64,000 nucleotides of DNA. Source: Thermothelomyces thermophilus ATCC 42464 (Eukaryota > Ascomycota > Sordariomycetes > Sordariales > Chaetomiaceae). Below, in pieces: positions 1-64,000 of this stretch (its first letter is position 1; every line of letters starts with the position of its first letter). A model generated the notes under the pieces. The model made no database searches. It was not told the origin of the DNA and saw only the letters and a list, made by a program, of their open reading frames with translations. Location of the stretch: positions 3,286,001 to 3,350,000 of the forward strand of contig NC_016474.1 in the NCBI RefSeq assembly GCF_000226095.1. The letters run 5' to 3'. The position numbers and the translations under genes are program-made.

Positions 1-2335
1 GCCGCCTGCCGGTGTGCTTGGACTTGTAGTACCCATCAAAGGTGTTGATCTGCTCGAGCACCTCCTTGGGGAGGTTGACCTTCACGTCGGGGAAGGCGGG
101 CCACGCCGCGGCCGAGAGGATGTTGACGGTCAGGTCGACCCCGGCCGTGTTCCGGCCGGTGCCCGCGAGCCACTCCTTGTAGGACGCCATCTCCTCCTTG
201 GCCAGCTCCTGGTCCTTGAACATCTGCTCCAGGTTATGGGTGAAGCTAGAGCCGCACTCGACCTTGAGCTTGGCGAGCATGCTGCGCTCGGCGTCCTGGC
301 TCGCGCTACGGCCGAGCAGCAAGCGGCGCGCCAGGTCTTTCTTGTAGAAGGCCTCGAAGATGTCCTTGCCCTCGATGAAGCGGAACAGCTCGAGGCCGTG
401 GTCCAGCTGCCGGTCCAGCTCGGCATCCTCGTCGGCCGTGCTCGCCAGGCCGCTCATCTCGGCATCCGCCCGGTCCTTCACGTCCGACAAGAGCGACTTT
501 GGAAGCGTCTTGAGCCCCCCGCGCAGCAGCATGTCGATGTGCTTGGCGACCATCTCGCCGACCTTGGACGTGCTGGTGTTCCAGACGGCGGTGTTCTTCC
601 TGTCGTTGATGAAGTGGGCGAACGACTCCCTCAGGGCATAGTAAAAAACGTCGTCTTTGGAGAAGGCATCCCGTATGACGACGTCGAGCGACCGCCTCAG
701 CTCCAGTAGGCGGATGACCATCTCGTCCCCCCTCGTCGTGTCGCGGACGATGGCGGAGCCCGTCTGGCGGATGAACTGTTCCCAAGGCCCCTTCAGCCGC
801 TTCTGCAAGCCCGACAGCTTGAGCAGCTCGTAGAGCGCTTTCACGGACTCGACGTCTTGGGCCTCGAGCAGCTTGGCCACGCTGCCCGTGTCGAGGAGCT
901 TCTCCGAGTACTTCTCGATCAGGACGTGGTGGGCGTCGCCGAGCAGCTGCCGCTTCGTCGTGCTCTCAAAGTTGAGGCCGTCGCACCTGGCGGCCTCCCT
1001 CTCCAGCAGCGCGGCGACGGCCCCGATGTAGTCCTTCAGGCCGTAGGCGGCGCTCACCTCGCTGGCAAACTGCTCAAAGTAGCGATGCGACCGGACGAGG
1101 AACATGGGCTCAAACGACTTGCCGTAGACGCCGCAGAGCCTCAGCATCGCGATCGCGTCTCTCAGCAGGACGTCGTCCGCCCGCTCGTCGCCCTGGCGCG
1201 CATAATCTACCAGCCGGCACGCCCCCTCCAGCACGGCCTTCCCCTGCGGCGAGACAGCCGCCCCCTTGGACGACCCGAAGACGGCCTTCCGGAAGAGGGC
1301 GATGCCCATCTCGTTGATGCCCTGCTTTCCCTTCCCGCCATCCACCCCGCCCTGCTGCAACAACAAGTACCCCCGATCCAGGTAGCTGTAGATCCCTCGG
1401 ATCACGAACACGACCTCGTTCCACCGCCTCCACCTGGCCACCACCCCGCGGAGCAACACGTCCCCCGCCCCGGCAGCGCCGCTCTCCCCGCCAGCGGCGG
1501 CGGCGGCAGCAGCAGCAGCAGCAGCATTCGAGGACGAGGATGGGGCGGCGTCCCGCTGCCCCTCCCACAAGCCGCCCAGCATGTCCGCGCTGGCGAGCCA
1601 GCCCTCACAGCGGGCGCGCAGCCGCTCCGTCAGCTCGGCGGCGTCGCCCTTGCGGCAGATGTCCTCGACGCCGCGGTACAGACGCTCCATGGGCTGGGCG
1701 GTGGGGCGGCCGGCGAAGATGCTGGACAGCGCGGCGTCGAGGTCGGCATGTATGCGGGCATAGTAGGCCTCGATGGAAGTCGTAGTCGTCGGAGCGGAAG
1801 AAGAAGAAGAAGAGGAGGAGGAGGAGGGGGAAGAGGAGGAGGAGAAGGAGGAGGAGGAGGAGACTGCTGCTGCTGTGGATTGGGACGCCACTGCGGGGCG
1901 GAGGTTCTTGATGACGAGCTTGCGGGAGCCGAGGTGTGGTTGGAAGGCGGGGCGTGGCTGGTGGTGGTAGTGCGGGTGCGAGGGGCGAGCGGCAGATGGG
2001 TTGGGTATGGGATCTGTTGGGCTGTTTGTGAGGTCGATCACCTCGGGCCGCTTGCCCTGAACCTTGGCGGACATGGTGACGGGAGTGGTTGTGGTGTTGT
2101 TGGCGGCGGTGGTGGTTGTTGTGGTGGGCGGGGTGTAGTGCTCGGAGCGCGGGCGCTTGGAGTTGGAAGTCAAGGCGGGGCGGGGCGCGGCCGAGTCGGG
2201 GTCGTAGTCGGGATCGGGATCGGAATCGACGCGCGGCCGGCGCCGGGGAGCCGAGACAGAGGAGCTCGAGCTCGGGAAAGACGTCGTGCTTGGGTTGGAC
2301 GGGCCAGGAGCGGGCGGTATGTACGGCGGAGGCAT
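1..2335 (-). CDS. cul4: Cullin-4 ubiquitin ligase scaffold (3' end beyond window)
   Basis: Minus-strand open frame from an ATG at 2333-2335, running off the left edge, with about 778 residues visible. Cullin-4 is the scaffold of CRL4 (DDB1) E3 ligases, which act on chromatin, in DNA repair and in the cell cycle. Seen: a disordered N-terminus with a basic patch (KRPRSEHY), the cullin-4 signature KLVIKNLR near residue 140, a poly-Ser stretch, a poly-Ala tract, then the cullin repeats. The window ends in the conserved block FRFIEGKDIFEAFYKKDLA, RRLLLGRSAS and later FDGYYKSKHTGRR. The C-terminal cullin homology region, RBX1-binding part and Nedd8 lysine lie outside the window. No intron is needed. 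The N-terminal extension is longer and lower in complexity than in animal CUL4. KLVIKNLR and the cullin block make the call firm. Cullin-1 and cullin-3 lack this N-terminal signature. Confidence 0.92.
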   Translation of the reverse strand, partial: MPPPYIPPAPGPSNPSTTSFPSSSSSVSAPRRRPRVDSDPDPDYDPDSAAPRPALTSNSKRPRSEHYTPPTTTTTTAANNTTTTPVTMSAKVQGKRPEVIDLTNSPTDPIPNPSAARPSHPHYHHQPRPAFQPHLGSRKLVIKNLRPAVASQSTAAAVSSSSSFSSSSSPSSSSSSSSSSAPTTTTSIEAYYARIHADLDAALSSIFAGRPTAQPMERLYRGVEDICRKGDAAELTERLRARCEGWLASADMLGGLWEGQRDAAPSSSSNAAAAAAAAAAAGGESGAAGAGDVLLRGVVARWRRWNEVVFVIRGIYSYLDRGYLLLQQGGVDGGKGKQGINEMGIALFRKAVFGSSKGAAVSPQGKAVLEGACRLVDYARQGDERADDVLLRDAIAMLRLCGVYGKSFEPMFLVRSHRYFEQFASEVSAAYGLKDYIGAVAALLEREAARCDGLNFESTTKRQLLGDAHHVLIEKYSEKLLDTGSVAKLLEAQDVESVKALYELLKLSGLQKRLKGPWEQFIRQTGSAIVRDTTRGDEMVIRLLELRRSLDVVIRDAFSKDDVFYYALRESFAHFINDRKNTAVWNTSTSKVGEMVAKHIDMLLRGGLKTLPKSLLSDVKDRADAEMSGLASTADEDAELDRQLDHGLELFRFIEGKDIFEAFYKKDLARRLLLGRSASQDAERSMLAKLKVECGSSFTHNLEQMFKDQELAKEEMASYKEWLAGTGRNTAGVDLTVNILSAAAWPAFPDVKVNLPKEVLEQINTFDGYYKSKHTGRR

Positions 2336-3780
2336 GAAACGAGGGGATCCAGCCGCGGGACGGTGCCTCGAGCAGCTGGGAGAAGATAGTGTTGCTTGGT
2401 TTTGCTGGACAGTGCCGGGGAACAATTGAGCCAAAAGTACAGATTATTACTTCGATTGTGCTTTATCGTCGCTGAGTGCTTCCTTTTGCGAGCCGGCGGA
2501 TCAATCGCGTAGTTGGCTGTCCAAAGAAGGAAATTTAGGTTTTGTCGAGACCCAACACCCGGTCCAGTTGGTACTTTTTGAACAGCAGACCTTCGGGCTG
2601 CTTGCGTGGTAGTTGAGAGTGAGAGGTCGGTCGGCCGGACTTAAGGTGCATTCTGCTCTCGCTATCGATAAGCTTGCTTCCCCTCCGCAGCGATCCGCTA
2701 GCGTAATCCGTAGTTGGTGGGGCCGCCTGTTTCTCTGGCATTGTTAGGTACAGTACCTTAGTTTTCTCGAGGAACGACTTTTTAGATCAAGCAAAGGCAC
2801 AAACTGCCTTAATCACAGAGCACGTTAAGAGAACTATCCAGCTCAATGAACATTTGCACGTCGTTTGACGGCACCAGGAAATTTGGGACCAAGCCAAGTT
2901 GAAAGTTCAACAACAAAGAACATCGAGTTGGATACCGGAAGTTCTCTTGGTTACACACGTGTGGCGCTTCTATTCTGCGTCTACGGGGTTACTGTCCATA
3001 TATACATACTTGTTTCTACCCGGCAGGGCTCGATGCTGTCGATTGGCTACACGTAGTGCAAATCTCGGCCCCTAGGTACAGTAGGTCACGTAATCCGTAG
3101 TTGTGTGAGCACCAATGATCCCGGCTCTGACAAGCGGGGCCAGCTACTGGCTTTCTACTTAGATGGTTAGAACTCTCAAGGGAAAACGGAATAACAGGAA
3201 AAGCGTCCCCCGCCTCAAAACGTCAGTCGCGTGTGTCTCCAATAGCAAACCAGAAACAGAACATCGATTGGCTCGGGTGCATGACTGTGAATTATCACCG
3301 TTCGTGCTACAATGGATCTGTTCATTCTTGTGGCATAGGTAGAAAAGTGTATGTAATCCGTACATAGTAAAGAGCAGGGAGTGTGGAAGGGATATCCATT
3401 CGTCACATGTAATCCGTACACAGTACAACTAATGGTCTCCAGCCTTAACTGTGGAGACAACGGTAAATTTCACTACGTCACAAAATCTTGGCTCCTTTCT
3501 CCCCACCTTCTCCACAGAAAGAACCTTCGGATGCATCCCTGGCCTGGCCTCAATTCAAATGTGGCACCCCTTCACTACGTGTCTGGCCTGTCGGTGAGTG
3601 GAGTTCAATGCTTCATCGGATCTCGATCACCCGTTACCTTGTTCACTGGATGTAATCCGTAATATTTTTTTTCCCTCCTTTTAATTATCACCTCATATTT
3701 CTTCTGTATCCATTCTGCGAATACCACCTGTTTATTCCTACCTACGCAGTCATTCCTTGCGCCACCGACCTGTCATCCCA
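2336..3780. other. Intergenic region with five TAATCCGTA copies
   Basis: This 1.4 kb gap between the divergent cullin-4 and PQ-loop genes should hold both promoters. I see no convincing gene. It contains five exact same-orientation copies of TAATCCGTA (2704-2712, 3091-3099, 3354-3362, 3410-3418, 3653-3661). The first two share a 15-nt core (CGTAATCCGTAGTTG), and the third and fourth share 14 nt (ATGTAATCCGTACA). A T-run follows at 3665-3672, about 110 nt before the downstream ATG. Confidence 0.7.
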
Positions 3781-5171
3781 ATGGCACCCCCAACCGCGCC
3801 CCTGAACCTCGACTTCGAGGCCATCTCGGGCATCTGCGGGTATGATCTCTTTTCCCGCGCTCCCCTCCCCCCCCCCCCCCCCCCCCGGGACCTCTCCTCC
3901 CTAATTCTCTCTCTTTCCCCTTTCTACCTCGAGCAGAAACCGCTGTCCGCTAACAGCCAGCGGCCCGGCCCGGGCAACAACGCCGCAGTTCCATATCCAT
4001 CGCCTGCTGGGTCGTCGTCTTCTCGCCGCAGATCATCGAGAACTTCCGCCGCAGCAGCGCCGAGGGCCTCTCGGTCCAGTTCGTCGTCGTCTGGCTGCTC
4101 GGCGACGTCTTCAACATCCTCGGCGCCGTCCTGCAGGGCGTCCTGCCGACCATGCTCATCCTCGCCGTCTACTACACCATCGCCGACATCGTCCTCCTGC
4201 TGCAGTGCTTCTACTATCGCGGCTTCACCCTGAGCGACGACGTGGTCCCGCCGCCCGAGCCAGCGTCGAAGCCGAAGCGGGGTGCGGAGAGGAACCGGAG
4301 CGGGAGCGAGGACGGTAACGGGAACGGGAACGGGCACGGACACGCGGGCGAGCCTGACGAGCGGACGGGGTTGCTTAGTGGCGGCGGCGGCGGCGGCGGC
4401 AATACTAATGCTGCTACCCATCATGAGCGGTCGCAATACTACAGCTTTGAGGACTACGAGCGGCGGGGGTCCTGGACGCACCTGTCGCCGGCCGTGCCGT
4501 TCGTGAGCAAGGAGCCCGTGGCGGCGCCCGCGCTCGCGCCGACGACGTGGCTGCAGGCATTTGCGTTCAACAGCCTGGCCGTCCTGATGGTGTGCGCCGC
4601 GGGCGTTGCCGGGTGGTGGCTGAGCCGGACGTACGGAAGGGGCGGAGGCGGGGCCGGCGACGGCGACGGCGACGGCGAGAAGCCGGGCGGAGGAGCTCAG
4701 CAGGATCCGCTCGAGCTCAACCCGCTGGGCCAGGTATTTGGCTGGCTCTGCGCCGCGCTGTACCTAGGATCTCGGCTGCCCCAGCTGCTGCTGAACTGGC
4801 GGCGCAAGTCGACCGAGGGGGTGTCGGTGCTCTTCTTCCTGTTTGCCTGCCTCGGCAACCTGACCTATGTGCTCTCGATCCTGGTATTCGAGCCCGAGTG
4901 CGAGGGAGACGAGGGGTGCCGACCGGGCGAGGCTGCCCATATCTTTTGGCAGTACATTCTTGTCAACCTCTCCTGGGTGGCGGGTAGCGCGGGCACGCTG
5001 CTGCTGGACCTGGCCATCTTTGTACAGTTTTTCGTGTATAGTAAGAGCGAGGAGGACTCAAGCAGCGACAGCAGCGACGACGTGGGGAGCACGGATGAAG
5101 AGGAAAGCATCGCCGGACAGGATGCTTGGGACCAGCGGCCTTTACTGCAAAGAACCGATACCGTGTACTAG
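3781..5171 (+). CDS. PQ-loop vacuolar/lysosomal cationic amino acid transporter (Ypq/PQLC2 type)
   Basis: Two exons (3781-3839 and 3989-5171) give 413 residues. The 149-nt intron has a GTATGA donor, carries a 20-nt C-run, and its splicing restores the frame as G-S-I-S. The protein belongs to the seven-helix PQ-loop family (yeast Ypq1-3/Rtc2, animal PQLC2/LAAT-1), which moves basic amino acids across the vacuolar membrane. First PQ loop: VVVFSPQ at about residues 28-34, with EGLSVQF after it. Second: GSRLPQ at about 280-285, followed by KSTEGVSVLFF. Between them lies a disordered Gly/Asn/His-rich loop of about 100 residues. The cytosolic tail is acidic and Ser-rich. The short first exon supplies the start of helix 1, which the second exon alone would lack. 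The TAATCCGTA cluster lies directly upstream. The exact substrate is inferred from the family. Confidence 0.9.
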
Positions 5172-5332
5172 CCGGACACGGGGAATAATAGGGCGTCCGG
5201 GGCGGGGAAGGGGAGAATTGTGTGTGCCGTAAAATCAACGTTTATTTATTTTAATTTTTTTTTTTTGTTCTGATCGCCAAACAACGAAACCACCTTTGAG
5301 ATGACGGCACGCTTTTTGAATTCTGTTCTTAT

Positions 5333-6995
5333 CTACAGCCACCCTAACCGCTTCCACAAATAACTCCCGCCGCTGAAGAAGGCGGTGGCTCCGGTAAAGG
5401 CAATGAGCCCGCCGTAGCCGCTGCCGTAGCCGCCAAAGGCATGCCCCTGCCACGGCATGCCCTTGACGAGCGCCTCGCTCAGCGGGCCCGAGACGACGTT
5501 CCCGATGCCGCGGCCCATGGCCAGGAAGGCGAACACCATGCTGGGGTCGGCCAGGGAACCGTGCTCGTGGCCGTGCCCGCTGCCGTCCGTACTACCGTCG
5601 GACGGAGGAGGAGGAGGCCGGGACGTGATCTCCTTCATGATGCCCGGCCATGCGGCCGAGTAGGAGCCGGCGAAGAGGCCGTAGACGATGCAGAAGAGGT
5701 AGAGGACCGGCAGGTTGACCGACATGCCCCACAGCAGGAGGGTGCCGAGGGTGGCGCCGAGGGAGGAGACGAGGAAGCAGCGGGTGACCTCGAGGTGGTC
5801 GATGAGCCAGCCCATGGCGACGCAGCCGGCCCAGTTGGCGACGTTGACGAGCATCATGGCGACGACGGAGGGGAGGGGCCGGGCGCCGAGGACGGCGCGG
5901 GCGTAGGAGGGCAGCTAGATGCCGGGGAGGAAGTAGCCGACGGCCTCGACGACGTTGAAGGCCTGATAGAGCATAAAGGGCCGCTCGACGACGAAGCGGA
6001 GCGAGAAGGGGCGGGCGGCGCTGGCCTGGGCGACGGGCAGGCGGGGGCGGATGAACCAGCTGAGAGGTGCGGTGAGGAGGAAGACGAGGCAGGCGAAGAG
6101 GCGCAGGGTGGTGGGGTGGCCGTAGGCCGAGAGCAGGCGCTCGAGAAGGAGCGGGAGGACGACGCCCGAGAGGCCGGTGGCGGACCACATGATGCCGAAG
6201 GCCAGGCCGCGGCGGGCGACGAACCACTGCTCCAGGTAGACGATGCAGCTGGTATAGGCGATGGAGCCGCCTACGGCGTAAAAGACGCCCTGCGTCACGA
6301 TCAGGTGCGTCACGGTGGTCGAGAAGGAGCTCAGCGCGAGCGCGAGGCACATTAGCAGTAGGCCCAGGATGGTCGAGTACCGCGCCGGCTTGGGGAAGCG
6401 ACGGTGCGCGTACATGACGAGCGGCGTCGACAGGTACATGATCCCCTATTGAAAAAGGGAAAAAAAAAAAAAAAAAAGACATCAGGAAGTCAGCAGAGAG
6501 GTTTGCTGGGCCAAAAAGAGGCAAAGGTCAAGAGAGGGGATATACGGACCATGGCGCAGGTGCCGATCACGGGTACGTTGGCCGCGCCAGCGAACGGCTC
6601 GTGAGTGCTATAGTAGTCTTGAAAGACGCCGAAGCTGTAACTGAAGCCTGGTTGGGCGGGAAGCCAAGTGTGTAAGTATGTGTGAATTAACGTGTGTGAA
6701 TATGTGGTGCTTCAGGGGGAGAGGGGGATTAAGAAGAGCCGTCCACCTCCGCTTCTCTTCTCCAAAACACCTTTTTCGGGGGGCGCTTACCCCAGACGAG
6801 CGCCTCAATCATGAAGCAAGCGGTGAGAAACAGGTAGGCGTCCTTGCCGCGGTCGACCGCGGGCAGACCGGGCATCTCGAGCCCGTTCCCATCCTCGGCC
6901 TGGCGCTCCGGGCTGCTGCTGCCGCTCGTGCGGGCCGGGTTGTCGGGCGAGCTCTGGAGCTCGAGGATCGTCGTGGCGCCCCTTTCTGTTCTCAT
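5333..6995 (-). pseudogene. MFS monocarboxylate-type transporter interrupted by one in-frame stop
   Basis: Three exons on the minus strand (6995-6791, 6647-6550, 6445-5333) would give about 471 codons, normal for a 12-helix major facilitator of the monocarboxylate-transporter type. Visible: a disordered start, DAYLFLTACFMIEALVWG, then FGVFQDYYSTHEPF at the exon 1-2 junction and GTCAM-GIMYLS at the exon 2-3 junction, both usual in this family. At 5915-5917 the frame reads FLPGI-stop-LPSYAR, where relatives have GIYLP, so a Tyr codon appears to have become TAG. The rest of the frame stays open and conserved to a stop at 5333-5335. The second intron has a weak GTCCGT donor. The start may instead be the in-frame ATG at 7037. 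Alternatives: a recent null allele, an assembly error, or stop read-through. The substrate is unknown. Confidence 0.72.
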
Positions 6996-8210
6996 TGCGT
7001 CCGTACGTATGTGCGAGTGTCTTCGGTATGTATCCACATCCGCCTGCGGCCAGTGTTTGGTGCTGAGACCGTGAAAGGACGGAAACTACGAGCCTAGGAC
7101 TCCGGTCGAGCTTTTAAGTTCTCGTCCGTGACTCGGAGGATCAAGCGCAGTTGTAACATGGCTCCACACGCGCCCTTTTCGGCAACATGGGGAAGCAGAC
7201 AGGCGAGCCCAATCAGGAATCTGTGGGCCGCGCCCGAAGGCGACGTGCCCGTTGCATCAGATAAGCGGTGTTGTTGCTGGAAAAGTTCGTTGCAAAAACA
7301 GTCAGCGAGAACTTAAAACGACCTCTCGTGGGTTGTTTCGAGGGTAATTTTACTCTAGCCTTGCAGACCATGGCAAGCACATCATTTGAACCTGGATTGC
7401 CAGGCAGAGCATGAGTCAAACTGTGGTCGCAACGCCTGCCGCCGCGGTGAGCCGCACTTTCTCTTCTCGTCATATTTTCATTTCTCAATGCAGTTTATTT
7501 CATTCATTTCTCCCCCTCCGCTCTGCACATACATACTTCGTTCCATTTACACCAATTCGTGCTCAAAACGGCACTCTGAACTCCACCACCGGCCGGTCCG
7601 GAATCAAATGGAGGATCCGTCAAATCTCGGACCTTTTGAGTAGGCTCACCGGCCGAAAGCCGGAGTTCCAAGATTGCTTGGCGCATCCCTCCCACTTGCG
7701 TACTTGCACTCGTTAACTACACAGTAGTTACTCCATACTTGCATATTTACTCTGCACGCACGGAGCAGAAGTGGCCCGCATCCCGGCGCTCTGGGCCTGC
7801 TGGGGGTGAGAGGGGCCGGGGGTTGGGGGAAGTGGCCTCCGGACCCATGGCCCGCCGCTAAAGGTATGCTGTGTAACTCGGCCACAGGACAGTGCGGGGG
7901 AAGCCGAGGTTGCCCCAGCACGTGTGGGCCTCTTCCGGCTTAAACCCCTGGAGAACGGCAACCGAAGGCGAGGGACGGCGTTTACTGATGGTATATATAC
8001 CATAAGTTTTTGGTTTGTAGCCCTTGACTGACTAGCGCATCATTGGATCACTTTGGCTCTCTGAGCGTCATTCAGCCTTGGTTCTGTGTTTGTGGTCATT
8101 TTTCCTCCCTTTTGTCTGTTTTCTTTCCCGGAGCCTTGAGAACAGGTTCTTTCGTTTTCAGGGCTCGCAAGTATCTGTGTGTGGACAGAACATCACACAC
8201 ACCCTCTACC

Positions 8211-8255
<45 letters not shown>

Positions 8256-8260
8256 ACAAG
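6996..8260. other. Intergenic region upstream of the isomerase gene
   Basis: A 1.26 kb gap between divergent genes. Short open frames here show no family signal. The last 50 nt before the next ATG are a compound microsatellite, annotated separately. Confidence 0.55.
8212..8259 (+). repeat. (CT)n(CA)n compound microsatellite in the 5' leader
   Basis: A CT-dinucleotide run followed by a CA run ends one base before the start codon at 8261. Its length will vary by slippage and sets the spacing just upstream of the isomerase start. The CT part resembles the pyrimidine-rich leaders common before fungal starts. Confidence 0.85.
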
Positions 8261-9268
8261 ATGACCTCACCCATCAAGCTCGAGTACCGGGGCCGCCTTG
8301 CCATCATAACCATAGACAACCCCAAGAAGCTCAATGCCCTCGACCAGACCGGCTATTATGAGCTTGCCCAGGCCCTGCGTGAGATCGCAACCCACGACGA
8401 GGTCTACATCACCCTGATCATCGGCAAGGGCCGCTACTTCTCCGCGTAAGCAACCGGTAACCAACTAGTTGTCCTCTCTCTCCTCTGACTTTTCCATGTC
8501 CCACCCTGCCCTGCCCTGCCCTGCCCTGCCATGCATGATGATGTTTGCTGACCTCGGTCCGAATTGGGGAGCTCTTGCTCTTCCCCCCCCTTCTTCTCCC
8601 CCCTTCCCTGCAGCGGAGCCGACGTATCCATCTCACGGGCCACGCCCGAGCAGGCCTCGGCCCAGACGGGGGGCTCGTCGGCGCGCCGGCACTGGCTGCA
8701 GACCTTTGTCGCCTTCAACCTCAACGTCGCCCGGGCCTTCTACACGCACCCCAAGATCCTCGTGGTCGGCCTGAACGGGCCCGTGGTCGGCCTGTCGGCC
8801 GCCCTGGTCGCCTGCGCCGACTTCATCTACGCCGCCCCGCACGCCTTCCTGCTCACCCCCTTCAGCTCCCTCGGCCTGGTCGCCGAGGGCGCCGCCTCGC
8901 GCGCCCTGGTCCAGCGCCTCGGCATCGGCCGCGCGAACGAGGCCCTCATCATGAGCAAGCGCATCACCTGCGAGGAGCTGCTCGCAGCCGGCTTCGTAAA
9001 CAAGGTGTTTGAGCAGTGCGGCCAGGGCGAGGGGGAGGACGAGAAGTTCAAAGCCCTGGTGCTCAAGGAGATCGACGAGAGGCTCGGCGACCACCTAGTC
9101 GGCGACAGTCTGATCGGCATCAAGAAGCTGATCCGGAAGCCCGAGAGGGACGTGCTGGACGCCCAGAACGTCGCCGAGGTCTTTGACGGCTTGGACAGGT
9201 TTGTGAGCGGCGTGCCCCAGGAAATGTTTAGGCAGATCGCGACGGGAGCCAAGAAGCACAAACTTTGA
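8261..9268 (+). CDS. Peroxisomal delta3,delta2-enoyl-CoA isomerase / enoyl-CoA hydratase family
   Basis: Two exons (8261-8445, 8614-9268) encode 279 residues. The donor is GTAAGC. The acceptor CAG at 8611-8613 joins FSA-GADVS, the usual oxyanion-hole motif of crotonase-fold proteins. The second oxyanion segment is KILVVGLNGPVVGLSAAL. Glu at about residue 153 in SLGLVAEGAAS aligns with the catalytic Glu of yeast Eci1, favouring isomerase over hydratase. The isomerase shifts cis-3 or trans-3 double bonds to trans-2 so that unsaturated fatty acids can enter beta-oxidation. The C-terminus is KHKL: HKL is close to the HRL PTS1 of yeast Eci1, so peroxisomal import is likely. The intron holds a short CCCTG tandem near 8503-8529. 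The gene converges on the Cog1 gene, with 167 nt between the two stops. Confidence 0.88.
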
Positions 9269-9435
9269 GGCTGGAAGGGAAATGCACTTTCTCATGTCGT
9301 GTAAAATTTTTCTTTTTTCTTTTCTTTTTTTTTTTTTTCCCTTTTTGTTCAGCAGCATGACCAGCTCCCGCGAATGAATGGTTTGGTGAGCTGAACTGAG
9401 GAGAGAGTGTGAGGTGTGAGGGACGGGTATATATA

Positions 9436-12039
9436 TTATGTCAATAAGCCAAACAGCAAGCCAGTCTTCTTGAAGTAGTCCTGTGATGCCTTGACCAGTC
9501 TCTCGTTGACCGGACTCTCCAGGCCTAACCTCTGCTGAACGGCTTCTTCGAGCTCCTTCATCGTCTCTCCGGAGCCGAGGAACAGCCCGAGGTAGTAGAT
9601 GTCCATGAGCCACTGCAGGAGAAGATCTCTGTCGGCCGACCCAGCCTCGGGTTTCCCATCTGTCTTGTCCTCCTCGTCTTTCGCCGCCGCGGCCGCCGCC
9701 GCCTCGTCCTCCGTCCCCGTCTCCTCGTTCTTCGCCTCCTTCTTCTCCGGCGCATCCAGCGCACCAAGCGCTTGCCGCCAGGCGGCGGACAAGTGCTTGC
9801 TGAGGTGGTGCTTCAGCACGCCGACGGCGGCGGGGCTCCACAGGTCGCCGCCGGCGCCGCCCATGGCCACCGCCAGGTTCCTCAGGAACCTGAAGGCGCC
9901 CGGAGACGGAGAGCCGGGAAGCGCCGGCTCGCCCTCCCAGAGGCTCCTCCCCACCACCGTCTTCCGCGCCAGCGCCACGCCGGCGAACTCGTCCACCGGC
10001 GACGCGATGACCGTCTCGGCGACGGCCTCGTGGAGAGACGGCACCGCGGACAGGCCGAAGCCGCGGACGGCCTCCAGGTCGGGCAGCCTCGCCCGGATGT
10101 CCCGGAGCAGGCGGATAAAGTACATGGCCACGGCGCCGCTGTCCGGGCCGTCCCGGCGCGCGTCCCACAGCGCGGCGAGCTGGTCGTCGAGCCGTCGGAA
10201 CGCCTCGACCAGCAGGCGGTTCAGGTGCTCGGCGAGGGCGAGCGGGTCGTCCCTGGAGAGCAGCCTCTGGCGCTCCTCGATGGTCTCCTCGTCCTCGATC
10301 TCGTCGACGTCGTTGTCCCAGCGCTGCCGCTTGAGCTGGTCGACCACCTGGCCGACGTCGTCGACCACGTGGAACCAGCTCCTGTAGCTCGTGATGGCCT
10401 TGGACACGGCGTCGTTCCTGCCGTGCAGGCGCGCGACGACGTCGTGCGTGAACTGGGCCGCGCCGTTGGACAGGCTGGTGTCGAGCGAGCCGACGTCCCA
10501 GAGGCTCGGGTGCCGGTCCGCGACGCCGTCGCGCCAGGCGTCGAGGGCGGCCGACACCTCGGACCCGACGAGGCGCAGCTTGGCCACCTTGGTCTCGAGG
10601 ACGCGCAGCAGGTGCCTGTTGAGCGCCCCGCGGAGCCGGCCGAGCATCTCGGAGGGGTCGAAGCCGCGGGCCTTGCCGCCCTCGGCGATCCACAGCCGCA
10701 GGAGGCTGGTGCGCAGCTCGACGATGGCCTTGAACTCGCTCATGCCCTCGAGCGTCCTCTCGAGCCCCTGCAGCAGGACCTCGCTCCCCTTCCTGGCCCA
10801 GCCGGCGAGCATCTCCCGGGCCTGCTTCCCGTCCAGGTCGTCGTGGCGGATGAAGGGGGTGTAGAACTGGATCTCGTCGCCGCACCACCGCTTGTAGATG
10901 TCCAGCCTGAGGACCTCCATCTCGCGCAGCGACGCGTTCTCCAGCAGCCGGTCCGCCTTGAGCGCGACCATGGCCTCGGTGAGCCGGTGCGGGACCAGCG
11001 CCTGCACGTCGAGCAGCGTCTTGGCGTACAACCCGAGCGCCCGGAGCACGTCCTTGGGGTTCTTGGGGTTGTTGGCGGCGGCCCCGGCCCCCACCCCCCG
11101 GTCCTCCGCCGCGTCGAGCTGCAGGGCCATGGCGATCGCCTGCGCCCTCACCCCCAGAAAGTGCGCCAGCACGTCCCGGGCACCGGAGCTCGTGGCCAGG
11201 CTGTAGGCCGCCAGCGCCTGGAGCACGGCCCCCTGCTTCATCGCCCGGTCGCTCCCCGTCCGCAGCACGGCGTCGATGCCCCTCATCAGGCGGCCCCGGT
11301 ACACGTTCTCCAGGCTCTTGCGCGCCGCCTCCACTTTGCTGCCGCCCCCGGCTCCCGCAGCAGTCCCGTCCAAGCTCTTGACCAGCAACCTGCCCAAGAC
11401 GTACAGCCTCGCAGCCAAGACCAGCGCCTCCCCCCTTCCCCCAGCACTCGTCCTCCCCGCTCCGCTTTTTTGATCCTCCCCTCGCCTTGAGGATGACAAA
11501 GAAGAAGAAGAAGAAGATGATGATGATGATGAGCCAGATGCGCCAGCAAGGGTCTCCCTCAGACCCAGGAGGACCTTGCCCAGCCACACTTCCCTCGGCG
11601 ACAACGACGACAACGACGACGACGACGACAGAGCAGAAGCCGGAGGGGGGTCAGAGGAGAAAGAACGCAGGCGGTGCGCCTTGCCGGCGACGACCCCCCT
11701 GCCGCAGCGGGCGCCCATGGCGCCGAGGGCGGGCAGCAGGAGGTCCGCGGCGTCGGCGCGCATGGCGACGATGGCGTCGGCGGTGCCGAGGAGCTCGCGG
11801 TAGGAGGCGCCGACGCGGGTGCGGGCGCGGGCGCCCAGGTCGTCGGCCTGCGCGTGCAGTGCCTTGTGGATCGCGCGGATCTGCGGTAGCGTGTACGGCG
11901 CGTGCGGGAGCGGCAGGGCGGCGAGCCGGTGGTTGTCGGACGGGTCGGCTGCTGCTGGCGGCGGTGGCGGCGAAGAGGAAAAGAGGGCGGCGGAGGAGGG
12001 AATGGTGGTTATGTCAAGGTCTGGAGGCAGCGTCGCCAT
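9436..12039 (-). CDS. cog1: Conserved oligomeric Golgi complex subunit 1 (Cog1)
   Basis: Single exon of 867 residues. Cog1 belongs to lobe A of the COG tether, which captures retrograde vesicles at the Golgi and keeps glycosylation enzymes in place. The N-terminal part shows the Vps51/Cog1 pattern: PYTLPQIRAIHKALHAQADDL followed by VGASYRELLGTADAIVAMR, a coiled-coil segment typical of COG subunits. A long helical body follows, with pieces such as WCGDEIQFYTPFIRHDDLDG and the C-terminal SPVNERLVKASQDYFKKTGLL. Low-complexity inserts include a Ser run at about residues 170-190 and an acidic Ala-rich stretch near residue 780. The start at 12037-12039 is the first ATG of the frame. The downstream neighbour converges from the other strand. 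I am confident of the family from the N-terminal block. The remainder diverges strongly, as is normal for Cog1. Confidence 0.85.
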   Translation of the reverse strand: MATLPPDLDITTIPSSAALFSSSPPPPPAAADPSDNHRLAALPLPHAPYTLPQIRAIHKALHAQADDLGARARTRVGASYRELLGTADAIVAMRADAADLLLPALGAMGARCGRGVVAGKAHRLRSFSSDPPPASALSSSSSLSSLSPREVWLGKVLLGLRETLAGASGSSSSSSSSSSSLSSSRRGEDQKSGAGRTSAGGRGEALVLAARLYVLGRLLVKSLDGTAAGAGGGSKVEAARKSLENVYRGRLMRGIDAVLRTGSDRAMKQGAVLQALAAYSLATSSGARDVLAHFLGVRAQAIAMALQLDAAEDRGVGAGAAANNPKNPKDVLRALGLYAKTLLDVQALVPHRLTEAMVALKADRLLENASLREMEVLRLDIYKRWCGDEIQFYTPFIRHDDLDGKQAREMLAGWARKGSEVLLQGLERTLEGMSEFKAIVELRTSLLRLWIAEGGKARGFDPSEMLGRLRGALNRHLLRVLETKVAKLRLVGSEVSAALDAWRDGVADRHPSLWDVGSLDTSLSNGAAQFTHDVVARLHGRNDAVSKAITSYRSWFHVVDDVGQVVDQLKRQRWDNDVDEIEDEETIEERQRLLSRDDPLALAEHLNRLLVEAFRRLDDQLAALWDARRDGPDSGAVAMYFIRLLRDIRARLPDLEAVRGFGLSAVPSLHEAVAETVIASPVDEFAGVALARKTVVGRSLWEGEPALPGSPSPGAFRFLRNLAVAMGGAGGDLWSPAAVGVLKHHLSKHLSAAWRQALGALDAPEKKEAKNEETGTEDEAAAAAAAKDEEDKTDGKPEAGSADRDLLLQWLMDIYYLGLFLGSGETMKELEEAVQQRLGLESPVNERLVKASQDYFKKTGLLFGLLT

Positions 12040-13333
12040 TTTTATTTATCTTCTTTTAAAATTTTATTATTTCTTCCTGATTTTATTTATTCTTGGTTTT
12101 TGTGTTCCCCTGTCTTTTCTTTATCGTTTCTTGCCGTGAAAGAGTTCGGGGTCGGGTAGGAGTGGAAGGGTTCATCTGCGGGCGCCAATCAGCGCGTCGG
12201 TTGGGCCATTGAGAAAATGGTCGATGTCGTGCCGGTGCTCTATCATTCGCGGTTTCTGTGGGAGCAATTCCTCTGTTCCGGGCGAGCAGGTGGTCGGTCT
12301 GGTCAATGTCGGTGTCGATGCTCTGAGCTGCCCGGTCGTCGCGGTTCACGAAAGTTGTCCACCGCGAGTTAGGCTACTGGCTGGACCCTAACCCTGATTA
12401 TTCAGAACAGACCACAGGGCAGGTGCGAATACCGAGGAAGGCGCAGTTGGGACTCAATGCATTTACTGAGCCACGCGTCCCAAATGTCGAGGCCAACGGC
12501 CGACCAATGCGAATTCCCCGCAACTCTAACAGCTCAAGCCTTCCCCATTCTTCCAGCGATTGAGATGCGACCGAGTGAAACCAGAGCCCGGTCTCTTCAG
12601 ATCCAGTCACGCTGTCTGGGTTGCATGAAATTGTTTACTCTTCGCTGTTTCACTTGTCGCTTGTTAAGTCAGGGGACCAAAGCGCATCACATGCAACTAC
12701 AGATTTGAACATTAGGTGAGTCCAGTTTTTCAACGATGGCTTGCGCCATCAACACCTAATTATCAACTGTCTCTTATAAGAAGTGGCTAAGCTACAAAAT
12801 TATAGTTATGGTCGGTTCCTATGAGTCGGGTGTAAAGGTAGGTGAAAATAGTTGCCAGTCTACCTATGCTTATGTACATACGTACTTACATACAGTACAT
12901 ACAACTCCGTTGCTAGGCCCGGTTCTTCGGCGTGTGGTTTCCAACATTACTAATCCCAGGGTCGCTCATCAACGCCATCGGTGGACCCCTATAGCTCCGG
13001 CGCCTCGGTCGTGGACCCCGCCCCCGCGCCAACTTCATTGTGGGTGGGAACTGTGGGAAATTCCATCAGTTCGAACGGATTGGTCCATGACACAGGGACC
13101 GGGATTTGTTTAGTTGCAGGACAGAAGATAGCAACTGACTTGGGACGCTGTATAGCCCCTTCCATCTCATCTCGTCTCATCAACGCAATTACCTCCTTCT
13201 TTCCCGCCCTTCCGTCCGTTCCCTCCCTCCTCCCCGGGGACAAGCAGCCATCCTAACCAACCGGTTAACCATCCACCCCCCTCCACCCTTCACGCTCCCA
13301 ACGAACACCACACATACTTACGTCGACCTCACC
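12040..13333. other. Intergenic region between divergent Cog1 and NADH pyrophosphatase genes
   Basis: A 1.3 kb gap with no convincing gene. It starts with AT-rich sequence next to the Cog1 start. Near 12875-12905 there is TACATA-type microsatellite sequence. Pyrimidine-rich sequence at 13150-13330 precedes the next start, as expected of a promoter and leader. Confidence 0.55.
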
Positions 13334-14733
13334 ATGCCCATCCCGGACCTCCCGGACCTCCCGGCCGAGGACTCGCTGCTGTCGAAAAAGTTTGGCCGCG
13401 AGACGGCCAACTACTTCTCGGGCAGCCCGCTCAACCGGCTCTCCTTCCTGCGCTCCGACGTGTCCTTCCTGCGCGCCGCCTACGCCCACCCGCGCGCCCG
13501 CTTCCTGCTGCTCCGGGACCTGGCCCCCCCGGTCCGGGCCGACGACCCGGCCCAGCTCGCCTTCGCCGGGTACGCCGACGTGGCCCCGCTGACGGGCGCC
13601 GACCCGTTCGCCCTGTCCGAGGAGGAGATGATTGCCCGGTTCGACTCGAGCGAGGAGCAGGTGACCATCGTCTTCCTCGGCGTGGACGAGAAGGGCGCGC
13701 TGCCGCGGAGCGAGGCCGAGCCCGGGGACGAGTTCGGCTACAAGGGTTTCAAGGGGTCGCCGTACTTTGCCGTGGATGTCACGCCCCGGGGCAAGAAAGC
13801 GGCCGCGGCCGAGGAGCTGATCAAGAAGATGACCGAGAGGGGGTTTACGTTCTACGATAACTCGCCCCGGCACATGGGCTTGTTGGCTGGGCAGGGTAAG
13901 TGTTTCCGCACACAATGCTCCAACTTCCTTCTCAACCTTGTCCAATGAGAGAGAATAAAATTCTTCAATTTGGATACACACATTGCCACGGGATCGAAAA
14001 CTGAAAACAAAAAAAAACTTACCTCTTCATCTCTTCAGCGGCCATGTACGGTCAGGCGCGCGCACTCATCGACTGGAACGCGCGAACGCCCTTTTGCGCG
14101 CAGTGCGGGCAGCCGACACTGTCGGTGCACGCGGGCGCCAAGCGGGTGTGCCCGCCGACGGACCGGGCCGGCTGCGGCGAGGGGGAGCCGGCGCGGGAGC
14201 GGCGGGCGTGCGCGACGCGCGGGCGCGTGTCCAACCACAGCTTCCCGCGGACGGACCCGACCGTCATCATGGCCGTGGTCAGCGCCGACGGGACGCGGCT
14301 GCTGCTGGGCCGGCAGCGCCGCTGGCCGCCCTTCTGGTACAGCACGCTCGCCGGCTTCCAGGAGCCGGGCGAGTCGGTCGAGGAGGCGGTGCGGCGCGAG
14401 GTCTGGGAGGAGAGCGGCGTGCGCGTCGGCCGCGTCGTCCTGCACAGCTCGCAACCGTGGCCCTTCCCGGCCAGCCTGATGATCGGCGCCGTCGCCCAGG
14501 CGCTCCCCGGCCCCGGCGAGGACATCTACCTCGGCCACGACGCCGAGCTCGAGAGCGCCAAGTGGTTCCCCCTCGACGAGGTCCGCAAGGCCCTGGCCAC
14601 CGGCACCAGCAACCTGGGCGAGAAACCCCCCGAGGGCTACGTCGAGGGGTCGCTGAGGCTGCCGCCCCAGACCGCCATTGCGAACCGCTTGATCACCGCC
14701 GTCGTGGAGGGGTGGATTCAGTCCAAGATGTAG
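13334..14733 (+). CDS. npy1: Peroxisomal NADH pyrophosphatase (Nudix hydrolase, Npy1/NUDT12 type)
   Basis: Exons 13334-13895 and 14039-14733 give 418 residues. The enzyme cleaves NADH or NAD to NMN(H) plus AMP. Order: an N-terminal NADH-pyrophosphatase domain, a zinc ribbon with Cys at about 207, 210, 225 and 245 (FCAQCG, RVCPP), the linker SFPRTDPTVIM, and the Nudix box at about residues 293-315 (GFQEPGESVEEAVRREVWEE then SGV) with the full G-x5-E-x7-REVxEExG pattern. The downstream SQPWPFPASLMIG is the motif that marks NADH-specific members. The C-terminus is SKM, a working PTS1 variant, so import into peroxisomes is likely. Splicing joins GQ-AAMYGQARALIDW. The first ATG, 15 nt after a GTCGACCTCACC context, was chosen as start. 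Confidence 0.93.
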
Positions 14734-16308
14734 GGAGGGCGGGCGGTCCCGAGGGAGTCGCGGTGACTATCTGTCATAGACAGGGTAGAGAGAGAGAGAG
14801 AGAGAGCGTGGCGTTATAGAACGATGTTTTGCAAGATTTCCTCCTCTTCTTCCTGCGGCATATGTGTGCGTAAATTTTAAGTGGCGAGAAATCCCACTGC
14901 GAGGAGAGTGACACTCGGACAAGCCAGCAAGTCATACTCGAGATCGCGAGTTAACGCTTCTCTTCTCGCGCGGAAGTCCTCCAAGCTTTCCGCGCAGCAC
15001 CAGGTTCGGCGGACCAAGCCTCGAGCTTTGTTTTCGCCCACTACGGTCTTGCTCAAAGTCGAAAGCGCGTTGATGAACGGGCGCTGGGCCCACTGCAGAC
15101 CGGTGTTCTGGTTTAGTTATTAAGGTGCATACTAGTTACTCGGTACGGACCGTACTCTGTAGTACTACGAGTACAGTAGTTAAGCCAAGCCCTAACCTGA
15201 TCCAACCAATCAAACGTCCCCACAAGACGCGATAACGTTGTGCGATCCCACTTCTCGGCCGGACCCCACTCCCACGCTCAGCATAAAAATTTCCCGCCCT
15301 GCTCGCGGCTTTCCTTTCCCTTTCCCTCTTTCCCTCATCAGCAACAACCGGGAGGGGGAGCACCCGTCACATCCCCCGGCTACACCGTCAAGTGAAGTTC
15401 CGGGAGAACAGGCGTTCTTGCTCTCCCTCCTGGTCGTTGTTGACTGGCGGCTCCACGAAACGTGGCTTGCTGAGGGTTATACTTATTCTCAATGAGTCTT
15501 CCTCCGTTCCCAGCCCCCAAAAGAAACGTCCTCTGGATGCGTTTTGGTCACCTCTTCCCTCTTTTATGTCGCGGACGTCACTCGCCGAGGTCCGTGGCCG
15601 TGGGGTGGCCTCGACATCTCTTCATATTTTCTTTTTTTTGAAGATTGCTTTTGCGTTTGTGCGTGTGCTGGTGAACTTCTGTCGTTTCGATGTCTTTGGA
15701 CCAAATGAGCCGACTCGAACTCCTCTCAACCTGCCGACCAACTTGTGGCCAAGCTATACAAAGTTAGAATCTAATCTTGGTCGGTCAGTTGGGGTTGGTT
15801 TTTGCGTCGATAACGACGGTCTACCGCTTGAGACCAATCTATTTCTGAAGTTGCTTTTGTTTACCCACTGTCCCTCCTACGCGACATCTGCGTAGAGGTG
15901 GGGGACATATAGTTACGCGACTAGTGCCGAAACTTGTGCCGAGTGTTTGCAAGACGCGAAGAATGAAATGACGGAATTCAGTAGTCCCGTGGCAGTATCA
16001 CAGCCTGGAGCGCGGAAAGACGATGGTGAGCAGGCGTGGAAGGAACTGCAACCATGCATTCCCCCATGTGTAAGACAAGTGCACCAGGCAACTCTTGCCT
16101 CTTGCCACCCGGGCGATGGAAAGAATGCCCCAGCGAGACGTATCCGTCACGGACAACACACACCATTCCCGAACCAGGTTCACAGAACAAAACTCATATA
16201 TTCATGACGCTATCGGGCTCTCGCCCGGCAGATCCGATCATGCTATGAAGTGATGCCCTGTGCGGCCAGAGAGACCCCCTCCAAGCCGTTTCCTTCCCGT
16301 CACCCCAT
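14734..16308. other. Intergenic region
   Basis: A 1.57 kb gap. There is a GA dinucleotide run at 14788-14806. Near 15282 a TATA-like CATAAAAATTT is followed by a CT-rich leader (15300-15340), which looks like a promoter, but the frames that follow match no family I recognise. A small or non-coding transcript on the plus strand is possible. Confidence 0.4.
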
Positions 16309-17153
16309 TTAGTAGATGCGCTTGGGAGGCGACATGGTAGCCTTGATGGTCAGGCTACCAACGTTCTGCCAGCCCTTCTTGAGCAGCGAGACCAGGTAGT
16401 TGATGGCCAACATGATGTTGGCGACCAGCTGGTCCTGGGTCATGCCGACGTTGCCGACAGCGACGCCCAAGCACAGGACCTTCTTCAGCTGGAACTTGAC
16501 GGTCGACTTGACCTCGTTGATCTTGGCGCTGAGATCGTCGGAGTGCGAGACGGGCGTAGGGAACTTGCCGGCTGTCGACAAAGTCAGAAGCTGGGGTCAC
16601 GGCGATGATGCAGAAAAGGGCCGGGGAAAGCAAGACGTACCCTTGGACAGACCAGGACCCAGCAGACGGGGAATCTGCTTGATCAGGGTGTCGGAGGCGA
16701 CGAAGGCATCGTACTTGCGAGCCAGCTTCTTGATGAGCTTCTTGTTCTTGTTGAGCTTCTTCAGGTCGTCGGCACTCATGGCATCGATACCGCCGTGCTT
16801 GGCACGGTCGAGATCGTGCTGGTCACCGAGAATGCAGATGCTCATGTTCGGGCGCGGGACGGTGGGCAGCTTGACGGTGCCCGAGAAACGCTTGTCACGC
16901 TGGGGGTCATAGTTCTTCAGGCCGATCTGGAGCCTTTGGCAGGCGTTAGTCCATGCGCCCCCAAGCGGCTTGATTTGACGGCGATGTGGATGGACATACT
17001 CGACGGTCTCCAGGAAGTTGCGCTTCTTCGTCTCGTTGCTGTACTCCAGGAGCTCAGCAACTTGCTGACGCACACCAGCTGTGAAACCGATCAGTTTGGG
17101 CCTTGTCAGGTCGTTTGCGGCAGAGAATACATACCGACGGTAATCTTGGACAT
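16309..17153 (-). CDS. rpl10a: 60S ribosomal protein uL1 (L10a / yeast Rpl1)
   Basis: Four exons on the minus strand (17153-17135, 17078-17000, 16933-16641, 16571-16309) give exactly 217 residues, the family length. uL1 forms the L1 stalk that guides deacylated tRNA from the E site. The junctions read [38 protein letters not shown] and [16 protein letters not shown], all matching the eukaryotic L10a sequence. The conserved [17 protein letters not shown] and the C-terminal [11 protein letters not shown] are present. The first exon is only 19 nt, a common arrangement in fungal ribosomal protein genes where the first intron often affects expression. All introns start GTAYGT and are 56-69 nt long. 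This is the best-supported gene model in the window. Confidence 0.97.
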
Positions 17154-17525
17154 TTTGACCGTCTTCCAGTAGAATTTCTTCTATAGGTGAGGTTTATTGC
17201 GTCGATGACGAGAAGTTGCTGATTTGGATCACAAGAGAATGATTTTGCCGCTTCTCTGGGTCCTTTTTTTGTGCGTGGGACAGCGGGGGGGGACCGAAGA
17301 GCGACGCTAGTCCGTAACCAGGAACCCCGTTGAATCTGAGGTGCCAGCTGGCTCGCAGTCGGGCGCAGCTGCCGCTTGTGTCATATGCAAGGCAACCGTG
17401 CTCACAAAACTTCCAGGATTGATCTGCAGCTGCCTTGGATTGACACGTTCAAGAAGACACTGGACAGACGATTTCCCGTACCCGGTAAATCAGCCAACAG
17501 GTTTCCCAAAACACTGTTACTGAGC

Positions 17526-17568
<43 letters not shown>

Positions 17569-20286
17569 AAAACCCATGATGCGACCATATCTCTTAGACG
17601 GCACAGAGGCACTCGTACAGTCCCTGCTCCGACTACGGCATGATTCCCATGTTACCAGGTACTCCGATTCGAACTACCACAACCGCACTGTCAGCCGGCG
17701 TTCTGGAATATCGGCCACGTGAATCATTCGTGGCTATCATCCACTGACGGGGAATAGAAGACGGTGAGATTGAGAATATGGGGCTCTCTCAGCCTCGCGT
17801 GGCAACGCATTGTCCGTAAATGCCCGCGATCCTGGCACGGTTCCACGACGTGCGCAGCTCGGGTTTGGCGTTTCTGGTATTCGTAGCCTTCGAGAATAGG
17901 CGTAAACACGAAAGTCAGAAACCGGAAGAAGCAAGTGGCGAACAGAAAACGAATGGGTCTCGGACTCACTCGCAGTGCCACTCGCTGACCTGACTGGGGT
18001 TGGATATACATGGTTTGGGACTTGCCTGCTGTGAACCAATGGCGCTGTCGGGGCTTCTTGAGTGAAGGGCACCGCAGTCTGATTGCAACCAAAAGTAGCG
18101 CTTGGCCGACATTCAGCTTCGAGGATCAACCAGAGCGGCCGGGTTATCCGATCATCCAACCAGATGTTCACCTACCTCCCTCGTATGTGTAGACTCCCTT
18201 CCCTTCTACGACAATATCAAGGCGTGTTAGGGTCGAGAACTTGCTTGGTGCTGAGGCGGCGTCTCCGACTCGCTGGTGTTCCGAGCATAACCAAGGCGGC
18301 TAACCTCGCACAAAACGCTGTTCAGCCGTGCCTCCCAGCATACCACGCCACTCGTGTGGCCGGCGTCAGGCTGCAGTCGCTTCCGTGCTGGGGAGGCTTG
18401 TCCTGCAGAAGGGCATTGCAGCCCCTCGTCTCTCCTCTTACAGACCACTGTCCCTGGCGACGAAGTGACAATTGCTCCGTCGACGACCGCGAACAACCAG
18501 CTATTGTGAAACCTGCACATCACGGAGGGAACCGGATGCGAGGACGCGCCACGGAACATGCCAAAAAGGGGTTCAGCCCGCAAACCCGGAGCAGGACGGA
18601 CATGGATTGTCCTCGACCCGAGGGGGGATCTAACAAAGTGCAAGCTCGGCAGAAGAGAGATGGAACAAAATGGCAGATAAGGGAAGTTCATGAATCACGA
18701 GTCGTCGTCAGACAAGATGATCAGGCAAGACTGCTGGAGTCTGCTAACGGGAATCAACTCATTGCCGGCTTTCAGCAGCGTCAGGCGCGAGAGTTGGTGT
18801 CGTCTAGCACTCCATCTGCTTGCATCGATCTTCTGCGTGAAAATGTCGGGTTCAGCATACCTACAACGCGTGAGCTGCTTGGGCGCCCGTGGATAGATGC
18901 TGCTCCTCAGTAGACCGTGGGGGGACAGGACCCCGAGTCAGGAGGAGGAATATAACGACCGAACAGATAGAGCCACAAACAAACAAGATGGCGCACATCC
19001 AGTCAAATCTCTGGTCGTGTAACCGGTCACTAGACCATGTCACACATGGCACACGCTGTACGCGCTCAGGTTGTGGAGAGCCGATTGACACCGCGTCAAG
19101 TCGACTCAAACGAAAAGAATTGAGCTTCGGGCAGACAGCAGAAAAGCCTGCTGCGCGTTTCCCAGCACGCCGAGGACGCAGCGAAATACAGTACAACACT
19201 GTCGGGAGTCGCCGCCGCCAAAATTCAGCCATTTTTGACGCCTGAGTTCTGGTCCCGAGGGATCAAAAACGACGGGGCAAAGTCCATGTTTATCTGGCAC
19301 TCAATTTGACCGATGGCGAGTGGAACGTGTCGAAACCGGTTGATTTATGGTGCTTGGAAAAGTGTGTGTACGGAGAGAGAAAGAAAAAGGGAAAGAGAGC
19401 GTCCACAGATTGAGCCGCAGTCTCGGCTCAAAAATGCCCGCCGTGCATGGACCAGGTGCAGCCGGGCACGACTCGGGCCGGCAGCAACAGCACGGACCAT
19501 CTTTCACTTGGGCGCTGCAGCGCTTGGTCTGCAGCCTGGCTCCACCAATCCTCGCCTGCTTTTTTTTTAAAAAAAAAGGATAAGAACCGTTCACTGCATT
19601 TCTCCTCCCAACAACAACAGCATCAAACAAGGGAATATTCTGGTCTTGCAAGCCACGAGTGTACAACGCTCCACGCTCTCGCCTGAGCGAATTGTGATTG
19701 AACGTCACATTGTGTCATGTGGTCTCAATCGGAGCATAATGGTGATGTTGATCTCGGGCGTTTCGTCTTTTTGCGCAGCGTTTTCGACCCGAACAGCTTC
19801 GAGCGCCCCCTGCTCGAAGCTTTCTTTCTTTTTTCTTCTTCTTTTTCTCTCTTCTTTTTCCCTTTCTCTCTTTCTTTGCACGATTTCCAGCGGAACCACA
19901 ATTTGCCTGCCTCTGTGCTCTTCAATGCGCAATAGGTTAACTTGTATATCGTTCGCAGTGGAAGAAGAATCCAACGGCCTAGACAGCCTGTCCCATCCAC
20001 CCTGCTGCCGGGCTCACCATGTACGGTAGCGGGACTAAAACGGACAAACATCTCATCATCAGCGTCAGGATCGACACGCCGTGGTTTCTTGTACAGATAT
20101 GTGTATATATGCGTCCGAAAAGCAACGATATATTCCCATTCCCATCATGTCGTCATCCGAAAGGTCCCAAGGGTATGAGGGTATGATGCACATATCTATC
20201 CACCGCATTCCTTCATGGTAACTCGTTCATCGCCAGAAAATTCCACATGCAACAAATTGACAGATCGAGACTGATCCCCCCCTCCT
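17154..20286. other. 3.1 kb gene-poor region with a 40-nt poly(A) tract
   Basis: Between the start of the uL1 gene and the end of a regulator gene. The only striking features are an uninterrupted run of 40 A at 17527-17566, a CT/T-rich stretch at 19820-19885, and a C+T-free poly-A/T patch near 19560-19580. The longest open frame (plus strand, 18083-18913, 276 codons) has no recognisable domain, is rich in Arg, Ser and Cys, and overlaps another open frame of 154 codons on the other strand, so I do not call it a gene. Confidence 0.45.
17527..17566 (+). repeat. Poly(A)40 homopolymer
   Basis: Forty consecutive A residues between TGAGCC and CCAAAACCC. No gene-like or retroposon-like body can be recognised directly upstream. 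A very similar run of 42 A lies at 55825-55866. Confidence 0.95.
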
Positions 20287-23275
20287 TTACGTCCTCCCGT
20301 CAAAGATGTACTTCTCGTCGGTGAAGGAGAGTAGGAACTTGGCAACCAGCCGGCCGGTGTAGTTGTAGGCCACGTTGCGGGGATAAGGATGGTCCTCGAT
20401 GTTGGGCAGGATCGGGTCTGCCGTCAAATAGTCCAGCTCAGACCCTGCCGCGGTCAGCATCGACTTCGAAGGGGAAGGGGAGGGAGAGAGAGAAAGGGGG
20501 GGGAGAGAGAAAAGGGGGGGAGAGAGAGGGAAGCCCCAAGACTTACAATCATCATGGATGAAGCGCCTCAACTGGCGCACCATGTCGGCGGCGTCCTGGT
20601 CGAGCTCGCCCAGGTCGAAGCAGGCGTCGTCGACGAGGGGGTTGAAGCTGCGGGAGGCGGCGTCGCGCGAGTGGGTCTGGTAGATCTGGTGGAACTGGAA
20701 GGCGAACTGCTTGAACGGCATGTTCTCGATCTCGCGGTTGACGCCGAGGACGAAGGAGCGCTTCCAGGCGGGCGAGTAGTGGTGGCGCAGGTTGATCTCG
20801 TTGTCCGTGACGACGAACAGGTCGGCGGCCGTCTCGACCGACTCCATGAAGAGGCAGAGGACCAGGAAGGAGGCCAGGCAGGGGGCCCACTCGCGGCGCA
20901 GCTTGGGCTTGAGCGACTTGCCGAAGTTCTCGAAGAGCAGCTGCATCTCGCGGCACATCATCTCGTCCACGACCGCCTTGACCTGCCGGTTCAGCACCCG
21001 CGGCGTCACCCAGGGGACCCCCTGGGGCACCAGCCCGGTCGGCCCCAGCTCGGCCACGCTCTTGGGCGACAGGCAGAGGTGCCGCGTCATGACGAAGTGC
21101 ATGGCGTAGATGGACAGCGCCCGCCGCACCATCGGCACGTCGCTCCGGCCCGCGTACTCGTGCACGATCCCGAGCACCCGGCGCGGCAGCTCCGTGTGCT
21201 GCGGCTCCGGCGTCACCAGCTCCGCGAACCGCGGCTCGTCCACCATCGCCTGGATGTACTCGCGCAGCCGCCGCTTGAGCTCCGCCCTCTGCCCGTCCCC
21301 GGCCGTGGTTGTGGTCGTACTACTACTAGTAGTAGTAGTACCAGTACCAGTACCAGTACCAGTACCAGTACCAGTAGTAGTAGTAGTATTAGTAATTGTA
21401 GTAGTAGTACCGGCCCCCCCACCTTCCTTGGGGACCTCGAGCGCGATGGGCGCCGCCCCGCGCGAGAAGAGGTCCATGCCGTTCCTGCCGACGGTGGCGT
21501 GCCAGTGCTGCAGCGCGTCGGCGGAGCGGGCGGTGAAGAACTTGGCGCGGAGCTCGAGGACGGTGCGGCGGCCGAAGCCGGCGCCGGAGACGAGCTCGAC
21601 GGTGCAGGGGACCTCGGCGCCGGCGACGGAGAAGGAGGCGACGCAGCCGTCGACGAAGCGGGCGACCTCGTCGCGCTTGAGGTGGGCGCGCAGGAAGCCC
21701 GGGAACAGGACGGCGGTGAAGTCGGCAAACTGCCAGCACACGACCTGCGGCACGCTGCCGGCCAGCCGCACGCAGCTCCGGCACGGCCGCTCCTTGTCGC
21801 ACCGCACCTTGCGCGCGTGGCAGCTGAAGCAGGCGCCCATCCGCCGCACCACCAGCGCCGACTGTTTCGTGTCGCTCGCCAGCGGGCCCTTGCGCCCCCG
21901 CTGCGTCGGCCCCCGCGAGAGCGCGTCCAGGCAGTCGAACGGGTTCACGTTGGGCTGCGCCGCCGAGTTGAGCGTGATGGACGACGGCGTGACGATGAGG
22001 AACTTGGACGCCGCCGTGGCTGCCGATGCCGATGCCGATGCCGATGCCGATGCCGATGCCGATGCCGATGCCGATGCCGATGCCGATGCCGATGCCAATG
22101 ACGATGACGATGACGATGACGATGATGATGATGATATCGAGCGTGGGGAAGTGTGTGAGGGAGAGGTGGAGGTGGTCGTCGTCGTCGTCGTCGTCGGGGG
22201 GGAGGAGTGCAAGGCCGTGGACGGCTGGCTCCTGCGCTTCTGCACCCGGTTGCCGGCGTTGAGCTTGCGGGGCGCCGGGATCGCTTTCGGAGCGCTGGAT
22301 GCCAATGTCGACGACGTCGTCCGAGGCCGCCTGAGACGGTCGGCGGGGGGGAGGCCCTGTTCGAACTGGATCGGCGCGGCCGGGGACTGCGGGCTGGCGC
22401 TGCCGGGCGGGCTGGCCGAGGCGGAGTGGAGGGAGGGGGAGTAGGTGTGGGATGGAGATTGCGACGTGAAGCCCGGGTCCTCGATGATGAAGATCGGGGA
22501 CGCTTCGTTGGCGGCGGTCGTGGGAACGGGAACGGGAACGGGGGCGGGAGCGGGGGCGGGAGCGGGGGCGGACACGGGGGGTTTTGGGTTGCTGCTGGTG
22601 CGACCGATCCCGCTGCCGTCCCCGTTGCCATCTCCGCTGCCATGCCCGAGATGGACGGGCTCCCACGGTGGCACGTCGACGGCCGCCTGCGGGTTCTCGA
22701 AGCCGGCCGCCTCGGCGGGCTGCTGTTCTTCAAGGATGCTGCTCGAAGAGAAGTGGTTGAACACGGGATCAAACACTGCATCGCTTGTCAGCACTGCTCT
22801 CGCTCGCACCGCAGGCGGGCTCGCTCGATAGATGTAATATGCAGGCAGTTATCCACGCACCCTCGCCGTCGAACTGCGCGGACGCGAGCTCCGTTGGCGC
22901 CTCGGGACGGGTCAAGAAGTCCAGCCCGTGGTTCTCCAACCCCTGGAACATGTTGACGCTGCCGTACACACCGCTCCTGCTCTGGTCGACGGCCGCCGGA
23001 TAGGGGCTCAACCGGTCGAGGTCGGCGTTCAGGGGCGACGGCAGAGCCGCCGGCGATGGTTGCATCTCCACGATCTGCCCATTTCCCAAGACGGCCCACG
23101 AGCTCCCTAAGCTGCCTGCCGGGCTAGAGAGGAGCCCGAGTGAGCCGGAGCTGGGGTTGCTGATGGCCGTCCAAAAGGCCTCATCAAGCTCTCCTGTCGA
23201 GTCCGGGTGCTGAGGAAACTCAGACTCGAGACCCGAATGCGACGACGGGCCCGGAGATACTGATGCTGATGCCAT
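20287..23275 (-). CDS. Zn(II)2Cys6 transcription regulator with a centrally placed zinc cluster
   Basis: Three exons on the minus strand (23275-22861, 22775-20547, 20444-20287) give 933 residues. The zinc cluster ACFSCHARKVRCDKERPC plus RSC and a last Cys ten residues on (about residues 452-483) fits the fungal binuclear cluster, although its last spacing (ten) is longer than the usual six to eight. It sits in the middle of the protein after a long disordered region of Pro, Ser-Ala and Thr repeats. The region after it is helical, with IHEYAGRSDVPMVRRALSIY and KFLLSFTDEKYIFDGRT at the end. The second intron (102 nt, GTAAGT donor, CTGAC branch) is a multiple of three with no stop, so an unspliced form would stay in frame; splicing gives HDDW-SELDYL. 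The first junction reads DGEG-VFDPVFNHF. Targets are unknown. Confidence 0.82.
21322..21410 (+). repeat. In-frame ACCAGT / AGT repeat
   Basis: Tandem TACCAG hexamers flanked by AGT triplets. They encode a Thr-Gly alternating run bounded by Thr and Ser runs in the same regulator, C-terminal of the zinc cluster. Confidence 0.88.
22020..22135 (+). repeat. In-frame (GCCGAT)n hexanucleotide repeat plus GAC/GAT tract
   Basis: About a dozen GCCGAT hexamers (22020-22095) followed by a GATGAC/GATGAT tract. On the coding minus strand they encode an alternating Ser-Ala run and a Ser run inside the Zn2Cys6 regulator. Length changes in units of six keep the frame. Confidence 0.9.
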
Positions 23276-25177
23276 GGTACCGTCGCCGCGGGGCCGGTTT
23301 CAACCAGTTTCGAAGTACCGTTTTCCTGTGGTCGCTCTCTCTCCTCTCTCGCGTCCTGTCTGAGTTCCCGAGTTGTCGCTCTCTGTCCGTCGTCTTCGTT
23401 GTCGCCCCACCACGAGATGAGGTCAGCCGTAGGTCAAAAGCGAACCGAAATATCACCACTCTCCTCGATCAGATGCGGCGAAATGTAGGTCGGTGGGAGT
23501 GCTTCCTCCGGCCTGGCGGGACTGCGCCCGGCTGTGGGAGGAGAAAAATTGAACCAACGCAGTGTTGCTGCGTATGCGAAACACCAAAGCCTCTCCGATT
23601 TTCCAACGGTCAGTATCACGCCAAAACCAACGGGCGGGCGGGCATCGATTCTCCCATGTGAGAATCAGACAGAAGAACCCTTGCTGTCGTCCGTTGCGGG
23701 GCGAGGTTGATCTTAAGGATGGCCGCGGCCGTACCAGTCAACCCCCATGCTCAGCCTCGAGGGGCTAAACTCGAACGAGCGACCGAATGGGGAAGACGGC
23801 CTGGGCAGAACGTGAATGGAGTCTGGGGGGAGGGAGGGAACAGGGGTCCTGAGATCGCAGTCTTGGCGTCAGCTAACCCCTTTTCGAACACCGAGGCCAC
23901 CTTGCCGGAAAACGTTACTTACTTGTACTGTACCATAGTACATACATACATGCAAGTACGGAGTACTGATAGGTTTGACAAGATCCGTACCCTACTTGCT
24001 ACAACTACTTGTAGCCTGCAGCTGCAGTGCACACCGAGGACCCGGAGAGCGAGTTTGTTTGAAAGAGCTTGTTCTGTGCTCGGCGACGACTCAAGGTGAC
24101 CGCATGGTTTCCCAAGTTACCAATCCGGTCTTGACTCATTCCGGAACGTTGTTGATCGAAACCCCCCCTAATTGCCGTGAACCCGACGACAGAATTGCTC
24201 GTAATCTCTGGCATGTGACTTCGATGCCAACAAAAACAGAAGTCTCCCGTCTCTCAGTTCGAGTACAGTACGGATACACAACAGGCGATAGAACAGAACA
24301 ATTGGTCAGACATCAACGCGACTGCGCAACCAAGAAACGAAAACAAGCAAATCTTGCCATCCCATCAACCTTCTAGTAAACCTGTTCAAAACGAGACAGC
24401 CTCCCAACCGAGTATCTTCAAATCGCATCATGACAACTCCCCCTCCTGAAACCCAAACAAAAAGAACAAGCCAAGCAACAAGAGGACGATTACCAAGTCC
24501 GAGAGTAGACGGGAAACAAGTCAAAAAGGCAGAATCGACGTATATCCATCCTCCAGCAAATCAAGTAAGGAAAAAAAGGCAAACAACTCTCTTCTCCCCA
24601 AACCAAAACCAGAAAACGGCCAGAAGTAGAACCAAGAAAATCAACACCGAAAAGCATCTAAGGTATCCATCCGTCCTATCCGTCCTCACACAACCAGAGT
24701 TCCCCCATTCTCTTCGACGAGCGAGATGCCCAGGGAATGTCCTGGCATACACAGGGCACATCGAGATCCAAAGTTCATTAAAATTCGTTTGGCTGAATCA
24801 TGCGGTGATCGAAGTCAATGTCAGCGCGAACCGCGTCGCGTTATCTTGGACCATGCGGCAGCCCCTTCCCAAGGAGCTTTATGAGAAACGTAAGTTGCGT
24901 TGCTCGAGCGCTAGGGAGCCACCCATTTTCAGGGCGGCGGAAAATATGGGAAGAGCAAGCGCTATGAGTGAAAAAGTGTGAGCGTGAGCGTGAGCGTGAG
25001 TGTGTGAACGTCGTCGGTCGTTAACCAAGGCCAAATGGACCAACAAGCTGGCATTGGGCTGCAGGAAGAAGAAAGGAAGAGAAAAACATTGTTGGGTGGA
25101 GTTCGCCAACCAGGCCGTGAACACGGCACACACATAATGATCCCAAAAAAAAGGAGCCCCATGGAAGCGCCATCTCT
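23276..25177. other. Intergenic region
   Basis: A 1.9 kb gap. It holds one TACGGAGTA copy (23957-23965) beside a TACATACATACATG microsatellite, and a short GTGAGC tandem near 24978-25000. No convincing gene is seen. An open frame of 183 codons at 24430-24981 on the plus strand lacks any domain and has the composition of AT-rich non-coding DNA. Confidence 0.5.
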
Positions 25178-26580
25178 CTAGCGCAATCGCATGGCATTAG
25201 AAGCTGCGGCAGCTGCCGCAACCCGCTCCTGGATCCGCCGCTCCGTGGAAACGTATAGTTTGTCAAGGTACTCCTGGAGGAATGTCAGGTTAGCTGCCAA
25301 GCTGACGCTGCCACGGCTCGTCGAACAGTAAGGCTAGATTAAGCTCCCGATCCCAGCGGGCACTTGCGTCCTACGGGGAGGAAAGATCACGCGAGGCCAT
25401 GAAAAAGCAGCGGCGACTCACCATAGCCGGAGCATCCTTCAAGATCTTGGCCACCTGTATGCCCGCCGAGATTAGCTGCAAAATGTTCCGATCATCCTTG
25501 AGTGGGCGGCTCTGATGCTTGGTGGCATGTCGCATTTCGAGCGAGTTCTCCAGTATGGTAACAAACTGCTTGATCTGGCCGTTATAGAGCACACGCGCAG
25601 GTATCCGGCGCTTGGTGGCCAGGCGCTTGAGGAGATATACCCACTCTGTCCATTCCCGGTCCTGGGGGCGCTCAACCGGCCGCATGTCCTGCGTCAGCGG
25701 GATCGGAAACTGGTACTTGGCCACAAAGTCGTACGCGCACTGCGACAGCCGCTCGTTGACCTTGTTCAGGACACTATCCTGCTCCTGTACCAACAGGTGC
25801 GTCGGCAGCTGGGGCAGCTCCCGCTCCTGCATGGCAATATACTCGGGCGGCGGCCGCTTGAGGAACTGGTGCGGGCCGTCGAACTCGTCTCGATTCGACG
25901 GCCGCCTCTGAGAGCGCGGCTTTGTCACTCCTCCGCCGCCGCCCATCCTGCTACTGGTTTTGCTGCTAGGAACCGCGGGGGGGCTTATGGTCTTATCCAG
26001 GGAATAGTCCGAAAGGCTCGGCGAGGCCAGCTCATCCATGGAATCCGATGGCGAATATCTGCCCTGGTAGGGCCCTTGACTGTTGTGTGCTGGGTAGCTT
26101 GGTTGCTGATCCCAAGACCACGAACCTGTGCTCTTAAAGGGAACCTGCCCTGGGGCCGGGCTGGTTGTGAATGGTCCTTGCGCTACTCGGGTATTGCATG
26201 CCTGGATGGGAGAGAAGGAGGGCTCGACGGGGGTTCGCCTGAGCTGAGGGACGCCTCCTCCTGGCACTAAGTCGGCCGGCAGGTGGTGTGTGGATGCAGC
26301 GCCTTGTGCGTATGTCACGCTTGATTGACCTGTTATTCTCCTGATACCGAAGGGGGCTTCGTTGGCTGGTCATCTTACCTATTCGGGAGACACGGAGTGC
26401 TTCCCGTCTCAAACCTGGCGCTATAGAACGCATTACCGTAGAGCGGGCTTTTGGAAAAGCCGTTAGTTCTGTGCGCCCTTTGCCCATCTAGGTAGTCTCA
26501 AGGTCTTGTTCACACCTTCGTGACGAAAGCCACCTCTCGTTGTCCATGGGAGCAGGCGGTCTGTAGGCAAAGTCTGCCAT
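25178..26580 (-). CDS. Conserved-looking fungal protein of unknown function
   Basis: I do not recognise this family. Four minus-strand exons (26580-26516, 26447-26379, 26319-25422, 25273-25178) give a consistent 375-residue model with no frame conflict. It starts MADFAYRPPAPMDNERW and ends SNAMRLR. The first half is disordered, rich in Ser and Pro. The second half is compact and looks conserved: ERELPQLPTHLLVQEQDSVL, a Tyr-Phe-rich helix (YDFVAKYQFPIPL), PQDREWTEWVYLLKRLATKR, then VLYNGQIKQFVTILENSLEMR and a helix ending in the last exon (EYLDKLYVSTERRIQER). There is no signal peptide and no membrane segment, so it is probably a soluble intracellular protein. The last intron has a GTGAGT donor and a CTAAC branch. 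The acceptor of intron 2 (TCAAG) was chosen because it alone keeps the frame. Confidence 0.7.
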
Positions 26581-29500
26581 GGTTTTATCCTCTCCGTCAC
26601 TCTCACACCGCTGTATTCTGTTCCGGGCTGGAAATTCCAAACGGTATCCTGGATGGCGCACTGGTCCTTGCAATGATGTCCTTTTGGGCGGCGAGAGTAA
26701 GTGCGAAAACAACAACAAACAACAACAAAAAAAAGACGTATAACAGGAAAGAGAACGGCCCCCGAAGACGCGATTTCCAGCTGAAAACGCCGAGTCTTGA
26801 TCCAAAGGGCGACCAAAAACAGGAAAAGAAAACCTCGTGACCGGGATGTCCTGGGTTAAACGGGCACCAAAGTTTGAAAATCCGGGGATCCACGGGGCGG
26901 CAAGAGCTTCGCCGGAACGTGTCTCTCGACGGCGGTAACAGATGATAGCCCGAGGGGACGGTAGGCCAAAACTGGCGGAGCCCACCGATCGAATTTGTAG
27001 TGTGTCTCTCCGCGGGAGACAACGTGGCTCTGTTTCAATGTCAAGAGTGTTGTCGAGCCTGGACAGGGGAGGAGAGGCTTGAGGCCGTTCCTGGATGGAG
27101 ACATATATGCCCCCCGGCTAGGGGTATGTGGCAAGGTAGACGCTGCCAGGGCCGCAGACGGCAGGGCAGCCGACCGCGCAGCCGACAGCAGGTAGGGCAG
27201 CACAACAAGTCTCGCGCGTCGGGACTAACAAGTTGCGGTAGTTTGTCTCCCGCCTAGGATAAGCTGAAGGAAAGGAGACGGAAGAGCCATTGTCCGGCCG
27301 GCGAAGTCGCGCATGCAGTGGTAGCTCCGTGACCTGCTTGGCAGTTGTAAAGGTGGAGAAACTGGGAAACGAGTTGGGCGATGACGAGCGGGCGCGAGCG
27401 ATGATCACCAGAGCCAGACGGTGCCGCATTCCAGATGCAAGGCCACTCCAATGGCTGGAACCCGGCTCCGCTCCCCCTCCGCGAACCTCCCGTCAGGGCC
27501 GTAGGCGGTTTGCAAGGGATCATGCTGAATGCCGTCGAGGACACAATGGGGGATCGGTGAGGTCGGGTACCGTTGGGCGCCGTGAAACCTCGAGGCAGGT
27601 TTGTGCTGTCGCCCGACACCAAGATGCCCCCGACATTTGTGATTGGTGCTAGGAGCACCAGAACACTTTCTGTTCCCAACAATGGCGGTGACGGCACGAT
27701 ATGATTCGGGGGAGGGGCAAGGGTTGGGCAGGAATGCGCTTCGCTGCGCGAGCCCAACCTGTCCCGCAAACCATCCGCATTCTGATCTGGTGCCACGCAT
27801 GATGCGCCCGAATCCGCTCCGGGACAGTCCGAACCCAAAGACAGAGCGCCAGCTCTAACCTGCCACATGTTGACACGCAGTACCGTACCTTTTCGCAATC
27901 CTTAGCTGCTCTGTTTCCTTAAAGAGTCTGAACTCCAGCAGTTATGCGCTGGCGAGTTGCTATTTCCTGATGCCCAGGATGCGATTTCGGCATGGTTAAC
28001 TGCAAGGTGCCAAACACGGCGTTGCCCTGGCCGAGACAGGACGATTGATAAAGGCCCGACGCGGCGCACCGCACCCTTTTCAATTTCACGTGCCTTCTTA
28101 TCCTTTGGAGTACTGACCGACCGTCGATTCCTTGAGCACCGACATGGCCCAGGTTTTGTGCCTCTTAACATCCCCCCTTTTCCGCCTCTGAGGAGCCATT
28201 CACCGAAACATTTTGCATGCGGCGCAACGCGGGGCTTGCCGTTCTTACCGCGAACACGGAAGGCCGAATTGTTTAGAACTGACGGCACGGCTGTGGCACA
28301 ACACACAGCTTTAGGTCCCCCCCACCCAAGCCTTGAACTCGTTCGCGCAGTGACTGCCCCCCTTCAAATTTCGAGGGCAAGATGGTAAGGTAGATGCCAA
28401 AGCGGTTAATCCGTTCTTTGGATCATAGCGTTTCACGTTCTCTTCCGGCGTAAACCCCAGAACCAGGGTGCATCATACCATGTCAAGCCGGACGGCAGAC
28501 ATTGGAACTGGTAGATGCCGGTTTCGTGCCGTTCAGTTCGACACTCTGAATTCAGCAATGCCTGTCGCTGATGTCATTCTTCCCCTCCGGGAAGAGGAGA
28601 ACCTCAACTTTCGGACACTCACTCGGCCATGACAACTCTTTTGCGTCCTGGTTACCCACCTTTCTTTCAACAACCGATCTCGAGAATCCAACAATCTCTT
28701 AGGCATCCTCTCCGCCTCTTTCCACAATCAGAATCTTTTATGGCTACACATCTGCGCGCGCGCACGATGTTGCATCTTGAAAAGGATTCGCTTTCGTAGC
28801 CTGCGGCCCGGCGCTAAAGGTCCTTCAAGACGCTATTCGAGGCAGTAGCTAGATCAGTAGTGTCGGGAAGCGTCGATCTGGAGATATGACGCTGGAGATG
28901 AACACCCAAGCACCGGCGACTGGGTGCTCCGTCTAACATCGAAGTTTGGGCGGGCACTGTTTTGTAGTCGGTGAGTGCTTCTGCTGAGCAACACATTGGC
29001 TTATAAGAGACTATTCTGACGGTTTAGAGCAGAGCAACGTACTCCTCTGGATCTCTCATAACTTCAGTCGCTTGCTGGCTGTGAGCCACGACACTGCGCT
29101 ATGAGATATCGGAGCTCGAGGCGAGAGAACAGCTGCTCAGGCACGTTTCGTCCTTACTGTCGGTTGATGCCAAGGTCGTCATCGGCCCCTCTGTGCATCC
29201 GTTGATTGGGAACCCTTCCCCATCGTAGCGGCATAGCCCGGAGACTTCCAAGTGAGAGTCTCAAAAAGGAGATTTGCATGATCGCTTTGAGCACCTGCGA
29301 TTTCGAGTTGGGATGGTGCCAACGTTCGGCTCCCTGCTGAAGGAAAATAGCATCGGAGCCTGGTGCAAAGGGGACGCTTCTGGTCTCTAACACCCGGGTC
29401 GAGGTAAGTCTTCAGCTAGTCTTCTGAACAAGAAAGTTGTTAACTCTTGACAGAACCTGCTAGTGCCGTTAGTTCCGGTATCAGCTGAATCCCAAGTTTA

Positions 29501-31466
29501 AGCTCAGAGCATCACTCCGACTTGTGGCGATTTTTTTCTGAAACTCAGAAAGGCCATGATCCATCTGTCATGATGGTTGGCTCGCCAGCTTCGAGGAATG
29601 CGAGCTGGCCGGTTGCTCGTCAATTCCTGCATGCTATCGATTTGTATTGGGGCCGGAATCAGTGGGACGAAGCTCTGAGTCAACGGATTGTCGATTGATG
29701 ACGCCCTCCACCCGAGGATAACGCCAGGTTGGCGCCGCGGCAACCGCGGAAAAGACCCAATACCCACTTCTCATCGTTCGCCCACCACACATGCCCATCA
29801 AGGTAAGCGATGGCCAGATCGTTCGAGCTGTAACCTCCATGCAGTAGGCAAGCGAAGCCCGCGAGCCACATCAATCACGACGTGCCACATCGCTGGCCAT
29901 GTTGGCATCACAACCGATATGGCACTCGGGTTCATTCGAGGGTGGTGGACGGGGCGTCAGGAAGCTGAGCTGTCTTGAAAGGGGCAACGCTGAGCAGGCT
30001 TAGGCACGGCAAGCAGCAGCCGGGCGGAGTTCGGAACTCATCCTCCCCTCCATGCCTCTACCATTTCCTGACCGAGAGCACAAGCACTTCCGGAACAACT
30101 GCGCTGTCCACTAGGACATCTGCCATTCCTGGCCATGACCTCAGGGCAGAATGTTCACCATGCGGCATCTGGTCTCAATGGCCAAATGCCAACCACTCAG
30201 AACGTCAAATCCCGCACCAAATGCCATACTCGACCCAGATTGGCCTTCCTCTGCACCGTCGGCGGCTTGCTCAACCCACAAATGCTTGCACAGCAACGGC
30301 AATTGCGAGACAGAAGGTTTAAGCCAGTCAAATGCGGCCGTCGCATGGCACCGGCAAGTCCATTGGTCTTTAGCCCAAACCGGGGACATCATGGCTCCCA
30401 CAAGGTTCGCGTATCTCGCTGCCTGCGTGCGTCTGCACACGCAAGTGTGGGCGATCTTTGACAGCATCAGAACGACGGCATCGCAGCTTGCGGCACACGC
30501 GGTTATCTCAGTCATGTCATTGCAAACTGGCAGTTTGAGGTGTCCATGCAATTCCTGCCGTCAACTGATTTCGCAGCGAGTCGAACGAATACAGAAGCAG
30601 GCTCGCCTTGTTCCCCTCACGAGATGGCCGGAGGGGTGGGCTAGCGTCTCTGCAGTGATGCGTTGGCACTTTGTCTGGTGCGCCCCGGCCCCTGTAAATG
30701 TTGCAGGGTAGTCGTCGTCGGGGGGCATGATAGGTCCGAACAGCTTCCTCTGCCCCGCCCAAGACCCTCCCTCAGATGAGAGGAACAGGAAAGCAGGACC
30801 AGTCAGCAGCGGTGTGCGACGCAGGCTTGCGAGCCTGACCTATGAGAGACGTGGGAGGCTTGTGCCAACTCAGCTTTGCTCGAACGTGACAGGCCATGAA
30901 CACACAGGCCAGCGCCGTATCGTGAGGACTTCGCTTGCGGATTGGCGAGTGAAAGTGCAGCATGAACGGCAGAAGCGGGAAGAAGCATTGTGATGAGCAG
31001 GCGCCCAGAGCGAGAAGCGGGGCGCGTAATAATTTGCAATATCGTTGGCTTGCGATGGAAGGGTCGACCGGGGAGAATGCCCCCAGGATTAAAACCCGAC
31101 TGCCCCGTCTCTCGCCCAACCGCTCGCTCTTTCCCAGAAACTTCCAACCAGAGCCCAACGACCCGCCGATATTTCTGCCCAACACGCAAATTGTTCGCTC
31201 CGATTTCTTTCTCTCACTTGTTGCAGCCTGCACCCCCCTCCCGGCCTTGTTGCCTTATACGCCAATTCTCCGCTCCTCTCTTTGCAGGCCACAAACAGAT
31301 TTCGTCACGCCCCAAGGAACACCTGGTTGAGCGCCAGCATATTGCACGACGACATCAATTAGCCCCAAGGATTTTCCTGCCATCTGGATTCGGACACACG
31401 GGAGCCCCCGTTGCTGTCCTGCGGAATTCTCTGAGCAATCAGTTTGCTCTTTGAATTACTCCAGGA
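26581..31466. other. 4.9 kb region without a recognisable gene
   Basis: The longest gene-free stretch of the window. Base composition is more even than in the coding parts, and open frames are short and overlap on both strands. The longest (minus strand 27254-27898, 214 codons; plus strand 30151-30711, 186 codons) show no domain. The last 400 nt (31080-31460) are pyrimidine-rich and probably belong to the promoter and leader of the C2H2 gene. I saw no tandem arrays, no terminal repeats and no transposase or reverse-transcriptase motifs. Confidence 0.45.
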
Positions 31467-34416
31467 ATGACTGCCATGGTTATGCCCCGGACTGAGACCA
31501 TGCCTGGCTACAACCACATCGAACTGGACGAGGTCCACACCCCCTCGAGGTATTTTGCTTTGCTTTCATTTTGTATTGGGAGGTCCATTGTGCTTTTGAC
31601 GTTCTGCTCTTTGTTTTTCATGTCTTTTTTTCTCGCAACTACCGGCCGCCTTAAGTGAGGCGGGCCTGAAATAGGATCAATCCGGGACCATTTACGCCGG
31701 GATACCTCTGGGAGCCGTTTTAGGATCATCCGCTGCATTTCCAGGAGCCTCTGCCGGATATTTCCCAGGACTGCCAAGGACTGCCGAGGACTACCCAACA
31801 TGGATCTGACTCGTCCGAGTCGCGGATTAAGAACAGCCAACGAGTCACTTTGATTTCGAGGCTGATTCTTTGAAACGTTTTTGATCTTTACTCGGGTTCT
31901 GTTGAACCCACGGTAAGTGTTGCCCGTCGTTTTCTCTGGAACCGGACCATCACGAGAACGACCTCCGGATTGTTGTTGCTATTCTACTATTCCATGGACC
32001 CCAACCTCCGGAGACCTTGGAACCTAGCCGGACACCATCGACATGAGGACGCCCAATGGGTTTTCCTGCCTGGACCCGGGATTCTTTGTTTTCGACGTTG
32101 CCCTTCCTGGATGGACCTTTCAGCATTGAGCATCACAGCGCTGTTGCTCAACCCTTTGAATCGCCTTGAGCCAACGAGGATCAGCTTCCATGGATCGGCC
32201 CTTCTATTGAGCGATTGACCGGATCAAACTGGCAAAGACCTCGGACCACCCTGGAACCACCTTGAGCCACCCTGGACTACACCCTGGACTACCCTGGACT
32301 ACCCTGGACCACCTTGGACCACCTTGGACCAACCGATTTCTTCCCGGTCTAATGTCAATGCACCCATGGAATGGAGTTTCTGACATGACCGGGATTTTTT
32401 TCTGGCTCTGCCTGTTCATGTGTGTTTCTGTCTTCCTAGACCGGAACAAGACATGTGCTCAGTTTGGTTTGTGGCCGTCCCTTGTAGCACGTAGGAATTT
32501 CAACTAACATGGCTGTTCACAGGAACAAAGTTGTGCCACTGATGCTTTCTCATTGGTTTTCAGAATAATATTGCGCCAAACAAGTGGTTGAACAGCACAC
32601 TAACTCTACCCAGCGATTACAGCAGCTTTGCTCAACCCAGCATGCTTGCCTCCAATGCTTCTGGGATGTTTTCCTTTTGTCAAACAGGACCAGCGGACCT
32701 GGCAGGTTCGTCCTGGGATGCGACAGTTGAAGGATCACAGAACTTCCCTGAGCTTGCAGATGCCGCGGACTATTATTCTGGAGAAACCGAGGACTTTGTT
32801 CTTCCCTTTGGCCAGAACACCCCCAAGCCGGACCACCTGGATGCCGCGGATGAGTTTCAGACCAAATGGACTCCTGCCGTCTCACTCGAGAGCAAGGCTC
32901 TGAAGGCAGAGCCCATGAGGAGAGGGACTTCACGCAGCTCCACGGGGAGCCACAAGAATAGGAGCACCAAGGTCTCCACCCAGTCAGCCAAGAAGAGCCG
33001 GTCAAGAGTTCAGAGCGTTCTGTCTCAGGCTTCTTCGCAGATGTCCAAGCTTGACATGTCAAGTAACGCGTCGACTCACGCCCAGGGCCGCATTATGGAT
33101 GTTCAGCAATACCTTGCGCAGGATCTGGATACTCTGTCTGTCTCGCCTCAGGTAACTAACGCTGCGTTTTACTCGGGTCTTGGGGTCTTCGCGGATGGAC
33201 TGCCCTATTCTGGCGACATTGGCGCTACTATGGCCCAGCATGTGAATCCACAAATCTTCGATGCTGGTCTCATCGCCGCCTCGCCACACTCCTGGGGCTC
33301 GCTGAGCCCTGTTGACTCGCGGATGTCTTCCCCCGGAATTCAGGATGGATCAGATGATGTTTGGTCTGCGGCTCCATCCGCTTCTTCTCCAGGAGAGAGC
33401 CAAAACTCAAACTCGCCGGCGCTGCCAGGCCAGTCACCCAGGTAAGCTGCGGTCCGCGCGCGGGTTTGAAGCCATTGCCTTTTAACACGTTCTGGTACCG
33501 CAGGATGAGCCGCAAACTGGACGCTTCACAGTATGTTAGCTCCGATGAGGTGCAAGGCCAGATGATGCCCGCCATGGGAGAGGATGGCTTTGCCCTTCCT
33601 CACGCTGCCTTTGGCTCTCGCCGTGCCAGCGGCGAAGGTGAGTCTGCACGGGACCATTACCTGTACAAGAATGCGTTCCCCCAAGCGGACGGCCTTTTCC
33701 ACTGCCCATGGGAGGGCCAGGCTAGCTGCAACCACAAGCCCGAGAAGCTCAAGTGCAACTACGAGTAAGGAGGATGATCCCTTTTCCTAGACGCCATCAA
33801 CTAACCACCAAGCAGCAAATTTGTGGATTCCCACCTTAAGCCTTATCGCTGCAAGGTTGATGGTTGCCAGAATGCCCGTTTCTCTTCCACTGCCTGCCTG
33901 CTACGCCATGAGCGAGAGGCTCACGCCATGCATGGCCATGGCGAGAAGCCCTACCTCTGCACGTACGAGGGCTGTGAGCGCTCCATTCCCGGCCACGGCT
34001 TCCCTCGCCAATGGAACCTGAGGGACCACATGAGACGCGTGCACAACGATAACGGGACCACTACCCAGGCAGCGTCTCCTCCCTCGGGGGCCGCCGCCGC
34101 GTCCAGGGGCCGGAAGAGGAAGAACGATGCCCCGGAGAAGTCGCCCAGTCAGGAGAAGCCCAGCTCCAGGAAGTCATCCAAGGCTGCCGCAGAGCCAGAG
34201 GCCCCGGCTCCAAAACAACCCGAGGTTGTCTCTCACCCCGAGCTCGACCAGTGGTATGAGCATCAAAAGGCCCTGCAGTCCTTTATTCAGGGCTGTGCCC
34301 AGCCGGACGACCCGCAGACCCTCCAGTACATCAAGGATGCCCAGAAACACCTCAATGCCATGGGAAAGATCTCGCACGGCCTGGTCCAGGGATCCCGCCG
34401 CTCGTGGACTGGTTGA
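31467..34416 (+). CDS. C2H2 zinc-finger transcription factor
   Basis: Well-supported exons are 32564-33441, 33504-33764 and 33816-34416, in consistent phase, encoding 579 residues. The first exon probably starts at 31467 (MTAMVMPRTETMPGYNHIEL) and reaches the donor at 31550. It ends in phase 2 while the exon at 32564 starts in phase 0, so another small exon or a different donor lies between them; a strong GTAAGT donor at 31911 is a candidate. Three finger-like units lie at the end of the protein: HCPWEGQASCNHK...CNYDKFVDSHLKPY, YRCKVDGCQNARFSSTACLL then RHEREAH, and YLCTYEGCERSIPGHGFPRQ then WNLRDHMRRVH. Before them is a Ser-rich, probably activating, region; after them a basic linker (RGRKRKND) and a helix. 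It is a nuclear DNA-binding regulator. The leader contains a minisatellite. Targets are unknown. Confidence 0.82.
32240..32335 (+). repeat. 10-bp minisatellite CCACCYTGGA / CTACCCTGGA
   Basis: About nine imperfect tandem units of a 10-bp sequence (forms CCTTGGACCA and CCCTGGACTA) in the leader or first intron of the C2H2 gene. No long open frame in the probable coding direction depends on it. Confidence 0.85.
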
Positions 34417-37006
34417 ATACTGTAAGTTAGCTTTCGCCTGCCTAGCCCGCCGACACTTGGCTGACTTGTCTCGATATCAGCATAGACTCATCCACCGTCT
34501 GAACACGCTGTGTGCAGATGCGATGGTCTGCAAGTGCAGATTCAAGTGCTACCCGGACGTGCATGAGCGCGCCTGTTGGATAGCGAGGGCTCAATCTCAC
34601 TGCCTTCTCCCCGGCCTCGCGCCGAGGCGCGGCGCCAGCCGCTCCCCCAGATGGGGACGTCGAGCCGAGGAGGGCACCCTAGGACATCTGCCCGATCCAG
34701 GATGTGACAGCATCTCATGGGCCAGATCCTTAAGCATGCTGGCAGGAGACTTCGCGTGACGAAGCTGCCGTTTTGCTACCCCTTGTATGACCTGAGCCGA
34801 AGCTGTCCACTTGGCAGCGGAGGGGAGGATAGAAGAACAGGACATCGCGGAGAGTGAAGGAGCCTTGATTGGTTCCTTAAGGGTACAACCCCGACTGTAT
34901 TACGGGGCAGTTGGGAGGAAGGCTACGGTTTTATGACTTATGACTTATGACCTTTTTTTTTTTTTTTTTTGTTTTCGACTTTATTCTTGTGTCAAGTTAG
35001 ACTGGATGGCTCTGGTTTGGGGGTATTTGGGTTGTAGATACAGCTTTGGCAACATGGGGTTCTTTTTTCTGTTTCGAGGACAGGGTTCGGCGTTGGGTGA
35101 TAGAAGGAAATATTATAATGCCTCGAGGCAGTATTGGAAAGAACATGATGTGCTCTTAAAACGTTAATCCTGATGACCTAACTGTTATTGTCCCTCGAGA
35201 CAAGTAACGATTGTTGAGAATTGAAGTTGACTCTGACGCTCTTCCAGCCGAACGCCAGTTTTGAACCTGAGTGGCTCCTCCCCCTACGTAACTATTTATG
35301 TAGGAATCAAACTTCCTTCACCGCCCATCCTTGAACAAAGCTACCCAATCGACTCTTCTCGACTGGCGAGTAGTGGTGCTAAGTAGCGTCCGACACGACG
35401 CCCGTAGTGTTGTTTGGACCAGCTAAGGAGCTGATCCTACCTGGGATGACGGCGGCAGCGGACGGTGGCGCGGCGGGCACGGGCGACCATGTCAGAGGCC
35501 GGCAGGTAGCGGCCGAGCCAGAGGATTAGGGCCGTGAGCACCAACGTTAGAAGAAGAACATCGGTGGGTTTAAGAGGTGCAGACTAGGAAGCAGAATCGG
35601 TCTCGGCTGGGGTGGTCATGACGAGGGGCAGAACCTCACGGAGAGTGTGCCGAGGGCCGGGCGGGCAGTCATGTTGCCCCTGAATCAGGGTGGCATTTCT
35701 GTTTGGAAATGGAAGGCCCTCCTGGAGGCTGAGGCAGATCAGCGGGCGTCGCTCGCGAGGATGGACGACGCATGGAAGCCATATCAGTGCCATTGGACCC
35801 CGGAACCCATCATGCACATTGCTGGAGTGAAGTCATGACCATGATCATGTTTGCACATTGGCGTTCAAGGTGCGAGGCAGACTAAAAAAAAAAAAGCGAC
35901 AGTGTTGCATGTGAGACGATAGAGCGTAATTAACCCGACATTCGAGTTGTTGGCCACGCTGCACCTGTGCGGACGGGCTACTTGCAGTGTGTGGGATGCG
36001 AAAAAGCGAACTATCTTCGTATACTGCAACAACTGCTACGATGGTGGTGGTCGAAGGAAACGAAGGCTGACTGGGGCCACCCTACAGGAAGATGTGGGTG
36101 GCTGCAACCCTGGTGGGGCCGGGAACCCCTAGTGGGGCCCGGACCACCACAGTGTAATTCGGAACCCGTTCCGCCGGGATGCGGGGACGTCAGTGTGGAA
36201 TGCATTTCCTATGTCGGCCGCTTTCGGCGAATGCCAAGCGTTGCGAATGGCTTTTGTAAGTTAGCGCGGATCGTCGACCAAGCACCTGTCAGCGGCAGGA
36301 ACCTCCTTCGAGGCTGAACTGCAAAATGATAACAATGACCGGAATCTGTATAGTTTCCGGACCTGAGGCACTCTCTTTGGTGTGGTTTATCTAGCCGATA
36401 TGCTAATAGTAACACAAGCAAGCAGCTTTCGCGTCAATCGCCAAGCCGGGGTCGTGCAAATCCGCGACGGATCGGACGGCTTCTGAAACGCACGCAACAA
36501 GCTTCGAGGTGATTCTCCATCCTGCTTGAGACTTCACCTTCGCACGGAGTCCCGGCAGCCGACCGCGACGTGCACATGACTGGCATAGTGTTTCCGGGGC
36601 TTCGTTTTGGCCGACGGCGGCCTCGAAACGAAACGTCCAACATCTGGTTCAAACAAAATTGCTTTCGATGTTGCAGATTGCCGAGTCAGGTCGGAACGGA
36701 TCCCAACGATCCAAGAACCCAACGTGGCAACCGGTTGCCACTAGACTCGGTTCGAGTTCGCCGCAAAGCCGATGACACCTTTCGAAGCTGCTATATTCCC
36801 GCGATCTCCTCAAATTTCGAATCCACGCTGCGGGAGGCACGTCTACTAGCTTGCGCAGGTTCCCAAAGAAGAAGGGGAGGGTGAAAATAAAGGGGTCTTG
36901 GTGTGCTCATTGCATCGCTGTCCAGTGAATGAGCTCTTAATGAGTCGCCGGGCATCCCTCCTTGTTGGTTCTTGGTAGTATTTAAATATCAAGCTCGGCA
37001 TCGGCC
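34417..37006. other. 2.6 kb intergenic region
   Basis: It begins with the probable 3' UTR of the C2H2 gene. A triple TGACTTA repeat at 34934-34952 is followed by an 18-nt T-run (34953-34970). A short minus-strand frame at 35443-35610 encodes a hydrophobic segment but is broken by a stop (separate entry). The remainder up to the SET gene shows no gene. TATTTAAATA at 36979-36988, 19 nt before the next ATG, is a TATA-like element. Confidence 0.5.
35443..35610 (-). pseudogene. Possible remnant of a small single-membrane-span protein
   Basis: On the minus strand the frame opens with MTTPAETDSAS, meets TAG at 35584-35586, and continues in the same frame with SAPLKPTDVLLLTLVLTALI then LWLGRYLPASDMVARARRAT to a TAG just after RHPR. 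The hydrophobic stretch of about 18 residues followed by basic residues has the look of a tail-anchored or single-pass small protein. With only about 55 codons and an internal stop, chance cannot be excluded. No relative is recognised. Confidence 0.25.
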
Positions 37007-38719
37007 ATGAGAACAACACTACTTCTCCCCTTCCTGAGCAGGCCATTGCTCGTCCACGGCAGCCTAGCTCAGGTGGAAATATGTGGGCTCGAGAACTCGC
37101 TGATCCCGGCTTGGCCGGTCTGCGTCGCCGACCAAAGATACCTGGAGGTAAGGGGTCTCCCAATGCCACACTGAAGCTCCTCTTTTTTACTAAGACCTTG
37201 GCAGCGCCAGGACGGTGAGCGTGGTGATGCTTTGCGGCAGCACATCTGGACACACTCATCGCCGTGTCTCCAGGGCCGCTATGCAGAACAGCCGATCTGC
37301 GTATTCACCGACACGAACTTTGCCGACGGTAGGGGTATCTCGCTGATCACGACACCCCAACGAGCGAGGTACCTCGCCTCGAAACCGGCCTTCACCAGGC
37401 CCGAGACAGTCCGCGGCATCAATCAGGATCTCAACCGCACCGTCCCCGCCAAGTACGAGATGCGCCACATCCCCGGCAAGGGCATGGGCCTGATTGCCAC
37501 CTCCCACATCCGCCGCGGCGACCTGATCATGGCCAACACGGCCTCCCTCATGATCGACTACCGCGCCTTCAACGAGCTCTCCAAGCACGAGTACACCTCC
37601 CTCCAGGCCGCGGCCGTCTCCCACCTGCCCTCCTTCCACGCGGACCGCCTTCTCGCCCTCTCGGCGCACGTAACCGATACCTCCCACCTCGCGCGCGAAG
37701 AGCTCATCGAAAAGATCGCCGCCACCAACAGCTTCGACATTGACCCGGACGAGGACGATCCGGACCGTACGTCTGTCCTCTCTCTTCCCTTCGTTCTTTC
37801 TTTCTTTCTTTCTTTCTTCGTGTTCTCCTTACTCTCTCTGCTCTTCCCCTTAGCAGATTCTCTTCTGGGTAAGGAAATAAAAGAGAAGGAATTAAAGCTA
37901 ACACTGCCCATCGTTGCTTCTCCGGTGGGAGAACCCCCGAATCCAGAGCATTACAGCTTCTTCGTCCTCTTCCCCGAGATCGCGCGCATGAACCACGACT
38001 GTCGGCCCAACGCCGAGTACCGGTACGAGGGCGGCGGTGGCGGCAGGGGCGGCAGGGGCGGACGAGGAGCGGGCAGCCTGGCCCAGTCGGTGCGCGCGGC
38101 CCGCGACATCGCCCCTGGGGAGGAGATCACGCTGAGCTACATCGACCCGCTGCTGCCGGGCGGGCGGGCGGCGCGCGTGGACCGGCTACGCCGCAACTGG
38201 GGGTTTGCGTGCGCCTGCCCGCTGTGCTCGCTCGACCGGGCCCGGTCGGAGGAGTCGGACCGGCGGATCGCGCAGATCGCCGAGATCAAGGATGAGCTGG
38301 CCGTCTGGCCGGGTGATGATGGTGATGATGATGATGATGATAATCACGACGGGGGGAACGAAGAAGAGGACGAGGAGGGCGGGGGAAAAGGAGGAACTGC
38401 GGGACGACCATCTTCGCCGCCGCTGCGGGGGAGGACGGGGAAGACGGGCAAGGCCTGCCCGGCCATGGCCGAACTGCTCGTCGCGCTGTACGAGATGGAG
38501 AGGCTGTGGGGGCTGATGCACGAGGCGTACATGCTGGCGGCGCTCGAGTACAACGGCGCCGGGGACCCCTGGACGGCGGTCAAGTACGCGAGGCTGGCGC
38601 TCGAGTGGGGGATCCCCATGCTGGGGGAGGCGGACGAGGACTTGGAGGACATGAGAGAACTGGCCTCGGACCCGCAGAGGCATTGGAGCTGGAGGAGGAG
38701 GAGGGCGGAGCCGAAGTGA
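37007..38719 (+). CDS. SET-domain protein with a hydrophobic N-terminus
   Basis: Exons 37007-37147, 37205-37766 and 37947-38719 give 491 residues. SET domains transfer methyl groups from S-adenosylmethionine to lysine. The SET core runs from about residue 134 (MRHIPGKGMGLIATSHIRRG) to the catalytic NHDCRPNAEYRY (about 250-261) and GEEITLSYIDPLL, followed by a post-SET cysteine cluster (GFACACPLCSLD). An MRTTLLLPFLSRPLLVHGSL N-terminus looks like a signal peptide, though an Arg interrupts the hydrophobic core; fungal SET5-like proteins with such leaders are common, with unknown biology. Low-complexity inserts are a Gly-rich loop inside SET and an Asp/Glu-rich stretch after it. The second intron (180 nt) could be read through in frame; splicing restores DDPD-QHYSFFVLFPEIARMN, which fits the family. 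The start was chosen for the leader and the upstream TATTTAAATA. Confidence 0.83.
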
Positions 38720-39763
38720 AGCTGCCTCCTCTGCACGGTGTGTGCCAGAGCGATAAGCAATAATACTTTGGCGCTGTCCCATAATCCATTCTGGCTGGAA
38801 ATGATTCCCAGCCTGCTACGTATATTATATGTGATACGTCGACGTGCCATGTACTGTAGTTATATAAGTACGGATAGGTAAGTAAAGGGAGGTCTACGCA
38901 CACCAAACGCTTGCTCACTTTGACCAATAACGACACGAATTGCAAAGCCACCTGACAGCATACACCAATGGTTCTTTGCAGAATGCTATGGGTTTCTTAC
39001 ATAGGTGGACACTTTTGTAGCGTCGCATTTCTGGAACGGCCTTTTTAACGTTGAGCGGACTGGAGCCGGGTCTGCAAGTAGAACGCCGTACTATGTAAAG
39101 GGTTGAAAGGAAGAGAGAGCTTGAGCTGCGCGGGATGACAGGAGAGGATGCACCCGGTGAAGTGGGGTCACTTGCAAGTACATTAGGTATGTATGTATGT
39201 ATGTATGTACCTAATTATACATCCACTTAGAAACCCGAGCTGACTTGAGCGCCTCTTTGCGCGCTCTGAAGGTATGAGTCGGATTGGTTGATGCGCATAT
39301 GGAGATCATAGAGCTGCGGCATTGAGAACCGAGCAAGGCGCTCTTGAGGTACGGATGGTGGGGAACGTCAACGGCTTTGAGCGGAACCCCCGTAAATCAT
39401 CTGCAAAGTTAGGTGCTGGGCTAGCTGGCTGGGCGGGTCTCTTGAGTTGTTGAGAGAGACGTGGGAATGTAGCGATGGTGTGGGTGTGCTGCAGCAGTTG
39501 GAGGCAGTGCAAGCAAACGCAGCGGGTCTCTCTGCCTGGCAGAGTGAGGAGCTTACCTACTGTATGTAGCCTGTACTGTAAAGAGAAAGCGGGGTACAGT
39601 GATGTCAGTAACTCCAACAGCAGCCCCCCCCCCCCCCCCCCCCCAAACATTAGAGCCATCCCACTTTCGTCTTAAGTCGTCTCCCCTTCCTCCGAGCGTG
39701 CAGCTTCTGCGGACTGCATCGCCCACGACAGCAAGGTGATTTTGTGATTCTAAATTCAGCTCC
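38720..39763. other. Intergenic region
   Basis: About 1 kb. It contains a TAGGTA(TGTA)nCCTA microsatellite at 39186-39212 with palindromic ends, and a run of 21 C at 39624-39644 about 120 nt before the next start. No gene is seen. Confidence 0.55.
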
Positions 39764-41865
39764 ATGGCTGCCGAAACCCCAAAACCAGACCCGGCGAAAG
39801 CCATCGAGGCGATCCGCGAAGCCCGCCCGCCCGCGACCGACCGATTCACATACCTGACCATAATCGAGGCAAACCTCTGCCCGGAGGTGCTCCCGACGCT
39901 CAACGAGGTCCTTCAGGATGCCTCCCTCACGCAGGAGATCGGGTGGGACCTGGTGTCCAACCTCGTCGGCCTGCCCGGCTCGGAGACCTGTCTCGAGACC
40001 ATTGCGCGACTGGGCAACCCGAGAGAGGTGATCCTCAAGGTGCTCGAGACTCTGGAGCTGCTCGAGGCCGAGGAGAGAGAGGATGAAGAGAACGATGCCG
40101 AAGAGGACGGCGAGCAAACAACAAGACCAAAACCCGCAGTGTCACCAACGCACAGGTTCGTCACCCTGCTCGGCATGCTCGCCATCCTCCATAAGCGCAT
40201 CAAGACAAAGTACCCGAGCCGCTTCCTCGCGCAGACCCTACAGACAGTCTTCCGCACGTACCACCCTAACCAAGAGATGACGGCCTCCGTCCTCAACCTC
40301 GTTCACAGCTTGTCCGGCCAGCGACGGCCGCCCCTGCCCAGCCGGCAGTCCAGCGTCAACGTAGCCAACCCGGACCAAACCGGCGACGCCTCCAAGAATG
40401 CACCTGACCCGGAGGCAGATAGGGACGGCGGCGAGGACCCGGACGAGACCGAGCTTCAGCAGAGGCTGCTGTTGAGCTTTGCGACCTGCATCCTAGAGGC
40501 GTATGCCAACGGAAACGAGATGTCCTGGGCGGCGCGGCTGCTCGAGTTTTACACTCCGGACAAGCTCGTGCCGGGAAGGCGAACGGTCATGGCCGCATTC
40601 AGGGAAGAGCAGGATCTGCTCTCGAGGGACTCCATAGTCGGGAAACTGGTGGTAAGTTAGCTTTAGTTCATGCCATAATTCGTATCGCAGGAACCCACGA
40701 TCTGACTTCTCGCTTCTCCCCCAATTCTTCATCGCAGGCTCTCATCGGCGACCTCGGTCTCGTCTCTTGCACCAAGGATTTTGTACACCAGCTCTGCAAC
40801 GAGCCCATACACAGAATCCCCCTGGAAGAGCCGGATCTGTCTAGCCCAGAAAAGATTTCTCTCTCGACGGGCGGCTGCGTTTGCTTGCTGGCCTACTGGG
40901 TCTTCTCCTCAGCCGTCTTCGGCGCCATCCACCCGCAGCCTGAAATGCACGTCTTTCCCGAGCACTTTGCCGTGCTCGACAAATTCCTCCAGGACGACGC
41001 GCATTCTCAGATCCAGAACTCGGTAGGCACCACGGAAGCCCTTGTCGCCATCGGCCTTTGGCTACAGTTCAACAACCGCATCTCGGACAACCCGGCCTCC
41101 TCCCTGGCCAACCCGACCACCTCGCCAGAAGACCCCACGTCCGACTTTATGCGCTACGTCCACCTGACCACGCTCATCGCCCTCTACCACCCGTCCATCC
41201 TGGTCCGCAACGCAGCGAGCGCGCTGGCCGGCTCGATCCTGCATGCCGACCCCGAAGACGAGGACCGCCTTCGGATCCTCGAAGACCTGCTCGAGAACTG
41301 CATGTTTGCGACTCTAAAGGCGAGGGCCGTCGCATGGCTGCGGGAGGAGTTGCTGGCAGCATCATCCCTTCCATCATCATCATCATCATCATTACCATTC
41401 CGGAGGCAAGAAGGACAGGGACAAGAAGAACAGGAACAACCGGCCGCGTCCAGGACAGGCCTATTTGCCACCCCGCAGGCGCTCGAGACGGTGCAGTACG
41501 CCGTCTTCCCGCCGATGGCCTCCCTGCTCGACCTACCCACCCTCGAGCTGGTCGAGCACCTGACGGCGCACATGCCGTTCCTCATGCAGGCCGTCAATTT
41601 TGCACTGTTCCTCTGGGGCGGCGGCGGCGGCGGCGACACGGCGGAGGAGGGCAAGACGGAGAGCAGGTGGAAGCACGTGCTGCCGGCGAACATGGAGGCG
41701 GCGGTCGGCGAGCGGTGGCTGGAGCCGCTGCGGGAGGCGGTGGTCCGGCTGGAGCGCGAAAGGGAGAGTGGGGAACTCGCCCGGGAAGGCGTCGAGCTGG
41801 GCCCGCTGGAGGGCGAGTTGGCGGTCCTGAGGGAGCGAGTGGGGAGGTTCAGGGCAAGAGGTTGA
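39764..41865 (+). CDS. Ybp1-family (DUF1760) YAP1-binding-like protein
   Basis: Exons 39764-40651 and 40738-41865 give 671 residues, the usual length of yeast Ybp1/Ybp2. The fold is an all-helical ARM/HEAT-like repeat shared with glomulin/ALF4. Ybp1 helps the Gpx3-Yap1 redox relay pass peroxide stress to the transcription factor Yap1, and Ybp2 associates with the kinetochore. Visible: RFTYLTIIEANLCPEVLPTL near residue 27, IGWDLVSNLVGLPGSETCLE, and FVTLLGMLAILHKRIKTKYP. In exon 2, PTLELVEHLTAHMPFLMQAV precedes the C-terminal helix. A 60-residue disordered loop rich in Asp and Pro lies near the end of exon 1. The intron has a GTAAGT donor and a CAG acceptor and sits in phase 0. Which of the two yeast roles applies cannot be read from the sequence. 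Confidence 0.8.
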
Positions 41866-43063
41866 GCATGGGAGTTCCTGTCTGCGTGTTGGGAAAAGTC
41901 GGGCGGTTTCCGACATAATATGTTCCACAGATTTCTTTTTGACAAAAAAAAAAAAAAAAAGGAGCCAGTTATACGGAGTAAATAAAGGGGGCTGAGTCTG
42001 TTTGGCTCTGTCAACCTTGCAGTCAGATATGATAGGTACATACATGGGGGCCGGGCCCAACAAAGGAAAAAAAAGACGTTGTCGAGCCTCGCCGTTTTGT
42101 CGGGCAGAGAAAGATATACTGCGTACTCCGTAATGTCGTGAAAAATATTTCAAACAAAACGCCCTAGATTATAATCTGTCTCTTGTTAAATTGCCATGAT
42201 TCCCTTGACCTAATTGGTGTGCTGCTGCTGTTATGATACTATGAGTTGTTTGTAAAGGAGCATTATGTATAACTCATTTTATCTATTTGTTTTTCTTTTT
42301 GTTCTAATCCTCAGTGCACACAAAACAGCAGGGAAACCGTGGTTCGAAATATTCAGGCACTTCCTGTATGGAGCACACCGGAACTACGGATGATTTCCTG
42401 CCTAAACCTTAATCTGAACCCCTGTCGATATGGGGTATGATGATGTCATAGCAACTTTGCCCTGCAGATCAACGGCTCTGCAAGCGAGAGCGCAATGGCG
42501 TGTACGGACTAGCTGAAGGAACTTGATATCACCCAGGCACGTCTATTGCTCCCAATTGGGTACCACCCCAAAGCACGGCGAGAAATTCTAAAGAAATCAA
42601 GGCACGAAAGATGCCACTACTTAATTGCGAGTTGTGTTCATATAAAAGTCGCAGCTGCAGCCACGGCACCAGGCAGCGACCATTGCTACTCGCACTTCTT
42701 ATCGTTAAAAAGCAAGAACGACCCAGGGCTGCCTGATAGCACCTGACGTATCTACACTACAGATGTCTACCTGAATCTGAGCTTTTGTTTGTTCAGTGTT
42801 GAGCTGGGGCATCGCACCCACTCTGAGAAGTAACCGACAACCACCGAGCGACCTCTGCGAAACGTCCAAACCCTCACATTTTTGGATCTTTTGCACATGC
42901 ACACGGGTATCGAACCAATCAACTCCCATCTGATTTGAGCAAGAATATCATCAAAATCCAAGTGAGAAGAGAAGGGGGAAAAGACCACAGAAAAAGACGG
43001 GACGCAGTATAAGATGTCAGAGTCCACGGCATTCGCCGAAGTTGACGCGTCGGGCGGACACAT
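41866..43063. other. Intergenic region
   Basis: About 1.2 kb. It holds an A-run at 41943-41959 in the probable 3' UTR, then TACGGAGTA at 41972-41980 and TACTCCGTA at 42124-42132 as an inverted pair 143 nt apart. The rest is AT-richer, with no gene seen. Confidence 0.5.
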
Positions 43064-43684
43064 ATGACGACGGCGTCGCCGGAGGAGGGGCTCGCACTGG
43101 GAGCGGGGTGCCAAGCAACGATTTATCCTGCTCTCCGTCCTCATGTTCTGAAGAATCCTCCGACAAGGAAGATGAGAAAGCAGGCTAGGAAACGCGGCAA
43201 GGACGAAGACGACCGCTTCCGCCGGTTCCGCATCTCCAACGAGCATTCCCGCACCAAGGGCCGAGTCTCGAGACAGGACGGCCGTCTGAACATCTCCCTC
43301 CACGACACAAGCAATGCCGGCTACCTCGCCAAGGCGCTTGGCACAGCGGCGCACAAGATGGTGCCCCTGGCCCGAACCAGCGAGGAGGAGAAGAGAGAGG
43401 AGGAAGCAGAACCTCCCGCGTCCCCCGGAAGACAGAAACCCGACGTGAGACCGACAGCGCCAGTGGGACCACCGCTGCCGCCTCCCCCACGCCTGAACAT
43501 TGTCATCATGGTCATCGGCTCCCGCGGGGACGCCCAGCCGTTCCTCAAGATCGCCCGGATCCTGCACGCCCAGTACGGCCATCGTGTGCGCATTGCCACC
43601 CATCCGGCCTTCTGCACCTTTGTCCAAGAGGACTGCCCGGGCATCGAGTTTTTCACGGTCGGCGGTGACCCTTCCGAGCTCATG
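43064..43684 (+). pseudogene. First exon of a sterol-glucosyltransferase-like UDP-glycosyltransferase; rest missing
   Basis: An open frame of 207 codons from the ATG at 43064 to a GTATGT donor at 43685. It has the N-terminal extension of fungal family-28 sterol glycosyltransferases (DGRLNISLHDTSNAGYLAKA, then LGTAAHKMVPLA), and after a Pro-rich linker the start of the Rossmann domain: LNIVIMVIGSRGDAQPFLKI, HRVRIATHPAFCTFVQEDCP, FFTVGGDPSELM. Relatives continue with AFMVKNPGL and about 600 more residues, including the UDP-sugar site. Nothing like that follows in the 1.4 kb before the next gene. The break therefore lies in or next to the first intron. Intact, the enzyme would attach glucose to ergosterol or a similar acceptor at membranes. 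The fragment cannot be catalytic. The upstream exon has no obvious damage, so loss looks recent or the rest has moved elsewhere. Confidence 0.8.
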
Positions 43685-45083
43685 GTATGTCACGCCTCCC
43701 TTTGTCTTCTGCCCACCTCCATTGCGCCGAGGTACTGATATTTCTTTCTTTAATGATTTCTTGTCTTGCGATCTGTTAATCCTCCTCGAAGAAAATGAAC
43801 AGGCATTCGGCGCCGGCTCAAGCAGGCCCGGTCGCCGGTTGATGATATCAGCCCTGCTACGCGCTCATTGCGGATGTGTATTTTTGCGGACGCAATACGG
43901 ATTACGAATTCCATACACTCGAAGAAGACCCCTGGCAATTCCCCGTCTGTGTACGGAGTTATGTGCTCCGTAATCCGTATGCATATCAGCTGGGACTACG
44001 GGGCTGTGCCGCAAAAACCAGGTTATCACAGGGTCATTTGTCAACCAAACCCCAAGAGCTAATAGACGGGCGCGTCTGCGCCTCGGCGCACTGGTCATGC
44101 TGTCGATTGGGACGTAGGAGTACAAGTGAGGTCACACGAGACGAGTCTAACATTGATGGTACGCAGAAAGCATGTACCGATTACAGATTACACTACACAA
44201 CAGGGCGGAAAGAATGTCGAGAGCTCGGGAATGGCCGAAGCGGCAGATCTGCCACGAAAAACCTGACCCCTTATTATCTAAGCGGCGAAATGATAACCTC
44301 GAGACGCTGCGGCGTCTTGGCAAGAGGCTTGCTTAGTTACAGGTTTACCGGACCTGTAGTCCGGAACCGCGTGGAGTTGGTTGGCAATATCCAGTCCGCA
44401 GCCGTTCCCCGACGAGCCCCCGGAGATCTGTATGCGAGGTCTTACACTTCGGAAGTGCTTCGGCAAGCTCCCGTGCCTCTCTTTCAACCTCCTTCTAGAA
44501 GTGTCGGCCGCCATGAGCGCGTGTGATGCATACGCTATGGATACACGAGGCAGCGAGTAAGCGCTAACCTTGGCGGATAACCACTACCTACCAGAATACT
44601 ACTCCGTACAGACGGGAGGAATCAGCCCCTGTCACCACGCAGCTTGGGGGCCAGAAGCGAGCGAGCCCATCCTGATTGACAACCCTGCTGCCTCGGGACG
44701 TATTGATGATCCTACCGCGGCATGCACGCTACGCTTTCGTTACACTCACTACCTAGTACACCAGTTAGGCAGTGTAGCTGGCGTAAGGTAGTATCAGTGA
44801 GAAAATCCCGCTAAAACACAAACACACAAAGTCAGTTGGTGACTGATGCTCCCTTATTACCCCCTTTTCTCTCCACTGCTGAGGACTCAACCCCTGTTCA
44901 CAACGGATTACGGACACAGTACCCACGGATGATGCCGGGCGTGCTGTGTTGAACAAGCCGGCTCCTCGCCGCCGCGTTGCCTCACTCTTCCTTTTCCCGT
45001 TGTCTTGCGCCCGGTGAATCCGCGTTCCCCCTCGCCGCAATGCCGCCCTAGCGGCTCCGGACGCAAAGAACACCCTATCCGAG
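43685..45083. other. Unrelated DNA replacing the glycosyltransferase 3' part
   Basis: Following the broken gene. No long frame and no family match is seen. It carries a 12-bp perfect inverted repeat with a nested hairpin (43895-43980), TACTCCGTA at 44600-44608 and an 8/9 match to the nonamer near 44904. The final 200 nt are the promoter and leader of the next gene. Confidence 0.6.
43895..43980. repeat. 86-bp inverted-repeat element with TACGGATTA ends
   Basis: ATACGGATTACG at 43895-43906 and its exact reverse complement CGTAATCCGTAT at 43969-43980 bound a 62-nt interior. Inside the right end a second perfect 7-bp inverted repeat, TACGGAG (43952-43958) and CTCCGTA (43966-43972), has a 7-nt loop. 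The size and ends resemble a very short MITE-like element, but no target-site duplication is evident. Confidence 0.75.
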
Positions 45084-46431
45084 ATGGAAAGCCCCGTAGA
45101 TCCCAAGCTACGGCCCGCGTTTGGACAGACTCCTGGCCCGGTCCCACCACCACCACCACCACCACCACCACCACCACCACCCCCCCTCCACAGGGATGAT
45201 GCCCTCCTCCAAGGCCGCGACATCGAGCTCGCGCACCCGACGCGCTCCGTTCTGGCCCCGGAGTTCATCCCCCACTCGACCCTCGAGGTCGCCCCTCCGC
45301 CCGACGTCGCGCAACCCCAGTCGCCGCCACCACCTCCCCATCATCCTACCGTGCCCGAACTGCCAGCCCACCCGGCGCTCCCCGCCTCCAAGGCATGGGA
45401 CGCCCAGGGCGGCAAGCCGGGCTTCTTAAACAGCCACTCGGCGCTTGGGGGGGCCCTGCCGGAGCTGGCAGCCCCGCGGGAGGACAGTGAGAGTGTGTTT
45501 AGCAGCCCGTTTGACCAACCGTCGTCGTCGCCGCCGGGGAAGAGAAAGAGGCGGCGTGGAGCAGCAGCAGTAGCGGCGGCGGCGGCGGCGGCGGGGAGGA
45601 TAGGTGGGAGAGGAGGAGGAGGAGGGAAAGGGAGAGTGAAGAGGGAGGTCATCTGCGGGATGACCAGGCGGCGGTTCAAGGTGGTACTGGCGCTGGGGAT
45701 CCTGGTCTTGGTCATCGCCATCGCGGCGGGCGTGGGGATCGGCGTCGGCGTCGGCGTCGGGCTGTCGTCCAGAAACTCAAAGGAGACGGACGACGCGACC
45801 GCATCGCCGTCGTCGCCCGCCGCTCCCTCTACCACCTCCGTCACCACCAACCCCACGACCAGCACCGCCACGCCCACGACAGGCACCACACCGACACCCC
45901 CTCTCCTCCTCCCCGACCCCACTGCGACCGCCGACCCCTCCTCGGCCGCCCTATCCTGCCCGGCAGACAACCTCACCTTGTACACGCCCAGCGAAGGCGG
46001 TTCCCTTAGGAGGTTCCTCCTACTATGCGACCGCGGTTCGTTCCCCTCGCCCTTCTCCTTTTTCTTTCCTTTCCCCCCTTTCTCTCTCACTCTCTCTCTC
46101 TCTCTCTCTTCCCTTCCAACAAACCCAACTAACACCCACCTCCTTATTTATTCCAGACTACACCTCGCAACAAGGCTCCACAACAGACATGTACCAGACG
46201 CCGACCAACTCGCTGGTCGACTGCATCGGGCTGTGCGCCGTCCAGGACGGCTGCGTGGGCGCCGGCTGGGGCGAGAGCAGCGACGACAAGGACAACAACA
46301 ACAACGACGGCGACGATGAAGGCGGGCGGCCCACCTGCTGGCTCAAGAGCAGCCTCGGGGAGTCCAGCAGGCGGTCGGGATGGAGTTTTGCCGTGCTCTA
46401 TGAGGAAGGGGGGGAGGAGGAGGAGGATTAG
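45084..46431 (+). CDS. Single-pass membrane protein with a PAN/apple-like extracellular domain
   Basis: Exons 45084-46035 and 46157-46431 give 408 residues. Residues 1-190 are disordered and probably cytosolic: a run of 14 Pro coded by CCA/CCC repeats, a basic patch KRKRRR and a poly-Ala run. One membrane helix lies at about 199-222 (RRRFKVVLALGILVLVIAIA), preceded by Arg residues, which suggests a type II orientation with the C-terminus outside. A Thr/Ser/Pro-rich stalk, likely O-glycosylated, follows. The C-terminal domain (about 285-400) has six Cys in a PAN/apple-like order: CPADNLTLYT, LLCDRDYT, SLVDCIGLCAVQDGCVGAGW, then PTCWLKS. This plan is frequent in filamentous ascomycetes with no known function, possibly cell-wall sensing or carbohydrate binding. 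The GTTCGT donor is weak, but the junction CDR-DYTSQQG fits. Confidence 0.75.
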
Positions 46432-47165
46432 CGCGCGCGCTTGTTATCGTCATTATCCTTGTTCGGATGGGATGCTTGGGGTGCCTTGGCTGTTCGAGTA
46501 CGTGCACGGATTTAGAGGATGAAGAGGTGATCAAATGGGATATGGTATATGGGGAGGCTGGTAATGCCCATGCCCTTGTATATGATACTGCCCTTGATAC
46601 GTTGGGAAAGGGAAAGGAGCGCGGAGAAGGGAGAAGAAAAGGGGGGGAAGGGGATGCATTGTTGTTTTCGGCTCTGGGTCGCGGTTTGTGATTGAGTGCG
46701 ATTCGGTTCGCGGATCGAGCCGGGTCCCGGGATGTCCAGTCCAAAGGTATGTATGGGCTGGCTCTCAGTCGATTGTGGGAGGTTATTTGGGCGTTTTTTT
46801 TTTCGGACTCGGCTTCTACTTTTGATACCTAACTTTGTGCACTAACGGGGCTGTGGTGTAGTTGTTGGCGGCAACAATGTCTGTACACGACAATCGAGAA
46901 CCGGCTGTGGGATCCGTTGGGTCTTTTGACCAGAGCTTTCGTGTGGGAGATGCTCTCTGCATGCATGCACCATACCGTGACACGCTGGGGTAGCCAGTCC
47001 GAGCTATCCTCCAGCGAGATGAACCCGGAAGAAGAGCAATGGACATATGTCAGAACATCATATTTCAAGGCACTGTGTCGTAGGCTTAACGCCCACTGCC
47101 AAGTTATTATTATCGTTTATTTACCCTGGTGGACACGGCACCCCTTCACCGTTGATCTAGCTGTC
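46432..47165. other. Intergenic region between convergent genes
   Basis: A 0.73 kb gap holding two 3' ends. A T-run lies at 46794-46802. No gene is seen. Confidence 0.55.
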
Positions 47166-49328
47166 TTATTTTCCCTCGTAAAAGCCCAGCCCCAAGCCGA
47201 GACTCTCGCACTGCTTCTCCTCGCGGAACCCGCTCATCCTTGAAGCAGGCCAATCCAGTAATCTCAACTTCAACCCGCCCCGCTTGGTGCTCGGCTCCCA
47301 CCGATCTCTCTTCCGCCCTTGTTGTTGTTGTTGTTGTTGTTGCTGCTGCTGGTAGCCCCTGGCCTTCAACCAGGCGTCGTCCGGATTCGGGTCCCCCGTC
47401 CGGATGAACGACGCAAAACTGTCCAAGACGCTCTGCTCAAACGCCAAGTCGCCATCGTCCCGCATCGGCAGACCCTGCCGGTGCAGGTTTCCAAAGACGT
47501 AGTACAACTCTCCCGAGTGGCAGCGCAGGTACGGCTTAGACGGGTCGCCGGCCGGGTGGGAGGGCGTGCGGGGCGGCTCGCACACGTCGATGCCCGGCCA
47601 GCCCTGCGTCTGGTAGGTCCGGTCAAACTCGTAGAAGTAGATGTGGTCGAGCCGGCCGTGGGTGAGGAGGGAAGAGGCCGTCGCTTGGTCTATGCATCGA
47701 AAGATGCCGTCGGTCGCGATCCGAGACGCCGTCGTGTAGAGATCGAGGGTGGCGTTGCCCGTCGGGGTAATCGGGAAGAGCCTCGGGGAGGGGAGTGGCA
47801 GGCCGACCGAGTCGAGGTAGGCTGATTCGTTAGTCGTCGTGGGGAACGAGATGAAGGGCGCGCCGTCGTCGCGGGTGATGCCCATCATCAGCTTGATAGG
47901 GAGCCGGGGCCCGGTCACCGGAAGGGAGCGGGACTTGAGATAGGTGCCATCGACGACGAGGTAGCGGGCATCGCCGAACGTGGCGAGGGTAGATGCCGGG
48001 ACGGCGCGGAGGCAGTCAACCTGAGAGGCGGCATTGGCGCAGTTGGTCGCGGAGAGGATAGGCTTAGCGGCGACATCGACTTCTTCGTCGATGGTGTAGT
48101 ACTGAGAGTACGTGGTCCCGTAGTTGATACCACCGAGATTGGACAGCATGATGGCGCCCGAGAACTTGCCGGCGGCCTCGGGCGAGGCTATCAGCGCCCG
48201 TACCGAGCCAGCGCCCGCCGACTGACCAAAGACGGTGATGCGGTCCTTGTCTCCGCCAAAGTGATGGATGTTGTTGCGCACCCAGTCCAGGGCGGTGATC
48301 TGGTCGGCCAGGCCGTAGTTTCCGTTCGACTTGCCGTCCTTGAGGGCGAGGAAACCGAAAGCCAAGAGCCGATAGTTGATGGCCACCAACACCATGTCGC
48401 CTCTGGATACCATGTTGGCACCGTCAAAAGTGGGGTCGTTGGCGGTGCCGCCGGTGAAGGCGCCTCCGTGAATCCACACGCCGACGGGACGGAGCTTCTT
48501 CTTCTGGGGCGCAGTGTTGGGATTGGGAAGGTAGGGGGTCCAGATGTTCAGGAACAAACAGTCCTCGCTGCCGCCGCCCGATTGGATACACTGCGAGCCG
48601 TACGAGAGCGCAGACGCCGCCTCGCCAGACCCCTTGAACAGGGTAGAATAGGTGAACCGCTGCGGCTGCGGGGCATAGCGGATACCGAGAAAGCGGAAAG
48701 AGAGGCGGTCGCGAAACCTGCAGGTGAATGTTAGACCTTGTACAGTCCTTGACCACGCCAGCTGGCCCCCACCACTTACCCAGTAAGAGTCTGGTTGTTG
48801 ACCTCTAGGCTGATCTGCCACCTGGAGCTCGTGTCCTGCGCGCTCTGGTTCGAAAATGGTGCCGTGTTTGCGCACAATCCCGGGAGCCGCAAGTGCGAGA
48901 CCGAGTCCGCGGTCTGATGACGGCCGGCGAGGTCTACGGCCGCGAAACCGGAACCACCGACCCAGAACTTGGATGACGCATCAGCCATACCGTCATATTT
49001 CAGGTACTCTGCAAACGGCAGAGCTGCAGCGTCTCTTTCGTTCTTCTTGCCAGTGCCCTTCCCGGGTCGCCACAGCTGCTCGCCCAGCTTGTGGCACACG
49101 TCAGAGACATGCTGATATGGGCGGGCGTCGGTGAGAATCACGGCGGTATCCGCGTCAGGGCTGGAAGCCCCTTTGAAAGAGTTAGCCTGGTAAGTGAGGG
49201 CAGACGCAGCATGCATACGTACCCAGGAGATCATTCTTGGTCAGGATGGTCAGGCTGGTGTCAAGTTTTTTGAGGGACTCGCCCGCCGCCAGGCCGGCGA
49301 GAGCCAGGACCAATCCGGCAAGCTGCAT
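47166..49328 (-). CDS. Secreted type-B carboxylesterase/lipase
   Basis: Minus-strand exons 49328-49223, 49170-48780 and 48717-47166 give 682 residues. A clear signal peptide (MQLAGLVLALAGLAAG) is followed by about 170 residues typical of fungal esterases, then the alpha/beta-hydrolase fold. The nucleophile elbow is GQSAGAGS. The oxyanion motif is HGGAFTGGTAN. Cys pairs (SEDCLFLNIW; TNCANAASQVDCL) fit the family disulfides. The expected His is in RCHSGELYYVFG. The acid, normally Glu in the DEG motif, appears as Asp in ITRDDGAPF. Near the C-terminus is a run of eleven Gln that may vary between strains. Likely role: extracellular hydrolysis of carboxylic esters; the substrate cannot be told. Introns have GTACGT and GTAAGT donors. 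Both junctions (LLG-ASSPD, LTG-FRDRLSF) restore a sensible sequence. Confidence 0.87.
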
Positions 49329-50106
49329 TTTGAGGAGGCTGGCCGAGATGCGGCGGAGACAAGGACACGGGACTCGTCCGAAAAGTGCGGTAGACGAGGA
49401 CATCCCGGGGCCGGGTCTGAATATGTACCAAGTAGGTCTCGATCCCGCAAACCTAATGGAACTGCATTTTCCCCCCGCCCCCCCCCCCCCTTGTCTCTGA
49501 CGACATTACGACATCCCGGCGCGTTCCTGCCGTCTCTTCCTTTTTTTTGTATTTGTTCGGCTGGTGGCTAGTGTCTTCCGAGATTGGAGCCAGACGGTGT
49601 TGGAGCTTGTGCAGATTATCCGTGGCTACAACCCCCCCTCTTACCTGGATTTTCCGGCTCCTGGCTCCCGGCTGCCCGCCTCTCCAGGGCATCACCGGGT
49701 TCATCGGGGTCGCTTCGCAGAGCTAAGCTTTTTTCAACCCAGCCGAGGTCATGGGGTGTGAGCGACATCGCGGGTCCGGTTGAATAGGCTAAAATGGAGG
49801 ACCCCGATCCGGCCACGGAGTCTGGGGGAGCCAAGTGGAGAAGCTACCAGTGGGAGAGCAACGAGATCAGGGCGATTGTTCTCGAATTTGCAAAAAAACG
49901 CGATCTCAACCGTTCGACTGTTCGACTCAGCCAACACCCGGTTGGAGGCCAGGGGCGTGTTCCCGGTCTTTGGGACGGCCAAGAGCGGGGGGACGTTGGG
50001 TGTGGGGAGGGTGCGTGTGCTCTGTTATGAGGATACCTCACGTGGTTTTGTGAAGTCGCGAGACAGACGAGAAACACTTGCGGGCAAGTGGAAGCTGTTT
50101 GTGTGC
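49329..50106. other. Intergenic region, esterase promoter side
   Basis: It holds a C-run at 49482-49490 and short overlapping plus-strand frames (49794-50030; 49780-50151), the latter running antisense into the end of the HeLo gene. None has a recognisable domain. Confidence 0.45.
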
Positions 50107-52029
50107 TCAGATTCGGATATCTCCGAGCGGCTTGACCACTTCCTCGTGTAGAACCATAGAGAGCCGGGCGGCCACGGCATCGTTAGTCTCGTCGTCGCCC
50201 TCAGACAAACCCAATTCCTTCCCGCCCGTTATGCACTTCCGGGTGGCGGTCTCGTAGACGGCCCCCATAGAAGAACCCAACTCGGCGATCTGGTCCTCGG
50301 CCAGCAGTCTCTCGCGAACTTTGAGGGTGACGGATGGCCGACCCCTCGCGGCATTCAGATCGATGCCGAGGACTCGTTCGACGGTGGCCCAATGTGCTAT
50401 CTCGACCAGAAGCACGCCCAGGCTATAAATGTCGAAACTCTTCTTGAAGCGCTCGCGGTCCTCTGGGTTGGTGGACTGCGCCAGCGGATGCCTGTAGAGG
50501 TTGTACTCGGTTTCTCCCGGGTTCGGGATCTCTGTCATCTCCTCTGCCCGGGCGGGCCTAGAAAAGTCGAAGCCAGAGAGGTACGGCTTCGAGTAGTCAA
50601 CCTGGCCGTCGGTGGTACGGAAAAAGATGATATTCTCGCTCCGTAGACCCTTGTGTAACCAGTTGACCGCGTGCAGGTACAGGAGACAGTTGCTGATGGC
50701 GTGCGCGAGCTTGACTCGGTCCGTGACACGCGGCTTGCGAGAAGTCTGGAGCAGGTCGCGGAGCGAGATGGGCGGGAGGGAGGCGTGGAGGCCCTCGTCA
50801 AGGGGTCTCTGAAAGACAAGGCCGAGGCGCATATTGAGGACGTCCTGCTCTTCGTCCTCGACCCCGCCAGCGCTCGCCTTGTCGAAGAAGCCAAGACAGT
50901 GAGGCGTCCTAAAGGCTTCGGGCTTTGGGGAGTGGTTCAGCAGGGCTGCCAGTTTGCGGACCCTCTCGCATATGACGGTCTTGGGCGGCGAGAGGTCGCC
51001 GCGCCGCTGGTGATCGTAGTCCTTCCACTCGACCCAGACCTTCTTGCTCTCGCCGTTAGGGAGACGGAGGGTAGCTTCACACCTCGGAAGGTCCGACTCG
51101 AGCGCAGCAGGGTCTATGTCGACCATGGAGCGGTCAAGCAAGAGATGCTTCGGCTGGTCCGGGCTTCCCAGCTCCAGGCACATGGCGGTAGCCTCGTCCC
51201 AGGGGTTCTTCTTGCTGGACTCGATCGACTCGTTGAACGCCTTGAACTTGGCGAGCTGAGACAGCAACTGGAGGGCGTCGGCGTTGGCACGCTTCTGTGC
51301 GATCGACATCTGCGTTGCCGGCAGAGGAGAGGCGGCCTCGAGCTTGACGTTGAGGGCCATTACGAGGCGAGAGAGGTCAGTGATCTTGTGGTGCAACTGC
51401 AGCACGCCACGGTTTGTGTCCTGGACGGTGTGGTGAATCTCGACCTGCATCCTGGCGTCCAGGATGTTGGTCATGCTATCGTTTAGCGTGGAGAACCTCG
51501 CGAGGAGAAGCTCGAACGCAGCCTTGTCGAACGAGACCCAGCGCAGTCGCTGGGCGGCTTCCTGCGAGGTCGCCCTGAGGCTCTGCATGGCCTTCTTGAT
51601 GAAGTCCCTCCGGCGTTGGGGCAGGGGGAAGTTGGCGCCTGCGGCGTCCTTGTCGGGATTCAACAAGACATCCTCCTGGTCAGGAACCGGCTGGAGGCGC
51701 TTGTTGCGGGCCTGATGCTCCCTGAACTCCCTGAACAGACATTCTACCTGGACCAGCAGGTCGAGAACGGTCTGGCGGTGGAGGACAAAGGTGTTGGACT
51801 CGAGGATTCTCTGTCTATTCTCGGCGTCCAAGTCGAGCAGCCCCGACGTTTCACTCCAGGCAAACAGGCGCTGCTGCTCCATGCGCAAGCGGAGGTTCAG
51901 ATACTTGCAGTCTTCGGGGAAATTGGCCGCCGTGACGAGTAGTTGGATGCCCTGTACGCAGCTCGTGTACACTTGCAGCCCGATCGACGCAACGCCGATG
52001 GCGAGGCCAGCGATCGATACCGGGTCCAT
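50107..52029 (-). CDS. HeLo-domain protein with C-terminal pseudokinase
   Basis: Single exon of 640 residues. The N-terminal part, MDPVSIAGLAIGVASIGLQV, then YTSCVQGIQLLV and FPEDCKYLNLRLRMEQQRLF, is the HeLo domain (prion-inhibition and propagation, as in HET-S), about residues 1-230, a helical bundle that in known members inserts into membranes and kills the cell. The C-terminal half (about 330-640) has a kinase fold without catalysis: the HRD motif reads HKG (459-461), the Asp of DFG is replaced (SGFDF, 485-489), yet NI after the loop (466-467) and the subdomain IX block SFDIYSLGVLLVEI (531-544) are kept. A Lys in VEWK (about 336) could be the beta-3 lysine. This order, a death-type bundle followed by a pseudokinase, parallels metazoan MLKL. 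The frame is intact, so the gene looks functional. It could also be annotated as HeLo plus DUF7580. Confidence 0.84.
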   Translation of the reverse strand: MDPVSIAGLAIGVASIGLQVYTSCVQGIQLLVTAANFPEDCKYLNLRLRMEQQRLFAWSETSGLLDLDAENRQRILESNTFVLHRQTVLDLLVQVECLFREFREHQARNKRLQPVPDQEDVLLNPDKDAAGANFPLPQRRRDFIKKAMQSLRATSQEAAQRLRWVSFDKAAFELLLARFSTLNDSMTNILDARMQVEIHHTVQDTNRGVLQLHHKITDLSRLVMALNVKLEAASPLPATQMSIAQKRANADALQLLSQLAKFKAFNESIESSKKNPWDEATAMCLELGSPDQPKHLLLDRSMVDIDPAALESDLPRCEATLRLPNGESKKVWVEWKDYDHQRRGDLSPPKTVICERVRKLAALLNHSPKPEAFRTPHCLGFFDKASAGGVEDEEQDVLNMRLGLVFQRPLDEGLHASLPPISLRDLLQTSRKPRVTDRVKLAHAISNCLLYLHAVNWLHKGLRSENIIFFRTTDGQVDYSKPYLSGFDFSRPARAEEMTEIPNPGETEYNLYRHPLAQSTNPEDRERFKKSFDIYSLGVLLVEIAHWATVERVLGIDLNAARGRPSVTLKVRERLLAEDQIAELGSSMGAVYETATRKCITGGKELGLSEGDDETNDAVAARLSMVLHEEVVKPLGDIRI

Positions 52030-53930
52030 CTCAGGGCGTGGCGGTTGGCGTGCACACTGGTGTTTATAATCGGCCTTACCCGTACTTCGAATTTATTTAT
52101 TGTTGATGGAGGTTAATGAAGAAGAAGAAGATGATGATGATGGAGGGGCATCCCGGCGCGAGCGGACCCTAACCCTCCACGTCTTCAACTGTCCCACATC
52201 GTTTCAACCGCCGAATTGGATGCGGAAATGTGAAGGACGTCCTGCGGTAGTAGTAGGTAAGGGCAGGTATGAAGAGTGGAGCCGCTGTTCGAATGCCTTC
52301 TACTTATTCAGACAGTTGTGCCCTGCATCATTCCTGTTCCCAAGTTCTTCAGGAAGATAAGCGAGAATTGAAGTGAAGTTGAGGAAGAAGCTAGGAATAG
52401 GTGAAAACAGGAAAAGAGGGGAAGAAATTATTATGTCACTGGTGGAAGTTATTCGCTGTATTAGGGAGGTGCGTATGGCTGGCTCGCTCGATACTCGGCT
52501 GAGAGAAGCTGTTCAAATCAATATTTTTCATCCTGTTGCTTCTTTCCTCTCTTTATCAGTCAATAATTTCCGGCTTACTAACATTACCCTAGTTACCTAC
52601 GAACAGAAAGAAGACATTCGCTATTCTACGAGGTACGAAGTTGCTAACGTAAGTACTGTGTAAAAGGAAGAATCGTCGAATCGGGAATCTGCAACGGCTG
52701 CCCTGCAGTCTGTGCTTTTGCAGTACTAGTACTTTGCAGTTTTGGCGCAGCGGCCGTTGGCGAACAGGCTCGTTCCGCGTCCGCCACAGCGTCGCATTCC
52801 CGCCGTTTCAGCGTTCGAGCTGTGCCTCTTCAGCGCCAATCAGCGACGTCCGACGGTGGAGTGTTCAGCTGTACCGTCGGCCTGCCATGTGTCTATCAGA
52901 TGGAGAATCTCAGGAGATAAAGGATTGGTAAGGCCGTGCTCGGTTTGGCGTCCCGAAGATGGGGTTAACCATTAACAGACTAGCAGTCTCCATCCACGAC
53001 GGGTTTCCCCTTTTCACTACTGGTACGGAGTACCTAGTACTTTAATCCGTATATACATAATCCGTACATGTCGCGGACCGCACGGCTCGTTGAGAAGAAA
53101 CGCGCGGACTCTCCCCGCATCCAAAGCTCCAACCCTTCATCCTCGACCGCCTGCCGCCACCCGCTTAGACAGCTCGGTTTCGTGGGGGTTCATATCTGGT
53201 ATTGGGTCGCACCGAAGCACCACGGGCGAACCAAGCTGTAGTTATTGAAGATTTGTCATTGAGGTCTAGATGCACAGTTCGTAGTATGTATGTACTAAAC
53301 CTATGTATTCACATACCAGAGATAGTTACATTTGTATGTACCCTCCATTACCCAGCGGTTAGCGCCCGTTGTAACTGTGCCGGTCCCTGCATGTTGCTCT
53401 TTTTGGGGCCAGGGGGAGCGGCCTGAATACATGGTATACACTAGGGCCAGGCTGCGCGAGAAGTCGAAGCCAAGAGCGGAGAGGAACTGACGCTCAACGG
53501 GCTGGAGCGATTGCTCGTTCGTCCCAAAATCATTTTTTTTTCTTGTTGCAAACCATCCATCTCGGACATAGAGTCCCAAGGGACCATTTTCAGACCGGAC
53601 CGCAGTGGTTGAGACTCGTGCAAGAAGAGAGGCAGAGAGACGAGCAGCATCCCTCGACCAGGCTCCGTGCATTTTCTACCACTACGGCTGGAGAGCAATT
53701 GAATTGGCCCGGATCTTAGTGGTTCGTTCGCTGCCTTGGGGGTCCGCCTCTCTCCACGAAACTCGCTGCACCCCCCCCCCCCCCTCCCTTCCTTTTCGCG
53801 ATCCGTTCTCCCCATTCATCCGGCCATCTTCCTCTCTCTTTCCGCACCCTCGAATCCCGCCGTTCGGCCAAGCACACGCGCTCAAAATAACCATCGTCTG
53901 ATCTGACCTGCTTTGGTCCCGGCACGGCAC
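52030..53930. other. Intergenic region with TAATCCGTA and TACGGAGTA copies
   Basis: A 1.9 kb gap between divergent genes. TACGGAGTA (53024-53032) and two TAATCCGTA (53043-53051, 53058-53066) lie within 43 nt. The final 250 nt are pyrimidine-rich (including a run of 13 C at 53770-53782), as expected just upstream of a start codon. No gene is seen. Confidence 0.55.
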
Positions 53931-55823
53931 ATGGATCCTTACGCGACAGCGGGCGGCGCCCCACAGCTGACGGCGCCCTCTTCCAGTGATTCCGCTAACA
54001 GCTCGCCGTCGGTGTCCACGGGGACGGCGACCTCGACTGCCACCCCGATCTCATCGGCGACCACTGAGCCACACCCTGTCGCTCCTGCTTCGGTCCCCGC
54101 AGCCTGTCTCGCCTGTGTATGTTCCATGCTTTGCTGACACTAGTTACCCGTATTCCTGACTCTCCTGAACCCTTGTTTCTGTGGTTCCTTAATCTTGGTT
54201 TTATTTATATCCAAATTTTATTTATGTTTTTTTTTTCGCCTTGATTTATTTATATCTCCTAAAATATCCTATCGTATCCTATCCTGTTCCTCCTGCAGGC
54301 GATGCGCGTGCTGATCAATTTCTCTCCGACGCTCCACAGCGCGGCAAGCATCTCAAGTGCGATGGGAACAACCCTTGCTCGCGCTGCACTAGCTCCAACA
54401 CCGAGTGTCTCTACGTGCCCTCTCGCCGCGGCTACAAGGGCCCGAGAAGGGGGACGGCACATAACCCGAACAAGCGGCATGCATCCTCCTCCCCGCCCTA
54501 CCCGGGCACCGAGGGGGACTGTCCCATGCTGCTGGGACACGGGGGCGTGAACGTGAACGTGAACCTGACCGCGTCCGGCCTCGCCGGCTTCAACCCAGCC
54601 ATTGTGCTCCCGGAGCAGTCTCCGGCCTCTTATACGAACCCGTCCCCGCTGACTAGCGTCCCCCTCTACCGGAACCCGTTCGTCAACGCCATGGATCCCA
54701 ACGGTCTGGCCCTGACGTCCGCCACGGCCGGCGCGCCTCCGGTCCAGGCGCCGCCGCCCACGCTGGAGCAGCGCTGCTTCGACGCCTTCTATCACTTCTT
54801 CCACGCAGGCCACCCCTTCGTGCTGCCCAAGGAGTACTTCCTCCGCATGCTCAAGGAGGGCTTCGCCCCGAACATGAACATCGTCCTGGCCGCCATGCGG
54901 TACATCGGCTCGCTCTACATCGACGCCGGGCCCGCCAGGGCCACCTACCTCGACGAGGCCATCCGGCTGTGCTACCAGCCCGGCACCACCAAGGACGGCT
55001 TCCTGATCCAGGCCCTGCTGCTCATCATCATCGGCCTGGACGGCCAGTGCAACCAGCCGAGAGCCCGGGAGCTGCTTGCCGACTGCGAGCACTACGCCAT
55101 CGAGATCGACCTCAACAAGCGTGACTTCGCCACTATCCACGGCCGCGGCAACCCCGTGCTCGAGGAGAGCTGGCGGCGGACCTGGTGGGATCTGTACGTC
55201 TGCGACGGCATGATCGCCGGCGTCCACCGCGTCACCAAGTTTCTGCTGTTCGACATACAGGCCGACGTGGGCCTGCCGTGTGAGGAGCAGCAGTACCTCA
55301 CGGGCGTGAGTATTACGTGACTTTGGCTCTCACTCGTCTTCAAGTCGTCCCAACAAACAAGACTGGGCTAACCTGGTTTTTTTTTTTCCACCACCCCCTC
55401 CCTCCCTCCAGCGGATTCCCACCCAAACCCTCTACATGGAGGACTTTGACGACCAAGGCTTCTCGGACGAGGATCGCGAGTTCTCGTCCTTCACCTACCG
55501 CATCGCCGCGGCCCGGAACCTGGGCCGGATGATGCGCATGCCGCCCGTCATGTTCCCCGACGACTCCACCGTCGACCGCGTGCAGTCGCTGCTGACCAAC
55601 TGGAGGATACACCTGCCGGACAGCAAGCGCGACGACCTGAACAAGAACTGCACCCTGGACGAGATGATGTTCCAGGCGCACTTTATCACCCATGCGTATG
55701 TTTTCCCTTTCCCTCCCCCTCTCCTCTCTTCCTTTCCCTCCCCCTCTCCTCTCCTCTTCCTCCTCCCCTTCCCTCCTTCTTGCCTTTTTGTTTCCCATTT
55801 CCGAATATTGATCCCAGACGAAC

Positions 55824-55868
<45 letters not shown>

Positions 55869-56463
55869 AACCGATCCGGAACCCCAACACACACACACAC
55901 ACCATAGCTGCACCATCATGCTGCACCAACCGCTCTCGCAGCTCGACACGACGCCCGTGCAGGCCGTCAACTCGTGCGCGCCGCACCGGCCGGTGCCGTC
56001 GGGCGACGTGTTCAACGCGCACACGCGGCACACGCTGACGGCGGCGGCGGAGATCTCCAAGATGATCACGCAGGCGGTGCCGGTGACGCAGCACACGCAC
56101 TTCTTCACGTGCGTCGTGACGCTCTCGTCGATCGTGCACCTGTCCCGGTGGGCGCTCTACTTCGTCGACGACGAGGACCACCTGCGCCAGCAGATCCGCC
56201 TCAACATCGGCGCCCTCCGCAAGCTCAGCCGCGTCTGGAAGGCCGCCGACACCGCCTGGACCCAGGTCCGCGCCGTCGCCCACGACATCTACCGCGAGAA
56301 GAAGGCCCAGCAGATCAGCCCGGCCTTCTGGGTCGGCTTCACCCAGGAGCAGATGATGAGCAGCATCAACGCCGACGAGGGCATCATGAGCGAGTTCCAG
56401 AACGCCGCCGCCAATGGAGCTGCCGTCGGCAGCGGCGTCATGGGAAGGGTCAGCCAGGAGTGA
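53931..56463 (+). CDS. Zn(II)2Cys6 fungal transcription factor
   Basis: Four exons (53931-54116, 54340-55305, 55412-55695, 55908-56463) give 663 residues. The first intron splits the zinc cluster: ACLAC from exon 1 joins RGKHLKCDGNNPC, SRCTSSNTEC from exon 2, a perfect C-x2-C-x6-C-x5-C-x2-C-x6-C at residues 59-85, followed by the basic YVPSRRGYKG. The fungal transcription-factor homology domain runs from about residue 205 (CFDAFYHFFHAGHPFVLPKE) through RRTWWDLYVCDGMIAGVHRV and FSSFTYRIAAARNLGRMMRM to near the end. Introns 1-3 have GTATGT, GTGAGT and GTATGT donors. Intron 3 contains 42 consecutive A, an unusual composition upstream of its CATAG acceptor. It should bind CGG-type sites as a dimer. 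Regulated genes are unknown. Confidence 0.9.
55825..55866 (+). repeat. Poly(A)42 inside an intron
   Basis: Forty-two A residues between GACGAACC and CTAACCG in intron 3 of the Zn2Cys6 gene, just before the CTAAC branch point. Confidence 0.95.
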
Positions 56464-58954
56464 AGACAGACAGAGGGAAAGGGGAAAAAAAAAAGACAAA
56501 GAAACAAAAAAAAGCCTCCGGGCCATGGCGGCTTGATGCTGTGGAAGGGCGGGCCGTGTCGGATTTCGGGGTGATGTCGTCTCCCCGTTTTTAGGGGAGT
56601 AAAGGGAAAAAACGGGTTTCCGGTTCTAATTATCTAAGGTGTTTGTTTAATCAAGGCTGGGTTTGTTTATCTGGGTGCAGCTGGTAGCGCAGCGCTCGAG
56701 GAAGAAAATAAAGGAGTTTGGCCTGCAGCCTTGAACTTTGATTTTTATTTTTTATTTTTATTATTTTTATTATTTTTATTGGTGTATTTTTGTATCTCTT
56801 TCCTTTCAAGTTTGGATAGGGACCGTTGGGGAGAAGAAATATCCCGGAGAGATCATGGCCAGTAATTAATTCTCTTTCTTCTAACGGCATGCTTAGTTTC
56901 CCCCCGCTAGGCTTACGGAAGAAGAATCAAGTCCGAAGGATTTTCTTGTATCCGCGTCCCTGTCCCTATCAGACCATGGCTGGGGAGAGAATAAGGCGAG
57001 AAATTCCTCGGCGGTGTCGGTTCTTCCAGGCCGCCGTCCGCTTTGAATTGGCACTCTGCTCCTGAGATAGTGGTTCCATTCGCTAAGTGCTGATCGCTGA
57101 AGGGGATACCGCCAAGCAGAGGTGTTGCGAGTCCATGCATGTACAGTTGATGGGAGGGGGAAGTAGGGGCCGGGGAAAAAAGGGGGGGTGTTTGCTTGTC
57201 GTGGAATGTGTTTCTCGAGCACCCAAACGGATGGGTGAGGAGTCACAAGCGGAGAGGGAAAGGTACACTGTAGGGAGGGGAAGGGGGTGGAACAGTCGCC
57301 GAAGTCGACGGCGATGGAGATGCATATAAAAGACATGGTGGAGGCCGATAGTGGCACCATCCCATGCAAATGCAAGGGCGGGAGTCAGCCCTAAGTCTCA
57401 GCTCGGGCGCAGATCCCGCATAAGGCGGGGGAAAAAGGGGATGGAGGGTAGCAGGAGGGTTTCTGATTCGGCGACTTGACGACTTCCCGTTGTTGGGGTT
57501 GAACCTCCTCCTCCCTCCTCCTCCTTCCCACATCCTGCTGCACCCTGTTTCGGGATCACCGGAGGAGGTCGCCGAGTCCAAGGCGGAGTACGTGTGTCCG
57601 CGCACCTTGCGAGACTAACTTTGCTGGTACAATGAACCCCTTCCACGGTCGGGTTGCCGGAGCGGAGGCCAATGCAACGCCGTCGTTGGTCTGACATGCA
57701 TATATATACTTGAGTAATCTATAACTGTGGAAGTACTCCGTCCCGTACCATGTATTGCTCCGGGGGTTGTCTCCCATTGGCCACCCAGTCCCCGAAGGTC
57801 AGGGCGGCTGGCTTCATGTTCTTCTTCAGCCGGATTACCTTTTGGTGTATGCACGGAAGGAAGCAAGTAAGTATAGAGTATATACTAGTACTATTCTTCC
57901 GGTGTTGTGGGAACCTTGCAAGGGTGCCCGGTGACGGCCCCTTGGCTTACCAAAGTATACGAGGCGCGTCGGGATCCATCTTGACCCTTGCCGTTGCCGT
58001 CCTCGGTTGTCAACAGGGGGAGGGACAGGGAATCCGGTGACTGATCCTTCGATCGGGCATTTCTAAAATTCCGAGTTGCTCGTTGGAATGTAGACGAGGC
58101 CTGTCTCGCCAAGCTCTGATGGCAAGGAGGTGTGGTTTCTTTCTGAGGAGGCGTCGTCGTCGGGAGGCCATCGAAGAGCATCATCGGGGCTGTCGGCGGC
58201 CATAGAACCAAACTCCTTTCCACCAAGTCAAGCACCCTTCCTCTCCCTCCCATGCGCGCGGGCGAGATCCGCGGGGCGCTCCGGCTCCCCCAGCGCGCGG
58301 CCAAACCACTCTTCTTCACCCCGTCTGGCCCGCCGAGTTCCTGCTCAAAAGGTCACTCGACATCGAGCGGTGCTCTGTCGGCTCGTTGTCAGGCGTTGAC
58401 GGGGATGTCTCTATACGGCCCCCTATAAGTGGAAAGGGTCCCCTGTAGAGCCCCAGGCTGTGTGTATGAAGCGTGCGCATAGCCCGCGTCTGCCGTCGCC
58501 GCACGCGACCCAAGTCATCACGTCAGCGTTGGAATGTCGCGTTGTAGCGCGCCGTGCTGCGCCGCGCCGGCGCCTGTATCACCACCGCCCCAACATCACA
58601 AGCAAACCCCACTGTCCATGAAGATTAGATTGCCTCAGGCCTTTTTCCTTCATTCGGTTCTCTGTGCTCTAAGTGGATAGAAACCTCCCTATAACCACCT
58701 AAGGTGCTGTATCCTCAAGCCATCCGAAACTGGCCCTGAATATAATAAGTGCAAAAGAACAATAAGAGAGAGAAGAAAAAGAAACCAAAAAAAGAATGCA
58801 TCCCTTTCCCACGTCCTGCTTGCACAAAACAACAGGTCTCGCGGAGTACAGCACGAAGTAGTAATAATATACTTCTCAAAACACAGAACTCAGCCTCGGC
58901 TGACCGATGCGATGGCGAGATCCGCCCTACCGTACCTAGCTAGGTAGGGTAACC
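56464..58954. other. 2.5 kb intergenic region between convergent genes
   Basis: It begins with a probable 3' UTR with T/A-rich (TTTTTATTA)n sequence at 56735-56790. The rest holds G-rich stretches (57150-57300) and short frames on both strands with no domain. One 8/9 match to the TACTCCGTA motif lies at 57734. Confidence 0.45.
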
Positions 58955-59382
58955 TTACCGCGGCGGGTTGGGCAGCGGCCGGGGTCCGACGATCTGCCTG
59001 CGGTTGGCCCCGATGCCCTGGGAGCCCTTGTTCTGGCTGTCGCCGCCGGTGTAGCCGGTCCACTGGCTGACGTCCCAGCGCCCGTCGATGCCGCCGCCGA
59101 TGCCGTCGACGCCGCCGCCGCTTTCCCCGGGCCCCAGGGCGGCCGCCCTGGCCGCCGTCTCCTGCTGCGCCTCCTCCCACTCGCGCTGCCGCTGCCGCTC
59201 GAGCTCCATCTCGCGCTCAAGCAGCGACTTGGACGCCCACCCGGGCCCCTTGGACCCGCCTGCTGCGAAGGCGGCTGATGCGGGGCTGGGCTTCGCCTTG
59301 GGAGCTGGCGGGGTGCGATCCGAGTTTGCGTTGTTGGAAGAGGGAATACCGCGGGCAAAGAAAGGCTTGGATGGAGCTGGGG

Positions 59383-59422
<40 letters not shown>

Positions 59423-61314
59423 TTGTTGTTGTTGTTGCTGTGATGGTGATGGTGGTGGTGGTTGTTGTTGTAGTGGTGGTTGACGCGATGATTCTGGTGA
59501 GCTGGATGCGTAGGCGGCAGGGTCGGGAAGGGGACGAGAACCGGTGTGTTGCTTGCGAAGCGGCGATACTGGGGCTGCTTCGGTTGGGTCTGGAAGGGGT
59601 CGAGATCCGGTGTGCTGTTTTCGGACCGGCAGGGGAGGCTGCTGTGCTGCCGCCGGATCGGGGAGCGGCCGTGATCCCGTGTGCTGCGTCCGGATCGGGA
59701 GCTCTGGCGGCGCGTCGGCCACACGATGGGCCTTCACCTTTGTTGGAGGGGAGGCGACGCTGGTAGGGTCCGGCAGTGGTCGAGGGGACGAAAGGGGCGG
59801 CGGCGACATTGCCGCTTCGTCGTTCGGCTCTTCGTCGTGTTGTTTCAGCTGCTGATGGTGCTGCGACCGAGGACTGGCGACGAAGTTGAGCTCGTCGCGC
59901 ACGCTCCAAGAATCCTGCCTGGAGACCGGCTGTGCTGGCCGGCTGCGCGACCGTGATCGGGCCTTCTTCTTCTCGTCGCCCGCGCCGGGGCGGAGAGACC
60001 GTCCCTGGCGTTCTCTCTCGTACATGGCTTCGCGCTGACGGGCCAGCTCGAGCTGCTTCTCGAGCTCCCTGATGCGCGCCTGTTCGGGGGTCTCGCGCTC
60101 GGCCTGGTACTGGCTGAGGTACTGCCCGCGCAGCTGGGGGTTGCTCTTGCGTATGTTCTGGCGCTCCGCCCTCAGGCGGGCCTCGGCCTCCTCTTCCTCC
60201 CTGCGCCTCTTTTCCTCCGTCAGCTTCCACTGGCGCTCTTCCTCTTCCCACCGCCTCTTCTCCTCCTCGATGCGCTTCCTCTCCTCTTCCATGAGACGGC
60301 GGGTCTCCTCCTCCCACCGGCGTTCCTCCTCCAGCCGGGCGCGCTCCTCTTCCGCCTCGATCTCGGCCTTCCGCCGGCGTTCCTCCTCTTGTCGCTGCCG
60401 CTCAGCCTCTGCCTCTTGTTCTTTCCTCTTCTTCTCCTTCTCGGCCAGGCTGGGCACGTAGGGACCGGCACTAGTGATCTGCCGACGACCGCCAAATGCA
60501 ATGCCCAGGTTTCCCTGGCTCGCGCCGCCCATGTATCCGTACTGCGCAATGTTCCAAGCCGGCGCCGTAGCACCTTCCTGCTCCTTCTTGCTCCAGCTGC
60601 TGACTGGCGGAGTCGGGCTTGAGGCGCCCTGTGTCGGCGACTTGGTGGGGCTCCGGCGGCCAGACCCTGAGTCGCCGGTCTTGGGTCTACTACCGTGCAG
60701 GGATGACGAGGTGTTGCTGGCATTCGAGACGCCGCTACCGCGCAGACCAGTCGGAGTGGTGGGGCCCGTCGAGTCGGGGCTCACGAGGCCTGTCCGGGAG
60801 CTCCGGGGGCCGATGGGGTTGGGGAATGCCGAGGGGTTAACAAGGTTGGCGGCGCGGGTGAAGGCGCCGAGACACTGCAAGACCTGGGCGGGGTCTTTCT
60901 GTTCGTAGAGGTCGACGGTCAGGAACATGTCGTGCTGCTGGAGGTTGAGCGGCGGGGCCTGGCAGGCGCGCAGGAAGTGCGAGATGTTCTCCATCTGGAC
61001 GAAGGGCATGGGAGACTTCTTGAACTTGACCCCGGGCGGACCGACGACGAGGTTGACCAGCCTGCATGTACAATACAGTACCGTGTGTGTCAGATGGGCG
61101 CCCGGACAGAGATGCAAGGGACAACGTGGGCAAAGACTGGCTCTTACTTGCACAGGGCCACGCCGTCTTTCAGCGCCTCGAGCAGGTCACCTTCGGGAAG
61201 CTTCTCGCCCAGTGTTTCCTCGATCCATTGCCTGACCTCGTTCGCCGCGGCGGGCGTGTACTTCTCGAGGCGCATCTTGCGCAGGTCCTTGTCGAGGGAC
61301 GTCACCGACGCCAT
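58955..61314 (-). CDS. Calponin-homology actin-binding protein with two calponin repeats (Scp1/transgelin-like)
   Basis: Minus-strand exons 61314-61148 and 61061-58955 give 757 residues. An N-terminal single calponin-homology domain (about 1-130: RQWIEETLGEKLPEGDLLEA, DGVALCK-LVNLVVGP, then VQMENISHFLRACQ and DLYEQKDPAQVLQCLGAFTR) resembles yeast Scp1 and transgelin, which cross-link F-actin. A calponin repeat (QYGYMGGASQGNLGIAFGGR, about 229-248) is followed by a charged Glu/Arg coiled coil of about 150 residues. Then comes a disordered region holding three near-identical HTGSRPLPDP repeats and a Gln run of about 20. A second calponin-like repeat (WTGYTGGDSQNKGSQGIGAN, then RRQI) closes the protein. 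Scp1 itself is only about 200 residues, so this is a much extended version. Likely site: cortical actin patches or cables. Intron donor GTAAGA, phase 2. Confidence 0.87.
59385..59450 (+). repeat. Polyglutamine-coding trinucleotide repeat
   Basis: GCTGCTG runs followed by TTGTTG runs, read on the minus strand as about 20 Gln with mixed CAA and CAG codons, inside the calponin-homology protein gene. Confidence 0.9.
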
Positions 61315-62216
61315 GGTGGCGAATTATCGGAGAAGGATGGTGCGTTCAGACCGTCTATCTCGGGATACGTATGAAGAGATAAAATCGAGGGCGGCAGCTT
61401 CGATCGACCAAGTCGAGCACCGAGTGGAAATCGGCTCGTCAGGCTTCGGTGGGACCAGCGCTAGAGTGTAAGCTCGCAAACTTCCAAGTACCAAATCCTA
61501 GTGTAGCTAAGTAGTAATCCCGATGGCGGGGTCCCGGGTCTGCGGTTCCCCGGCGGCACCGAAAGCGCTGGATGACGCGTACTATGTAGGTAATGATCGA
61601 TGTGACAATTGGGGCTCGCGGAAGGTGAGAGAGAGGTCTCGCAGATGATTCGGCCACTTGACTGAACGGGTGAAGCGGGAGGAATCTTGGTTAATGTATT
61701 GTGCTGGCCAGGGGAAGGTGGGGGGATGATTTGGGGTTGCTCATTTCCACTGGGCCCCTATAGAAGATATCTTAATTACATACCTACTTACTACCCGGAT
61801 TGCAATTTCCAGGTACACTTACCCCCAAACCCCCCGGCTACTCAGAGTAGATGCTAGTGCTTGTATGTATGTACGGATTACATACCGGCATGCGGGCAAC
61901 AGTGGAATTTAGCCCGGTGCAGCCACAATTTTATTTTTTTTGCATGGGGGAGGCTGGCATTTCCTTCGAAGTGCCCCTACTCCGGATATAGTGGCTGGAG
62001 CTCCCAGCGGATGCGACGATCCCTCCCGGCTTGGCAAACGACGTCACTCGGTCGAGGCCCAGTGAATAGTGTATGCATGCATTCTTTTACACTAGAACTT
62101 AGAAAATTATCCACCCGAGCTTCTGTCGCGAACTTGCAATTATTCCTCCGCCGGGGGAGCAAGGGCCAAACCAAATAGTTCAACATATCATCCACAGTCG
62201 AACAAATAACAATACA
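61315..62216. other. Intergenic region between divergent genes
   Basis: It holds TACGGATTA at 61872-61880 in a TATGTATGTA microsatellite context. The last 100 nt are AT-rich (AACAAATAACAATACA) before the next start. No gene is seen. Confidence 0.55.
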
Positions 62217-63182
62217 ATGTCGCAACTGCCGGTCTCCCCGTTCTTACGGGCCTGGTACAAATGGAAGATGCTGCGGCTTCCATGGCGGCGCCAGTTTCTA
62301 GTTGGTACGTACCCCTCCCCCCCCAACACACACACACACACACCACGCCCCTAACCTTTGTCTCTTCCCAACACTCTCTTTGGGATAGCTTAGTGCCTCT
62401 ATCGCTAACTTACCCGTCCTCGTCTCCCCGATTCAGGCTTCGATCTAAGCGGAAACACGTACTGGGAATTCCTCGACCGCGGCTCCCGCCTGCCCCCCCC
62501 ACGAACGAACCCGTCATCCCAGACGACGACAACGACGACGACGACGAGGAGCAGCCCCGTCCGGTGGCGGCGCATCGTGCGCTACCCGCGCGGCACGCAC
62601 CACTCGGCCGTCGACGTGCCGCCCGCCTGGCACCAGTGGCTGCGGCACACGCGCGCCGACCCGCCCTCGCTGGACGAGCAGCGCGCCGAGGTCGCCCGCC
62701 AGGAGCGCATCAAGCGCCTCGCCGCCGAGGCCGACGCCCGCTGGGAGGCCAAGCCCAGGGTGATGGAGGACGGCGCCGGCGCGGCCCGGCGGGCGGCGGC
62801 GCTCGGGGCGCGCGCGCCCGCCCTCGAGACGGACCGGCCCCTCGGCCCGGGGAGCACCAGCAGCACCAGCAAGTTCGCGAGCGCCGCCTCCGAGAGGGCC
62901 GCCGAGGCCGGCGACACGAGCGGGGCGGGGACCGTCACCGGGGACGTCGCGCCGGGGGATAGCGAGGCGGTGAACCTGCGGGAGGAGACGTGGAAGAGGA
63001 TGAAGAGAGAGGCCGAGGCGGAGGCGGAGGCGGAGGCGAAGGCGGCAGAAGCGGAAGGCGACGGAGCGAGCAAGGCCGCTGGCGGGAAAGCTCCGGATCC
63101 GTGGAGGCAGCACGCCAAGGGAGGGCCGGGTGAGACGTGGCAGCCGAAGTCATGGGAACCGACCGCGAGGGAGAAGAAATGA
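62217..63182 (+). CDS. Mitochondrial complex I assembly factor NDUFAF2 (N7BML/mimitin) family
   Basis: Exons 62217-62304 and 62437-63182 give 277 residues. The family acts late in assembly of NADH:ubiquinone oxidoreductase and is replaced by the related subunit NDUFA12. Visible: WYKWKMLRLPWRRQFLVGFD, then LSGNTYWEF, the family's GxDxxGNxYYE-like start, and RRIVRYPRG followed by VDVPPAWHQWLRHTRADPPS, the core of the NDUFA12/NDUFAF2 domain. After residue 140 the protein is disordered and rich in Ala, Glu and Arg, with an EAEAEAEAEAKAAEAE run. It ends WRQHAKGGPGETWQPKSWEP, the short C-terminal motif seen in fungal relatives. The long disordered tail and the poor central Tyr motif favour the assembly factor over the subunit. 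The intron has a GTACGT donor and GCTAAC branch; it joins LV-GFDLSG. The gene ends about 500 nt from a convergent neighbour. Confidence 0.85.
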
Positions 63183-63685
63183 GAGGGAGGCTTTGGGAGG
63201 AGCACCGGAGGGCGGCGGGGAGAAGCAACACATGTACAAATAGTGTAATGAGCATATCCAGGAGATGCAGCGTTCCATATTTCAAAGCGTATATACCAAA
63301 AAAAGCGAAACAAGGAATAATAAATGAGGCATTGTATGATATTATACTCTTATCTTACCCCTTACAACCCTATTTGTCTATCAACTGAACCTATGACCTC
63401 TTGAGGAACGCTGCCTTCGCTTCTTCCATCAACCGCCGAGGGGCAACAAATCAACATGCGAATCCCAGCCGCGTCAAACGTTGGATAACCACCGACCGAG
63501 TAATACCAGTGACTGTTAATGCAATCCGTGTCATGAGCGCAAAAGGGCCAAGGACGGGTATCAAAATTCCAAAATGTAGTCCCCAGCAACCGACCAAACC
63601 GACCAAACCGACCAAACAGACGAACCCGACGAACCGACACGCCGCCAACACCTCAACAAATAAGCAAAAAAGCACGAAAACGAAA
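63183..63685. other. Intergenic region between convergent genes
   Basis: About 500 nt of 3' flanking sequence for both neighbours. A short ACCGACCAA tandem lies at 63590-63620. Nothing else is seen. Confidence 0.55.
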
Positions 63686-64000
63686 TCACTGCCTGGACGC
63701 GGCAGCAATCACATCAACCAGCGTCCTCAAGTTGCGCGCCGACCTCGCCAGCACCTCCCTGGCCGCCTTATCCGCCGGGCTACTACCGTTCTTCCCGCCG
63801 GCGGCGGCGCCGCCCCTGCCCCACCGGCCGCCGGTCTTGATCCTGTCCTCCCTCGCCTTGATCCCCTTCTCGACGGCCCGGCGCAGCTCCGGCGAGTAGT
63901 CGATCCCGATCCGCGCGTAGACGAACCAGGCCATGCTCTCGAGCGCGAGTGACAGCTTGGCGTTGTCCTCGGCCGTGACCTTGCCGGCCGCGAACGGCAG
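63686..64000 (-). CDS. C-terminal part of an unrecognised protein (5' end beyond window)
   Basis: The minus-strand frame enters at the right edge without a stop and ends at 63686. About 104 residues are visible: LPFAAGKVTAEDNAKLSLAL then ESMAWFVYARIGIDYSPELR, followed by the charged RAVEKGIKAREDRIKTGGRW, a Gly-rich linker, and the helix DKAAREVLARSARNLRTLVD. I do not recognise the family. GC-rich third codon positions and the helical pattern support a real coding end. No signal or membrane segment is visible in this part. Confidence 0.6.
   Translation of the reverse strand: MPFAAGKVTAEDNAKLSLALESMAWFVYARIGIDYSPELRRAVEKGIKAREDRIKTGGRWGRGGAAAGGKNGSSPADKAAREVLARSARNLRTLVDVIAAASRQ

Follow-up and report, generated by a model that had tools for sequence, protein, structure and literature searches.

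A HeLo domain fused to a kinase-like domain with a degenerate active site in Thermothelomyces thermophilus, a candidate pseudokinase-controlled cell-death protein

A gene on contig NC_016474.1 of Thermothelomyces thermophilus ATCC 42464 raises the question of whether fungi join a HeLo domain to a pseudokinase in the order of parts known from MLKL, and whether such a protein might be a cell-death switch. The gene was analyzed within a 64,000-nucleotide stretch of this contig (the window). It consists of a single intron-free frame on the minus strand that opens with ATG and encodes 640 amino acids plus a stop. There is no internal stop codon, and the HeLo and kinase-like halves do lie in one intact frame, as had been proposed from the sequence-only reading. 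When the bases of the window were shuffled 50 times (three frames, one strand), an open run of 661 codons never arose, the longest shuffled run being 327, and the length of the frame is therefore not due to chance. The analytic probability of such an open length is approximately 1e-10 per start. The GC content at the third codon positions of the gene is 80%, compared with 59% across the window. An open frame of 271 amino acids lies antisense to the gene (window positions 50671-51486, plus strand) and may be a by-product of the high GC content at third positions. The features of the gene, all on the minus strand, are as follows.

50107..52029, minus strand: whole coding frame, 640 amino acids plus stop; open frame without intron
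51964..52020, minus strand: N-terminal hydrophobic stretch, residues 4-22, from hydropathy; putative insertion role by analogy with HET-S
51364..52008, minus strand: HeLo domain, residues 8-222, matching PF14479 profile positions 1-205 of 205
51148..51363, minus strand: linker, residues 223-294, a possible brace-like region by position; helical only in a low-confidence model
50110..51147, minus strand: kinase-like half, residues 295-640; protein-kinase fold in a moderate-confidence model
50125..50784, minus strand: DUF7580 (PF24476) match, residues 416-635, over the Pfam cut-off
51022..51033, minus strand: VEWK, residues 333-336, possible VAIK counterpart by eye in a four-row alignment
50647..50655, minus strand: HKG, residues 459-461, standing where HRD is expected, from profile and sequence alignments
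50632..50634, minus strand: catalytic-loop asparagine N466, kept, as read from the sequences
50566..50574, minus strand: GFD, residues 486-488, probable DFG counterpart from the IRE1 and MLKL alignments and the model; LIMK and TYK2 give another register

The first half of the protein is readily recognized. Residues 8-222 match the entire PF14479 (HeLo) profile in Pfam with an E-value of 6e-48, and a search of solved structures with the whole protein returns HET-s/S ('small s protein', 2wvo) as the best match (E 8e-6), in agreement with the HET-S/HeLo-type bundle originally proposed for the N-terminus. The most hydrophobic 19-residue segment of the 640-residue protein spans residues 4-22. A role of the N-terminal helix has been reported for HET-S (PMC12881547), and by analogy we infer that this segment is a candidate membrane-inserting helix. 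At the level of sequence, these comparisons establish membership in the HeLo family and the order of the parts.

The kinase-like half is more divergent. DUF7580 is matched over its cut-off with an E-value of 6.6e-12, and the PK_Tyr_Ser-Thr and Pkinase profiles also match this half, both below their own cut-offs. As a single query against PDB it finds kinases weakly, the best being LIMK1 (E 0.0049), and MLKL is absent from the best 60 of 77 matches. The corresponding half of a second protein from the same genome (locus C4:1.99M), searched alone with phmmer, returns no kinase at E<=1 and four other rows. We built an AlphaFold model of residues 295-640 on four family sequences, those of the window protein and of three further members from its own genome. 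The model has a pLDDT of 61 and a pTM of 0.67, with 114 of its 346 residues below 50. Foldseek returned 1715 matches to it at E<=0.001, the best 50 of which are all protein kinases (Syk, Eph, LIMK2, RAF, JAK2 and others) with TM-scores of at most 0.59 by target and 0.47 by query; MLKL is not among these 50. With moderate confidence, the model shows a protein-kinase-type fold for residues 295-640, and the outcome by which the sequence-only reading would have been refuted, a predicted structure lacking a kinase fold in residues 330-640, did not arise. A model of all 640 residues from the single sequence has a mean pLDDT of 36, too low to show a contact between the HeLo domain and the pseudokinase.

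The motifs expected of an active kinase are degenerate. The HRD position is consistently HKG (459-461) in every alignment of the window protein that we examined, and the corresponding triplets in the three other members are HKG, HRN and HGN, so the catalytic aspartate is absent from all four. As read from these sequences, we regard the HRD aspartate as firmly established to be lost. The kinase-like half is unlikely to transfer phosphate since the catalytic base is lost. N466, the asparagine of the catalytic loop, is retained. The VAIK-like column, aligned by eye in four rows, holds K336 in the window protein and K, R and A in the other three members. A glycine loop is not visible by eye in the kinase-half sequences.

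The position of DFG depends on the register chosen. When the family profile is aligned to yeast IRE1 and to MLKL, GFD (486-488) corresponds to DFG within the pattern P-x-L-x-G-F-acid-x-S-R. The triplets in this register are GFD in the window protein and GFE, GFQ and SFD in the other members, and the DFG aspartate is missing from all four. The last beta strand of the model comprises residues 483-484, within a block whose pLDDT averages 81, and stops immediately ahead of GFD. In contrast, alignments with LIMK and TYK2 place DFG approximately 8-10 residues earlier, near VDYS, the LIMK columns being of low confidence; under this register the sequence suggests that an aspartate, D478, might be kept at DFG. 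We consider the IRE1/MLKL register more likely, and with it the DFG aspartate of the window protein is likely lost. The earlier claim that both catalytic aspartates are gone thus stands for HRD, and for DFG it holds as far as this register does. Three positions of alpha-F (D533, Y535 and S536) are invariant across the four own-genome members, and the loss of the aspartates alongside this invariance fits selection for shape rather than for catalysis.

The gene has relatives in its own genome (38,744,216 bases in seven contigs). The HeLo profile matches at six places, all over the cut-off, and a kinase-like half is present at four of these loci: the window gene, C4:1.99M, C1:8.59M and C4:0.83M. 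The HeLo protein on C7 is without a kinase-like half, and at C1:3.23M the HeLo match is partial and a kinase-like part was not seen. All four kinase halves are related to one another, with identities of 28-37% (54/195 to 114/306) and local scores of 100 to 363 over the six pairs, whereas 100 shuffles of each pair peaked at 48 to 66. The DUF7580 profile itself finds two places in the genome at E<=0.001 (three candidates scored); the window protein is over the cut-off, whereas two of the three other members fall below it (17.6 and 18.9 bits versus 27).

How close is this family to MLKL? In both animal and plant MLKL an N-terminal bundle of the HeLo or four-helix (4HB) type is followed by a kinase-like domain, and for the kinship between HeLo and the MLKL four-helix bundle we rely on the literature (PMC12881547). 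The parallel in the order of parts that had been drawn for this gene is borne out by the HeLo profile in the first half and the modelled kinase fold in the second. Comparable arrangements occur in plants, where the same kind of N-terminal bundle precedes a pseudokinase in the AtMLKLs and an intact kinase in wheat Pm13 (PMC10951266). The HRD motif is degenerate in both cases, HKG here and HGK or HRN in MLKL orthologs (PMC6013482, PMC12463104). At DFG, MLKL orthologs carry GFE (PMC6013482), compared, in the IRE1/MLKL register, with GFD in the window protein and GFE in one other member.

Three profile searches against PDB bear on this likeness. A profile of the kinase-like halves of all four members (about 330 positions) gives LIMK1 first (4e-6) and mouse MLKL (4btf) at row 31 (E 2.5e-4), the fifth distinct protein behind LIMK1, LIMK2, RAF1 and B-RAF. 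A shorter four-member profile (147 positions) gives IRE1 first (5.7e-6) and MLKL at row 14, the sixth distinct protein, with IRE1, LIMK, INSR and RAF1 among those above it. A three-member profile (143 positions) gives LIMK1 first (3e-6) and MLKL at row 5 (E 1e-4), the third distinct protein below LIMK1 and TYK2. This last profile spans the whole catalytic stretch of MLKL and places the GF-acid motif of the family on the GFE of mouse MLKL. MLKL is absent from the best 60 of 62 solved-structure matches when the whole 640-residue protein is the query. With ranks of fifth, sixth and third in the profile searches, never first, and no entry among the best 50 Foldseek matches, MLKL is not the closest relative in sequence or fold. 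A derivation of the fungal pseudokinase from MLKL is not shown, since MLKL ranks high in the profile lists without heading any of them. The likeness of the dead site to that of MLKL, as aligned, appears specific but may be convergence.

The surroundings of the gene bear on how such a protein might be controlled. Of ten neighboring frames scanned, four are without a match and the rest are ordinary: a carboxylesterase, a Zn2Cys6 regulator, a SET protein, a YAP/Alf4/glomulin family protein (two frames) and a glycosyltransferase. The window holds no match to NACHT, NPHP3_N or NB-ARC. Scans of the whole genome, whose counts are lower bounds, extend this to 500 kb on the contig for NACHT, NPHP3_N, NB-ARC and HET, and the contig as a whole is without a NACHT or NB-ARC match in them. 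In the same lower-bound scans a distance of approximately 534 kb separates the gene from the nearest HET match, and on this contig NPHP3_N is matched no closer than 2 Mb. The lack of a nearby NLR-type or HET match speaks against a neighboring pair of the HET-S/NWD2 kind. A crude search, which leaves some kinds of amyloid motif uncovered, found no GxQ/NxG pattern in the 640-residue protein. Both HET-S/HET-s and the window protein have a HeLo domain. However, HET-S carries a C-terminal amyloid prion domain and has a neighboring NLR gene (PMC12881547), whereas the window protein carries a pseudokinase with no NLR-type match nearby. Neither the crude pattern test nor the scans for an adjoining NLR gave support for an amyloid-controlled effector of the HET-S type. 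With no GxQ/NxG pattern and no NLR- or HET-type match within 500 kb on the contig, it is plausible that the fused domain exerts the control, and the self-contained, pseudokinase-gated switch suggested by the sequence-only reading is compatible with these results.

We propose that the HeLo half is a killer and that the pseudokinase is the switch restraining it, a reading to which we give even chances, with the killing, the gating and the trigger all modelled on HET-S and MLKL. The HeLo half would likely be a membrane-permeabilizing cell-death module, and the kinase-like half would likely restrain it, as a switch that works through binding or conformation. A partner, phosphorylation or a ligand might then release the HeLo half in a nonself or stress response. 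There is precedent for killing by HeLo/4HB domains and for gating by a pseudokinase in HET-S and MLKL (PMC12881547, PMC6013482). In Podospora, incompatibility induces two of the three HeLo 'Pkc-like' proteins (PMC3689799), which favors a killer switch, and the 639-amino-acid Podospora protein, the closest in size, falls to 0.42x (PMC3689799), which counts against it. Also on the opposing side are the four-sequence model with a third of its residues below a pLDDT of 50, the LIMK/TYK2 register for DFG, and the weak single-sequence matches to kinases.

Other roles for the pseudokinase have to be weighed against this switch. It could be an integrated decoy or sensor that mimics a host kinase targeted by an invader protein, with the HeLo domain as output and ligand capture, rather than an upstream kinase, as the releasing event. 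The divergence of the four kinase halves would suit a decoy, and kinase domains integrated in Sordariales NLRs have been discussed under integrated decoys in the available text of one study (PMC12258605). However, one would expect a decoy to look like the kinase it mimics, and no ordinary kinase of the same genome was matched. At E<=1, tblastn found nine places (seven candidates scored), namely the protein itself, seven places of the HeLo family or its kinase-like halves, and a weak 61-residue match with an E-value of 0.51. Conversely, the window protein is not among the at least 141 Pkinase places in the genome (123 of 224 candidates scored). We regard a decoy as unlikely.

It is also improbable, to a similar degree, that the protein is a non-lethal response protein acting downstream, in which the HeLo domain would tether it to membranes and the pseudokinase would serve as scaffold. 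HeLo proteins can be transcriptional targets downstream of incompatibility as well as triggers (Bidard et al., PMC3689799), and no killing test for the HeLo-pseudokinase class was found in the literature examined, both of which leave room for such a role; the full-length HeLo match and the hydrophobic N-terminus are what a killing HeLo domain requires. Some kinases that lack canonical residues are active. An atypical kinase that uses other residues, anchored for signalling by its HeLo domain, could draw on K336 and N466, which may be kept, and on the aspartate near 478, which could occupy DFG in the LIMK/TYK2 register. With the HRD aspartate missing from all four members and no glycine loop visible by eye, this is very improbable.

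The pseudokinase-restrained HeLo protein was initially put forward as the best candidate in the window for an undescribed system, which it is not. Bidard et al. tabulated nine Podospora HeLo proteins in 2013, HET-S included (PMC3689799), and among them are three 'Pkc-like' proteins of Podospora anserina (Pa_4_8870, Pa_6_8690 and Pa_7-7510). In vegetative incompatibility the expression of these changes 6.55x (652 amino acids), 4.31x (630 amino acids) and 0.42x (639 amino acids). They combine a HeLo domain with a kinase-like domain in 630-652 residues compared with 640 here, a likeness drawn from description and length in the part of that paper available. The comparison with MLKL is also in print, since a 2025 review likens fungal HELL-kinase and pseudokinase proteins to it (PMC12881547). 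Moreover, the genome holds four such loci. The layout is real, and the window protein belongs to this fungal HeLo/DUF7580 ('HeLo, Pkc-like') kind. In the literature examined, mostly outside subscription journals, we found no functional test of any fungal HeLo-pseudokinase protein, and no paper naming DUF7580 was found in the literature searched. Among bacterial and archaeal contigs, one family query gave 20 pattern stretches, none of which were confirmed as relatives. Two family queries gave 2 and 44 pattern stretches in viral contigs, again with none confirmed, and tblastn found none in plasmids. The sets searched were bacterial, archaeal, viral and plasmid, and they have no bearing on the spread of the family in fungi.

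What appears to be new is that, across the fungal family, the dead DFG site takes a form like that of MLKL, a testable point that we did not meet in the literature examined. The GFD/GFE/GFQ/SFD series marks a defined position at which comparisons can be made. The pseudokinase gate of MLKL has already been studied in detail (PMC6013482), and a fungal family that has the same layout, whose genetics are simple and in which incompatibility makes death visible, could be used to ask whether such gating is ancestral or convergent. It is possible, though doubtful, that fungi keep a family of pseudokinase-gated HeLo killers whose dead DFG has turned to the GF-acid form of MLKL. In that case the pairing of a HeLo/4HB bundle with a pseudokinase of the GFE type would represent a death switch, either ancient or selected repeatedly, in fungi and animals.

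Several observations were made at the related loci. The C4:0.83M member (L009:1410-5273, minus strand) is 1287 amino acids long and consists of a partial HeLo match, the pseudokinase and then about 600 further residues; these contain GDSGAW, which by eye resembles a trypsin-type active site, with no Pfam match over cut-off in the 596 residues scanned. In the C1:8.59M member an in-frame TAG (L006, about position 1840) lies at a GTGAG-like site and is either part of an intron or a stop. The HeLo protein on C7 is near a frame that resembles a dynamin-like GTPase by eye (L012:4360-5517 and 7909-9879, minus strand). Approximately 1.6 kb from the long HeLo-pseudokinase frame at C4:1.99M, a frame on the plus strand (L010:7061-8626) carries, by eye, the patatin-type motifs GGGIRG and GTSVG.
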